The position numbers and the translations under genes were made by a program. Shown piece after piece: positions 1 to 44,342 of a stretch of 44,342 bases of DNA. The stretch comes from a virus. Positions within the stretch are counted from its first letter, which is position 1. The number at the start of each line of letters is the position of its first letter. The stretch spans positions 1 to 44,342 of IMG/VR virus record IMGVR_UViG_3300028558_000042; one strand, written 5' to 3'. The notes below the pieces were generated by a model that was not told where the DNA came from, did no database searches, and was given only the letters and a program-made list of their open reading frames with translations.

Positions 1-12
1 GGTACCGGCGAC
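1..12. repeat. Left copy of 12-bp terminal repeat; putative cos overhang
   Basis: GGTACCGGCGAC begins the window and recurs exactly at 44331-44342. Across the joined ends the 12-mer is centred on an imperfect dyad, with pairs matching at 12 of 18 positions (GCG flank, CCGG centre, CGC flank). That is the geometry of a lambda-type cosN cut with a 12-nt 5' overhang. The cos reading is inference; an assembler overlap is the alternative. Confidence 0.6.
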
Positions 13-31
13 CGCGGGAGGTGGTCAGTGA
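1..31 (+). CDS. 3' end of zinc-ribbon protein that starts at 44092
   Basis: When the duplicated 12 bases are merged, the reading frame that leaves the right end of the window continues through position 13 and stops at TGA 29-31. This is the last handful of codons of the zinc-ribbon protein described at 44092. The following 43 bases, up to the small-terminase start at 75, hold no gene. Confidence 0.6.
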   Translation, partial: VPATAGGGQ

Positions 32-74
32 AAGTTTTTGAACGGGCCATCTTACTTTCCCCCAATGCGTTGGC

Positions 75-692
75 ATGACCTCGCGGAAGCCATCGCTCCC
101 CGTTCCGGTCGTGCGCGTCGATCGGGACGCGCTGGCGAAGGCGTTGAGCCTCACGCCGCAGCGCGTGAGCCAGTTGGCGAAAGAGAACGTCCTCGCCAAA
201 TCGGGCCGCGGGGAGTACGACCTTTATAAGTCGCTCATTGGGTACGTGCGCTTCCTCCAGCGCGCGATGGGATCGAAGGCGACGATGCACGAGGATGGCG
301 CGCTGACGACGACGCGCGCGCAACGGAGCGAACTGCTCGAGGTCGAGCTCGCGATGCAGACCATGAATCTCGCGCGCGCGCGCAGCGAGACCATCGCGAT
401 CGCGGATCACCGGTCGCGCCTGGTGAACTTCGTGCAGGAGGCGAAGGCGCGCATCATGGCGATCCCGGCGCAGGCCGCGCCGGCCGTGGAGATGGCGAAG
501 GGCCGCGCCGCGATCGAGCACGCGATCAAGCACGAGTGCATCGCGGCGCTGCGGAAGCTCGCCGGCGACACGCCGCCTGCAACCGAACCGCCGATCGCGA
601 CAACTCTACCGGCGGTTCCTGCAACAAAGGCCGCGAAACCTGCAACGAAGAAGCCGAAGCCGCGCGCGCGCGCCGCGGCCTCGCCGCGCTGA
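75..692 (+). CDS. Terminase small subunit (Nu1-like)
   Basis: A 205-residue DNA-recognition subunit that would bring the large terminase to the packaging site. Residues about 18-45 form a helix-turn-helix (LAKALSLTPQRVSQLAKE) of the kind found in lambda Nu1 and related small terminases. A helical middle segment follows, where the large subunit is usually contacted, then a low-complexity Pro/Ala/Lys tail from about residue 168. It lies about 60 bp downstream of the putative cos junction and one base upstream of the gpA-family large subunit, the standard arrangement for cos phages. I chose ATG 75 because it begins the conserved N-terminus. Confidence 0.82.
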   Translation: MTSRKPSLPVPVVRVDRDALAKALSLTPQRVSQLAKENVLAKSGRGEYDLYKSLIGYVRFLQRAMGSKATMHEDGALTTTRAQRSELLEVELAMQTMNLARARSETIAIADHRSRLVNFVQEAKARIMAIPAQAAPAVEMAKGRAAIEHAIKHECIAALRKLAGDTPPATEPPIATTLPAVPATKAAKPATKKPKPRARAAASPR

Positions 693-693
693 A

Positions 694-2631
694 ATGGCGA
701 CATCTTCCTTTCAGACCGCGCCCGAGGGCATGGCTGCACTCGATGCCGTCGACCGCGAAGTCCGCGCGCTGTGGGCGCCGCCGCCGGAGCTCAAGGTCAG
801 CGAGTGGGCGGATCAATACCGGATGCTCAAGACCGGGCCGTTGCCCGGGCAGTGGCGCACCGATCGCGCGCCGTTCCAGCGCGAGATCATGGATGTCTTC
901 GACGATCCGCACGTGCACGAAGTCGTCTGCATCAAGCCGACGCAGATCGGCTGGTCGGAGATCCTCCTCAACATCATCGGCAAGCACATCCACATCGACC
1001 CGAAGTCGATGCTCCTGGTGCAGCCGAGTCTCGACGATGCGAAGGGGTTCGGCAAAAAGCGCGTCTCGCCGATGATCGAGGCCTGTCCCGAAGTGCGCGC
1101 CCAGGTGAAGGAGGCGACGTCACGCCGGTCGGGCAACACGCTGCTCCTGAAGGAGTTCGGCCTGCACTTCCTCAAGCTCACCGGCGCCAACTCGGGCAAG
1201 GGCTTGCGGTCGGACTCGGTGCCGATCGTCCTGTTCGACGAGAGCGACGCCTACCCGGAAGACGTCGACGGCGAAGGCGATCCCATCGCGATCGGCTCGA
1301 ACCGCACCGAGGGCTTCAACGACTTCAAGATCTTCGAAGGCTCGACGCCGGCGAAGCCGAAGGGCTTCTCACGCCTCGAGAAGAAGTGGGACTTCTCGGA
1401 CCAGCGGCACTATCACGTGCCGTGCCCGCAGTGCGGCGCGTTGCAGATCCTGATGTGGCGCGATCCCAAGTCGAAAGTCTATCGCGTCATTTTCGAGCGG
1501 ACCGCCGAGGGCGAGGTGATCCCGGAGAGCGTGCAGTACGTCTGCATGCATTGCCACCGCGGCATCGAAGAGAAGTGGAAGCCGCAGATGCTCGCCGCGG
1601 GGCAGTGGATCGCCGATCGCCCGGGCCGCTCGATCGTCGGCTTTCGGCTCAACGCACTCTATCGGCCGTGGAAGAACACCTGGGCGCCGATGGCGCAGAA
1701 GTTCGTGAACACGAAGGGCGATCACGAGGCGCTGAAGGAGTTCATCACGCTGCAGCTCGCCGAGTTCTTCGACGAGTCTGGCGAGGCGGCGACGCCGGAG
1801 GATCTGACGGCACGCCGCGAGCAGTATCCCCTCACGGTCGAGAAGGTGCCGGACGATCACCCGCGGCCGTGGGAGCTCGAGAAGATCCCGGCCGACGTCG
1901 CGGTGCTCACATGCCAGGCGGACATTCAGGAGACGCGCATCGAGGTGTCGATCAAAGGATTCGGCGCTGGCGAGGAAAGCTGGCTCATCGCGCACGAGGT
2001 CTTCTGGGGCGATCCGAGCAGTGACCCGTCGGTGTGGGAGGAGCTCGAGCGGTTCCGGTTGACGGAGCGGTTACACGAGTCGGGTCGGTTGCTGCGACCG
2101 CTCCTCACCCTCGTCGACTCGGGCGACCAGTCCGATGCCGTCTATGACTACGTGATGCCGCGGCAGAATCTCCGCGACTGCGTCTTCGCGGTGAAGGGCG
2201 TGCAGTTCCACACGAAGCCGGTCCTCGTCCAGGAGGGCACGGCGAAGCGATCGAACGTGCGGCTCTTCACGGTGGGCACGAGCGCGGCCAAGGATCGCAT
2301 CGCCTCGCGACTCAAGCTCGCGAAGCCCGGGCCCGGCTATCTCCACTTCCCGACATGGACGACCGAGGAGTATTTCGCGCAGCTCGTGGCCGAGAAGAAG
2401 ATGCCGGTGAAGAACAAGCGGACGCGCACGCAGCGCATGGTCTGGGTGCAGCAGCATGCTCGCAACGAAGCGCTCGACCTCGAGGTCTACGCGCTTGCCG
2501 CGCTCTGGATCCTGCAGAACATCCTCGACGCGCGCTTCCGCGATCTCGGCCGGATCGCGAGTGAGCTGGCCGGCAATGTCCCGCCGCCCGCTGCGCCGGC
2601 GCGCCGGATGCGCAGCCCCGGCGTGCAATAG
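694..2631 (+). CDS. Terminase large subunit, phage lambda gpA family
   Basis: Packaging ATPase and nuclease, 645 residues, as expected for the gpA family. Visible features are a deviant Walker A loop (KPTQIGWSE, about residues 81-89), a Walker B (IVLFDE, about 178-183), the gpA signature around DGEGDP and STPAKPKG (about 192-224), and a zinc-type pair CPQC (244-247) followed by CMHC near 284. The C-terminal half begins a nuclease-like region at about residue 405 (CQADIQETRIEV). The start at 694 follows the small-subunit stop by one base. A gpA-type enzyme implies cos cleavage with staggered ends, consistent with the 12-bp terminal repeat. Confidence 0.95.
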   Translation: MATSSFQTAPEGMAALDAVDREVRALWAPPPELKVSEWADQYRMLKTGPLPGQWRTDRAPFQREIMDVFDDPHVHEVVCIKPTQIGWSEILLNIIGKHIHIDPKSMLLVQPSLDDAKGFGKKRVSPMIEACPEVRAQVKEATSRRSGNTLLLKEFGLHFLKLTGANSGKGLRSDSVPIVLFDESDAYPEDVDGEGDPIAIGSNRTEGFNDFKIFEGSTPAKPKGFSRLEKKWDFSDQRHYHVPCPQCGALQILMWRDPKSKVYRVIFERTAEGEVIPESVQYVCMHCHRGIEEKWKPQMLAAGQWIADRPGRSIVGFRLNALYRPWKNTWAPMAQKFVNTKGDHEALKEFITLQLAEFFDESGEAATPEDLTARREQYPLTVEKVPDDHPRPWELEKIPADVAVLTCQADIQETRIEVSIKGFGAGEESWLIAHEVFWGDPSSDPSVWEELERFRLTERLHESGRLLRPLLTLVDSGDQSDAVYDYVMPRQNLRDCVFAVKGVQFHTKPVLVQEGTAKRSNVRLFTVGTSAAKDRIASRLKLAKPGPGYLHFPTWTTEEYFAQLVAEKKMPVKNKRTRTQRMVWVQQHARNEALDLEVYALAALWILQNILDARFRDLGRIASELAGNVPPPAAPARRMRSPGVQ

Positions 2632-2646
2632 AGTGGGGCTGGGCGG

Positions 2647-2916
2647 CTATCGTTTCGCAACGCCCTCGAGCTCCTCAAGCTTCTTTCTTTCCTCCGCCGC
2701 TTTCCTACGCAGCCAGAGCGTCAGAAAGTTCGACGAGTGCTCGATCGGCGAGGAGAATAGGATCAGGAACGTCGCTCCTCCGGTCGCCACCAAGCAGAGC
2801 AGTTCGAAGCCGCGATCAACGGTGAACGTGTTGTCCGCCGACAGGTTGTACACGGTTCCCAAGAGTAGCAAGATGTTCGGAAGTAGGACCGCCCATCTGA
2901 TGATGCGACTGAGCAC
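2647..2916 (-). CDS. Small two-TM membrane protein, probable moron
   Basis: An oppositely oriented gene between terminase and head genes, visibly less GC-rich than its neighbours. The protein has two hydrophobic stretches (about 22 residues around WAVLLPNILLLLG and about 20 around LLCLVATGGATFLILF) and a charged C-terminal helix (RRKAAEERKKLEEL). I prefer the GTG start at 2916 because GGAG sits seven bases upstream. A TTG start at 2958 would add 14 residues but has poor spacing. No family recognised. The orientation and composition fit a lysogen-expressed cargo gene, possibly acting at the host membrane, for example in superinfection exclusion. That role is inference. Confidence 0.6.
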   Translation of the reverse strand: MLSRIIRWAVLLPNILLLLGTVYNLSADNTFTVDRGFELLCLVATGGATFLILFSSPIEHSSNFLTLWLRRKAAEERKKLEELEGVAKR

Positions 2917-3015
2917 GTGGAGCTCCGCGCCGGGTGAGGGTTTAGTGGTCCAGAACAAGCTCCGCTTGTAGCGTCACGCGCGCTAGTCGCCGCATTCAGC
3001 CACTGTCGCGATTCA

Positions 3016-3050
3016 GGCCGTTCTACCGCATGCGGTAATTAGGCCTCCTA
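3016..3050 (+). promoter_or_regulatory. 35-bp palindrome-containing element, copy 1
   Basis: An exact 35-base match to 21481-21515 in the same orientation. It holds a perfect 14-bp palindrome, TACCGCATGCGGTA, flanked by GGCC boxes and followed by TAATTA. It lies 30 bp before the GTG of the first head gene. The sequence 2917-3015 next to it holds nothing else I recognise. Regulatory function is inferred from exact conservation and placement upstream of two late blocks. Confidence 0.6.
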
Positions 3051-3080
3051 CGGTTTCCGCGCCGGCGCGATCATCCGCCC

Positions 3081-3314
3081 GTGACCGGAATCTCGCTCGC
3101 GACCGCGCAGGCCCAGCTCGACACCTGGATTCAAGCGGAGACCAAGGTGGCGGCGGGGCAGGCGTACCAGATCGGGCAGCGCTCGTTGAAGCGCGCCGAT
3201 CTGCAGTACATCGCCGAGCGCATCCGGTACTGGAACCAGATGGTGATCTCGCTCACCCGCAACGGCGGCCGCCAGGGCATCGGCGTCTCGTTCGCGGTCC
3301 CGACCGACTGCTGA
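3081..3314 (+). CDS. Head-tail joining / gpW-like small protein (DUF6148-like)
   Basis: A 77-residue protein in the position of lambda gpW, between terminase and portal. It has two helices separated by a short beta hairpin (QAYQIGQRSLKRADLQYI), which matches the DUF6148/gpW pattern of small phage proteins. GpW-type proteins plug the portal and stabilise packaged DNA before tail joining. The start is GTG, with no clear Shine-Dalgarno sequence, 30 bp after the 35-bp repeat, so translation may depend on a short leader. The family call rests on pattern and synteny. Confidence 0.65.
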   Translation: MTGISLATAQAQLDTWIQAETKVAAGQAYQIGQRSLKRADLQYIAERIRYWNQMVISLTRNGGRQGIGVSFAVPTDC

Positions 3315-3339
3315 CTGAGACGACGCCGAGGAGCGACGC

Positions 3340-3699
3340 ATGGCCGACGGCACCTACTATCGCGCACGCACGCTGACCCTCACGGTGGACGGCACGGCCG
3401 GCCACTTCTCCGCGCGGTCCGTGCTGCGCCATGACGACGCGAGTCCGCCGGACTTCGTCGGGCGCGTGCGGCTCAACGTGATCAGTGCCCCCGCGGGGTT
3501 CACGCTGATCGTCGATCAGCTCAAGCCGGGCGGCGACGAGACGGTGAGCGGCGACTGGCGCACCGACGTCGACGAGAGCACGGATACGGGCCCGCTCCCC
3601 GAGCAGCAGTTCCTTTTCCATCAGGGGATCGGCTACCGTGGCAAGTCGGGCGGCACAGCCGGCGACATCGTGATCGACGCCCAGTTCGAGGTGCGGTGA
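3340..3699 (+). CDS. Hypothetical head-module protein
   Basis: A 119-residue protein with no family I recognise. It looks beta-rich (TLTLTVDGTAGHF, RVRLNVISAPAGFTLIV) and lacks a signal peptide or membrane segment. It starts at ATG 3340 with GGAG a few bases upstream and ends one base before the glycine-rich gene. The pairing with that gene suggests a structural partner, perhaps a head decoration or fibre base. That is inference only. Confidence 0.6.
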   Translation: MADGTYYRARTLTLTVDGTAGHFSARSVLRHDDASPPDFVGRVRLNVISAPAGFTLIVDQLKPGGDETVSGDWRTDVDESTDTGPLPEQQFLFHQGIGYRGKSGGTAGDIVIDAQFEVR

Positions 3700-3700
3700 C

Positions 3701-4669
3701 ATGACCTCCTGGCTGACGACCGCAACGCCGGGCGCAGTTCGCGCGCGGGAACGGCTGGCGAAGTTCGCCGGCCACGGGACGTACTCGTTCGTCGTGCCGC
3801 GCGACGTCTATCTGCTCTACATCGCAGGCATCAGCGCTGGTGCCGGCGGCGCCGGCGGTGGCGGCGGCGCGGCGACGGGCGCATCACCTGGCGGCGGTGG
3901 CGGCGGCACGTCGGGCAACTCGGGCGCGTGGCTCCCCACGCGAATGGCCGTCGTGCCTGGCGAAACGCTCACGATCACCGTGGGCGCGGGTGGCACCGGT
4001 GGTGCTGGTGGTGCCGGCGGCGTCAGCGCGGTCGGCAGTGACGGCGTCGAAGGCACGAACGGCGGCGTGACCACGATCGTCGGCAGCCTGCAAACGATCA
4101 CGATCCCCGGCGGCCTCGGCACGCAGCTCGCGACCTCCGCGAACAACCGCGGCGGCAAGGGCGGCACGGGTTCGGCCGGCGGCGCCGCCGGCCCTGCAGG
4201 TGACGGCACGCTCAACAACTCGCAGTCGAACTTCCTGATCGGCGACTACGCGAATACGCAGAACGGCGGCTTCACGGGCACGGCGGGCGCCGCGAACACG
4301 AACGGCGGCGGCGGCGGATCTGGCGCGCCGTCTCCGTTGCCGCGCACGTCGGAAGCCCTCTCGCCCGCAGCCGCCGTCGCCGCGTCGGGCACGACCGCTG
4401 CGACCGCGCGCACGTTCACCGCGATCTGCGACATTCTCGGCCTCGGCCTCCAGACGGTGCAGGCGAAGGGCGGCGACGGTGGTCCGGGCAACGTTGGCGG
4501 CGCGGGCGCGAAGGGCCAGGATGGCGCGAACGCGAATGGGTATGGCGGCGGCGGCGCGGGTGGCGGCGGTGGCGGAGGCAAGACGGCCGGCGGAACCGGT
4601 GGCGCCGGCGGCGCGGGCGGCAATGGCGGCGATGCGCTCGTCATCCTCTCCTATCTCTCCGCCGCGTGA
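3701..4669 (+). CDS. Glycine-rich structural protein (polyglycine repeats)
   Basis: A 322-residue protein. A short N-terminal domain (residues about 1-48, ending YLLYIAGISAG) is followed by long Gly/Ala runs such as GAGGAGGGGG and GGGGAGGGGGGG, interrupted by beta-like inserts (VVPGETLTITVGAGG). Glycine-rich domains of this kind occur in phage tail fibres and adhesins, where they fold as polyglycine-II bundles. Here the gene lies in the head module, before the portal, which is unusual for a receptor-binding protein. It overlaps the portal start by four bases. A head fibre or surface adhesin is the best guess. Confidence 0.7.
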   Translation: MTSWLTTATPGAVRARERLAKFAGHGTYSFVVPRDVYLLYIAGISAGAGGAGGGGGAATGASPGGGGGGTSGNSGAWLPTRMAVVPGETLTITVGAGGTGGAGGAGGVSAVGSDGVEGTNGGVTTIVGSLQTITIPGGLGTQLATSANNRGGKGGTGSAGGAAGPAGDGTLNNSQSNFLIGDYANTQNGGFTGTAGAANTNGGGGGSGAPSPLPRTSEALSPAAAVAASGTTAATARTFTAICDILGLGLQTVQAKGGDGGPGNVGGAGAKGQDGANANGYGGGGAGGGGGGGKTAGGTGGAGGAGGNGGDALVILSYLSAA

Positions 4670-6291
4670 CGACAGCTTCCCCCGCGCTCTCGCGCTTGGA
4701 ACGCCTGATCAGCGTCATCTCCCCGGAGATGGCGCTTCGGCGTTTGCATGCGCGCGCGCGGTTCGATGCGTTGGCGCCCTACGTCGCGGGCGACATCACA
4801 CGCCGCGGCATGCGCGGGTGGCAGACCTCGAGCGGCGACGCGAACGCGGATCTGCTGCCGACGCTCAGCGAACAGCGGAAGCACTCGCGCGATGCGATCC
4901 GAAACATTCCACTCGCGACGGGCGCGGTACGCGGCACCGTGACCTCGGTCATCGGGACCGGCCTCACGCTGCAGTCGATGGTCGATGCGAAGTTCTTGGG
5001 CTGGACCGATGACGAAGCGGCGGCGTGGCAGGAGACGACGGAGCGCGAGTGGCAGCTGTGGGCGGAGTCGAAGGACTGCGACATCACGGCGCACGACGAC
5101 TTCTATGGGCTGCAGGCGCTCGTCTTCGGTTCGATGCTCGAGAACGGCGATTGCTTGACGCTGCTTCCGATGATCGCGCGCCCGGGCTCGGTCTACGATC
5201 TCCGCGTGCAGGTCGTCGAGGCCGATCGCCTCTGCAACAAGAACTTCTCGCCCGACACGAAGACGCAGGCCGGCGGCGTGCTGATGGACGAGAACGGCAT
5301 GGCCATCGGCTACCAGGTGCTGCGCACGCACCCGGGCGCCTTCAACAACACGACCGGCTTGCTGTGGGACGAGATCACGGCCGTCGGCGGCAAGACGCGC
5401 CGACGGAACGCGCTGCTGCATTTCGTGCGGCTCCGCGCCGGCCAGTCGCGCGGCGTGCCGTTCCTCTCGCCCGTGATGGAGCTCATCAAGCAGGTCGGGC
5501 GCTTCATCGACAACGAAGTGATGGCGTCGGTGGTGTCGAGTCTCTTCACCGTCTTCGTGAAGAGCGAGCGCGGCGGGTTCGAGGGCCAGATCACCGGCGC
5601 GCCCGCGGCGCCCGGCAGCGTGGCGAAGCCCGACATCACGATGGGCAACGGCGCGATCGTGGATCTCATCCCTGGCGAAGAAATCCAGACGGCGACGCCC
5701 GGCCGGCCCAACCCGGAGATGGATCCGTTCTTCCAGGCGTGCGTGCGGCAGATCGGCATGGGCTTGGAGATCCCCTTCGAAGTGCTCATTCGCCACTTCA
5801 CCGCGAGCTACACCGCGGCGCGCGCGGCGATGGTCGAGGAGTGGAAGGTCTACAAGGTGCGCCGCACGTTCCTCGTGACGTCGTTCTGCCAGCCGGTCTA
5901 TGAGGAGTGGCTCGCGGAAGGCGTCGCCGGCGGCCGCATCGCCGCGCCCGGGTTCTTCACCGATCCGATGCTGCGCCGCGCGTATTGCGGCTCGCGCTGG
6001 AACGGCGACGCCATGCCGCAGGTGGATCCGCTCAAGGAAGTGAACGCCGCGGGCGAACGCATCGCGATTGGCGTCAGCGATCGCGCGCGCGAGACGGCCG
6101 AGCTCACGGGCGGCGATTGGGACCAGACGCATCGCCAACAGGTGCGGGAAGCCGACATGCGCCGCAAGGCGGGCTTGGAGTCTCCGCCCGCCGGTTCGCG
6201 CACAGCCGCCGCGCTCCAAGTCGCGGCCGGCGACGGCGGCACGGACCTCGAGACGGCGCCGGCGGCGCCGAAGAAAGGAGCGCGCGCATGA
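4666..6291 (+). CDS. Portal protein, lambda gpB family
   Basis: A 541-residue portal forming the dodecameric vertex for DNA entry and tail attachment. Early segments match the lambda portal family: a GMRGW motif near residue 48, then an RDAIRNIPLATGAVRG region about 75-90 and an ASVVSSLFTVFVKSE segment about 287-300. Family-typical FHxxTASYTAARA-like residues (RHFTASYTAARAAMVEEW) occur around 379-396. The start is GTG overlapping the previous stop, and the end overlaps the protease start (ATGA). The C-terminus is rich in Ala/Pro/Lys. Confidence 0.92.
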   Translation: MTTASPALSRLERLISVISPEMALRRLHARARFDALAPYVAGDITRRGMRGWQTSSGDANADLLPTLSEQRKHSRDAIRNIPLATGAVRGTVTSVIGTGLTLQSMVDAKFLGWTDDEAAAWQETTEREWQLWAESKDCDITAHDDFYGLQALVFGSMLENGDCLTLLPMIARPGSVYDLRVQVVEADRLCNKNFSPDTKTQAGGVLMDENGMAIGYQVLRTHPGAFNNTTGLLWDEITAVGGKTRRRNALLHFVRLRAGQSRGVPFLSPVMELIKQVGRFIDNEVMASVVSSLFTVFVKSERGGFEGQITGAPAAPGSVAKPDITMGNGAIVDLIPGEEIQTATPGRPNPEMDPFFQACVRQIGMGLEIPFEVLIRHFTASYTAARAAMVEEWKVYKVRRTFLVTSFCQPVYEEWLAEGVAGGRIAAPGFFTDPMLRRAYCGSRWNGDAMPQVDPLKEVNAAGERIAIGVSDRARETAELTGGDWDQTHRQQVREADMRRKAGLESPPAGSRTAAALQVAAGDGGTDLETAPAAPKKGARA

Positions 6292-7787
6292 AGATCCTCG
6301 ACGTCCTCACCGAACCCTGGGCGATCATCCCGCAGAAGAAGGCCGAGATCGACGAGATCTACGCCACGCATCTGCGCGGTGAGAAGATCGACCTCTCGGT
6401 GATCGAGGCCGCGACCGGCAAGTCGATGAAGAACGAGCCGATTGGCTACGACGTCGTCGACGGCGTGGCGATCATCGAGATGTCGGGCGTGATGGCGAAG
6501 AAGATGAATCTCTTCGCGCAGATCTCCGGTGGCGTGAGCACGCAGATGATGACGCAGGCGGTGCGCGCGGCCGTGGCCGACCCGATGGTGCGCGCAATCG
6601 CGCTCGTGATCGACTCGCCTGGCGGCGCCGTCGACGGCACGCAGGAGCTGGCCGCGGCGATCGCCGACGCGGCCGCGCAGAAGCCGACGGCCGCGATCGC
6701 CGACGGCATCATGGCGAGCGCCGCCTACTGGGCCGGCTCGGCCGCCGGCGCGGTGTTCGCGACAAGCGACCTCACGCAGCTCGGCTCGATCGGTGTGGTG
6801 GCCACGCACGTCGATGTCAGCGGCGCGCAGGCGCAGCGTGGCGTGAAGACCACCGAGATCGCGGCCGGCAAGTTCAAGCGCATCGTGAGCCAGTACGCGC
6901 CGCTCTCGCCCGAAGGCCGCGACACGATGCAGGCGCAGGTCGACTACATCTACAACGTCTTCCTCGATGGCGTCGCAACGAATCGCGGGCTCGAATCCCG
7001 CGACGTCGCGCATACGCAGATGGGCGACGGCCGGATCTTCTTCGGCCAGCAGGCCGTCGATGCGGGTCTGGCGGATGGCATCGCCTCCGTCGACCAGGTG
7101 GTCGCGCAGCTGCGCGCAGGCACGATCCCGCTCAAGCCCATGATGAGTTCCTCACGCAGCGCCGCGGCGGTGTCCGCCGGTGCCGCGCCCGTTGCAGGTC
7201 CCGCAGTGCCCGCTCGCCCCGTTCGACCCGCTCTCCCCGCGGCCGGTGCTGCCGCGCCCTCTCATCTCACGCAGGAGAATTCCATGTCCGACAACGACGT
7301 CCAGGCGAAGATCGACGCGGCGGTGGCCGCGGCGGTCCAGACCGAGCGTGCGGCGGCCGAGGCGAAAGTCACGGCGGCGGTGGCGACGGCGAAGGCCGAC
7401 GGTGCGACCGCCGAGCGCACGCGCATCCAGAGCGTCATGGCCCAGGCGATGCCCGGGCACGACGCGCTGATCCAGACGCTCGCCTTCGACGGCACGACCA
7501 CCGGCCCGGAAGCGGCCGTCCAGGTCCTCGCCGCCGAGAAAGCGAAGCTCGGGAAGACGAAGGCCGATCTGAAGGCCGACGCGCCGACGGCGGTGCCGTT
7601 CGCGGCCGCGCCGGATCCCGCGAAGGAAACGCCGGCCGCCACGGTGAAGACCGAAGCGCAGCAGATGGCCGAAGCCGGCAACGTCGCGGCGAAGGCCGCG
7701 CGCTACATCGACGACGAAGCGAAGGCCGGGCGCCGGGTGTCGGCGGCCGAAGCCGTCGCCCACATCACGGCCGAGGAGGCCAAGTAA
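6288..7787 (+). CDS. Head maturation protease (S49/SppA-type) fused to scaffold
   Basis: A 499-residue protein equivalent to lambda gpC. The S49 serine peptidase domain spans about residues 50-280. The nucleophile is Ser144 in MASAAYW, and the general base is Lys195 or Lys197 in AGKFKR, about 50 residues later as in lambda gpC. After an Ala/Pro linker (about 285-332) comes a coiled-coil, Ala/Glu/Lys-rich scaffold domain. The scaffold is also encoded separately from an internal in-frame start at 7284. The protease would process the scaffold and free the procapsid interior for DNA. ATG 6288 overlaps the portal stop. Confidence 0.93.
   Translation: MKILDVLTEPWAIIPQKKAEIDEIYATHLRGEKIDLSVIEAATGKSMKNEPIGYDVVDGVAIIEMSGVMAKKMNLFAQISGGVSTQMMTQAVRAAVADPMVRAIALVIDSPGGAVDGTQELAAAIADAAAQKPTAAIADGIMASAAYWAGSAAGAVFATSDLTQLGSIGVVATHVDVSGAQAQRGVKTTEIAAGKFKRIVSQYAPLSPEGRDTMQAQVDYIYNVFLDGVATNRGLESRDVAHTQMGDGRIFFGQQAVDAGLADGIASVDQVVAQLRAGTIPLKPMMSSSRSAAAVSAGAAPVAGPAVPARPVRPALPAAGAAAPSHLTQENSMSDNDVQAKIDAAVAAAVQTERAAAEAKVTAAVATAKADGATAERTRIQSVMAQAMPGHDALIQTLAFDGTTTGPEAAVQVLAAEKAKLGKTKADLKADAPTAVPFAAAPDPAKETPAATVKTEAQQMAEAGNVAAKAARYIDDEAKAGRRVSAAEAVAHITAEEAK
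7284..7787 (+). CDS. Nested capsid scaffold from internal start (Nu3-like)
   Basis: ATG 7284 is in frame with the protease gene (codon 333) and is preceded by GCAGGAG with six-base spacing, inside a 12-mer (CTCACGCAGGAG) that recurs as the ribosome binding site of the gene at 9231. The product would be 167 residues, a helical Ala/Glu/Lys-rich protein starting MSDNDVQAK. Lambda makes its scaffold Nu3 in exactly this way within gene C. The internal site is directly visible; production of the protein is inferred. Confidence 0.82.
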   Translation: MSDNDVQAKIDAAVAAAVQTERAAAEAKVTAAVATAKADGATAERTRIQSVMAQAMPGHDALIQTLAFDGTTTGPEAAVQVLAAEKAKLGKTKADLKADAPTAVPFAAAPDPAKETPAATVKTEAQQMAEAGNVAAKAARYIDDEAKAGRRVSAAEAVAHITAEEAK

Positions 7788-7788
7788 C

Positions 7789-8166
7789 ATGCCGAATCCG
7801 GATCTCATCAAGACGTACACGGCCGGCGGCGCGATCCCCGCGCGCACGATCGTGAAGTTCGACACCGCCGACTTCCAGGTGGTCGCGGCCGCCGCCTCGA
7901 GCGATGGCCTCATCGGTGTCTCCACCGAAGTGGCGTCGGCGTCGGGTGACCGCGTCGACGTCATCCACGACGACATCGCGGAAGTGATCTGCGGTGGCAC
8001 GGTCACGCGCGGCGACTACCTGACGTCGGACTCGGCGGGCAAGGCCGTCACCTGCGCGCCCTCCACGGGCACGAAGGCGCAGTACATCGGCAAGGCGCTT
8101 CGGTCCGGTGTGGCCGGCGACATCATCGACTGCATGCTCGGCTTCGGTCAGCTCACCACGCCGTAA
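7789..8166 (+). CDS. Head decoration protein (gpD / DUF2190-like)
   Basis: A 125-residue beta-rich protein immediately after the scaffold and before the major capsid gene, the usual slot for a capsid-stabilising decoration protein. Features are an N-terminal tail (MPNPDLIKTYTAGGAI), paired strands with SDGLIGVSTEV and DVIHDDIAEVICGGTV, and a GDYLTSDSAGKAV segment. These match the DUF2190 family, which shares the gpD-like fold. A strong hairpin follows at 8174-8204. Confidence 0.82.
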   Translation: MPNPDLIKTYTAGGAIPARTIVKFDTADFQVVAAAASSDGLIGVSTEVASASGDRVDVIHDDIAEVICGGTVTRGDYLTSDSAGKAVTCAPSTGTKAQYIGKALRSGVAGDIIDCMLGFGQLTTP

Positions 8167-8173
8167 CGGTCCC

Positions 8174-8204
8174 GCGGCGGTCGGCGTTTCGCGCCGGCCG
8201 CCGC
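8174..8204 (+). terminator. Strong hairpin between decoration and capsid genes
   Basis: A 13-bp stem with one G-U pair and loop TTTCG, followed by a pyrimidine-rich stretch (CTCTCCGCTTCTTC). It lacks a true U run, so it may be a partial terminator or an mRNA-stabilising or processing structure upstream of the highly expressed capsid gene. Two similar hairpins flank the region after the tail-tube gene. Confidence 0.55.
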
Positions 8205-8235
8205 TCTCCGCTTCTTCAACTCCGAGACACTTTCC

Positions 8236-9201
8236 ATGAGCACCCCCGCTCCGTTCGTCATCCAACCGTACCTGACGAGCATCGCGCTGGCTCACCGCAA
8301 CGCGAAGCTCATCGCGGATGCGGTGCTGCCGCGCATCCCCGTCGGCAGCCCGGTCTTCAAGTACAACAAGTACACGACGGCCGACGCCTTCACCGTCCCG
8401 TCGACGCTCGTCGGTCGCAAGGGCAAGCCGAACGAGATCGACTGGTCGGCCACCGAGACCACCGATGCCACGAAGGACTATGGCCTCGAGGATCCGATCC
8501 CGAACTACGACGTCGAGGCCGCGCGCGCGGTGCCCGGCGCACCGATCGACCCGCAGGGCCGGTCGACCGAGATCCTGACGGACCTCATCATGCTCGATCG
8601 CGAAGTGCGCGTCGCGAATCTCATCTTCGGCTCGGGCAACTACCCGGCGGCGAACAAGTCGACGCTCTCCGGCAACGCCCAGTGGTCCTACCGCGGCGAC
8701 GCCTCGAACACCCCCTCGGATCCGATCACGGACATCATGACGGCGATGGACGGCATGCTCGCCCGCCCGAACGTCGCGGTGCTCGGCCGCGCGACGGCCA
8801 CGCAGCTGCAGATGAACCCGCGCATCCTGAAGGCCTTCAACGGGACGCTCGGCGACACCGGCATCGTGCCGCTCGACTTCATCGCCCGCCTCTTCGGCCT
8901 CGACGACATCCTCGTCGGCGAAGCGTGGGTGAACACGGCGAAGAAGGGCCAGACGGCCACGGTCGCGCGCGCGTGGGGCAAGCACGCGGCGCTGCTGCAC
9001 ATCAACCCGCAGGTGGTGAGCCCGACGCAGGGCGGCATCACGTTCGGGTTCACCGCGGCGTGGGGCTCGCGCATCGCCGGCACGCGGCAGGATCCCGACA
9101 TCGGCCTCCGCGGCGGCACGCGCGTCCGCGTTGGCGAGTCGGTCCAGGAAGTGATCGCCGCCTCCGACTGCGGCTACCTCTTCACGAACGCCGTCGCGTA
9201 A
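8236..9201 (+). CDS. Major capsid protein
   Basis: A 321-residue capsid subunit in the lambda gpE position. The N-terminal arm (PFVIQPYLTSIALAHRN) and the segment ADAVLPRIPVGSPVFKY resemble major capsid proteins of the gpE-like group. Downstream sequence includes a typical capsid region (DREVRVANLIFGSGNY) and a C-terminal SVQEVIAASDCGYL. Length fits the family. The start is ATG 8236, 69 bases after the decoration gene, with only a weak Shine-Dalgarno sequence. A HK97-fold shell is inferred from the family. Confidence 0.9.
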   Translation: MSTPAPFVIQPYLTSIALAHRNAKLIADAVLPRIPVGSPVFKYNKYTTADAFTVPSTLVGRKGKPNEIDWSATETTDATKDYGLEDPIPNYDVEAARAVPGAPIDPQGRSTEILTDLIMLDREVRVANLIFGSGNYPAANKSTLSGNAQWSYRGDASNTPSDPITDIMTAMDGMLARPNVAVLGRATATQLQMNPRILKAFNGTLGDTGIVPLDFIARLFGLDDILVGEAWVNTAKKGQTATVARAWGKHAALLHINPQVVSPTQGGITFGFTAAWGSRIAGTRQDPDIGLRGGTRVRVGESVQEVIAASDCGYLFTNAVA

Positions 9202-9230
9202 GCGGCGGCGATCCTCACGCAGGAGCTCGG

Positions 9231-9602
9231 ATGGCGAAGGCGATGTTCCGCGCCAACTGGCGCGTGCAGGGAATCCCCGGCGTCGACGCGAACGCGACGC
9301 CGGGTGACGTGGCGATCGAGGTCACGGTCGCCGCGTCGGCCGCGGTGCAGCAGCTCGTGACTGACGGCGCGCTGACGCCGCTCGACGAGGCCGCGCCGGC
9401 GGATCCGGCGTTCGTGCCGGAGAAGCCGATCGACAAGATGAACAAGCTCGAGCTCATCGCGTTCGCCGCCGAAGGGTTCGGCGTCACGCTCGATGAGTCG
9501 CTCACGAAGGCGCAGATGCTCGGCGCGATCGACGAGGCCATCAAGGCCGCGGAAGCGCAAGCCGAAGCGGACGCGAAGGCGGCCGAGGGCGCCGGCGCGT
9601 GA
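9231..9602 (+). CDS. HeH/LEM-domain connector-region protein
   Basis: A 123-residue protein after the capsid gene. Residues about 66-104 (KMNKLELIAFAAEGFGVT and the helix after it) form a HeH/LEM-like helix-extended-loop-helix, a small nucleic-acid-binding fold seen in several phage head proteins. The C-terminus is an Ala/Glu/Lys helix. ATG 9231 is preceded by the same CTCACGCAGGAG site that precedes the scaffold start. It may be a head-completion protein that touches DNA, by analogy with gene order. Confidence 0.7.
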   Translation: MAKAMFRANWRVQGIPGVDANATPGDVAIEVTVAASAAVQQLVTDGALTPLDEAAPADPAFVPEKPIDKMNKLELIAFAAEGFGVTLDESLTKAQMLGAIDEAIKAAEAQAEADAKAAEGAGA

Positions 9603-9901
9603 CCCTGTTTGATGACGACCTCGACACCATGTTCGACGACTTCCCCAGCGTCGACATCGTCTGCGGCACCGCGTCCGGGAAGGGATTCAAGGACGTGGAG
9701 GATATGGAAGTGCTGTCGGGCATGGAACGAGGCGTCATCGGCGAGGGGATCCTGCTGACGTTCCCGACGGCGCGCTTCCCGGATCTCGTGATCGGGAGCG
9801 CGCTGACGGTCGACGGCGTCGCGATGAAGGTGCGCGATCGCCGGCGGCCGAAGGACTACGCGGACGGCGCGGTCACGTGCGCCTGGGTGGTGAAGGCCTG
9901 A
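9599..9901 (+). CDS. Head-tail connector (gpFII / ATP-binding-like family)
   Basis: A 100-residue protein starting with GTG that overlaps the previous stop. It has an acidic N-terminus (FDDDLDTMFDDFP) and a central beta motif (LVIGSALTVDGVAMKVRDR) resembling the small beta-barrel head-tail joining proteins of the gpFII / Gifsy-2 group. It is placed exactly where lambda FII lies. It would form the ring that joins the head to the tail. Confidence 0.65.
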   Translation: MTLFDDDLDTMFDDFPSVDIVCGTASGKGFKDVEDMEVLSGMERGVIGEGILLTFPTARFPDLVIGSALTVDGVAMKVRDRRRPKDYADGAVTCAWVVKA

Positions 9902-10362
9902 TGGCCACCCGGCGCTCGGATCTCATGGCCGCCATTCGGACGGCGCTCGCCGATACGGCGGCGCCGAGCTTCCCGGCGGGGCTCGTCATCAGGCGGCGCA
10001 CCTCCATGCCGCTCGACGGCGACGCGATGCCGACCGCCCCGGTCACGATGGTGGGGCGGGCGAAGGAGCAGCCGAAGAAGAACAGCGCCTCGGCGAAAGC
10101 GCCGGTGGTGGATCGCCATCTGCACGTCGTGCTCGATCATTGGGTCGCCGGCGACGACCCGGAGGAGCTGCTCGAGCCGTTGCTCGCGCATGGCACGGCG
10201 ATCATGTGCGCGGCCGGTTCCTTCAACGGCCTCGCGCGCGATATCGACGAAATCGAAACCACGTGGGATCTCGATGCACTCGACCTCGAGTTCGGACACG
10301 CGTCGCAGCTCTTCACGGTGAAGTTCACCACCAAGACTGACAACCAGGAGCTCAAACAATGA
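9901..10362 (+). CDS. Tail completion / minor tail protein (gpU-like position)
   Basis: A 153-residue protein whose ATG shares a base with the previous stop (TGATG). The sequence runs RRSDLMAAIRTALADT, then a beta core (DRHLHVVLDHWVAGDD) and FGHASQLFTVKFTTK near the end. Length, alpha/beta make-up and position between the connector and tail tube suit a gpU-type tail terminator. The family was not recognised from motifs, so the role is inferred from gene order. Confidence 0.6.
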   Translation: MATRRSDLMAAIRTALADTAAPSFPAGLVIRRRTSMPLDGDAMPTAPVTMVGRAKEQPKKNSASAKAPVVDRHLHVVLDHWVAGDDPEELLEPLLAHGTAIMCAAGSFNGLARDIDEIETTWDLDALDLEFGHASQLFTVKFTTKTDNQELKQ

Positions 10363-10523
10363 CCCCCGCAACGAAGGCCGTGCGGATCACGAGCGAGACG
10401 CACACGCACCAGGACAAGCCCGTCACGAAGGGCACGGTGCTGTCGCTCGACGTGCCGACGGCCGATCACCTGATCGAGATCGGCGCCGCCGAAGCGGTCG
10501 CCTCGACCGGAGGTGAGAAGTGA
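10359..10523 (+). CDS. Small hypothetical protein before tail tube
   Basis: A 54-residue frame that starts with ATGA overlap and ends with GTGA overlap into the tail-tube gene, so it is translationally tied on both sides. The product begins MTPATKAVRITSETH and includes KGTVLSLDVPTADHLIEIG, which looks like a small beta fold seen in short phage proteins (SH3-like). No function assigned. The tight overlaps are the main support. Confidence 0.65.
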   Translation: MTPATKAVRITSETHTHQDKPVTKGTVLSLDVPTADHLIEIGAAEAVASTGGEK

Positions 10524-11278
10524 GCACCCCCGACGGCAACAACATCCTCGTCGGTTCCGGCGTCGTCTATTTCAACCGCCGGAACCTCGACAACACGTTC
10601 GCCGGCTTCCGGCACCTGGGCAACGTGTCGAAGCTGGAAGTGAATCCCGCCATCACGACGATCGAGAAGAAGTCCTCGATGGACGCCGCGCGCGCCACGA
10701 TCCAGCGGGCGATCACCGAGACGAAGGCGGAAGTGAATCTCACGCTCGACGAGTTCGACCCGAACAACGTCGCGATCGCGCTGCTCGGCGACGTCGGCAC
10801 GTTCACGCAGTCCTCGAGCACCGCCACCGATTCGGCGCTCGGCACGGTCGCGCTCGGCTTCGCGCTGGACACGGGCAAGAAGAAGATCACGGTCACGAGC
10901 GTGAAAAAGGGCGGCACGACGTTCGTCCTGGGCACGGACTACACCGTCGACTCGGACGCCGGCCTCATCACGTTCCTCGCCGGCGGCACGGTCGCCAATG
11001 CCGACGTGGTGACGTGGAGCGGCTCCGTGCCGGCACTCTCCTCGGCGATCGTGCATGCGCTCTCGAACGGCAACGTGCGCGGCGCGATGCGCTTCGTCTC
11101 GAGCGCGGACCAGGTGGGGCCGCGGACCATCGTCGACATCTGGGATGTCGCGATGTCGCCGAACGGCGCCATCTCGCTCATCGCCGACCAGTTCGGCGAG
11201 ATCGGGCTGCAGGGCAACGCACTGCCGGACGCGACGAAGGCGGTCGGCCAGCGGTTCGCGCAGGTGATCTACCTCTGA
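10520..11278 (+). CDS. Major tail tube protein
   Basis: A 252-residue tube subunit that stacks in hexameric rings to form the DNA conduit. Features typical of tail-tube proteins are the N-terminal GVVYFNRR, an early loop HLGNVSKLEVNPAITTIEKKSS (the segment pattern N-x-EIT...K), and a C-terminal GEIGLQGNALPDATKAV. A middle insert (about residues 100-165, GTTFVLGTDYTVDSDAG) looks like a repeated small beta domain that would project from the tube. The GTG start overlaps the previous gene. A hairpin follows at 11287. Confidence 0.87.
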   Translation: MSTPDGNNILVGSGVVYFNRRNLDNTFAGFRHLGNVSKLEVNPAITTIEKKSSMDAARATIQRAITETKAEVNLTLDEFDPNNVAIALLGDVGTFTQSSSTATDSALGTVALGFALDTGKKKITVTSVKKGGTTFVLGTDYTVDSDAGLITFLAGGTVANADVVTWSGSVPALSSAIVHALSNGNVRGAMRFVSSADQVGPRTIVDIWDVAMSPNGAISLIADQFGEIGLQGNALPDATKAVGQRFAQVIYL

Positions 11279-11286
11279 TGCTCGCG

Positions 11287-11307
11287 GCCGGCCGCGCCGC
11301 GGCCGGC
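11287..11307 (+). terminator. GC hairpin after tail-tube gene
   Basis: A perfect 9-bp stem GCCGGCCGC / GCGGCCGGC with a 3-base loop, then ATCTCTTCCCCC. It starts nine bases after the tail-tube stop. Its shape is the same as the hairpins at 8174 and 11893, consistent with attenuation or 3'-end protection of a highly expressed message. Confidence 0.5.
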
Positions 11308-11336
11308 ATCTCTTCCCCCAGTCGAGAGGACGTTGC

Positions 11337-11855
11337 ATGTACCCCGCCACTCGCTTCACCCGCTTGGCTCTGCTCGCTGCGATCGTCGCGGCGTGCGCGG
11401 CACCGGCGCGCGCGACGGAAACGCCGCCGCCCGATGTCGTGAGTTCCGCCGGTCCGCCCGTCGCGCCCCGCGTCGACGTCGCGCCGCTCTTCACGCCGTC
11501 GCTCGAGCAGCTCGTGCTCCTGCAGGGTCTCGACATCGCCAGCATGCCGCTCGAGCTCGCGATGGAGTCGCTCGCGTCCGCGGTGTCTCTCGCCGAGGCG
11601 CCGACCACGCATGCCGCCGTCACCACGCGCCACTCGATCGAGCGTTCGCCGCAGCTCAGCGCGCGACCGCCGGCGTCGAGCGCAGGCCGTGATCACGTGC
11701 TGACTGCCATGCTCCATGCGGAATCGCGTTCGGATTATTTGCCGAACGATGTACGCGCGGAACGAAGTCCCGGTGATCTCGCGATGTCTCCGCTGATGCC
11801 TACCACCGTCGACGCCTCCGCGCGCCGGCTCGCGCCCGAGATCCTGCGGAGCTGA
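11337..11855 (+). CDS. Exported hypothetical protein inside the tail module
   Basis: A 172-residue protein with a clear N-terminal signal sequence: positive start, hydrophobic LALLAAIVAACAAPARA. Either signal peptidase I cleavage after ARA (about residue 26) or a lipobox-like VAAC (Cys20) is possible. The mature part is low-complexity, rich in Ser/Ala/Pro, without a known domain. ATG follows GAGAGGACGTTGC. It is flanked by two strong hairpins, at 11287 and 11893, which isolate it from the tube and chaperone genes. An exported protein here is not part of the usual tail gene set and may be a moron. Confidence 0.6.
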   Translation: MYPATRFTRLALLAAIVAACAAPARATETPPPDVVSSAGPPVAPRVDVAPLFTPSLEQLVLLQGLDIASMPLELAMESLASAVSLAEAPTTHAAVTTRHSIERSPQLSARPPASSAGRDHVLTAMLHAESRSDYLPNDVRAERSPGDLAMSPLMPTTVDASARRLAPEILRS

Positions 11856-11892
11856 CCGCGCCTCACGCAGACCGCATCACCACCGAATCCGA

Positions 11893-11921
11893 CGCGGGGC
11901 TGGGCATCGCCCGGCCCCGCG
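11893..11921 (+). terminator. Strong hairpin upstream of tail chaperone
   Basis: A 13-bp stem (CGCGGGGCTGGGC with its complement, one G-U pair) and loop ATC, followed by TTCTTCTCCCTCC. It lies between the exported protein and the tail assembly chaperone. Such a structure would reduce read-through into the low-abundance chaperone and later tail genes. Confidence 0.6.
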
Positions 11922-11945
11922 TTCTTCTCCCTCCAGGATCGCCCC

Positions 11946-12407
11946 ATGCTCGTGCTCGGCGGACGCCAGCTGCAGGTCATCGCGAAGTGCACGATCGAAC
12001 ATGACTACTGGCTCATGCGACAGATCGACGCCGCCAACGTCGGGTCGCTCGACGGGCCTACCGCCGGCGAGAGCGCCGACGCTTACGTCGACGCCATGGT
12101 GCGACGCGTCATCGCCTCCGGACACGCACTCGTGCTCCTCGGCGGCTTGCTCGCGCCGGCGGAGCTCGAGCTGAAGCACTGGACGCCCGCGGTCGCCGCC
12201 GAGATGACGGCCTTCCTGGGCGGCCTCATGTCCGATGACGATAAGCTCGCCGTGCGCGGGCTCATCGCGCAGACGTTGCTTGGTTTTTTTCTGAGCGCGA
12301 TCGGCTCCGCGGGGATTTCCCCCACATCTTCCGTCGTCGCGCCGCCCGTCGCAGCGCCGGACGAGCCGATCGCGATGCGCGGGACCACGTCGACCGCCGG
12401 GGCGTAG
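11946..12407 (+). CDS. Tail assembly chaperone, upstream product (gpG-like)
   Basis: The 153-residue zero-frame product. It is largely alpha-helical with an acidic middle (SDDDKLAVRGLIAQ) and sits immediately before the tape-measure pair. It is the lambda gpG counterpart, which coats the tape measure during tail assembly. The message contains the slippery heptamer at 12284-12290 about 115 codons in, so a fraction of ribosomes make the extended product instead. The start is ATG 11946 with CAGGATCG upstream. Confidence 0.82.
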   Translation: MLVLGGRQLQVIAKCTIEHDYWLMRQIDAANVGSLDGPTAGESADAYVDAMVRRVIASGHALVLLGGLLAPAELELKHWTPAVAAEMTAFLGGLMSDDDKLAVRGLIAQTLLGFFLSAIGSAGISPTSSVVAPPVAAPDEPIAMRGTTSTAGA

Positions 12408-12646
12408 CCGACTATGGCGACTGGACGTTCCTCGTGCGGGCGCTCGCGGGGTTCGATCCCGACGCGATGGACCGCGTGCGGCGCTGGATCCTCCGCGACG
12501 CACTGCTCGCGTATGAGCACCAGCTACGCGAGACGGCCGCGCGCGACTATCGCGACGCGCTGCTCCGGCACGCGATGCTCGCGCCCTGGGCGAAAGACCT
12601 GAAACCGCCGCGCATGCCGCCCATCCTCTCCGGAGCGCCGTCGTGA
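11946..12646 (+). CDS. Tail assembly chaperone frameshift product (gpGT-like)
   Basis: A programmed -1 frameshift at T_TTT_TTT joins codons 11946-12290 to the -1 frame running from 12290 to the TGA at 12644-12646, giving about 233 residues. I read the -1 frame and found no stop between the slip site and the end. The extension contains YGDWTFLVRALAGFDPDAM and a helical tail, typical of the T domain that binds tail tube subunits. There is no good separate start for this frame, which supports the fusion. The slip itself is inferred from family precedent. Confidence 0.85.
12284..12290 (+). promoter_or_regulatory. -1 ribosomal frameshift slippery site T_TTT_TTT
   Basis: Seven consecutive Ts preceded by GG, positioned so that the zero frame reads GGT TTT TTT CTG. 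Both tRNA-Phe anticodons can re-pair after a one-base backward slip. A T7 run is conspicuous in this GC-rich genome. GC-rich sequence downstream (GAGCGCGATCGGCTCCGC) could provide a stimulating structure. Confidence 0.87.
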
Positions 12647-15450
12647 CCCAGCAGATCCCGGATGTTCGCGTCAAACTGTCGGCCGAGGGCGTCGACGAGG
12701 TGGTGCGCGCGTTTCAGAAGGTGTCGGCCGCCGCGCAGCAGAATGCGAAAAAGAGCAGCGCGACGGTTGGGCTCCTCAACGAGGCGCTCTCTGAGTTGAA
12801 GATGCTGGCGCCGGCCATCGGCCTGGCCGCGGCCGCCACCGGGATCGGGCTGCTCGTGAAGGATGCCCTCGAGAGTGCCGACGCGATCGGCAAGCTCGCG
12901 CAGAAGACGGGGATCTCGACCGAGACGCTGTCGGTGCTCACCGTCGCCGCCAAGCTCGCGGACGTCGAGTTCGAAGGCCTGTCGAAGGGTCTGACCAAGT
13001 TCAACAAGACGATGGGCGATCTGGACCGCGGGAGCGCGACGGCGGGCGTCGCGGTGCGCGACCTCTTCGGCAGCTCGCAGGCGCTCAACGGCCTCAAGAC
13101 CGATGAGCGGCTGACGAAGGTTGTCGAGAAGCTCGGCGCGATGGAGGCGGGCTATAAGAAGACGCGCCTTGCCCAGGACTTCTTCGGGAAGAGCGGCGCG
13201 GATCTGATCCCGCTGATGAACGACCTCGCCAACGGCGGCATGGAGCGCATGCGCCAGAAGGCGCTCGCGCTGGGGCTCGTCATCGACGAGAAGACCGCGG
13301 CGTCGGCGCAGCGCGCGGCGGACGCGATCAAGCTACTCCAGCTCGAGACGAAGGGCGCGGCGACGCAGTTCGTCTCCGGCCTCACGCCGGCGCTCTCGGG
13401 CGCGCTCGAGACGTTCGCGATCGCGACGTCGAACAAGGGCGTGGGCGGCATGGAGCTGCTCGGCAAGGTGGCCGGCAAGGTGGTCGGGACCATCGTCGCT
13501 GGGTTCCTCGTCGTCGGCAAGACGATCGGCTTCGTGATGGGCGAAGCGCGGCTGGCCGTCGATGACCTCTCTGGCTATGCGAAGGACGCCGCCGGCGGCA
13601 TCTACACGATCGCCAAGCTCCAGATAGGGACGGCGATCGCGTCGAACCCGTTCCTGCTCTTCGGCAAGGCCGACATCGCCAAGATGACGGGCAAGCAGAA
13701 GAGCCAGTTCATGAACCGCGCGCTCGACTTCAGCAAGGAGATCAACAAGGATCTCGACGCCATCTTCAAACCGAAGGGTGATCCGACGCGGAAGGGCAAC
13801 CCGGCACCGGATCTGAACAACAGCGCCGGCCTGAAGGCGCTCGTCGACGAGCGGAAGGCCGCGATCGCCACCGCGCTCGCCGCGATCAAGGCCGAGCTGG
13901 CGGCGCAGGAGGAGGATAACCAGCACGCCTACGACGTCGGGCTCAAGAGTCTCGAGCAGTATTTCCTTCGCCGGCGCGCGCTGACAGACGCGACGATCGA
14001 TTCGGAGATCGCCGCGCTCGAGCGCGAACGTGAGGCCGTCGCGTCGGGCCCGGCGGACACCGACGCCGAGCGCATCGCGCAGCGGAAGGAGATCGCGGCG
14101 CTCGATGCGCAGATCGCCGCCAAGCGGCGCGACGGCGTGCAGCAGCAGAAGGTGATCGGCGAGCAGCAGGAGGCCGCGCAGTTCGCGCTCGCGCAGGCGC
14201 GGCTCGACATGGAAGCGAAGGTGCAGACCGCGCAGGGCCAGACCTACGCGGCCGCGCTCAAGGCGATCGCCAAGGAAGAGGCGGCGCTGCTGCGCTCGAG
14301 CCACTTGCCGCCGGCGCTCATCGCGGCCGTGGCGTCGCTCGAGCGGCTGGCCGCGCTCCGCGATGCGCTGACCAAGGCGGGCGAGTCGGTGCAGGGCGGC
14401 CTCGATCTCGCGAAGGCGCAGCTCGACGTGCGCGCGGCGGCTGGGGATCTCTTCCCTTATCAGGCGGTGCGTGCGTTCGACGACGCCACGAAACAGGCGA
14501 TCCCGACGCTCCGCCAATACGCCGACGCGCAGCTCGCGGCGGCGATCACGCCGGATCAGAAGCTCGCGGCCGAGCGCCGCATCGCCGACATCGACCGGAT
14601 GGCCGTCGAGGCCGACAAGAGCCGTCTCGCGTGGGGTCAGCTCAAGGCGTCCTTCGAAGGCGGGCTGCAGACGGGCATCACGAACTTCCTCACCAAGGAC
14701 ATTCAGAACATCCATTCATGGCGCGACGCGTTGCAGGCCGTCCGGAACGTCGCGCTCTCCGTCCTCGATGCGATGGAGCAGATCGCCGCGCAGCGTCTCG
14801 CGACGCTTGCCACCAACGCGCTCCTGGATCTCCTGCCCGGCGGGAAGAAGTCGTCGACGGCCGCCGCCGAGACGGTGGGTGCCTCGGCCGCGCTCGGCAC
14901 CGCGGGCGCCACCGTCATCGCCGGCGCCGCGGCGCTGTCCATCTCGGCCGCGCAGCTGCAGGTCGCCGCCACCACGCTCCTCATTGCGAACGCGCAGGGT
15001 TCCGGTAGCGGCAGTGTGTTCAGCGCGATCGCGACGGCCGCGCTGCAGTCGATGGGCGTGCAGATGGCCGACGGCGGCATCGTCACGGGCCCGGGCACGG
15101 CGACGTCGGACAGCATTCCCGCCCGGCTCTCCGCCGGCGAGTTCGTCATGCGCGCGGCCGCGGTGCAGCAGCCGGGCATGCTCGACTTCCTCGCCGCGGC
15201 GAATCGCGGGCGACAGCCGATGAGCCTCCATCGTTCGGGCGTGGCACGCTTCGCCGACGGCGGCCTCGTGTCGGGGTCCGCGATCGGGAGCGGGTCGAGC
15301 GGCGCGAGCGTCAATCGCGACCATCTCCTCGTCGACGTCCATCCGGATCTCGTCGTGCGCCAGATCGAGACCGGCCCGGGCTCGCGCGCGGTGGTGCGCG
15401 CGATCGGAAAGAACCGGATCGCCATCAAGCAGGCGCTGGGCCTCAAGTGA
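12643..15450 (+). CDS. Tape measure protein
   Basis: 935 residues, the longest gene. The N-terminus (PDVRVKLSAEGVDEVVRAFQ) and the following region to about residue 200 have the typical tape-measure start, with hydrophobic segments (PAIGLAAAATGIGLLV) and KTGISTETLS. Long coiled-coil sequence fills about 400-690. A Gly/Ala hydrophobic region lies at about 730-800. The C-terminus has GGIVTGPGTATSDSIPARLS, a motif common at tape-measure ends. At about 1.5 angstroms per residue the tail would be near 140 nm. GTG start overlaps the chaperone stop. Confidence 0.93.
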   Translation: MTQQIPDVRVKLSAEGVDEVVRAFQKVSAAAQQNAKKSSATVGLLNEALSELKMLAPAIGLAAAATGIGLLVKDALESADAIGKLAQKTGISTETLSVLTVAAKLADVEFEGLSKGLTKFNKTMGDLDRGSATAGVAVRDLFGSSQALNGLKTDERLTKVVEKLGAMEAGYKKTRLAQDFFGKSGADLIPLMNDLANGGMERMRQKALALGLVIDEKTAASAQRAADAIKLLQLETKGAATQFVSGLTPALSGALETFAIATSNKGVGGMELLGKVAGKVVGTIVAGFLVVGKTIGFVMGEARLAVDDLSGYAKDAAGGIYTIAKLQIGTAIASNPFLLFGKADIAKMTGKQKSQFMNRALDFSKEINKDLDAIFKPKGDPTRKGNPAPDLNNSAGLKALVDERKAAIATALAAIKAELAAQEEDNQHAYDVGLKSLEQYFLRRRALTDATIDSEIAALEREREAVASGPADTDAERIAQRKEIAALDAQIAAKRRDGVQQQKVIGEQQEAAQFALAQARLDMEAKVQTAQGQTYAAALKAIAKEEAALLRSSHLPPALIAAVASLERLAALRDALTKAGESVQGGLDLAKAQLDVRAAAGDLFPYQAVRAFDDATKQAIPTLRQYADAQLAAAITPDQKLAAERRIADIDRMAVEADKSRLAWGQLKASFEGGLQTGITNFLTKDIQNIHSWRDALQAVRNVALSVLDAMEQIAAQRLATLATNALLDLLPGGKKSSTAAAETVGASAALGTAGATVIAGAAALSISAAQLQVAATTLLIANAQGSGSGSVFSAIATAALQSMGVQMADGGIVTGPGTATSDSIPARLSAGEFVMRAAAVQQPGMLDFLAAANRGRQPMSLHRSGVARFADGGLVSGSAIGSGSSGASVNRDHLLVDVHPDLVVRQIETGPGSRAVVRAIGKNRIAIKQALGLK

Positions 15451-17117
15451 CGATTCCCGTCGACGATCTCGTCTTGCCGGCGACCGGCCGCATCTGTCGG
15501 CCGCTGCCGTTCGCGTTCGATTTCCCGATGCAGGAAGGGTTCGACTTCCTCACCGACCTCTTCGCCGGCGATAATGGCGACGAGCAGCGCGTCGCGGTGC
15601 GGGATCCCGCGCGGCCGCGCACGCGCGCGACGCTCGCGATCGCGACGTTCGAAGCGAACGAGTCGGCGACGCTCGAGGCGTTGCTCTACGGCTGGACCCG
15701 CTACACCTACGGCGTCCCACTCTGGTGGCATGCGATGCAGCTCACCGCGGCCACGACGGTGGGTGGCACCACGTGCACCGTCGACGATGCCACCACCCGA
15801 GATCTCGAGACGCGCCTCGCACGCCTCGATGACGTGCCGGTGCTGCTCTGGTCCGCCTTCGATGACTGGGAATGGGCGCTCGTGAAGAGCCTGAGCGGCA
15901 ACACGCTCACCTTCGTGGGGCCCCTCGCCCGCATCTGGCCGGTGGGCACGCGGGTGCTCCCGCTCCTGCCCATGGCGCTGGCCGATGTCGTCGCGTTCGA
16001 TCGGCCGACGCGCGCGCAATGCACCGCGACGCTCGAGTTCGTGCAGGCCGGCCAGCCGATCGACACGAACGCGCGCTGTCCCTCGTCGGACACGGATCCC
16101 GTGGCGGAGAACATCCCGGTGCTCAAGGTGCAGCTCGTGCGCGGGAGCGGCGCGGGGCGCGTCACGGTGTCGATCGGTGCCCGGCTCGCGGGCGACGTCG
16201 CCAACGCGCCCGCCGGCACGCCGCAGTCGCCGGCCGCCGCGGACCTCCAGGGCTATACCAAGGCGGTCGCCGTCGGCGGCCTCTACGACCCGGGGAAGCC
16301 GGGCATGTATCCGCCGCTCGCCGGCCGTCTCACGGGCTTCAGCAAGTGCACGGCGAAAGCACCCGAGGAGTTCTTCTCCCCAATTCTCGGACTCTCGATT
16401 GGGACCGTGGTGGGCACCGACGCGACGCTCTCCGTGTACGGCGACTATCCCGCCGGCATGGATCCGGTCGGCGACTACGCGGTCTCGGGCTCGACGTTCT
16501 CGGGCACCGGCTACGGACCGTCGGCGCCGCACACCCCGGCGACGGAACGCGCCTGGGTGGTGATGATCGCCTCGCTCTACGGCGGCATCGGCATCGCGCG
16601 GCCGACGACGGACGGCGACGAGATCTCGAGCTATGGACGGTATGAGGTCGGTGCGCCGGGCGGCGTGCACAGTTACACGGTCCTGTCGAACGTGATGGAG
16701 GCCAACGGGCACTACGTGCGCCTGCATCACGGGTTCGCGGTGCGCTGCCTGGGGATCTCGGGCTTCAAGGGGATCAAGATCACCGTCGAGGAAGTGCTGC
16801 GCGACGGCGGTGGCCATGAGACGGGCCTGTTCGGCACCGCCGGTGTGACGACGCACGACTTCACGACCGATGACTACACCGCCGGCGGACCGACCGAGAG
16901 TTCTCCCGGCGCGTTCGTCGTCGCCGAGTGCGGGGGCACGACGCTCTTCGGCCAGGCGCATGGGCAGATGGGCGGGTCCGGCGCCGAGGGCTACGACCAT
17001 GCCACGGATCTCGAACTCTTCCGCGTCACCGTCGCGCTCTACGACGTCGCGCTCGTCGAGACCCAGCTCTGGCAGGACATCTTCCCCACGATGCTCGTGC
17101 GCGCGGAGCTCGTCTGA
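15447..17117 (+). CDS. Distal tail protein A
   Basis: A 556-residue protein directly after the tape measure, where lambda carries gene M. The N-terminal half has pattern TRYTYGVPLWWHAMQLT (about 86-102), a GGTTCTVDDAT strand and a GPLARIWPVGTRVLPLL segment (about 155-172). Related, weaker versions of these appear in the next gene, so the two look like distant paralogues. The rest is a beta-rich domain with no known family (ATERAWVVMIASLYG, GVHSYTVLSNVMEANGHYV). It probably forms part of the distal tail ring. GTG start overlaps the tape-measure stop. Confidence 0.72.
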   Translation: MTIPVDDLVLPATGRICRPLPFAFDFPMQEGFDFLTDLFAGDNGDEQRVAVRDPARPRTRATLAIATFEANESATLEALLYGWTRYTYGVPLWWHAMQLTAATTVGGTTCTVDDATTRDLETRLARLDDVPVLLWSAFDDWEWALVKSLSGNTLTFVGPLARIWPVGTRVLPLLPMALADVVAFDRPTRAQCTATLEFVQAGQPIDTNARCPSSDTDPVAENIPVLKVQLVRGSGAGRVTVSIGARLAGDVANAPAGTPQSPAAADLQGYTKAVAVGGLYDPGKPGMYPPLAGRLTGFSKCTAKAPEEFFSPILGLSIGTVVGTDATLSVYGDYPAGMDPVGDYAVSGSTFSGTGYGPSAPHTPATERAWVVMIASLYGGIGIARPTTDGDEISSYGRYEVGAPGGVHSYTVLSNVMEANGHYVRLHHGFAVRCLGISGFKGIKITVEEVLRDGGGHETGLFGTAGVTTHDFTTDDYTAGGPTESSPGAFVVAECGGTTLFGQAHGQMGGSGAEGYDHATDLELFRVTVALYDVALVETQLWQDIFPTMLVRAELV

Positions 17118-17755
17118 TGAGCCTGCCCACCTATCTCTCGCATCCGGTGCTGCCGTGGGAGCCCGACTGGTCGGCGCCCAGTCTCTCGGCGGAGTTCCAC
17201 CAGAAGAAGAACCGCTGGGACACGGGCGCCGGCCCGATCGTCGACGACGCGCCGCATCAGGGCCGGCCGCGCACGGCGCGCCGGCTCCGCTTCGTGCTCA
17301 CCACGCGCGCGGAGATCACCGACGCGCGGGCGCTCCTCACCGACACCCTCATGGGTCGGCTCGGGACGGTCTGGGTGCCGTTCTGGCCTACCGCGCTCAC
17401 GTTGCACGCCGCGGCCGCGAGCGGCGCGTCAGCGATCGTCATTCAGTCCGTGGACGCCGCCCGGCTCTACGCGCCGGCGAGCAACGCGCGGAAGCATCTC
17501 GCGATCTTCGCGTCGACGCCTGGGAGCGCGCCCACGATGCTGCTCCGGCAGATCGACAGCGTCACGCCGCACACCGACGGCACGGAGACGCTGAACCTGC
17601 ATACGGCGCTCTCGCAGGATGTCGCCGCCGGCGACGCGGTCGCCTTCCTCCTGCTCTCGCGGGCCGACAGCGATCAGTTCGTGCTCCAGTGGGAGACGCC
17701 GTCCGTGGCCGTGCTCGAGCTGCCGCTCATCGACCTGCCGAAGGAGACCCCGTGA
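17117..17755 (+). CDS. Distal tail protein B (minor tail)
   Basis: A 212-residue protein whose ATG overlaps the previous stop (TGATGA). The core (RRLRFVLTTRAEITDARALL, then GRLGTVWVPFWPTALTL) matches a small family of minor tail proteins that occur just upstream of the BR0599/hub gene. A beta-sandwich follows (MLLRQIDSVTPHTDGTETL), and the end has VAVLELPLIDLPKETP. Probably a distal-tail adaptor between the tube and hub. The assignment rests on motif order and synteny. Confidence 0.72.
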   Translation: MSLPTYLSHPVLPWEPDWSAPSLSAEFHQKKNRWDTGAGPIVDDAPHQGRPRTARRLRFVLTTRAEITDARALLTDTLMGRLGTVWVPFWPTALTLHAAAASGASAIVIQSVDAARLYAPASNARKHLAIFASTPGSAPTMLLRQIDSVTPHTDGTETLNLHTALSQDVAAGDAVAFLLLSRADSDQFVLQWETPSVAVLELPLIDLPKETP

Positions 17756-18588
17756 CCACGTATGCCGATCGCGAGCTCTCGCGCGCGGACAGCCAGCCGG
17801 TCGAGTGCTTCAAGTTCACGCGCGTGCGCGGCGACATCACCGACGTCTGGCTCTATACGAACGACCAGGTGCCGCGGCGCTTCAAGGATGAGCTCTATGC
17901 GGCGTGCGCGGGGATCCACCGCGGCGCGATCGAGCAGCACGCCGAAGATCGCTCCATGCAGATCGAGCTCACGATCCCGCGCACGCTCTGCCTTGCGGAC
18001 GAGCTCAAGGGCCGCGTCTCGCCGGCGCCGATCCTCGTGACCGTCTGGCGGCTGCAGCGCGGGCTCTCGGACGACGAGGCGAAGCCAATCTATCACGGCG
18101 AATGCTCCAACCCGGTCTATGAAGGCAGCCTCGTCACGATCACCTGCCTTTCCGAAGAGTCCGCCTGGTCGCAGACGCTGGGCCGTGTCTTCGCACAGCG
18201 CACGTGCCCACACATGCTCTTCGACGACTTCTGCGGCGCCGTCCGCAAGCGGGTGACGTTCACGGGCAAGATCACCGCGCTCTCCGACGACTTGATGACG
18301 ATGACCGTGACCGAGTCATCGCCGGTCGACCATTTGGCGAGCGATTCGCACTACTACGTCGCGGGCTTCGTGAACGCCGGCGGCCGCTACGTCTTCGTCA
18401 CTGGGCAGGCGGGCGCCGCGCTCACGCTCCAGACGCCCGCCGTCGACGCGATCGTCGGCGACACCATCCAGCTCACCGCGGGCTGCGATCGGAGTCAGGC
18501 GGACTGCCTGAACGTGCACGACAACATCGATCGCTTCGGAGGGTTCCCGCTCATGCCGACGCGGAGCCCTTGGACGCGGGTCATCTAG
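17752..18588 (+). CDS. Tail hub protein, BR0599/DUF2163-like with four cysteines
   Basis: A 278-residue hub protein. The C-terminal domain has four cysteines, Cys152 (TCPHM), Cys161 (FCGAV), Cys245 (GCDRS) and Cys252 (DCLNV), followed by DRFGGFPLMPTRSPW. That ending is the signature of the Phage_BR0599 family. Lambda gpL and gene-transfer-agent hub proteins bind an iron-sulfur cluster with comparable cysteines, so an Fe-S cluster at the tail tip is the likely reading here. It is placed between the distal tail protein and the tip attachment gene. GTG start overlaps the previous stop. Confidence 0.85.
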   Translation: MTTYADRELSRADSQPVECFKFTRVRGDITDVWLYTNDQVPRRFKDELYAACAGIHRGAIEQHAEDRSMQIELTIPRTLCLADELKGRVSPAPILVTVWRLQRGLSDDEAKPIYHGECSNPVYEGSLVTITCLSEESAWSQTLGRVFAQRTCPHMLFDDFCGAVRKRVTFTGKITALSDDLMTMTVTESSPVDHLASDSHYYVAGFVNAGGRYVFVTGQAGAALTLQTPAVDAIVGDTIQLTAGCDRSQADCLNVHDNIDRFGGFPLMPTRSPWTRVI

Positions 18589-18607
18589 CACCACCAGAGG
18601 AGAGGCG

Positions 18608-20257
18608 ATGCCTGGCTGGCTGATTCAACTCATCATCGCGGTCGTCTCGGCCGCTGTCAGCTATTTCGCGTCCCGGCCGAAGACTCCGGATGCGCAGGAG
18701 TTCCAGGGCCCGATCGCGGAGGCGGGGAATCCGATCCCGGTCTGGTGGGGCACCGCCATGGTGTCGCCGAACACCGTCCTCTTCACGAACGTCGCGAAGG
18801 CGAAGCGGAAGCAGTGGTTCTACTTCATGAGCGCGCAGCACCTGCTCGGCTGGGGGATCGTGAACGAGATCCTCGACATCTCGTTCGCCGACAAGAGCTG
18901 CCGGAACCACGTCACCGGCACCGGCCAGGACGTCGTGCTCGCCGGGTCGGTGGTGAATGCCGGCACCCCGTCGGAGTTCCCGATCTGTGGCAACAACAAC
19001 GCGCACGCGACGGACTCGATCGACCCGATGTTCGGCGGCGATGATCAAGCGGGCGGCGTCGGCGTCGACACGACGTCGTCAGGCGACGACCTGAAGAAGG
19101 GGCAGCTCTGCATGTACTGGGGCTTCGATGATGCGACCGCGCAGCCCCTCGATCCCTTCCTTGCCTCGAGCGATGCCTACGGCGCCACGTGCTCGCGCTG
19201 GCCGCGCTTCGCGTACCTGCGCATGGGGCACCAGGACGGCCATCCGTTCTACATCGCCGCGGCGAGTGCCACGCCGCCGGCGATGAAAGTCCTCTGCCGC
19301 CGCACCGCCTGGTGGGACGGCGTGATCGCCGGCGACCCGTCGCCGCTCGGCCAGTCCGCGAGCGAGGCGACGATCCGGTACGATGCGAACCCGGCCGAGA
19401 TTCTGTACGATCTCCTCACCCATAAGGGCTACGGGCTCGGTCGCGATCCCGCGTCGATCGACGTCGACAGCTTCGCGGCCGCGGCGGTCACGCTCCGCGA
19501 GGAAGTGATCTGCACGGGCAAGACCGGCTTCGGGATCTCCGTGCTGCTGACGCAGGCGACCGACGCCGGCACGGTGATCCGCGGCATTCTCGATTGCGTC
19601 ATGGGCACGCTCGCGACGAACCCGCTGACGGGCAAGCTGCGTTTGAAGCTCGTGCGCGCCGACTACGTCGTCGCCGATCTCCCGCAGCTGCACGCCGGCA
19701 ACACGTGGGGCGTGAAGTTCTCGCCCGGGACCTGGGCGGAAACGTTCAACGAAGTGAGCGTCACCTACCGCCGCCTGATCAACACGTCGAACACGCGCGA
19801 CTTCGTCGACGACATCGTAACGGCGCAGGATCTCGCGAACTTCCAGGCGACGGGCCGGATCCGGGCGCTCAAGCTCGACATGCCCTACGTGACCGACGCC
19901 GACGTCGCGGCGCTCTGCGCGGCGCGCGCGCGGCGGGCGCATTCCTCGCCGCTCGCGCGGTACGCCTGGACGATGAACCGCGAAGGCTTCGCGCTCATGC
20001 AGGGCGACGCCGTGCACGCCGTCGAGACCGCCTTCAACGCCGACCTCATCCTCCGCGTGACGCAGATTAACTACGGCTCGCTCGAGCAGGGCGAGATCGT
20101 CTGCGAGGGCATGGAGGACGTCTTCGGCATCGCCGCGCCGTCGGTGAGCGCGTCGACCACCGGCTTCGTCGAGCCCACCGTCACGTCGACGGACGGCTCG
20201 GGCGGGTCCGTCCCATCGGCCGCCGCCGGCATCGTCTGGGGCGAGGGATTCTACTAA
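18608..20257 (+). CDS. Tail tip / central fibre protein (gpJ-like)
   Basis: A 549-residue protein. The N-terminus carries a hydrophobic stretch (WLIQLIIAVVSAAVSYFA) followed by GNPIPVWWGTAMVSPNTV, which matches the N-terminal region of gpJ-type tip proteins. Further typical segments are NPAEILYDLLTHKGYGLG (about 259-276), WAETFNEVSVTYRRL (about 376-390) and RYAWTMNREGFALMQGDAV (about 452-470). It is shorter than lambda gpJ, lacking the long receptor-binding C-terminus, which is provided by the next gene. GGAG lies upstream of ATG 18608. Confidence 0.85.
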   Translation: MPGWLIQLIIAVVSAAVSYFASRPKTPDAQEFQGPIAEAGNPIPVWWGTAMVSPNTVLFTNVAKAKRKQWFYFMSAQHLLGWGIVNEILDISFADKSCRNHVTGTGQDVVLAGSVVNAGTPSEFPICGNNNAHATDSIDPMFGGDDQAGGVGVDTTSSGDDLKKGQLCMYWGFDDATAQPLDPFLASSDAYGATCSRWPRFAYLRMGHQDGHPFYIAAASATPPAMKVLCRRTAWWDGVIAGDPSPLGQSASEATIRYDANPAEILYDLLTHKGYGLGRDPASIDVDSFAAAAVTLREEVICTGKTGFGISVLLTQATDAGTVIRGILDCVMGTLATNPLTGKLRLKLVRADYVVADLPQLHAGNTWGVKFSPGTWAETFNEVSVTYRRLINTSNTRDFVDDIVTAQDLANFQATGRIRALKLDMPYVTDADVAALCAARARRAHSSPLARYAWTMNREGFALMQGDAVHAVETAFNADLILRVTQINYGSLEQGEIVCEGMEDVFGIAAPSVSASTTGFVEPTVTSTDGSGGSVPSAAAGIVWGEGFY

Positions 20258-21442
20258 ATGACCACGCCCGCCTCGCCCCGCTACCGTCTCCCGTTCGGGC
20301 AGCTCGACGATGCGCTCATGCGCCTCGACACGCTCGTCTTCGGCGCATGGAGTCCACGCATCGCCGGCATGGTCGCCGCCTCACGCACGTTCGCCTACCA
20401 CGGCGGCTATGCGATGGTCGCCGGCGTGCCCACCGTCATCGCGGACGGCACGATCGTCTGCACCGACAACGCGACGCGCTACATCCAGCGCACGGCCGCC
20501 GGCGTGGTGTCGGCCGACGCCGCGCTCGATCCGGTCACCAAGATCCCGATGGCGCTGGTGGTCTGCGCGAGCGGCGCGCTCACGCACTTTGAAGATCTCC
20601 GCGACTTGGCGTTCCGCCCGGCGATCGTCGGGGCGAACGGCGATCTCTTGATCGTCGACGGGAGCGGTCACGTGGTCGCGCTCGCCGTGGGCGCGGAAGG
20701 GAAGGTGCTCACCGTCACGAGCGGGATCCCGGCGTGGGCGACGCCGGCGGCCGGCGGACTCTCGGGCGACATCTTCTGGGACTGCGTCGCCTTCCTCTTC
20801 CACTTCGACGGCACGAACGCGTCGACGACGTTCACGGACGAGAAGGGCCACACGGCCACCGCGGTCGGCGATGCGCAACTCGACACGTCGGTGAAGAAGT
20901 ATGGCACGGCCTCGGCCAAGTTCGACGGCACGGGCGACAAGATCACGCTCGCCTCGACCACGGATCTGGACTTCGGCAACGGCCCGTTCACGATCGAGGG
21001 CTGGGTGATCACGACGCAGACCGGCCGGCAGTACGCCACGCTCATGGAGAAGAGCAACGGCAGCTTCAACGCCGGGAGCTGGGCGCTCAACTTCAACACG
21101 GCGACGTCGGGCGACGGCAAGGTTTCGTTCTGGCAGACCGATGTCTCGAACAGCGTGCCGGTCGTGACGAGTTCGGGCGCCATCAACGACGGGAGCTGGC
21201 ATCACGTCGCCGTCGTGCGTGTTGGGAACCAGATCCTCCTCTGGATCGACGGCGCGCTGGCCGGCGCCGTGACGTCGACCGTCGCCTTCGCCGCGAACGC
21301 CTCGACGACGATCTTCGGCAACTCGGTCTTCTCGACGCGCGACTTCAACGGCCACCTGGACGACTGGCGCATCACGAAGGGCGTCGCGCGGTACACCGTG
21401 CCGTTCACCCCGCCGGCGGCGCAGCTGCTCGGGGCGCCGTAA
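20258..21442 (+). CDS. Tail fibre with LamG/concanavalin-like domain, probable receptor binding protein
   Basis: A 394-residue protein starting immediately after the tip gene. Residues about 1-165 are a shaft-like region (PFGQLDDALMRLDTLVFG near the start). Residues about 180-385 form a laminin-G-type jelly roll: FLFHFDG, KFDGTGDKITLASTTDLDFG, PFTIEGWV, GSWHHVAVVRVGNQILLWID, and HLDDWRITKGVARYT. This fold usually binds carbohydrate, so it is the best candidate for host-surface recognition. No peptidase motif was seen. Confidence 0.87.
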   Translation: MTTPASPRYRLPFGQLDDALMRLDTLVFGAWSPRIAGMVAASRTFAYHGGYAMVAGVPTVIADGTIVCTDNATRYIQRTAAGVVSADAALDPVTKIPMALVVCASGALTHFEDLRDLAFRPAIVGANGDLLIVDGSGHVVALAVGAEGKVLTVTSGIPAWATPAAGGLSGDIFWDCVAFLFHFDGTNASTTFTDEKGHTATAVGDAQLDTSVKKYGTASAKFDGTGDKITLASTTDLDFGNGPFTIEGWVITTQTGRQYATLMEKSNGSFNAGSWALNFNTATSGDGKVSFWQTDVSNSVPVVTSSGAINDGSWHHVAVVRVGNQILLWIDGALAGAVTSTVAFAANASTTIFGNSVFSTRDFNGHLDDWRITKGVARYTVPFTPPAAQLLGAP

Positions 21443-21480
21443 GACCGTAGGGAACTCCGCGAGCGGTAGGGAAATTGGCG

Positions 21481-21515
21481 GGCCGTTCTACCGCATGCGG
21501 TAATTAGGCCTCCTA
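21481..21515 (+). promoter_or_regulatory. 35-bp palindrome-containing element, copy 2
   Basis: Exact repeat of 3016-3050, here upstream of the lysis module. It is preceded by two direct repeats GTAGGGAA (21447-21454 and 21466-21473). A possible 16-codon leader, GTG 21547 to TGA 21597, begins 31 bp after the element and ends 2 bp before the first lysis gene. The first copy is also followed, 30 bp on, by GTGACC. The spacing supports a shared promoter or operator role. Confidence 0.6.
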
Positions 21516-21599
21516 TGCGCGGCCGGCCGGCGAGAACATTCCCTCCGTGACCACCCATCCCGGGTTCGCGGAGGCTCCTATGCTGGCGATGCGCTGACC

Positions 21600-21929
21600 A
21601 TGACGGTGGACGAAGCGAAGCGCGGCCTCGCCCGCATCGGGCGCGGCATGGAGGTCATCGGCACGCTCTGCGCGCTCGCCGTGAGCGCGCTCCTGGCATC
21701 GGGCTGGGAGATCCACCGGCCCGACGAAGTGATCGGGACCACAAAGAAAGACGTCGCCGCCCTCGCCGTGCGCACCGCCGCGCTCGAGCAGAACATCGCC
21801 GGCATCTCCGTGCAGATGGAGACGGTGATTCGGATGCAGTGCCTGTCGATCAGCCGGCGCGACGCGAACATGGCCGGCACCTGCGGCAAGTACGCGACGC
21901 GCGACGAATCGCTCCGCGTCTCCCGATGA
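21600..21929 (+). CDS. Membrane-anchored lysis-module protein
   Basis: A 109-residue protein with one transmembrane segment (MEVIGTLCALAVSALLAS, about 17-34) followed by a soluble heptad-like region (DVAALAVRTAALEQNIAG) and two cysteines (Cys81, Cys94). It is the first gene of the lysis block and overlaps the holin candidate by four bases. It could be a holin partner or XhlA-like accessory protein. Family not recognised. Confidence 0.65.
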   Translation: MTVDEAKRGLARIGRGMEVIGTLCALAVSALLASGWEIHRPDEVIGTTKKDVAALAVRTAALEQNIAGISVQMETVIRMQCLSISRRDANMAGTCGKYATRDESLRVSR

Positions 21930-22183
21930 GACTGCTGCGCTGGTTCGCGGGCTTCTTCGAAGTGCAGGCGTCGCAGAGCATGTCGCGCCTGCTCGCGTTC
22001 TTCTGCGTCGCGATCGCGGCCGTGCTCGTCGGGTTCACCGGCCGCTACGTGCTGCACAGTCCCGCGCCGAGCGCGACGGTGATCACCGCGCTCCTCGGGG
22101 CGGTCGCGATGCTCATCGGCGGCGGCGCCGTGGCGCTCGTCACGCGCACGCCGTCCGATCCGCCGCCGCCGTCGAACTCGTGA
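21926..22183 (+). CDS. Putative holin
   Basis: An 85-residue protein with two hydrophobic helices (LLAFFCVAIAAVLVGFTG and ITALLGAVAMLIGGGAVAL) and a short Pro/Ser tail (DPPPPSN). This size and layout fit a class II holin, which permeabilises the inner membrane to release the endolysin. It lies directly before the endolysin gene with a GTGA overlap. The first ten residues hold three basic residues. Holin identity is from layout, not sequence similarity. Confidence 0.72.
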   Translation: MRLLRWFAGFFEVQASQSMSRLLAFFCVAIAAVLVGFTGRYVLHSPAPSATVITALLGAVAMLIGGGAVALVTRTPSDPPPPSNS

Positions 22184-22641
22184 CGCGATCGGAGCTGGTC
22201 GTCTTCCTCGCGCGCGCCTTCGACTTCGTGCGCGAGGCGCAGAGCATCGGGCAGAACCGTGGCCAGCGGGTCGAGGCGATTCAGCATTGGGCGGGCGGCA
22301 TCACCGGTGAGAGCTGGTGCATGGACTTCGCCACCACCGTGCTCGATCTCGCCTTCAAGGGGAAGGCGCCGATTCTGCGGCAAGGCAATTGCCAAGCCGT
22401 CTACGATCTCGCGCGGGCGAACGGCTGGCTCGCGGAGACCCCGAGTGTCGGCGACCTCTTCCTCTACGTCGACGAGCACGACCACGCGCACCACGTGGGC
22501 ATCGTCACCGCGGTCGATCCGCTGACGGCGATCGCCGGGAACACGAGCGCGCTGGGCACCAGCTCGAACGGCGATGGCGTCTACGAACACGCCATCGACG
22601 CGCGCGTCTTCATCGCCTATCCCCGCGACGACGCGGCCTGA
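22180..22641 (+). CDS. CHAP-type endolysin
   Basis: A 153-residue cysteine amidohydrolase. The catalytic Cys47 lies in ESWCMDFA, His105 in HAHHVGIVT, and a polar Asn121 in IAGNTS completes the CHAP triad. PSVGDLFLYVD matches the conserved strand before the histidine. The enzyme cuts peptidoglycan cross-links or stems. No signal peptide or cell-wall-binding domain, so it relies on the holin. GTG start overlaps the holin stop. Confidence 0.85.
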   Translation: MTRSELVVFLARAFDFVREAQSIGQNRGQRVEAIQHWAGGITGESWCMDFATTVLDLAFKGKAPILRQGNCQAVYDLARANGWLAETPSVGDLFLYVDEHDHAHHVGIVTAVDPLTAIAGNTSALGTSSNGDGVYEHAIDARVFIAYPRDDAA

Positions 22642-22657
22642 TCACGCCGTGCCCGGG

Positions 22658-22682
22658 CCCTGCGGCCGCAGGGACCGGTCCC
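22658..22682. repeat. Two overlapping perfect palindromes downstream of endolysin
   Basis: CCCTGCGGCCGCAGGG (22658-22673) shares its last GGG with GGGACCGGTCCC (22671-22682). Only one of the two hairpins can form at a time. They lie between the endolysin stop and the next start at 22698. Possible attenuation or mRNA processing site. No T tract. Confidence 0.4.
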
Positions 22683-22697
22683 TTTCTCGAGGTTCGC

Positions 22698-23675
22698 ATG
22701 CAGCTCACACTCGGATTGCTCCTCGGACTCGCCGTCGCCATCGGCGCCAGCTACGCCGTCTCCCATCACCTCATCGACGTCGCGCGCGTCTGGCTCGCGC
22801 GCTGGTTCCCGTCGCTCCACCCGAACGTCACGCCGCCGGCGCAGGTGAACGTCGAACACACCGTCAGTGGCGAGACGCCGAGGATCCCGGCGACGATAGT
22901 CATGAGCGTCGACGCGAGCCAGGCGCATGCCGCGCTCGACGATCTCAGCACGCATGCGGCGGCCGTGGTCGAGCAGCTCTCCACGGCGGCCGTCGCAGCG
23001 GCGCCGACGCCTGTGCCAGCGGTCGAGCAGGTGAAGCCCGTGCTGCAGCTCGTGGTCGACCAGGCACCGGCCGCGGAAGCGCCGGTCGTCGATCGCGCCG
23101 CGCCCGTGCCGGCGACTCCGGAGCAGAGTGCGGCCGCCCCGGCGCCGATCGTGCCGAACGATCCGCGCCTCGCGGGCTTCGATCCGACGAAGCCGATCGT
23201 GCGCGACGTGCGCTTCGCGGGCTACGATACGGCGAAGGATCCGTCGACCGGCCTGACGATGGCGCAGTACGATGCGGCCGCCGCGGCGGCGGTATACAAC
23301 CGCGTGATCGACTGGGCGAAGGTCGACGTGAAGGAAGCGCAGGCGCTGATCGACGCCGGCGGCACGGCGCCGGATGGTTCGCGCCTCAACTGCTGGCTCG
23401 GTGGTCTGAAGGCAAAGGCCGTCGCCGGCGTCGCCCTGACGGACACGGAGCTCGTCGCCGCGGCGCTCCAGGGCGCGGGCGGCATCCTCGGACTCAACGG
23501 CGTCTGCATCGCGCCGGTCGGGAACCCGAACGTTCCCGCGGAGCTCGCCGGCCGACTGGCGTGGTTCATGCCGGCCGCGCACTGGATGGACAAGACGGGC
23601 GTCGTCCGCGTCGGTGGCTGGCAGCCGGTGTCGGACGCCGTCGCGAACGGGAACATCGCCGCGGATCTCCAGTGA
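22698..23675 (+). CDS. N-terminally anchored Ala/Pro-rich hypothetical protein
   Basis: A 325-residue protein. The N-terminus is a membrane or signal-anchor segment (LTLGLLLGLAVAIGASYAV), then a basic amphipathic stretch. An Ala/Pro/Val linker runs about 95-155. The C-terminal 170 residues look folded (DVRFAGYDTAKDPSTG, LNCWLGGLKAKAV, AWFMPAAHWMDKTG) and contain two cysteines. No family recognised. Located in the lysis block, so a role at the envelope is possible. Confidence 0.7.
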   Translation: MQLTLGLLLGLAVAIGASYAVSHHLIDVARVWLARWFPSLHPNVTPPAQVNVEHTVSGETPRIPATIVMSVDASQAHAALDDLSTHAAAVVEQLSTAAVAAAPTPVPAVEQVKPVLQLVVDQAPAAEAPVVDRAAPVPATPEQSAAAPAPIVPNDPRLAGFDPTKPIVRDVRFAGYDTAKDPSTGLTMAQYDAAAAAAVYNRVIDWAKVDVKEAQALIDAGGTAPDGSRLNCWLGGLKAKAVAGVALTDTELVAAALQGAGGILGLNGVCIAPVGNPNVPAELAGRLAWFMPAAHWMDKTGVVRVGGWQPVSDAVANGNIAADLQ

Positions 23676-24406
23676 CCGCCGGCGAGTTCATCGCCTCGCT
23701 CTCGCCGCGCGTCCGGCTGTATGCCGGCGCCGGCGTGGCGCTGGTCGTGCTCTTCGTCCTCGGCTGGCGGGTGCGGCCGATCGACCCGAACCCGACGCTC
23801 GCGCGCGCGGAGGCGAACGGACTCGCCGCCGCGCGCGCGCTCAAGTTCCACCGCGAGCTCGAGGCGGCCGCCGTCGAGTCGCTGACGGCCGCGCGTCGAC
23901 GGGGCGATTCGCTCGTCGCGCGCGCGCCCAGGCGTCTCGCGGCTGCGGCGGAGCAGCTCGGCCGGGTGACGCAGCCCGTGCACGTGGACTCCACGCCGCA
24001 TTTCGTCGCCGGCGCGGAGACGTCGGCGGACACGCTCATGCCGATGCCGGGCGTGCGGCTCCTGCTGCACCACATGCAGGACAGCGCGAACGCCGTCGCC
24101 GCTGATCTCGCGGCGCAGCGCACGCTCGAGCAGGGCCGAGCCTCGCAGGTCGAGATCGACCTGCGCAAGGAGCTGGTCGACAAGGACTCCGTCATCGCCG
24201 CGCGCGATCTCGCGATCGGGGCGCTCAAGGATTCGCGACCCTCGATCCGGCAGCGCGCCGTCGGCGGGCTCCTCGATGCGGGCGCGGCGCTCGCGTGCGG
24301 CGCTCTCGGCTACGGGCTCGCGGCCGCGACGGGCGGCATCCTCGCCCCGATCGCCGGCGTCGTGAGCGCGGGCGGCTGCGCAGCGCTCGCGGGAATCCTG
24401 CGCTGA
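23672..24406 (+). CDS. Two-TM coiled-coil envelope protein, spanin candidate
   Basis: A 244-residue protein with an N-terminal transmembrane helix (LYAGAGVALVVLFVLGW), a long charged helical domain with heptads (EVIDLRKELVDKDS region, about 155-190), and a Gly/Ala hydrophobic C-terminus (about 205-244). The N-terminal part resembles an Rz-type i-spanin. The hydrophobic C-terminus does not fit a classic spanin. GTG start overlaps the previous stop. I treat the role as uncertain. Confidence 0.65.
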   Translation: MTAGEFIASLSPRVRLYAGAGVALVVLFVLGWRVRPIDPNPTLARAEANGLAAARALKFHRELEAAAVESLTAARRRGDSLVARAPRRLAAAAEQLGRVTQPVHVDSTPHFVAGAETSADTLMPMPGVRLLLHHMQDSANAVAADLAAQRTLEQGRASQVEIDLRKELVDKDSVIAARDLAIGALKDSRPSIRQRAVGGLLDAGAALACGALGYGLAAATGGILAPIAGVVSAGGCAALAGILR

Positions 24407-24411
24407 GCGGC

Positions 24412-25059
24412 GTGCGCGTCTTCTGGCTCGAGCGCACGGCGCTCGTCCGGGTGGCGCTGCGCCGACTCACCTGGAAGGACGAGTACCCGTGTCCCAACTA
24501 CGCATATGGCCACGACGCGTCGACCGTGATTCTCTCGGAAGCGGCTGAGGCGCTCTGGATCGAGCAGCTCGCCGACGGCACGCATCGGATCCGCGAGACG
24601 CGCATCGCGCCCGCCGATCCGCGCTGGCCGTCCACGTGCGCGGCGTGCGGCGCGCCATTCCCCGCGGCCGCGTTCTCTCAGGTCGGCGCCGAGCCGCTCT
24701 TCCGCGGCGCACCAGACGGGCGGCGGTACACGCTCCGTGACGCGCCGACCGGCGCGATGTGGGACGCCACATGGCTACACGGTCACGGTCACAGCAGCTC
24801 GCGCTGGTGGCAGGGCGACGACGGGATCTCGCTCGTCGTGAAGCTCCCGAACGGGAATGAGTGGATGCCCGACTCGCGCGCGTCGAACTGCACGCTCCCG
24901 GACGACCACGTGCATCGCTGCTGGATCCGGCACGGCGATCCTCGCACGGGCCACATTCACGTCGACAAGGATGGCGTCACGTGCTCGGCCGGCGCGGGCT
25001 CGATCGTCTCGGGTGGGTGGCACGGCTTCCTGCACCACGACGAGCTGGTCGCATGCTGA
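24412..25059 (+). CDS. Phage hypothetical protein with zinc-type cysteines
   Basis: A 215-residue protein. Features are CAACGAP near residue 76, GHGHSSSRWWQG near 124, VVKLPNGNEWMPDSRASNC, HVHRCWIRHGDP and a C-terminal SIVSGGWHGFLHHDELVAC. The long, mostly polar pattern is one I associate with uncharacterised phage proteins in late regions of diverse phages. The many Cys and His residues suggest metal binding. Start GTG 24412. Function unknown. Confidence 0.65.
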   Translation: MRVFWLERTALVRVALRRLTWKDEYPCPNYAYGHDASTVILSEAAEALWIEQLADGTHRIRETRIAPADPRWPSTCAACGAPFPAAAFSQVGAEPLFRGAPDGRRYTLRDAPTGAMWDATWLHGHGHSSSRWWQGDDGISLVVKLPNGNEWMPDSRASNCTLPDDHVHRCWIRHGDPRTGHIHVDKDGVTCSAGAGSIVSGGWHGFLHHDELVAC

Positions 25060-25298
25060 CCGGTGTCCGTCGCGACAATCCCGAGGGCCGCATTCCGGAG
25101 AGTGGCGAGTACGGCCGTGATGCGAACGGCGACTGGTTCGGCATGACGCCGAATGGCCATCTCGCGGGCTTGCGCCTCCATGACGTGACGGAGCACGCGG
25201 ACGGCACGATCACCGTCTCGCCGTCAATCCTCGTCGGCCGCGGCGCAGAGCAGCTCTGGCATGGCTACCTCGAGCATGGCTTCTGGAGAGACTGCTGA
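25053..25298 (+). CDS. Short hypothetical protein, last gene of late operon
   Basis: An 81-residue protein overlapping the previous gene by seven bases. It reads like a degenerate relative of the preceding family (GDWFGMTPNGHLAGLRLHDV, AEQLWHGYLEHGFWRDC). The paired HGFL/HGYL motifs in both proteins suggest a shared origin. No function assigned. The strong terminator at 25568 lies about 270 bp downstream. Confidence 0.55.
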   Translation: MLTGVRRDNPEGRIPESGEYGRDANGDWFGMTPNGHLAGLRLHDVTEHADGTITVSPSILVGRGAEQLWHGYLEHGFWRDC

Positions 25299-25567
25299 CG
25301 GTCAGTTTTCGACGCCTGTAATGCGCCCAGGCTGCTTCGTCAAGCCTCTACGCGCACCGCGCCGGCAAACCACTGCCGCATGTCAAGGTGTAACTCGTTG
25401 TATTGCAACATGTTTCAGGGCGGTAATATTGCCCGAAAAATATTCCCTCAATTTCATTGACTCCCCTCTCAGGGGCTTCTAAACTATTTCGCATCGCAGG
25501 TTTCGCGTTACGAATAGCGCGCAGCCTCGTGGATCGGAAAATGGGTTGGGGAATCCCGGCCGGCGCT
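25299..25567. other. AT-rich intergenic region
   Basis: No gene seen. The stretch from about 25370 to 25500 is clearly more AT-rich than the phage average (for example GTAATATTGCCCGAAAAATA). It holds a small hairpin CCCCT-ctc-AGGGG (25463-25475) followed by CTTCTAAACTATTT, which might act as an upstream weak terminator. It marks the change from late genes to the minus-strand cargo. Confidence 0.5.
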
Positions 25568-25601
25568 GGACCTCGGTGAACACCGGGGTCCTTCTGCTTT
25601 T
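25568..25601 (+). terminator. Intrinsic terminator of the late operon
   Basis: GGACCTCGGTG and CACCGGGGTCC pair over 11 bp with one G-U and a two-base loop, followed by TTCTGCTTTT. This is the best rho-independent terminator in the window. It lies between converging late and cargo transcripts, with the DUF3800 stop at 25600 abutting the T tract. Confidence 0.8.
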
Positions 25602-26382
25602 AAGGGAAGATTTTGAGTCCGTATCCAGGGATGTATCCGTTCTTGTTCCGGAACTTCGGCCGGATCACGTCAAAGGAGCGGTTTGGCTGCTTGGGATCGA
25701 GTACATGTCGGCCGATCGGTCGCGCGATCAGGTCGGCGAGCTGGAGGCCGGGCGAATTGGCAATCTTCGGCATCATGCGCACGTCGAAAGGAAGGCGCTC
25801 TTGCACGAGGCTATTCCCGTCACAGACTCGCCGAAAAGCAAGCTCGAGCTCAGCATCCTCCTTCTTCCCGCGGCACTCAAAGATGAAGTGGGTCAGATCC
25901 GCATGCGCGTTGATGTCGCGGAGGTGATTGAATACGCGCTCGAGCCCGTACTTGACCCCGAGGTCATAGGGTGATTCCGGGTCATGGTACGCGACGGCAT
26001 GCTTATGCTTGTTGATCGCGATGGCGATCAACGTGAAATCTGCCTGGTCGACGATGAGGGAGAGATCGCCCATGAACTCCTCGCGTCGCGTCTTATCGAC
26101 TAGGAACGTGAAATCTCCCTCGGCCTTCCGAATCTCGCGTTCGTGAAGAACGATCGCATCGTGGCCGAAATGCTTGAGCTTCATTCGGGCCACGGCGGGC
26201 ACGAGTCCTTCCGAATAAGCGTCATGACGCATGATGCAGAAGGCGAGCACGAACATGGGATAGGCGGCATCGATGCGATCGAGGCTATGATCACCGCTCT
26301 CGTCAACGAAAACGATGTATTCGCTTCGCTTCTGGAGCGGCGCTCGTGGAAGAGGCAGGATCGCCGAAGTCACCGCAACCAT
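25600..26382 (-). CDS. DUF3800 family protein
   Basis: A 260-residue protein. DUF3800 hallmarks are the N-terminal strand VFVDESGDHSLD (about 23-34), IVLHEREIRKAEGDF (about 76-90), HFIFECRGKKEDAELE (about 164-179) and the C-terminal LQLADLIARPIGRHVL (about 213-228). Conserved acidic residues Asp25, Glu79 and Asp217 suit an RNase-H-like metal-binding fold, but no activity is established for the family. It is the promoter-distal gene of the minus-strand cargo operon, overlapping the preceding gene by 13 bases. Confidence 0.87.
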   Translation of the reverse strand: MVAVTSAILPLPRAPLQKRSEYIVFVDESGDHSLDRIDAAYPMFVLAFCIMRHDAYSEGLVPAVARMKLKHFGHDAIVLHEREIRKAEGDFTFLVDKTRREEFMGDLSLIVDQADFTLIAIAINKHKHAVAYHDPESPYDLGVKYGLERVFNHLRDINAHADLTHFIFECRGKKEDAELELAFRRVCDGNSLVQERLPFDVRMMPKIANSPGLQLADLIARPIGRHVLDPKQPNRSFDVIRPKFRNKNGYIPGYGLKIFP

Positions 26383-26621
26383 CTCGAGACAAACCAGTTA
26401 CCCCCGAGACCGGAGTCTGGCACGCGCCACCGGACGACGCACGAGCGCCCATCATCGAGCGTGACTTCGAAAGCGTGAGCGGATAGCCTCTCGTCGCCCT
26501 CTCGCAAGCGCGTGAACTTGCCGTCTCCGCCAATGCTGCTGGGAGCCGGCTCCTCGGGAACGACAACCAGATCGCCGAGTCTCGGTACGATCTTGAGGTC
26601 GATTGGGAAGCGCATCTCCAT
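26370..26621 (-). CDS. Small hypothetical cargo protein
   Basis: An 83-residue protein with a beta-rich pattern (GDLVVVPEEPAPS, FEVTLDDGRSCVVRWRVP). It overlaps the DUF3800 start and follows the 65-residue gene by 7 bases. ATG 26621 and ATG 26615 are both possible starts. No family recognised, no signal peptide or membrane segment. Confidence 0.6.
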   Translation of the reverse strand: MEMRFPIDLKIVPRLGDLVVVPEEPAPSSIGGDGKFTRLREGDERLSAHAFEVTLDDGRSCVVRWRVPDSGLGGNWFVSRWLR

Positions 26622-26628
26622 GGCGATT

Positions 26629-26826
26629 CTATCGATTCGAGAAGATGGTCACCATCTCGTCCAACCATGCCTTGTGAACATCGGCGGTGGAGCGCTCGTC
26701 GATCGCGCTCTTCCCATCGAGCAGCCGCACGACGGTCACCCCATCCTCGTCGCTGATGGACGATACGGCGGCCGCGTTGACGAACTGGACGCCGTTCGAA
26801 TCGGGATCAGCCTGTTGGATCTTCAT
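26629..26826 (-). CDS. Small hypothetical cargo protein
   Basis: A 65-residue acidic protein (MKIQQADPDSNGVQFVNAAA) whose start overlaps the stop of the upstream gene by four bases (ATGA), so translational coupling is likely. It ends HKAWLDEMVTIFSNR. No family recognised. Confidence 0.6.
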   Translation of the reverse strand: MKIQQADPDSNGVQFVNAAAVSSISDEDGVTVVRLLDGKSAIDERSTADVHKAWLDEMVTIFSNR

Positions 26827-27110
26827 CGCGCCTCTCTTGTTGATGGATCATATTGCTCGGTAGGCAGGTACCCTGCCGCCCGCAGCTGCTCATGCAGCGC
26901 CCCCGGAGCCAGCGTGCGATCCTCCCGCGGCTTGAATCTGTAGCTCTTCCGCGCGCCGTCCGCCGCCACGAAGACGCGGCTCGTCGCGATCGGGCTCGGC
27001 ATCGAGGCGCAGCGACGGAATCGACCGTCCGTGAAGAGACAGTCGTGCACGCGCCAGCGGACGCCGTCGACCTCGACATAGATCTGGGCGGGAGACTGTC
27101 TAGGAGTCAT
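26823..27110 (-). CDS. Small conserved-looking cargo protein
   Basis: A 95-residue protein with the pattern VDGVRWRVHDCLFTDGRF, then RVFVAADGARKSYRFKPRE, and a C-terminal helix LHEQLRAAGYLPTEQY. I have an impression of similar short proteins in Gemmatimonadota chromosomes, which I cannot verify. If correct, this would be a host-derived cargo gene. No function is known to me. Confidence 0.65.
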   Translation of the reverse strand: MTPRQSPAQIYVEVDGVRWRVHDCLFTDGRFRRCASMPSPIATSRVFVAADGARKSYRFKPREDRTLAPGALHEQLRAAGYLPTEQYDPSTREAR

Positions 27111-27117
27111 TCGACCG

Positions 27118-27936
27118 TCAGCATGCGAGCGTCGACCCTTTCTCGCATTGGACCGCTCGAAAGGTCACGACGCGTCCTGTGCGACTGTCGACGACGAACA
27201 CCACTGCCGCGTCCATCCAGAGCACTCGCTTCTTGTATTGAAGGCTGAGCGGAATTGAGATCGTTGCGGTGGATACATCGCTATCCGCCGACGCGAAACC
27301 GCCCGCCGGCGACGGAGTGAGTCTGCCGACGATGTATGCTCGCAGAAACGGTTTGATCACTCGCGCAGAGTCCGGACTCGCGGGGATCGTCATCTTCGAG
27401 GCGTTCCAAAAGAACTGTGGTCCGGAAACGACGGCGATGAGCGCCATGTCCGCCACTATATCGCGGACACTGAACTTCGCGCCGAACCCGTTCACCGCCT
27501 CACGAACGCCCTGGTCTGTGTCTCGTTCGCGAACGACGACCGCTCCCACGCGTGACGCGAGCTGAGCACCTCGCGTATGGTTGTAGCCGACGCGAACGAC
27601 GAAAGCGCCGCTGTCCGCATTGTATGAGATGCCGGCTCCCGCCACACCGCTGGTCAGGTCGATTTCGATAGCGATGATACCGGTGTCAGCCGCGGCAGCC
27701 GCTCGCCGCGTGAATGCCTCTGTGGTCTCGAATTCTCCTTTTGCGCCGATGGCCAGGCCGCTATAAAGCGCATCGAATGACTTCGGCGAAGCGATCGCGC
27801 CTCCCATTGCCGCGGCGTCCAGGGCGGCCTTCGCGGAGGAACCGCTCGGCGTCTGCTGTGACGCTTGACCGACGAGCCTGTGCGCGTTGACGGAGCTTGC
27901 CATCGCCAGCGAGAGGAACAGAACTGCGGCTTTCAT
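27118..27936 (-). CDS. Exported hypothetical protein, lead gene of cargo operon
   Basis: A 272-residue protein with an N-terminal signal peptide (MKAAVLFLSLAMASSVNA, cleavage near residue 18). The mature protein is Ala/Ser/Val-rich with no recognised domain (GAGISYNADSGAFVVRVGYN, KRVLWMDAAVVFVVDSRTG) and ends with two cysteines (QCEKGSTLAC). An AGGGG lies upstream of the ATG. It is the first gene of a leftward operon and would be placed in the envelope or outside the cell of a lysogen, so lysogenic conversion is a fair hypothesis. Confidence 0.65.
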   Translation of the reverse strand: MKAAVLFLSLAMASSVNAHRLVGQASQQTPSGSSAKAALDAAAMGGAIASPKSFDALYSGLAIGAKGEFETTEAFTRRAAAAADTGIIAIEIDLTSGVAGAGISYNADSGAFVVRVGYNHTRGAQLASRVGAVVVRERDTDQGVREAVNGFGAKFSVRDIVADMALIAVVSGPQFFWNASKMTIPASPDSARVIKPFLRAYIVGRLTPSPAGGFASADSDVSTATISIPLSLQYKKRVLWMDAAVVFVVDSRTGRVVTFRAVQCEKGSTLAC

Positions 27937-27975
27937 GTTGACCCCTGTCTTGAAAAAGGTTCGTCCATTAAGTGC

Positions 27976-28000
27976 ACAGCGCCCCTCGACGGGGCGCTGT
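27976..28000 (-). terminator. Perfect hairpin between repressor and cargo operon
   Basis: ACAGCGCCCC / GGGGCGCTGT, a perfect 10-bp stem with loop TCGAC. On the minus strand it follows the repressor gene and precedes the cargo operon. The T run (CCTTTTTC) lies about 20 bases beyond the stem, so termination may be weak. It could also be a processing site. The surrounding 27937-28099 holds no other feature I recognise. Confidence 0.55.
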
Positions 28001-28099
28001 CCTGAACGTGTTACGCGAACCGCGCGGCGTCTGTCGTGTAGGAGCTTGTCCGGCGCGCGGAGATCCGGCGTCGCCGGGATGACCCTTCACGAAAGGCCT

Positions 28100-28399
28100 A
28101 TGTCGGTCGATAGCGTCTATTTCCATGTGGATGCTCGCATCTTCCTCGGTAGCGGTCCCATCCTTCCCACCGGTAGTCTGCTCCGCCTCGATCTCATCGA
28201 ACGACCGCGCGTCACCGCGATGATCGCCTTCGATCCGCCGCTGTCGACGCTGCTCGAGGCGTACCGCCGCGAGCTGCTGCATCCGCATGAGGCTACCCCG
28301 CTTTCTTTCCGGTCCGTCGAGCGGATCCTGCGCGAGGGTGCTTCTTCCCCTCGAGTGCTGCCCTTTCGGCCTCGATCACCGCGGGATGCGGCGGGGTAG
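28100..28399 (+). CDS. Possible small protein convergent with repressor
   Basis: A 99-residue plus-strand frame starting ATGTCGGTCGAT, with AAAGG eight bases upstream (ATG 28079 is an alternative). The product, MSVDSVYFHVDARIFLGSG, then TGSLLRLDLIERP and LSTLLEAYRRELLHPHE, looks protein-like. It overlaps the 3' end of the minus-strand repressor by about 107 bases, which lowers confidence. It could be a lysis-lysogeny accessory gene or a chance frame. Confidence 0.4.
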   Translation: MSVDSVYFHVDARIFLGSGPILPTGSLLRLDLIERPRVTAMIAFDPPLSTLLEAYRRELLHPHEATPLSFRSVERILREGASSPRVLPFRPRSPRDAAG

Positions 28400-28964
28400 G
28401 TGAGCGCGGCGGCGGACGCTTCCCTTCGGACTCCGCGCGCCGCCCCAGCTCGTTCATCGCCCGCTGCTGCTGCTCGGCCGCCCAGATAATCTGATCGGCC
28501 AGCATCCGCATTTTCCCCGCGAGAAAGAGCACGTGATCGGGAAAGTGCTCCCGCGCCGGCAGGCTGACATCGGCCGGCGGTGCCGGCTTGAGCGCGTCGA
28601 TGACGCGCTTCGTCGGCAGTTCCGTTTCGCCGCGCCGGACGTGATCGACATGGACGAAGAGTTCGGCGTTGGCTGCGACCCAGCGCTGCTTGCTCTCGGC
28701 GTCGGCGAACGGAAAGTGCGGGCCTCTCGGTGCGTTCTTCCCGAACGGGCCTGACTCTACAAGTTCAAGTCCCTCAATGAGTTGCACCATTCGCCGACGA
28801 AGGTCTGCGCCCGCTCGTTTCGGGATGCGGCCTTTGCGCCAATGGGTGATGTACGAGGGGTGAACCCCGAGCGACGCAGCGACCTCCGCCGGCGGGAGAC
28901 CCGCGGTGAGGGTGACGACGCGTTCCACCAATTCGCTGACGGGTGTAGAGGAATCTATTGACAA
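28293..28964 (-). CDS. Phage repressor (HTH, CI-like role)
   Basis: A 223-residue protein with an N-terminal helix-turn-helix (about residues 24-50, LPPAEVAASLGVHPSYITHW), the Cro/CI-like kind. The C-terminus is Ala/Pro/Lys-rich and has no LexA-type S24 peptidase signature, so induction by RecA-style self-cleavage is not supported. The gene faces the early operon across the operators at 28945 and 28975. The start is TTG 28964, which lies in the control region; the transcript may be nearly leaderless. Repressor identity comes from position, orientation and HTH. Confidence 0.78.
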   Translation of the reverse strand: MSIDSSTPVSELVERVVTLTAGLPPAEVAASLGVHPSYITHWRKGRIPKRAGADLRRRMVQLIEGLELVESGPFGKNAPRGPHFPFADAESKQRWVAANAELFVHVDHVRRGETELPTKRVIDALKPAPPADVSLPAREHFPDHVLFLAGKMRMLADQIIWAAEQQQRAMNELGRRAESEGKRPPPRSPTPPHPAVIEAERAALEGKKHPRAGSARRTGKKAG

Positions 28965-28988
28965 ACTGAGAAGTGTAGAATATTCTAC
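28945..28988. promoter_or_regulatory. Immunity operators and early promoter
   Basis: The rightward promoter is TTGACA (28958-28963), a 17-bp spacer and TATTCT (28981-28986). A perfect palindrome, GTAGAATATTCTAC (28975-28988), covers the -10. A related imperfect site, GTAGAGGAATCTAT (28945-28958), touches the -35 and lies in the repressor's first codons. Their centres are 30 bp apart, about three helical turns, suiting cooperative binding. On the minus strand the palindrome also offers a TAGAAT -10 for the repressor. Binding is inferred. Confidence 0.8.
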
Positions 28989-29029
28989 GGCGCAGGATAG
29001 CTAGTGACTCATTCAACCACGGGCGAAAG

Positions 29030-29236
29030 ATGGAGCAGAAACAGGCGAGGCGCAAACGATTGGGCCCTGGTGTCGCGCTGAGTTTCACGGCGCCGGCCGA
29101 TGAGGTCGCGCAGATGGATGACGCCGCCATGAAGAAGGGTCTCACGCGCGCCGCGTTCTTCTACGCCGCCGTCGCGAAGGAAACGCGCCGCGTGCTGCGG
29201 AAGACGCCCGACGCGCCGCTCGCCCAAGCCAGTTGA
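29030..29236 (+). CDS. Ribbon-helix-helix DNA-binding protein, Cro-like position
   Basis: A 68-residue basic protein. Residues about 14-22 form a strand (VALSFTAPA), followed by two helices (DEVAQMDDAAMKK and RAAFFYAAVAKETRRVL), which is a CopG/Arc-type fold. It is the first gene transcribed from the rightward promoter, the position of cro in lambda. It likely represses the immunity promoters or an early target. The start lies about 40 bases after the -10 box. Confidence 0.72.
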   Translation: MEQKQARRKRLGPGVALSFTAPADEVAQMDDAAMKKGLTRAAFFYAAVAKETRRVLRKTPDAPLAQAS

Positions 29237-29307
29237 ATCCGCGCATGCCGCGCGGCGGTGGTGGAGGTCTCGCAGTACTCACGCAGCAGAATGTGGAGGT
29301 CACGACC

Positions 29308-29826
29308 ATGGCGAACCAGCTACAACCCAGCGACTCCCGTAGGCCTTGGCGATCGGTCCGTCCCGCAGCGCATGAGCTCGCGGTCGGCGCGTACCGGGAT
29401 GCGACGGCCGGCCTCAAGTCCACGCCCGTCACGTTCCGTCTCGCGCGGTGCCGCGAGCGCACGGACAGCACGTTCGAACGGTTGCTCGTCCAGATCGAGA
29501 AGCTGGCGGCCATGGGCGTGCTCGACGTGCAGCTCATGACCTTCGAGAACCGCCTGCGTGAGTTCCGTGGGCGACTGGTGCAGAAGCACGCCGGCACGCG
29601 CGCCGAGACGAACGCCACCCTCGTCGCCGCGTTCGCGATCGAGCAGGAAGGGAATACCGCGGAGCAGAAGCTGCTCATCGCCGCCGAGTGCGAGCGGCCG
29701 GCGGCGCTTCGGCGGTTGGCCGCGATCACGCGCCGCGAGATCGCGATGGAAGTCTCCATGGTCGAGGAGCTCGAGGCCGAGGCGGACCGCCTCGACGAGC
29801 GCCGCGTCCCAAGCGGGAGGTTCTAG
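29308..29826 (+). CDS. Early hypothetical helical protein
   Basis: A 172-residue protein. I chose ATG 29308 because GGAGGT lies seven bases upstream; a TTG at 29233 overlapping the previous stop would add 25 Gly-rich residues. The protein is mostly helical with long charged stretches (FERLLVQIEKLAAMG, EVSMVEELEAEADRLDE), probably a coiled coil. No known domain. Early operon position suggests a role in host takeover or DNA metabolism, not assignable. Confidence 0.65.
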   Translation: MANQLQPSDSRRPWRSVRPAAHELAVGAYRDATAGLKSTPVTFRLARCRERTDSTFERLLVQIEKLAAMGVLDVQLMTFENRLREFRGRLVQKHAGTRAETNATLVAAFAIEQEGNTAEQKLLIAAECERPAALRRLAAITRREIAMEVSMVEELEAEADRLDERRVPSGRF

Positions 29827-30000
29827 ATGCGCTACTTCTGGGCGATGCTCTTCGGTGAGGCCACGTGCACGCAGTGCGGCGCGACGATGCCGCGCGGGGC
29901 GCGCGTCTATCTCGATTGGGCGATGAACAAGTTCTGTGGCCACGCCTGCGCCGGCGCGCACGTGATCGCCGACGTGCCACGCCTCCGGGTCGTCGCATGA
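29827..30000 (+). CDS. Short zinc-finger protein
   Basis: A 57-residue protein with CTQC (Cys14, Cys17) and a second pair CGHAC (Cys38, Cys42), spaced like a compact zinc finger. It starts directly at the previous stop (TAGATG) and overlaps the next start by four bases. The protein begins MRYFWAMLFGEAT and ends DVPRLRVVA. Function unknown. Confidence 0.6.
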   Translation: MRYFWAMLFGEATCTQCGATMPRGARVYLDWAMNKFCGHACAGAHVIADVPRLRVVA

Positions 30001-30089
30001 GGGCCGAGTCGATCGCGTTCCTCGTCTGCCTCGCGCTGCTCGCCATCGGCATCGTGAGCGAAACGCGCAAGCTCTGGAAGGGTCGCTGA
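29997..30089 (+). CDS. Tiny single-TM protein
   Basis: A 30-residue frame whose start overlaps the previous stop and whose stop overlaps the next start (TGATG). It reads MRAESIAFLVCLALLAIGIV, then a basic tail (SETRKLWKGR). Size and topology fit a small membrane peptide. Coupling on both sides is the main evidence that it is translated. Confidence 0.5.
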   Translation: MRAESIAFLVCLALLAIGIVSETRKLWKGR

Positions 30090-31111
30090 TGACGGCCGTG
30101 ACCGCGCCCGTGCAGGGCGACGCGCTGGCCACGCCGCCGGGCGTGAAGCTCGCGACGTCGGCGGCAGCAGGCGCGAAGCTGCTCCGCCTCGTCACGCAGC
30201 CGCAGGAGATGCTCGCCGCCCAGGACGAGATCCGCGACTTCATCGCGAAGGCGCTCGTGTCCGAGCGCGACTACGGCGTGATTCCGGGCACCGAGAAGAA
30301 AGACCGCGACGGGCAGAAGGTCGAGAAGCGGACGCTCCTCAAGCCGGGCGCGGAGAAGATCGCGCTCGCCTTCGGCTGCACCGTCGTGACGCGCATCATC
30401 GAGCGCGAGATCGACCACGACCGGGTCGTGAAGTGGCAGAAGAAAACGAAGCAATGGAAGGACCGCCAGTTCGTCGGCTGGAAAGTCGAGGAGGGCGAGT
30501 CGATCGGCCTCTATCGCTACGTCGTCGCCGTCGACCTGGTCGATGCGACCGGGGCGATCGTCGGCACCGGCATTGGCAGCTGCTCGACGATGGAGAGCAA
30601 GTACATCGACAGGCCGAGAGATTGTGAGAACACCGCGCTCAAGATGGCGTTCAAGCGCGCGCACATCGCCTCGACGCTGACCGCCTTCGGTCTCTCCGAC
30701 GCCTTCCAACAGGATCTGGAGGACGGCGATGCGACCTCCGATGCGGAGACGGCGAAGGTGAGTCCGCGTGACGCGGAGTGGCCCAACTGGCCGGACTGCG
30801 AATACGCGAAGCGCAAGTTCCGCGACATCCCGGAAGCGTTTCTCGCGGATCAGATGAAGGCCGCGGCGCGCCGTGCGGTCAAGGCGACGAACGCGGGCGA
30901 CCGCGACAAGGCGAAGAAGGCGCAGAACCTGGCCGACGCCTGCGAGGCCGAGTTGGAGAACCGCCGTCTCGAGGGGCACCAGCCGTCGCTCCACAACGCG
31001 CCGGCCGCCACCGCGGCGCCGAGGGCCGAGCCCTTGCCGACATCGGTGGGCCTCGAGGAGCGACATGCGTCGCTCGACGAGGATGATGACGACGGCCTTC
31101 CCTTCGACTGA
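30089..31111 (+). CDS. Putative phage recombinase/annealing protein with SSB-like acidic tail
   Basis: A 340-residue protein. The core (about 55-215) has PGAEKIALAFGCTVV, a polar beta segment, and CENTALKMAFKRAHIASTL followed by FGLSDAFQQDLE, a pattern common to early-region recombination/annealing proteins of many phages. The last residues are DEDDDDGLPFD, resembling the DDDIPF-type acidic tip of bacterial SSB, which recruits repair and replication partners. No other SSB or recombinase is seen nearby. A single-strand annealing or binding role is plausible, unproven. Confidence 0.6.
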   Translation: MTAVTAPVQGDALATPPGVKLATSAAAGAKLLRLVTQPQEMLAAQDEIRDFIAKALVSERDYGVIPGTEKKDRDGQKVEKRTLLKPGAEKIALAFGCTVVTRIIEREIDHDRVVKWQKKTKQWKDRQFVGWKVEEGESIGLYRYVVAVDLVDATGAIVGTGIGSCSTMESKYIDRPRDCENTALKMAFKRAHIASTLTAFGLSDAFQQDLEDGDATSDAETAKVSPRDAEWPNWPDCEYAKRKFRDIPEAFLADQMKAAARRAVKATNAGDRDKAKKAQNLADACEAELENRRLEGHQPSLHNAPAATAAPRAEPLPTSVGLEERHASLDEDDDDGLPFD

Positions 31112-31126
31112 GCGGAGACGATTCCC

Positions 31127-31375
31127 ATGGTCGTGCGCGACGAGCGCTACACCGATCGGAGTGCCGCGCCCTCGATGGACGACATCAGCGCGCGCGCGCT
31201 CGCCACGGGGGATCTGCGGCGCGCGACGGCCGCGCTCGTCGACGCGACGCGCGTGGTGGTACAACAGCGCCGTCCGATCGATGACACCGTCGAGTTCATC
31301 GCGCTCCGCGCGGCGCTTGAAGTGCGCGACGCGGCGGATCTCGCCGCGCGGCAGCGCGGTTCGGCGGGTCTGTGA
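31127..31375 (+). CDS. Early hypothetical protein
   Basis: An 82-residue protein with GGAG upstream. It is helical (ALATGDLRRATAALVDATRV) with no known family and overlaps the next GTG by four bases. Probably cytoplasmic. Confidence 0.55.
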   Translation: MVVRDERYTDRSAAPSMDDISARALATGDLRRATAALVDATRVVVQQRRPIDDTVEFIALRAALEVRDAADLAARQRGSAGL

Positions 31376-31716
31376 CGTCACCGATGCGGGTCCCGCGGCC
31401 CGTGGCCGTCGCGCCCAAGCGCGGTGACGTGCCGAACTTCGCGGGCGTGCCCGCTGCGCTCAAGCGCCAGCTCTACAAGGCCGTGCTCAAGCGCGTGCAG
31501 GACCTGGAGGGCGATGACTCGAGCGACGGCACGCTGCACCGCACGCTGATCTGGCTCTATCGCGGCACCGAACGCCCTGATAAGTCGCGCGTGCCCTGGA
31601 CCGTCCGCAGCTGGGAGGCGTGGGCGTTCTTCCTGGAAGACGCGGCCGCCGCCGGCATTGAGATCCCGACTGACTTTCCCCTGATGACCGCATCGACCGA
31701 GGACCCATCCGCATGA
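31372..31716 (+). CDS. Early hypothetical protein
   Basis: A 114-residue protein. The central region (KRQLYKAVLKRVQDLEG, then LIWLYRGTERPDKSRVPW and WEAWAFFLEDA) is helical and aromatic. No family recognised. GTG start overlaps the previous stop, and ATGA joins it to the next gene. Confidence 0.6.
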   Translation: MTSPMRVPRPVAVAPKRGDVPNFAGVPAALKRQLYKAVLKRVQDLEGDDSSDGTLHRTLIWLYRGTERPDKSRVPWTVRSWEAWAFFLEDAAAAGIEIPTDFPLMTASTEDPSA

Positions 31717-32453
31717 TGATCGTGACGAACAAAGTGCAGCGCGAGATCGTCCATGAAGCGCTCGAGCGCCAGCGCAAGCTCGCGATCGACACGGGCGGCA
31801 ACCTCAAGCGCATGGACCAGTCCGACGCTTCGGCGCGGGCGGTGCAGGGCACCAACAAGTTCCTTCAGGAGAAGTTCGACGAGATCGGCAAGTATGAGGA
31901 AGGCGAGATCATGCTCGACAAGATCCCGCCGGCCGCCGCGAAGACCCTCCGCAATGCGCTCGCGCTCTGGGCGCGCGCCGCGACGCGGGCCGACACCGCC
32001 GCGACGCAGCTCTCGCTCGTGACGAACCTCGGCGATCGGCAGAGCCACGCGCAGAAGCTGGTTGACCAGGTGCAGGAGCAGCTCGGCCTCGCGTTCGTCG
32101 ACATCAACGCGCTCGCCGATGGCGACACGCCGGGCGACGCGGAGAAGACGGCCGGTCCCGAGGAAGATCTCGACGTGCCGGCGACGAGCGATCCGGCGAG
32201 CGGCAAGGCGCCGCCGCGGAAGGCGCGCGGGGCGGCGGCTGCGACGCCCGTCACGACCGACGACGTCGAAGGGATTCTCTGCGTCTGCGGCGCGCCGCGG
32301 TCGCGTCACAAGAACGTCGGCGACTTGCAGGTCTGCGAGGACGAGGACTGCACGTGTACGTGGTTCAAGCCGGTCGGCACGAAGGACGCGCCGTCGGATG
32401 CGCCGCCCGCCTCGCCGGCGCCGCACCGCGGCGGCCTCCGACGGATGAAGTAG
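31713..32453 (+). CDS. Early hypothetical protein with C-terminal Cys-rich module
   Basis: A 246-residue protein. The first 125 residues are helical (VHEALERQRKLAIDTGG, KFLQEKFDEIGKYEEGEI). After an Asp/Pro/Ala linker comes CVCGAPRSRHKNVGD followed by VCEDEDCTCTWF, a probable zinc-binding module at about 193-220. The end is Pro/Arg-rich. The zinc module suggests nucleic-acid or protein contact. Confidence 0.6.
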   Translation: MMIVTNKVQREIVHEALERQRKLAIDTGGNLKRMDQSDASARAVQGTNKFLQEKFDEIGKYEEGEIMLDKIPPAAAKTLRNALALWARAATRADTAATQLSLVTNLGDRQSHAQKLVDQVQEQLGLAFVDINALADGDTPGDAEKTAGPEEDLDVPATSDPASGKAPPRKARGAAAATPVTTDDVEGILCVCGAPRSRHKNVGDLQVCEDEDCTCTWFKPVGTKDAPSDAPPASPAPHRGGLRRMK

Positions 32454-32529
32454 CCAGCTATCGGTTATCGAAATCTCGCAATTCCGTTGTTCTAGCAATT
32501 CCCCCATTCACCCCACGGGCGTCACTACC
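32454..32529 (+). promoter_or_regulatory. AT-rich upstream region of cold-shock gene
   Basis: A 76-bp gap, the least GC-rich gap in the early block. It contains two direct repeats of GCAATTCC (32478-32485 and 32495-32502, 17 bp apart) and TATCGGTTATCG. It may hold a second early promoter, an operator or a cold-shock-type 5' leader. No clear consensus promoter seen. Confidence 0.4.
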
Positions 32530-32775
32530 ATGACGAGCACGGCACCAACGACCGCCACCCCGCGCCGCACCGGCACGGTCCGCTGGTTCAACGACGCGAA
32601 GGGCTACGGCTTCATCGCCATCGACGGCGGCGAGGACGTCTTCGTGCACTACTCGGGAATCGTGGGCACCGGCCGGAAGTCGCTCATGGACGGCGAGCTC
32701 GTGACCTGCGAGGTCGGCCAGACGGAGAAGGGGCCGCAGGCCTTCCGCGTGCAGCGCGTCCCGGCCGCCGGCTGA
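32530..32775 (+). CDS. Cold-shock domain protein (CspA-like)
   Basis: An 81-residue single cold-shock domain. GTVRWFNDAKGYGFIAIDG holds RNP1 (KGYGFI) and DVFVHYSGI holds RNP2 (VFVHY). The end has GPQAFRVQRV, typical of Csp proteins. It binds single-stranded RNA or DNA and melts secondary structure. In a phage it could aid early mRNA translation or antitermination in a GC-rich genome. The stop is followed directly by the HerA-like gene. Confidence 0.92.
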   Translation: MTSTAPTTATPRRTGTVRWFNDAKGYGFIAIDGGEDVFVHYSGIVGTGRKSLMDGELVTCEVGQTEKGPQAFRVQRVPAAG

Positions 32776-34595
32776 TGACGAAGGCGCCCGTGGTGGCCAC
32801 GACCCTGCAGCTCGGCCCGGGCTGCGAGTTGCCGCTGGAAGCGATCACGGAGACGATCGCCATCCTCGGTATTCGCGGCTCAGGCAAGACGAATTCGGCC
32901 GTCGTGCTCGCCGAGGAGCTGCGCTATCACGACCAGCAGGTTGTCGTGATCGACCCGACCGACGTCTGGTGGGGGCTCCGCTCGTCGGCCGACGGCACGG
33001 CCTCCGGCTATCCGGTGGTGGTCCTCGGCGGCAAGCACGGCGACGTGCCGCTCGCGGCGACCGATGGGAAGGTGATCGCGGATTTCGTGGTGGATCGTCG
33101 CGCGTCCGTCGTGCTCTCGACCCGGCACTTCGAAAGCCAGGCGGACGCGCGGCGGTTCGTCACGGACTTCGCCGCCCGGCTCTACTATAGGAAAGGCCAG
33201 CAGGAATCGCCGACGCCGATCATGATCATCATCGACGAGGCGAGCCTGTTCGTGCCGCAGCGGGTGATGGGCGAGGAAGCGAAGTGCGTGGGCGCCATCC
33301 AGAAGCTCGTGCGGCAGGGGCGGTCCTCCGGCATCGGCGTCACGCTCATCGACCAGCGGCCGGCGTCGGTGAACAAGGACGTGCTCTCGATGCTCGAGCT
33401 GCTCATCTGCCACCGCACGACGGGCCCGCAGGATCGGAAGGCGCTGACCGCCTGGGTCGAGCAGCACGACACCGGCTCGCATGGGAAGGAGTTCCTCGCG
33501 CAGCTCGCCGGCCTGCCGCGCGGGACCGCATGGTTCTGGTCGCCCGGCTGGCTCGACCTGTTCCGGAGCGTCGCCGTCCGCGCGCGCCGCACGTTCGACA
33601 GCTCGCGCACGCCGAAGGCCGGCGAGCGCGCCGTCGCGATGCCGGCCGCGGTAACGCCGGTCGACGTCGAGGCGCTGCGCACGCAGCTCGCGCAGACGAT
33701 CGCGGCGGCCGAGGCGGACGATCCGAAGAAGCTGCGCGCGCGGATTCAGGAGCTCGGCCGGGAGCTCGTCGCCGCCAAGCGCGCGGCGCCGGCGATCGCC
33801 GACGCCCTCGATGCCGAACGATTCAAGCTGGCTCGTGCCGATGGCGGGAAGGAGGCCATCGACTCCGCACTGGCCGCCATCCGTCTTGAGATCGCGGTCT
33901 TCCAGAAGAACGTCGTCATCGAGCTCGAGGGGCTGCGGGAAAAAATGTCCGCCGCGAATAAAATGCCGGACGGCATATCGAACGCAGTCCCGGCGCCGAC
34001 GCGTCGCGAGATCGAGATCCGCCGGCCGCCGAGCGAGTCGGCGCGCGCGGTGCTGACGTCAGCGGCTCGCGCCGCCATCCTGCCCGCGCTCACGGGCCCC
34101 GAGCAGAAGATCCTCGATGCGCTCGCCTGGCTCGCCTCGATCGGCGTCGACGAGCCCGAGCAGGCCGCGGTCGCGTTCGTGGCCGGCTACACGGTCGGCG
34201 GCGGGTCGTACAACAACACGCGGTCGAAGCTCAAGGTCGCGGGGCTCATCGAGTACGCCGGCGATCGCATGCGGCTCACGACGGAAGGCGCGCTTCTCGC
34301 GAACCAGCCCGCCGGCGATGTCTCCGGTGCAGCGCTGCGCCAGCGCGTTTTCGATAAGCTGCCCGGACCGGAATCGAAGATCTACTCGGTCCTCATCGAC
34401 CGGTGGCCGCACGCGGTCCCGCAGGACGAGCTCGCGCAGCTGGCGGGCTACTCCGCTGGCGGCGGGGCGTTCAATAACCCGCGAAGCCGGCTCCGCACGC
34501 TCGGCCTGATCGACTATCCGCGGGCCGGCTTCTGCCGAGCACGCGACATCCTGTTCCCCGACGACAGCCACATCCCGAAGCGGAGCGTCGCATGA
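32775..34595 (+). CDS. HerA/FtsK-like ATPase with tandem winged-helix repeats
   Basis: A 606-residue protein. The ATPase domain has Walker A GIRGSGKT (32-39), Walker B IMIIIDEA (149-156) and IDQRP (192-196), the set seen in HerA/DUF87-type DNA-translocating ATPases. A coiled-coil linker follows (about 290-420). The C-terminus carries two similar winged-helix repeats, at about 435-525 and 530-600, each with a G-Y-x-x-GGG-x-[YF]-NN-x-RS-x-L core. No classical replicative helicase was recognised in this phage, so it may act as the DNA motor for replication, repair or segregation. It overlaps the excisionase gene. Confidence 0.82.
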   Translation: MTKAPVVATTLQLGPGCELPLEAITETIAILGIRGSGKTNSAVVLAEELRYHDQQVVVIDPTDVWWGLRSSADGTASGYPVVVLGGKHGDVPLAATDGKVIADFVVDRRASVVLSTRHFESQADARRFVTDFAARLYYRKGQQESPTPIMIIIDEASLFVPQRVMGEEAKCVGAIQKLVRQGRSSGIGVTLIDQRPASVNKDVLSMLELLICHRTTGPQDRKALTAWVEQHDTGSHGKEFLAQLAGLPRGTAWFWSPGWLDLFRSVAVRARRTFDSSRTPKAGERAVAMPAAVTPVDVEALRTQLAQTIAAAEADDPKKLRARIQELGRELVAAKRAAPAIADALDAERFKLARADGGKEAIDSALAAIRLEIAVFQKNVVIELEGLREKMSAANKMPDGISNAVPAPTRREIEIRRPPSESARAVLTSAARAAILPALTGPEQKILDALAWLASIGVDEPEQAAVAFVAGYTVGGGSYNNTRSKLKVAGLIEYAGDRMRLTTEGALLANQPAGDVSGAALRQRVFDKLPGPESKIYSVLIDRWPHAVPQDELAQLAGYSAGGGAFNNPRSRLRTLGLIDYPRAGFCRARDILFPDDSHIPKRSVA

Positions 34596-34852
34596 CCGCG
34601 ATCGCCCATCAACCCCGCGCCATGGACTCTCTCACGCGCCCACGCTGGCCGCGCGGCCTCACGCAGAAGGAGGCCGCCGAGTACTGTGGCGTCTCCGCCT
34701 CCTGGTTCCGCGAGAACGTCCACGTCGAAGCGAAGCCGGTGGGCATGCCCAAGCCAGGCGAGAAGCCGGTGCTGCGCTACCGCATCGAGGATCTCGACGC
34801 CTGGCTCGACGACTGCGCCGCGCTGCGTGGTGCACCGCGGAGGAGCTCATGA
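34592..34852 (+). CDS. Excisionase / HTH (MerR/AlpA-type) protein
   Basis: An 86-residue protein. Residues about 22-50 form a winged HTH (GLTQKEAAEYCGVSASWFRE), and the RYRIEDLDAWLDD ending is the usual form of Xis/AlpA proteins. It overlaps both its neighbours by four bases, directly upstream of the integrase, where recombination directionality factors usually lie. It would bend DNA at attP and favour excision. Confidence 0.82.
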   Translation: MTAIAHQPRAMDSLTRPRWPRGLTQKEAAEYCGVSASWFRENVHVEAKPVGMPKPGEKPVLRYRIEDLDAWLDDCAALRGAPRRSS

Positions 34853-36045
34853 TGGCCTACGTCCCGAAAGGGCGCACGATTCTGCGCGTGGAAGTGCCGC
34901 GCCTCGAGGCGCGCGCGATCGCCTGTTCGACGGGCACGCGCGACCGGCACCTGGCGGCGAAGATGGAGCGGATGATCGCCGAGCTGGGCCCGCGCGAAGC
35001 GCAGGCGTGGGACATCCTCGGCGCGGTGACGAGCCGTCGGATCTCGCTCCCGACGCTCTGGCGTTGGTGGGTCGAGGACGGCCGCGACTTGCGGAAGATC
35101 CGCGCGCGGCTCGACGACGTCGATCTGGCGACGCACTTCGATGCGTGGGAGAAGGACGTCACCATCAACGCCAGCGCCGGCCATGCCGCGCGGTACCGCG
35201 CCGAGGTCGAGACGCTCGCCGAGGACGGCATGCTGCCGCGCTCGGCGCTCACGACCGCGCGGCTTAAGACGTGGCTTGCGAGCCGGACGGTGGGGCAGGG
35301 GGACGCGGCGCGACCGGCGAAGAGCGGCACGCTCCGCCACTACTACAACGCGGCGACGTCGTTCTTCCAGTACTGCCGCGCGATCGGCGTGCTGACGCAT
35401 GACCCGCTCGAGTCGATCGACGCGCCCTCTGCCGGCGCGCCGCGCGATCGCCATCTCGAGACGGCCGAGGCGTTGGCCTTGGTGGAGCATCTCGCCGAGC
35501 CGTTCAAGAGCCTCACCGCGCTCCTGGCCGGCGCCGGCGCTGAAGTCTCGCCGGCGCTCACCGTTCGCGTCGCGGATGTCGACGTCGAGAACCGCGAGAT
35601 CCGCATCCGCGGCACGAAGACGCAGCGGAAGGGCGGCTGGCGCGATCGCGTCTGTCGCGTCGCCACGTGGGCGTGGCCGTTCCTCGAGGCGCGGCTCGCC
35701 GGCCGGAAGCCGAAGGAACTGCTCTGGCCGGACATTGCCGATCGCTGGGCGGTCGCCGATGCGACGAAGGACGCCTGCGACGCGCTCGAGATCCGCGACT
35801 ACACGCCGCGCGATCATCGGCACACCTACGCGGTGCGCGCCATCAAGGCCGGCACGCCGGTGGAGATCGTCGCGCGCCAGCTCGGCCACAAGGACGGCGT
35901 GCTCTGCCTCAAGGTGTACGGGCGCTACGTGCCGAAGCAGGAGGAGCGCGACAAGTGGGAGAAGGCCGCCGCGGCGATGGATGAGGCGGCGAAGGAGCGA
36001 GAGCAGCAGTCGGACCCAGCGAGCGGTAGGTCCAGCGGTAGGTAA
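34849..36045 (+). CDS. Tyrosine integrase with unusual active site
   Basis: A 398-residue site-specific recombinase. The C-terminal catalytic domain has Lys257 in GTKTQRK, Arg324 in RDHRHTY, His347 in QLGHKD and the nucleophile Tyr357 in LKVYGRY. The first catalytic arginine, normally in GxRxSE, aligns to Glu232 (GAEVSPAL), and the His of HxxR aligns to Arg321. The alignment is by eye. The core-binding region is about 95-190. Attachment sites lie directly downstream, and the last codons contain two arm-type repeats. Identity as an integrase is secure; the altered active site is unusual. Confidence 0.9.
   Translation: MMAYVPKGRTILRVEVPRLEARAIACSTGTRDRHLAAKMERMIAELGPREAQAWDILGAVTSRRISLPTLWRWWVEDGRDLRKIRARLDDVDLATHFDAWEKDVTINASAGHAARYRAEVETLAEDGMLPRSALTTARLKTWLASRTVGQGDAARPAKSGTLRHYYNAATSFFQYCRAIGVLTHDPLESIDAPSAGAPRDRHLETAEALALVEHLAEPFKSLTALLAGAGAEVSPALTVRVADVDVENREIRIRGTKTQRKGGWRDRVCRVATWAWPFLEARLAGRKPKELLWPDIADRWAVADATKDACDALEIRDYTPRDHRHTYAVRAIKAGTPVEIVARQLGHKDGVLCLKVYGRYVPKQEERDKWEKAAAAMDEAAKEREQQSDPASGRSSGR
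36022..36043 (+). repeat. Two arm-type integrase sites, left of attP core
   Basis: AGCGGTAGGT at 36022-36031 and 36034-36043, a 12-bp period, overlapping the integrase stop. The same motif with the same spacing recurs right of the core at 36231 and 36243. Paired arm sites on both sides of a tRNA-matching core are typical of lambda-type integration. Confidence 0.78.
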
Positions 36046-36129
36046 GACGGTCGAAAGCCACGGCGCAGGGTGGCGCGCGGTGGCGCACTTTCACGGGAGA
36101 CGCGGAAATGCTCAGAGGGGCGATTGCTT

Positions 36130-36171
36130 CTCATAATGACGGGGTCGCGGGTTCGAGTCCCGCCCCTGCTA
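36130..36171 (+). other. attP core identical in form to 3' part of elongator tRNA-Met(CAU)
   Basis: The 42 bases give an anticodon loop (CTCATAA), the 3' side of an anticodon stem (TGACG), a five-base variable loop, a T arm (GCGGG-TTCGAGT-CCCGC), the 3' acceptor strand (CCCTGCT) and discriminator A. The 5' half of a tRNA is absent: bases just upstream (GCTT) do not pair with TGACG. It closely resembles E. coli elongator tRNA-Met. The phage would regenerate the host tRNA 3' end on integrating. The host's own tRNA should have the missing half. Confidence 0.88.
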
Positions 36172-36230
36172 CTTGTAAGACCGTCGCGCCGCAACGACTT
36201 GCGAGCGGTGCGCACGAAGGGGCCACAGGC

Positions 36231-36252
36231 AGCGGTAGGTCTGGCGGTAGGC
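36231..36252 (+). repeat. Two arm-type integrase sites, right of attP core
   Basis: AGCGGTAGGT at 36231-36240 and the variant GGCGGTAGGC at 36243-36252, again 12 bp apart. They lie about 59 bp from the core end; the left pair lies about 86 bp from its start. Each pair would bind integrase N-terminal domains. Confidence 0.75.
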
Positions 36253-36286
36253 AGACCAGCCGACTGACGGCCCGGACGGTGGCGCC

Positions 36287-36538
36287 ATGACCGCCGCCGA
36301 GATTGCCGAGCTGCGCCGCGATGCGGACCGCTGGCGCGCGCTCCGTCCCTTCCTTGTCGTCGAAGTGGACGGCGACAGCGAAGGCTCGTGGGTCGACCTG
36401 CATCTCCTCGACTCGAACACGGGCGCCGAGTTCATCGAACTGAGTCCGGCCGCCGGGCGCGATACGCCCGAGCGATTCGTCGATGCCCTGATCGAACATC
36501 CGGACGCGCGCGTCGGATACAGCGTGACGCCGCTATGA
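36287..36538 (+). CDS. Small hypothetical protein downstream of attP
   Basis: An 83-residue acidic alpha/beta protein (EIAELRRDADRWRALRPF, then VVEVDGDSEGSWVDLHLLD) with no known family. It overlaps the ASCH gene by four bases. It is the first gene after attP, so in a prophage it lies near one end. Confidence 0.6.
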   Translation: MTAAEIAELRRDADRWRALRPFLVVEVDGDSEGSWVDLHLLDSNTGAEFIELSPAAGRDTPERFVDALIEHPDARVGYSVTPL

Positions 36539-36912
36539 AGGCGCTCTCGATCAAGCAGCCGTGGGCATGGCTCATCGTCAACGGCTTCAAGGACGTCGAG
36601 AACCGCACCTGGTCGACGCCTTTCCGCGGCGAGTTCCTGATCCACGCCGGCAAAGAAGCCGATCGCGACGCCTACAACTACCTCCGGCGCATTCACCCGG
36701 AGATCCCGATGCCGCTGTGGCACGCGCTGCAGGTCGGCGGGATTGTCGGCCGCGCACGGCTCATCAACTGCGTCGACTGGTCGCCGAGCCAGTGGTTCGA
36801 AGGCCCGTTCGGCTTCATCCTCTCCGACGCGCGGCCGGTGCCGTTCCGGTACCTCAAGGGCCGGCTCGGGTTCTTCGAGGTCGTCGACGCTGCGCCCGCG
36901 GTGGCGCCGTGA
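36535..36912 (+). CDS. ASCH-domain protein
   Basis: A 125-residue protein of the ASCH fold, an RNA-binding relative of PUA. It starts MKALSIKQPWAWLIVNG with FKDVENRTW, the classic early motif, then FRGEFLIHAGKE, GGIVGRARL, and ends GPFGFILSDARPV. Small ASCH proteins have been linked to RNA binding or N4-acetylcytidine hydrolysis. It may act on host or phage RNA or on modified nucleosides. Activity is not assigned. Confidence 0.85.
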   Translation: MKALSIKQPWAWLIVNGFKDVENRTWSTPFRGEFLIHAGKEADRDAYNYLRRIHPEIPMPLWHALQVGGIVGRARLINCVDWSPSQWFEGPFGFILSDARPVPFRYLKGRLGFFEVVDAAPAVAP

Positions 36913-37199
36913 ACGACTCCGTGAACCGCATCCTCGCCGCCGGCGCCAAGGCCTCCGCGCCGGCGGCGGAGCCATTCGTCCGCGGCCGCCTCTACCAACT
37001 CCGCGACGACAACAACGAGCACACGCTGCGGATCATCGTCGAGGAGGACGGTGACGTCCACCTCGCGATCGACAGCGGCGAGGCCGTGGAGTTCTGCACA
37101 CGCGCCGGCGGGGGCCGCCATTTCGAGGTCACGAATGCCGCGCGCGCACTCGCCGCGGCCGTCGCGGTCGCACTCGGCGAGGACCCCGACCATGACTGA
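36909..37199 (+). CDS. Early hypothetical protein
   Basis: A 96-residue protein with a beta-rich middle (GRLYQLRDDNNEHTLRIIV, EDGDVHLAIDSGEAVEF) and an Ala-rich C-terminal helix. GTG start overlaps the ASCH stop. No family recognised. Confidence 0.6.
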   Translation: MNDSVNRILAAGAKASAPAAEPFVRGRLYQLRDDNNEHTLRIIVEEDGDVHLAIDSGEAVEFCTRAGGGRHFEVTNAARALAAAVAVALGEDPDHD

Positions 37200-37386
37200 C
37201 CGCGAGTTCCAGCTCCTCACCGGCTTTGCCGTCGGTGCGTTCGTGAGCCTGCCCGTCGGCTGGTCGCTCGGCCGCTTGGTCTACGCGGCGCAGCTCAAGC
37301 TCGGCGACTGGCTTGCCATCCGACGCGCCACGCGGGCCGCGCGCGCCGGCCGCGCCGCGCTCACCCCACCGAAATCCCATGTCTGA
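37192..37386 (+). CDS. Small membrane protein
   Basis: A 64-residue protein with one hydrophobic helix (LLTGFAVGAFVSLPVGWSLG) and a basic Arg/Ala C-terminus (AIRRATRAARAGRAAL), predicting the C-terminus inside. It overlaps both neighbours by eight bases. Function unknown. Confidence 0.5.
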   Translation: MTDREFQLLTGFAVGAFVSLPVGWSLGRLVYAAQLKLGDWLAIRRATRAARAGRAALTPPKSHV

Positions 37387-37639
37387 CACTCTCCCTTCTC
37401 CGGAGGCGCACGTGCACGTGGTGGCCACTTCCGCTCGCGCGATCGTCGTGATCGCACTGCTCTTCGCCGTCGCCAGCTGCGGCGCCACGCGCCTGCTCAA
37501 GGCGCATCCAGCCGCGGGGAACGTCCTCGCCTGGCTCGCGATCATCGCCGGCTGGGTCGGCCTGAACGCGACACCGCACTATGAGCCCCGCGGCTGGCAG
37601 GTCGCGCGCCAGCTCCGGATGTGGGAGAAGATCGCATGA
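37379..37639 (+). CDS. Small membrane protein with possible lipobox
   Basis: An 86-residue protein with hydrophobic segments IVVIALLFAVASC and VLAWLAIIAGWVGLNA. VASC at about residues 31-34 resembles a lipobox but lies far from the N-terminus. It overlaps the ParB-like start by four bases. Function unknown. Confidence 0.5.
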   Translation: MSDTLPSPEAHVHVVATSARAIVVIALLFAVASCGATRLLKAHPAAGNVLAWLAIIAGWVGLNATPHYEPRGWQVARQLRMWEKIA

Positions 37640-39441
37640 CCACCCACGCCGCAGAGACCATGAAGGGCCAGGAGGAGGAATACCGCGTCGTCGCGCTCCG
37701 CGACGTGTACGAGACGACGAAGAACCCGCGTCGCCACTTCGACAAACAGGAGATGGCGGATCTCACCGCCTCGATCGCACAGAAGGGGCAACTCACGGCA
37801 GGCATCGGCCGTCCCGATGCGAAGGGACGCATCGAGCTCGCCGCGGGCGCGCGCCGTCGCCGCGCCATCGAGGCACTCGGCCTCGCCTCGATGAAGGTGA
37901 TCGTGCGGCCGATGAGCGACCAGGAGTTCCTCGACGTCATCATCATCGAAAACGGCCAGCGCGCGGATATCCATCCGCTCGAGCAGGCTGAGGGCTTCAA
38001 GCGCCTCCTCACCGAGTCGCGCTACGACGTCCCCACGATCGCGGAGCGATGCGGCCGCTCCGAGCAGCACGTCTACGACCGCCTGCAGCTGCTCAAGCTG
38101 GTGCCGATCGCGCAGGATCTCTTCCTCGAGCGGCGCTTCGAGCTCGCGCATGCCGTCCTCCTCTCGCGGCTTCCGCGCGAGGTCCAGGCCGAGCTCGTGC
38201 ACATCGAGGATGACGGCTACGCCCATGGCGAACTCTGGAGCCGCGAGTCGGTCAGCGACCTCTTCGCTGCTGACGAGCACGATCAGCAGCGGCTCAAGCC
38301 GATCAGTCCTCGTGAGCTGGAGTCGTGGATCAACCGGCACGTCCGCTTCTCGATCGACGATGAGACAGTGCCTCAGCTCTTCCCGGCGACGGTCGAGGCA
38401 TTCGCGAAGGCGGAGGCGGCCGCACAGAAGGTCATTCCGATCACGTACAGCCACCAGCTGCACGACGACGCGAAGGACGGCAAAGTGCGCACGTATGGTG
38501 CGCAGTCGTGGACGCGCGCCGACGGACTCGAGGAGTCGGTCACGTGCGATCGCTCCGTGCTGGGCTACGTCGCGGCCGGCCCGCGACGCGGCGAAGCGTT
38601 CCTGATCTGCGTCGACAAGAAGAAGTGCGAGGTTCACTACGGCGCCGAGATCAAGGAAGCCAAGCGGAAGGAGAAGGTGCGCGCCCAGGCGGCCGCCGGC
38701 GACGAGGGTGCGAAGGCGAAGGTCGAGAAGGAGGACAAGAGCGCCGCGCTCAAGGCGAAGAAGGAGGAGCAGGCCAAGGCGGTGCGTATGCGGGCCGCGG
38801 GTCCGCTCCTCGATGCAGTGAAGTCCACGATCGCCAAGCTCTCGGACAAAGCGCTGGTCGCGTGGGCATGGGCGCGCGTGCGTGACGGCGAGCTCTGGCG
38901 CCATTGGGACTCTCCGCTCGCGAAGCAGAAGACGCCGCCGAAGAACTCCACGGAGTTGCTGCGGACGATCTGCCTCGACGGCCTGCTAGACAACCACGAG
39001 AACGTGAGCGCCGGCGTCGAGCGCTCATTCGATGCGCTCCTCGACGACGCCGAAAGCATCGGCGTCGACACGGCGAAGATCCTCAAGGCGGCGGCGAAGG
39101 ATCCGGCGGCCGCGAAGGTGCCCGTCAAGGCGCCGAAGCAGAACAAGACCGCGAGCAAGAACAAAACGGCGGTGAAATCCCGGCCGCGCACGGTCTTCAT
39201 GGCGCCGATGCAGCCGAGCCCTGAGCTCGCCGCGATCGTGGGCTCCGCGCCACTCCCGAAGACGGAGGTCATCAAGAAGCTCTGGGCACACGTGAAGAAG
39301 CACGGCCTCCAGAACAAGAAGAACAAGCGGCTGCTGAATCTCGACGCGCCGATGCAAGCCGTGTTCGGCGCGAAGCCGGTGATCAGCATGTTCGACCTCG
39401 CGAAGGGGATGACGAAACACCTGTCGCCGGCGACGCCATGA
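37636..39441 (+). CDS. ParB-like protein fused to C-terminal SWIB domain
   Basis: A 601-residue protein. The N-terminus is a ParB/Srx nucleotide-binding domain: NPRRHF (30-35), GARRRRA (71-77), ENGQRADIHPLEQA (105-118), then an HTH (TIAERCGRSEQHVYDRL, about 134-150). A middle Cys-containing part (SVTCDRSVLG, LICVDKKKCEVHYGAE) is followed by a Lys/Glu/Ala helix. The last about 80 residues are a SWIB/MDM2 domain: KTEVIKKLWAHVKKHGLQ, NKKNKRLLNLDAPMQAVFG and MFDLAKGMTKHL. No ParA lies nearby. Start ATG 37636 overlaps the previous stop. A DNA-bound platform for transcription or segregation is likely. Confidence 0.85.
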   Translation: MTTHAAETMKGQEEEYRVVALRDVYETTKNPRRHFDKQEMADLTASIAQKGQLTAGIGRPDAKGRIELAAGARRRRAIEALGLASMKVIVRPMSDQEFLDVIIIENGQRADIHPLEQAEGFKRLLTESRYDVPTIAERCGRSEQHVYDRLQLLKLVPIAQDLFLERRFELAHAVLLSRLPREVQAELVHIEDDGYAHGELWSRESVSDLFAADEHDQQRLKPISPRELESWINRHVRFSIDDETVPQLFPATVEAFAKAEAAAQKVIPITYSHQLHDDAKDGKVRTYGAQSWTRADGLEESVTCDRSVLGYVAAGPRRGEAFLICVDKKKCEVHYGAEIKEAKRKEKVRAQAAAGDEGAKAKVEKEDKSAALKAKKEEQAKAVRMRAAGPLLDAVKSTIAKLSDKALVAWAWARVRDGELWRHWDSPLAKQKTPPKNSTELLRTICLDGLLDNHENVSAGVERSFDALLDDAESIGVDTAKILKAAAKDPAAAKVPVKAPKQNKTASKNKTAVKSRPRTVFMAPMQPSPELAAIVGSAPLPKTEVIKKLWAHVKKHGLQNKKNKRLLNLDAPMQAVFGAKPVISMFDLAKGMTKHLSPATP

Positions 39442-39974
39442 GCGCGGCAACGAAGAGGAAGGTGCCGCGTCAGGCGCGCGGTGACGGCCAGACGCCGACG
39501 GCGCAGCTCGAGCCCCTCCGCTGCGCGGAGTGCGATCATGCGCTCGAGCTCGCCTGCCCGAATGGCCACGACGTGACGCGCTCGATCGCGCGCCTCTCGC
39601 CGGAAGAGGCCAAGCCCTACGTCGGCCGGCGGACGTTCTCCGACCGGGAGCCGGAGCCCAAGCGACGGGCGAGCGCTCCACCAACCACGCCCGTCGTGCC
39701 GCCGAAGCCCGCACCCGTTCCGCGTGTCGCGTCGTCGGCGGCCGCGGCGCCGGCGCGGAAGCTCCGCGGGCCGGCCCTGATCCTCGAGATCCTCGGCGCG
39801 CGCGGTGCGCTCACCACCAAAGAACTCTCCGCCGCGACCGGGGCGAAGCCCGGCGCCGTGCAGATGTCGCTCTCCGTGCTCAAGCGCGCCGGGCATCTCG
39901 TCATCACGCGGGACCCGCGTCACGTCGGACCCGCGTACACAAATCTCTACGCCGTCAGGAAGGACGAGATCTGA
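39438..39974 (+). CDS. Zinc-finger and winged-helix regulator
   Basis: A 178-residue protein. CAECDHALELACPNGHD at about 29-45 offers a zinc site. After a Pro/Arg linker, residues about 108-178 form a winged helix (LILEILGARGALTTKELSAA, GAVQMSLSVLKRAGHLVI), MarR/DprA-like. It is coupled to the ParB-SWIB gene by an ATGA overlap, so the two may act together. Probably an early DNA-binding regulator. Confidence 0.72.
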   Translation: MSAATKRKVPRQARGDGQTPTAQLEPLRCAECDHALELACPNGHDVTRSIARLSPEEAKPYVGRRTFSDREPEPKRRASAPPTTPVVPPKPAPVPRVASSAAAAPARKLRGPALILEILGARGALTTKELSAATGAKPGAVQMSLSVLKRAGHLVITRDPRHVGPAYTNLYAVRKDEI

Positions 39975-40450
39975 TGGCCGCACCGCGTTTCGCCGAGCAG
40001 CTCGATGCCTTCCGGCCGCCACCACCGTCGCCGGCGGCGATCGAGCGGCTGCATCCGCCCGCGTCGCCGGCCGACTACGCCGAGCTCGCCGCGTTCTCGC
40101 GCGACGGCATGGCGCTCAACGCGCTGGCGCAGCGCGTGGCGAACGCGATCCTCGACGCCCTCGGCTCGGTGACCGTCTGGGAGATCCGCGTCGTGATGGG
40201 GCACAAGCAGTGGCTCGCGAACGACGGCACGGAGACGCTCGACGGGCTCGGCCACGTCGGCGTCGACATGAAGCTCGTCGCCGTCGGGCGTGAGCGGCCG
40301 CCGGAGTGGGCGAAGGAGCTCCTCGAGAAGTCGCACGGCAACGTCAACACCATCTGGGTGCGCCCGAAGGACGTGGCCACCTACAACCCGCTGCGCCGGC
40401 ATCGCTCGCGCCAGGCGCCGGCTTCGCACTCGTCCAGGAACCGCACGTGA
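39974..40450 (+). CDS. Early hypothetical protein
   Basis: A 158-residue protein. The middle (LNALAQRVANAILDALGSVT, VWEIRVVMGHKQWLA) looks helical and the end is basic (YNPLRRHRSRQAPASHSS). It joins the flanking genes by TGATG and GTGA overlaps. No family recognised. Confidence 0.6.
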   Translation: MAAPRFAEQLDAFRPPPPSPAAIERLHPPASPADYAELAAFSRDGMALNALAQRVANAILDALGSVTVWEIRVVMGHKQWLANDGTETLDGLGHVGVDMKLVAVGRERPPEWAKELLEKSHGNVNTIWVRPKDVATYNPLRRHRSRQAPASHSSRNRT

Positions 40451-40677
40451 TCTTCATCAACCCCATCGGTCGCTCGCTCTTTCTGGAGAGCGCGACCTTG
40501 CACATCGCCGCGGCGCCGGTCTGCACTCGCTGCCGAGAGCCCATTTACTCGGGGCATGTCACCGCCGAGATCCACAATGCCGCCTGCTCTGTCAACGGCG
40601 AGCGCAGCTACGCAGCCGCGATTGCGCAGGGCCGGAAAGAAGCGGCGCAGCGGGCCGCACTCCGAGGCGCCGCCTGA
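40447..40677 (+). CDS. Small protein with CxxC motif
   Basis: A 76-residue protein. CTRC (about 26-29) and Cys47 in NAACSVN could bind zinc; the C-terminus is a helix (GRKEAAQRAALRGAA). GTG start overlaps the previous stop, and its own stop overlaps the next ATG. Function unknown. Confidence 0.55.
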   Translation: MIFINPIGRSLFLESATLHIAAAPVCTRCREPIYSGHVTAEIHNAACSVNGERSYAAAIAQGRKEAAQRAALRGAA

Positions 40678-41405
40678 TGCGCTGGATTCGTGTGGTACGC
40701 GAGATCAAGACCGACAAGGACGTCGCCGCGCTGGCGCGTTTCCTCAAGCTCAAGCGCGCCGAGGCCGCCGGTCATTGCCTCTTTCTCTTCCTCGAGCTGC
40801 CCCTGGCCGCTCCTGATGCCGACGTGAGCGGCTTCTCGGATGTCGAGCTCGACGCGTTCGCCGGCTGGGAAGGCAAGCGCGGCGCGTTCGGCGCCGCCTT
40901 CCGCGAGTTCCTCTGCGCCGACGGCCTCGTGAAGCATTGGGACGAGATCAACGGTGCGCCGATGCGTGCCTCCGATCGCGAGGCGGAGCGCAAGGCGGAC
41001 TTCCGCGCGAAGCGGCGGCGGACGCGCGGCGAAAGTCCCACTGGGACAGGCGATGGGACAGGCGGTGGGACCGAGGGTGGGACAGAAGGCGGACGGGCGG
41101 CGGGACATGGCGGGGACAATTCTGGTGACGGTAACGGGGGTTTGGGGGGAGAAGCTCCGCTTCTCTCCCCCCAAACCCCAACCGCGCAAGGCGCAGGCGC
41201 GCGCACGCAAGGCCAAGCGACGCCGAAGGTTCGACTGTCGGCATTCTGCGCGGAGTGCGTCGGACAGCCCGGTGCGGTGCACGGATTCACGGACCACACC
41301 GCCGACTGCCCAGTGGGCGTGCGAGAGGCACAGCAACAGCCACGGCCACTGCGTGTAGCGGTCGGCGCGAAGGCAGAGCTCGTCGCGCAGCGGGTGGCCT
41401 CGTGA
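40677..41405 (+). CDS. Replication-initiator-like protein (lambda O role), carries ori-like repeats
   Basis: A 242-residue protein. Residues about 1-95 look like the winged-helix N-terminus of phage replisome organisers (RWIRVVREIKTDKDVAALAR, then VSGFSDVELDAFAGWEG and FREFLCADGLVKHWDEI). A repetitive Gly/Thr linker (about 120-150) is encoded by 12-bp iterons. The C-terminus has paired cysteines (FCAECVGQPGAVHG, TADCPVG). Lambda O likewise carries the origin within its coding sequence. The family match is by pattern, so the role is moderately supported. Confidence 0.62.
   Translation: MRWIRVVREIKTDKDVAALARFLKLKRAEAAGHCLFLFLELPLAAPDADVSGFSDVELDAFAGWEGKRGAFGAAFREFLCADGLVKHWDEINGAPMRASDREAERKADFRAKRRRTRGESPTGTGDGTGGGTEGGTEGGRAAGHGGDNSGDGNGGLGGEAPLLSPQTPTAQGAGARTQGQATPKVRLSAFCAECVGQPGAVHGFTDHTADCPVGVREAQQQPRPLRVAVGAKAELVAQRVAS
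41035..41089. repeat. Four 12-bp iterons, putative replication origin
   Basis: TGGGAC starts at 41042, 41054, 41066 and 41078, exactly 12 bp apart. Units are TGGGACAGGCGA, TGGGACAGGCGG, TGGGACCGAGGG and TGGGACAGAAGG. GTCCCA at 41035-41040 pairs with the first unit as an inverted repeat. Further GGGAC occurrences lie at 41102 and 41113. Iterons are typical initiator-binding sites. Confidence 0.62.
41137..41179. repeat. Large inverted repeat beside iterons
   Basis: Left arm about 41137-41155 (GGGGTTTGGGGGGAGAAGC) and right arm about 41159-41179 (its complement with two extra bases), separated by TCC. It can extrude about 19 bp. It lies within the coding region, about 50 bp after the iterons. 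It could be a primer or initiator structure of the origin. It is not followed by a T tract, so a terminator is less likely. Confidence 0.65.
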
Positions 41406-41989
41406 CGGGCGCCATGTCGGTGGACGATCTCCCACCACACATGCGGGAGCGGGCGAGAGAGCAGCTGCTCATCCCGAAGACGCCGGCCGTCGGCAAGAGC
41501 GATGTCAGTAACATGCGCGAGATAGAGCGCATCATGGCGCGGGCGGAGCAGGGCATCAACACCGAGCCGCTCCGTGGCGACGTGAAGCCGCGGGGACGCA
41601 ACGGCGGCCGGCGGGCGCAGCCGGAGCACGAGCATCAGCGCCAGCTCTTCAGCTGGGCGGACGACGCGATCACGCGCCTCGCGCTGCCGGACGTCGAGTG
41701 GCTGTACGCGATCCCGAACGGCGGGCATCGCCATAAAGCCACGGCCGGCAAGATGAAGGCCGAGGGCGTGCGCGCCGGCTATCCCGACATCGGCCTCGAC
41801 GTCGCGCGCAGCGGCTTCAACGGCTTCCGCGGCGAGTTGAAGGCGCCAGGCGCGCCGGGCGCGAACGAGAACCAGCGCCGCTGGCATGCCTGGCTCAAGC
41901 GGCAGGGCTACTGCGTTGTCGTCTGCCACGGCTGGGAGGCGATGCGCGACGAGATCATCGGATACCTCACCATGGACAAGGAACGCTGA
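41402..41989 (+). CDS. VRR-NUC domain nuclease
   Basis: A 195-residue protein with a VRR-NUC fold, the restriction-like nuclease found in FAN1 and phage Holliday-junction resolvase relatives. Motifs: EHEHQRQLFSWADDAI (about 75-90), AIPNGGHRHKATAGKMKAEG (about 103-122), VRAGYPDIGLDVA (about 123-135) with the catalytic Asp, GFRGELKAPG (about 142-151) with the E-x-K, and the C-terminal VVVCHGWEAMRDE. I use GTG 41402 because it overlaps the previous stop, as elsewhere; ATG 41414 is an alternative. Probably a resolvase for replication intermediates. Confidence 0.88.
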   Translation: MTGAMSVDDLPPHMRERAREQLLIPKTPAVGKSDVSNMREIERIMARAEQGINTEPLRGDVKPRGRNGGRRAQPEHEHQRQLFSWADDAITRLALPDVEWLYAIPNGGHRHKATAGKMKAEGVRAGYPDIGLDVARSGFNGFRGELKAPGAPGANENQRRWHAWLKRQGYCVVVCHGWEAMRDEIIGYLTMDKER

Positions 41990-41992
41990 CCG

Positions 41993-42376
41993 ATGCGACC
42001 CGAACTTCCACCAATCGCGGCGACCGTCGATGCGGACGGCCGCGTCTCGATCGACCTGCAGCAACCCGCCGTCGTGCGTGCCCGCGGCCGCCTCGCAGCA
42101 CGCGCGCAAGAGGGCTTCTTCCAGCCCGCCGTCTGCGACGACATCAAGATCCTCCTACACGCGCTCACGGTCTCTGAAGAGCGCGCGGTGCACTTCGCGG
42201 AGGACAACAAGTTCCTCCGCGAAGAGAAGGCGCAGGTGTGGCGGCACATCAACGACAACACGGTGATCGAGCGCGTGCCGGCCGGCTGGTGGATCGCGCT
42301 CGGCATCGCCATCATGGCCGTCGCCGCGATCCTGATCATCAAGCTCACCGGCCGGGTCCCGGCGGTGCAGCCATGA
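41993..42376 (+). CDS. Membrane-anchored hypothetical protein
   Basis: A 127-residue protein with a soluble N-terminal region (PPIATVDADGRVSID-like, then VSEERAVHFAEDNKFLREEK) and a C-terminal membrane helix (WWIALGIAIMAVAAILIIKL). It overlaps the next gene by four bases. No family recognised. Confidence 0.6.
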   Translation: MRPELPPIAATVDADGRVSIDLQQPAVVRARGRLAARAQEGFFQPAVCDDIKILLHALTVSEERAVHFAEDNKFLREEKAQVWRHINDNTVIERVPAGWWIALGIAIMAVAAILIIKLTGRVPAVQP

Positions 42377-42804
42377 AACTCGCCGCCGCCGTCGACATGG
42401 AAACAGGGCTCATCGTGTCCGTCGAGATCGAGCCGGATATCCAGGTCGTCGGTGGATTCCCATGGTGGTGGCGCGCACTGATTCAGGTCACCGTCACCGC
42501 GATGACGATCCTTCCCAAGATCGCCTCCCGATGGGATCCGCCGCGCATGTCGCTCGAGGAGCTGCTCCACGAACTCGGCCACGCCCGCGACCAGGCGGCG
42601 TTCGTGGCGAAGTACGGTGCGATTCTCGGCAAGCTGCTCTGGTTCACGCGGTACTTCTGGCGCTGGGCGTGGACATGGTTCAGCTATGCGAAGATCTGCG
42701 ACGAGGCGACCTGCAAGCTGCTCGCGAAGCACCAGCGCGACTGGTGGGCCGCGAACGGCCAGCCCGCGGTCTTCACGCTCGCGATGCAGCGGAGCGTGGT
42801 CTGA
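42373..42804 (+). CDS. Protein with HExxH zinc-peptidase motif
   Basis: A 143-residue protein. EELLHELGHARDQ at about 58-70 holds HELGH, a zincin HExxH motif. Flanking sequence is hydrophobic and aromatic (FPWWWRALIQVTVTAMTIL, LLWFTRYFWRWAWTWFS). The third ligand is unclear: Glu or His residues follow, and Cys residues at CDEATC near the end are possible. Short metallopeptidase-like proteins of this kind occur in phages, but activity here is unproven. It could also be a fortuitous motif in a small protein. Confidence 0.6.
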   Translation: MKLAAAVDMETGLIVSVEIEPDIQVVGGFPWWWRALIQVTVTAMTILPKIASRWDPPRMSLEELLHELGHARDQAAFVAKYGAILGKLLWFTRYFWRWAWTWFSYAKICDEATCKLLAKHQRDWWAANGQPAVFTLAMQRSVV

Positions 42805-42812
42805 ACGACCGC

Positions 42813-43394
42813 ATGGCACGAGCCCGCCAAGCCGATGCTGAGGCGCGCGATGCGATCGCGCTGCTCTTGGATCGCCATCTCGCGCCGGCGCCGCTCATGC
42901 GCCGCGTGAGCATGTTCATCCTCACGCGCTCGCTCGCGCGCTCGGGTCGATCGACCGCGGCCGCGATCGCCGAGGACGTGCACCTGCCGTACAACTCGCT
43001 GGCCTCCCGGATCCAGCGCGCCGGCGGCGATCGCATCTTGGCGCTTCGTGATGAAATGATCCTCACGCGGCTCGCCTATTGTTTCCGCGATCCGCTGCTC
43101 GCCTGGCAGATGGTGGCCGACCTGCTCGAGGTCCGCACGCACCGCGCGCTGCTGCGCGTCGTGCGGCGCGCGCGATCGACGTCACCGCAGCTCTGGCGAT
43201 CGCGCGTGACGCCGGAAGGCGAGATCCGGCTCTTCACCTCGTTCCTGATGCGGAACGCCGAACCCTGGGCGCAGGTGAGCGTCGATCGCGGCCTCTGCTG
43301 CCCACATTGCGGCGGTGCGGTATATGGGCATCCGGGTTCAGGGCCGGCGTCGGCTATCTTGCCGTCAACAGACGCCCAGGGCGGAGGCCGCTGA
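42813..43394 (+). CDS. AraC-type HTH regulator, candidate late activator
   Basis: A 193-residue protein. Residues about 43-125 show an AraC-type double HTH: STAAAIAEDVHLPYNSLASR followed by AGGDRILALRDEMILTRLAY and AWQMVADLLEVRTHRALLRV. A C-terminal CCPHCGG motif suggests zinc binding. It is the only recognised transcriptional regulator of this type in the right early block, next to cos, so it could control the late operon. The ATG is 8 bases after the previous stop. The role is inferred. Confidence 0.7.
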   Translation: MARARQADAEARDAIALLLDRHLAPAPLMRRVSMFILTRSLARSGRSTAAAIAEDVHLPYNSLASRIQRAGGDRILALRDEMILTRLAYCFRDPLLAWQMVADLLEVRTHRALLRVVRRARSTSPQLWRSRVTPEGEIRLFTSFLMRNAEPWAQVSVDRGLCCPHCGGAVYGHPGSGPASAILPSTDAQGGGR

Positions 43395-44095
43395 TGGCAC
43401 CATTCCAGATCAACGTCGCGATCGACACGAAGGGGCTGGACACCCGCACAGCGCGCGGAGAGAAGCGGCTGGCGTACAATACCGCCGAGGCGTTGAACAA
43501 CACGGGCAAGGCGGCGCAGGGCGCGATGCGCGTGCGCATGGAAGCGATCATGAAGTTGCGCTCAGAGACGAAGCGCAATCGGAAGTGGCTGCTCGAGCGC
43601 ATCAAGCTCCAGTTCGCGTCGGCCAGGAAGGGCACCGTCTACTGCGAGCTCTACATCGACAACAAGAACCGGCTGCTGCTCGGCGCATTCGAGACCGGTG
43701 AGATGCGCGAGCCGTTTGTTGGCAAGAACCTCGCCGAACCCAATCCGCTGCAGGCGCGCGAGGGCGGCACGTTCGGCGGTGCCATCAAGCCAGACCTCAC
43801 GTTCAAGGCGCTCAAGTTCAAGAAGGTGAGCGTGATGCCGGGCAAGTTCGGCTATCGCTCACAGTTCAAGGGCCTCGAGCGCACGTTCATCCTCAAGGCG
43901 ACGACGGCCAACCCGCTCGGTGGCGTGTACCAGCGCGTCGGGCCTGGCAAGGACGATATCCGTCTCGTCTATGGATTCCGCCGCGCCTTCCAGCTCAAGA
44001 AGATCCTCCACATGCTGCAGACCGCCGAGGTCACGATGCGCGACAAGTTCGCCGTCGAGTTCGCGATCGCCAATGCGAGGAACCCGAGTCTATGA
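43394..44095 (+). CDS. Minor tail protein Z-like
   Basis: A 233-residue basic protein. The N-terminus (EKRLAYNTAEALNNTGKAAQ, MRVRMEAIMKLRSETKRNRK) resembles lambda gpZ-like tail-completion proteins, with GGVYQRVG near 183-190 and helical C-terminus (MLQTAEVTMRDKFAVEFAI). Distance from the tail module is unusual; across cos it is followed by the terminase genes. The similarity was judged by eye. TGATG overlap with the AraC-type gene. Confidence 0.55.
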   Translation: MAPFQINVAIDTKGLDTRTARGEKRLAYNTAEALNNTGKAAQGAMRVRMEAIMKLRSETKRNRKWLLERIKLQFASARKGTVYCELYIDNKNRLLLGAFETGEMREPFVGKNLAEPNPLQAREGGTFGGAIKPDLTFKALKFKKVSVMPGKFGYRSQFKGLERTFILKATTANPLGGVYQRVGPGKDDIRLVYGFRRAFQLKKILHMLQTAEVTMRDKFAVEFAIANARNPSL

Positions 44096-44342
44096 GCGAA
44101 CGCTTCTCGCTCGCGAACCGCGGCCATCTCTCGCTCTTCGTCGGCATCCTCCTGCGCGACGGCGCGCTCTGTCCCTCCTGCGGCTACGGCACACGCAAGA
44201 CGTCGAAGCGATGGGCCACGTGCAAGCGTTGCGGTGAGCGCGTCGCACGCGGGGATGGTGCGCACGCCCCGCTGTCGCGCTCCTGCTCGGCAGATGTTGC
44301 CGGGTCCTCCCAGAGCCTTTCGGCGCTGCGGGTACCGGCGAC
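44092..44342 (+). CDS. Zinc-ribbon protein crossing the contig junction
   Basis: The frame starts at ATG 44092, overlapping the previous stop, and runs off the right end. CPSC and CKRC (RKTSKRWATCKRCGERVA) form a zinc ribbon over about residues 30-50. Merging the repeated 12 bases continues it to the stop at 29-31, about 89 residues in total. Crossing the junction in frame supports a circular or cos-joined genome. It might be an HNH-associated or packaging factor, since such small zinc proteins can lie near terminase. Function unknown. Confidence 0.7.
   Translation, partial: MSERFSLANRGHLSLFVGILLRDGALCPSCGYGTRKTSKRWATCKRCGERVARGDGAHAPLSRSCSADVAGSSQSLSALRVPA
44331..44342. repeat. Right copy of 12-bp terminal repeat; putative cos overhang
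   Basis: Identical to 1-12. End-filling of 5' cohesive ends of 12 nt would give exactly this direct repeat at the two ends of a linear sequence. Confidence 0.6.

Follow-up and report, generated by a model that had tools for sequence, protein, structure and literature searches.

A ParB-type protein fused to a SWIB domain in the integrase region of a temperate siphophage

We report a 601-residue protein (P0001) that joins a ParB-type N-terminus to a C-terminal SWIB/MDM2 domain and is coded by an uninterrupted ORF (37636..39441, plus strand, stop included) in an IMG/VR virus record, analysed here over its full length of 44,342 nucleotides (the window). There is evidence that phages made this joining more than once and, as far as can be judged from sequence, its repetition suggests a useful way of holding or compacting DNA.

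Architecture of the fusion protein

Three Pfam models match the protein separately, all above their curated cut-offs: the ParB N-terminal (CTP-binding) domain (residues 17-106, 37684..37953, +; PF02195, E=4e-15), the ParB helix-turn-helix (HTH) DNA-binding domain (residues 111-188, 37966..38199, +; PF17762, E=1e-10), and the SWIB/MDM2 domain (residues 524-596, 39205..39423, +; PF02201, E=5.5e-21). The first-pass annotation of this DNA, which had read a ParB-type N-terminus with an HTH and a C-terminal SWIB domain between the same coordinates, was thus correct, and its assignment of the C-terminal residues is further supported by fold matches. In an AlphaFold2 model of residues 336-601 the SWIB region attains a pLDDT of ~80-89, and Foldseek searches with this model recover SWIB/MDM2 structures as the top PDB matches (1v31, E=8e-5; 1uhr, E=4e-4). 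In sequence searches of the PDB, the N-terminus was matched best by ParB family proteins (7o0n), and the C-terminus by UAF30 and a plant SWIB protein. Membership in the ParB/RepB/Spo0J family is indicated by a TIGR00180 score of 109 bits against a cut-off of 58; assignment to the PRTRC ParB family (TIGR03734) was rejected, as the score of 98.8 bits lies far under the cut-off of 278.6. An AlphaFold2 model of the ParB half, computed from a three-sequence alignment, had a mean pLDDT of 53.

The ATG at 37636 is preceded by GGGAG and, as read directly from the sequence, overlaps the stop codon of the upstream ORF as ATGA; an alternative start is the GTG at 37621. Between the HTH and the SWIB domain lies first a middle region (residues 189-337, 38200..38646, +) with a conserved C304...C325-K328-C331-H334 array, which is common to P0001, its homolog in the Gemmatimonadota prophage L120 (see below) and the SWIB-less protein L129, and is a possible metal-binding site. 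It is followed by a K/A/E-rich segment (residues 338-386, 38647..38793, +) overlapping a predicted long helix (357-401) and, further on, by a K/A-rich tail (residues 478-523, 39067..39204, +; 22% K, 24% A) that forms the joining point with SWIB. With computed pI values of ~11.4 for this tail and ~10.6 for the SWIB domain, P0001 displays, by composition and pI, a basic H1-like tail beside SWIB of the kind known from the plastid protein SWIB-4. The usual C-terminal dimerisation domain of ParB gave no Pfam match in the protein at E<=1.

Nucleotide-binding and hydrolysis positions

In alignments, P0001 keeps the CTP-binding positions R32, S46, G51, G71, R73, R74, E105, N106 and R109, among them those of the GxRR and ENxxR motifs. 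Among its 73 complete relatives, the positions R32, G51, G71, R73, R74, N106 and R109 are kept in 71-73 and S46 in 68. Both positions implicated in CTP hydrolysis, a Q and an E, are replaced: N30 (codon 37723..37725, +) aligns with Q52 of Myxococcus xanthus and Q58 of Caulobacter crescentus ParB, and A72 (codon 37849..37851, +) with E93 and E102 of the same proteins. At position 30, N is present in 72 of the 73 relatives and Q in all four chromosomal ParBs; position 72 is occupied by E in 26 relatives, H in 24 and A in 15. The other fusions vary likewise, with L015 and L032 keeping the E, and L120 having an A along with a T at the R73 position. In the alignment to 7o0n, N30 and A72 face a Q and an A that are 41 chain positions apart. 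We take this chain to be M. xanthus ParB, because the spacing fits Q52/E93, and the A, standing where the related chain 7bnk has an E, would agree with the E93A mutant.

The A72 of P0001 is the same change as the 'clamp-locked' E102A of C. crescentus, which binds CTP and closes without hydrolysis, and dissociates ~15-fold more slowly; mutations that abolish or weaken CTP binding in the same protein define positions kept in P0001 (PMC8367383). The M. xanthus Q52A and E93A proteins are likewise hydrolysis-defective (PMC9178275). ParB-fold proteins may also bind ATP or GTP, residue identity alone not fixing the nucleotide (PMC12704722). The CTP-dependent clamp that had been suggested for this protein is hence plausible at the level of the retained binding residues, but since both implicated hydrolysis residues are replaced, a standard CTPase cycle is not to be assumed. 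The relatives form a family, existing in nature, that retains the residues for CTP binding but varies in those implicated in hydrolysis (E in only 26 of 73), and the role of CTP hydrolysis becomes testable in natural proteins and not just in point mutants.

Recurrence of the fusion and the source of its SWIB domain

Three further ParB-SWIB fusions were found, in the Gemmatimonadota prophage L120 and in the IMG/VR contigs L015/L031 and L032. Each exceeds the Pfam cut-offs for ParB_N, HTH_ParB and SWIB, and the SWIB match has E<=6e-21 in every one of the four divergent proteins. The L120 protein, coded on a Gemmatimonadota chromosome, aligns with residues 13-596 of P0001 (35% identity, E=4e-90); this co-linearity rules out an assembly chimera or a frameshift artefact. 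Its prophage adjoins a tRNA-Asn gene, part of whose 3' end is repeated ~50 kb away, and codes for an integrase and for a related terminase and portal protein. The L031 fusion is preceded by a repressor-like gene and followed by an integrase; upstream of the L032 fusion lies a CI-like repressor. All four fusions are situated in integrase or repressor regions. The prophage at tRNA-Asn, ~50 kb long and with the ParB-SWIB gene adjoining the integrase, is spanned by L123-L127 (Gemmatimonadota genome G1091, joined ~33311-83423).

Samples of up to ~1,280 genomes from four phyla surfaced one ParB-SWIB fusion, in surveys most of which used a cut-off of E<=1e-58 that divergent fusions could escape, and none of the best 80 genomic SWIB loci was a ParB fusion. 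No SWIB domain was detectable in 50,697 INPHARED phage records. The architecture is therefore not one already common with a known function, either in the phage records or in the genome samples. Scans of IMG/VR and GTDB contigs with the single protein found no relative because they matched exact 8-mers; alignment searches did find relatives. A 599-residue frame of the acidobacterial genome G362, considered as a candidate, was discarded upon inspection of its sequence, in which no ParB-SWIB fusion was seen.

Among the best 80 relatives from the IMG/VR scan (27-51% identity), none has a SWIB domain. The C-termini of the 73 complete proteins among them differ, with a basic tail in 36 and a CxxC-type zinc-ribbon-like end in 9, and the nearest Gemmatimonadota relatives, L129 and L130, stop in a K/A-rich tail where P0001 runs on into SWIB. 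Similar long ParBs are frequent in Acidobacteriota; the ParB part is a long accessory ParB of the type common in phages and plasmids and not a chromosomal ParB. Certain phage long ParBs (L197, L198, L206, L210, L219 and L192, L194, L208) exhibit recurring C-terminal pieces, namely a WPFP[TMI]G motif and a KDYVI...KGKVPKEL[VI]K piece, and this recurrence suggests that their C-terminus is a swappable module.

The SWIB domain had been regarded as mainly eukaryotic or chlamydial. This does not hold, as standalone SWIB genes are common across many bacterial phyla, including Acidobacteriota, Verrucomicrobiota, Gemmatimonadota, Bacteroidota, Elusimicrobiota, Planctomycetota, Pseudomonadota and others. 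These proteins share with P0001 the flank 'MxPxxPSxxLAxVVGxxPLPRTE', which precedes the domain, and the SWIB domain, often following a K/A-rich N-terminal tail, and differ from it in having no ParB. Given this breadth, the source of the domain was probably a bacterial standalone gene with a similar K/A-rich tail, and a plausible route of joining runs via the two similar K/A-rich tails, one at the end of the ParB and the other at the start of the SWIB protein. One standalone phage SWIB was recovered by a DNA pattern search; the phage contigs L017 and L020 code for standalone SWIB proteins whose H1-like tails are strongly enriched in lysine.

In a SWIB tree, built on short sequences and weakly resolved, the L032 domain groups with Betaproteobacteria, that of L015 lies near Acidobacteriota, and that of P0001 groups with a Gemmatimonadota one, which suggests, without proving, that different fusions captured SWIB separately. 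AU tests reject holding all four fusions together (p-AU 5.7e-5), and also P0001, L120 and L032 together when the long-branch L015 is left out (p-AU 2e-5), and the rejection of a single origin implies that SWIB was added at least twice. A shared origin of P0001 and L120 is not rejected (p=0.07 and 0.65), so that four separate gains cannot stand as a firm count. We accordingly limit the claim to at least two apparent gains, perhaps three or four, and such repeated gain would imply a benefit.

Phage setting and proposed function

The window is a temperate siphophage. From the left, its genes code for the two terminase subunits (small and large), the portal, a head protease, the major head protein, the tape measure and the tail proteins; a HerA-like ATPase comes next, followed by an integrase and the ParB-SWIB operon. 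The ATPase (32775-34595) is HerA/FtsK-like with a long extra C-terminal part, and is preceded by a small protein judged by eye to be cold-shock-like (32530-32775). Just past the tyrosine integrase (34849..36045, +; phrog_1, E=6e-33; PF00589), and adjoining it, lies an attP core consisting of the 3' half of a tRNA-Met(CAT) gene (36130..36171, +). With up to two mismatches, this 42-base core is present in 36 out of 150 genomes of Gemmatimonadota, and in none of 75 and 75 genomes from the phyla of an acidobacterium and a betaproteobacterium; hence, the host is probably a member of the Gemmatimonadota. The ParB-SWIB gene belongs to a tight operon of the integrase/replication region and overlaps both neighbours by ATGA: its start overlaps a small upstream ORF (37313..37639, +) with a weak DUF7224 match under the cut-off, and its stop overlaps a downstream ORF (39438..39974, +) coding for a protein with a Cys-rich N-terminus and a MarR-like winged helix (PF12802, E=1.5e-5, narrowly missing the curated cut-off).

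The first-pass annotation had noted that no ParA is nearby and deemed plasmid-style partition unlikely. Indeed, the ParA motif KGGxGKT is missing from all frames of the window, and P0001 has no ParA-binding motif [LFI]G[KR]G[LFI]. The window, which may have a divergent site, has no match to the canonical 16-bp parS even with three mismatches allowed, and perfect palindromes near the gene are no commoner than chance and yield no parS candidate. Together with the integrase and tRNA attP, these absences led us to reject plasmid-style partition as the main reading.

We instead tentatively favour, at slightly short of an even call, the view that P0001 is an orphan phage ParB clamp, long-lived and equipped with a DNA-architectural tail and SWIB domain, that would organise or silence phage DNA. 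We prefer this long-lived compacting or silencing clamp because of the missing ParA motif, ParA-binding motif and parS, the operon setting, and the precedent of SWIB-4, whose H1 motif and SWIB domain bind and compact DNA and which complements E. coli hns (PMC4154389). The HTH would load a dimer at a phage-specific site, whereupon CTP binding would close the ParB ring and the clamp would slide onto nearby DNA. As both implicated hydrolysis residues are replaced, the closed clamps should outlast those of chromosomal ParBs, and the K/A-rich tail and SWIB could then act on DNA by binding and compacting it, or else bring in a partner, so that a lasting nucleoprotein domain would form locally on the genome of the phage or prophage. 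Its most likely purpose would be to regulate and organise the phage DNA around the switch between lysogeny and replication, and not to partition it. What we observe are the domains and residues, the genomic setting, the recurrence of the fusion and its joining point; loading, clamp lifetime, DNA compaction and purpose we infer from them. On the other side, most relatives manage without SWIB and the E-to-A change is not present in all SWIB fusions. With somewhat less assurance, we suggest as a possible generalisation that phage ParB clamps keeping CTP binding, with hydrolysis altered or lost, have repeatedly captured the bacterial SWIB nucleoid protein to become self-loading, long-lived and DNA-compacting, as viral chromatin factors assembled from two parts of bacterial origin.

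SWIB domains can be protein-binding modules, as in MDM2, rather than DNA binders, which counts against the clamp reading. The domain, having the MDM2 peptide-binding fold, might thus serve in recruitment, its groove binding a host or phage peptide (of RNA polymerase, a replication factor or a nucleoid protein, for example) while the ParB part targets the whole protein to phage DNA, as a regulator or host-takeover factor. A bacterially derived SWIB could compete for the partner of a bacterial SWIB, and the gene adjoins those for the integrase and the winged-helix protein; however, bacterial SWIB is not known to have a partner (PMC12445093) and the basic tail next to the domain would be more usual in a DNA binder, so that we regard recruitment as unlikely, if still credible. 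Distinctly less probable is that the protein silences distant phage promoters in the manner of the RK2 plasmid protein KorB, which acts in the KorB-KorA system as a sliding clamp that has become a repressor (PMC11790492), being held by an HTH partner, perhaps the product of 39438-39974. The overlap of this MarR-like gene with the ParB-SWIB stop codon and the missing ParA motif fit such a role, but the winged-helix match is under the curated cut-off and an operator was not found. A ParA-free partition, in which the basic tail and SWIB tether extrachromosomal phage DNA to the host nucleoid as a hitchhiker, would agree with the ParB-type DNA-binding part of the protein, the strong basicity of its nucleoid-type C-terminus and the lack of a ParA motif in the vicinity; we consider it very unlikely, as a phage with an integrase and a tRNA attP, and with an integrated prophage relative, has little need for partition, and no canonical parS is present. 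That SWIB is a near-neutral addition of little function, one of several interchangeable ends, would agree with the varied C-termini of the family (36 of 73 basic, 9 of 73 zinc-ribbon-like, no SWIB among the complete relatives) but is hardly credible given a domain intact in four divergent proteins (Pfam E<=6e-21) and gained at least twice.

Among known systems, canonical ParB/Spo0J and Noc have ParB_N, HTH_ParB and the CTP-binding residues in common with P0001, which differs from them in lacking a ParA, the ParA-binding motif, a canonical parS and a Pfam match to the C-terminal dimerisation domain, and in its N and A at the two hydrolysis positions. The long accessory ParBs of Acidobacteriota genomes and plasmids and of the Variovorax phage VarioGold have the same ParB core and long middle, and the acidobacterial ones also the basic C-terminal tail, but no SWIB. 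Conversely, chlamydial TopA-SWIB (PMC12445093) and topoisomerase III-SWIB (NF011313) are DNA-acting proteins with a C-terminal SWIB after a flexible region, yet they are topoisomerases, not ParBs, and the window protein matches them only over the SWIB end. SWIB-4 resembles P0001 in the basic H1-like motif beside SWIB but is a plant organelle protein without ParB (PMC4154389). KorB (PMC11790492) is a ParB-type clamp for gene control, and a candidate HTH partner gene is present here, but it is without SWIB and a regulatory role for P0001 is an unproven reading. The orphan and mobile-element ParBs (Kaljevic et al. 2025, PMC12704722) likewise have a ParA-less ParB-CTPase fold found on phages with fused domains; the main text of that survey does not mention SWIB or MDM2 among the fusions and apparently does not single out a long phage family with altered hydrolysis positions. 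A full-text literature search for SWIB with ParB returned apparently nothing about a fusion. SWIB thus adds a fusion partner to the ParB-fold switches, which are increasingly seen as general modules beyond partition. The fusion also offers a way into the study of bacterial SWIB proteins, common yet almost devoid of known functions, and speaks against regarding prokaryotic SWIB as largely chlamydial.

Elsewhere in the window, the product of 41255-41989 resembles by eye a VRR-NUC type nuclease, for which a Pfam search gave no match. The same 12 bases, GGTACCGGCGAC, stand at both ends of the window (1-12 and 44331-44342), shortly before the terminase genes. They may represent a cohesive end of the cos type, in which case the record may be a complete genome. 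A DUF3800 protein is coded on the opposite strand (25600-26382, -) in a stretch of lower third-position GC, and its gene is likely an accessory one.
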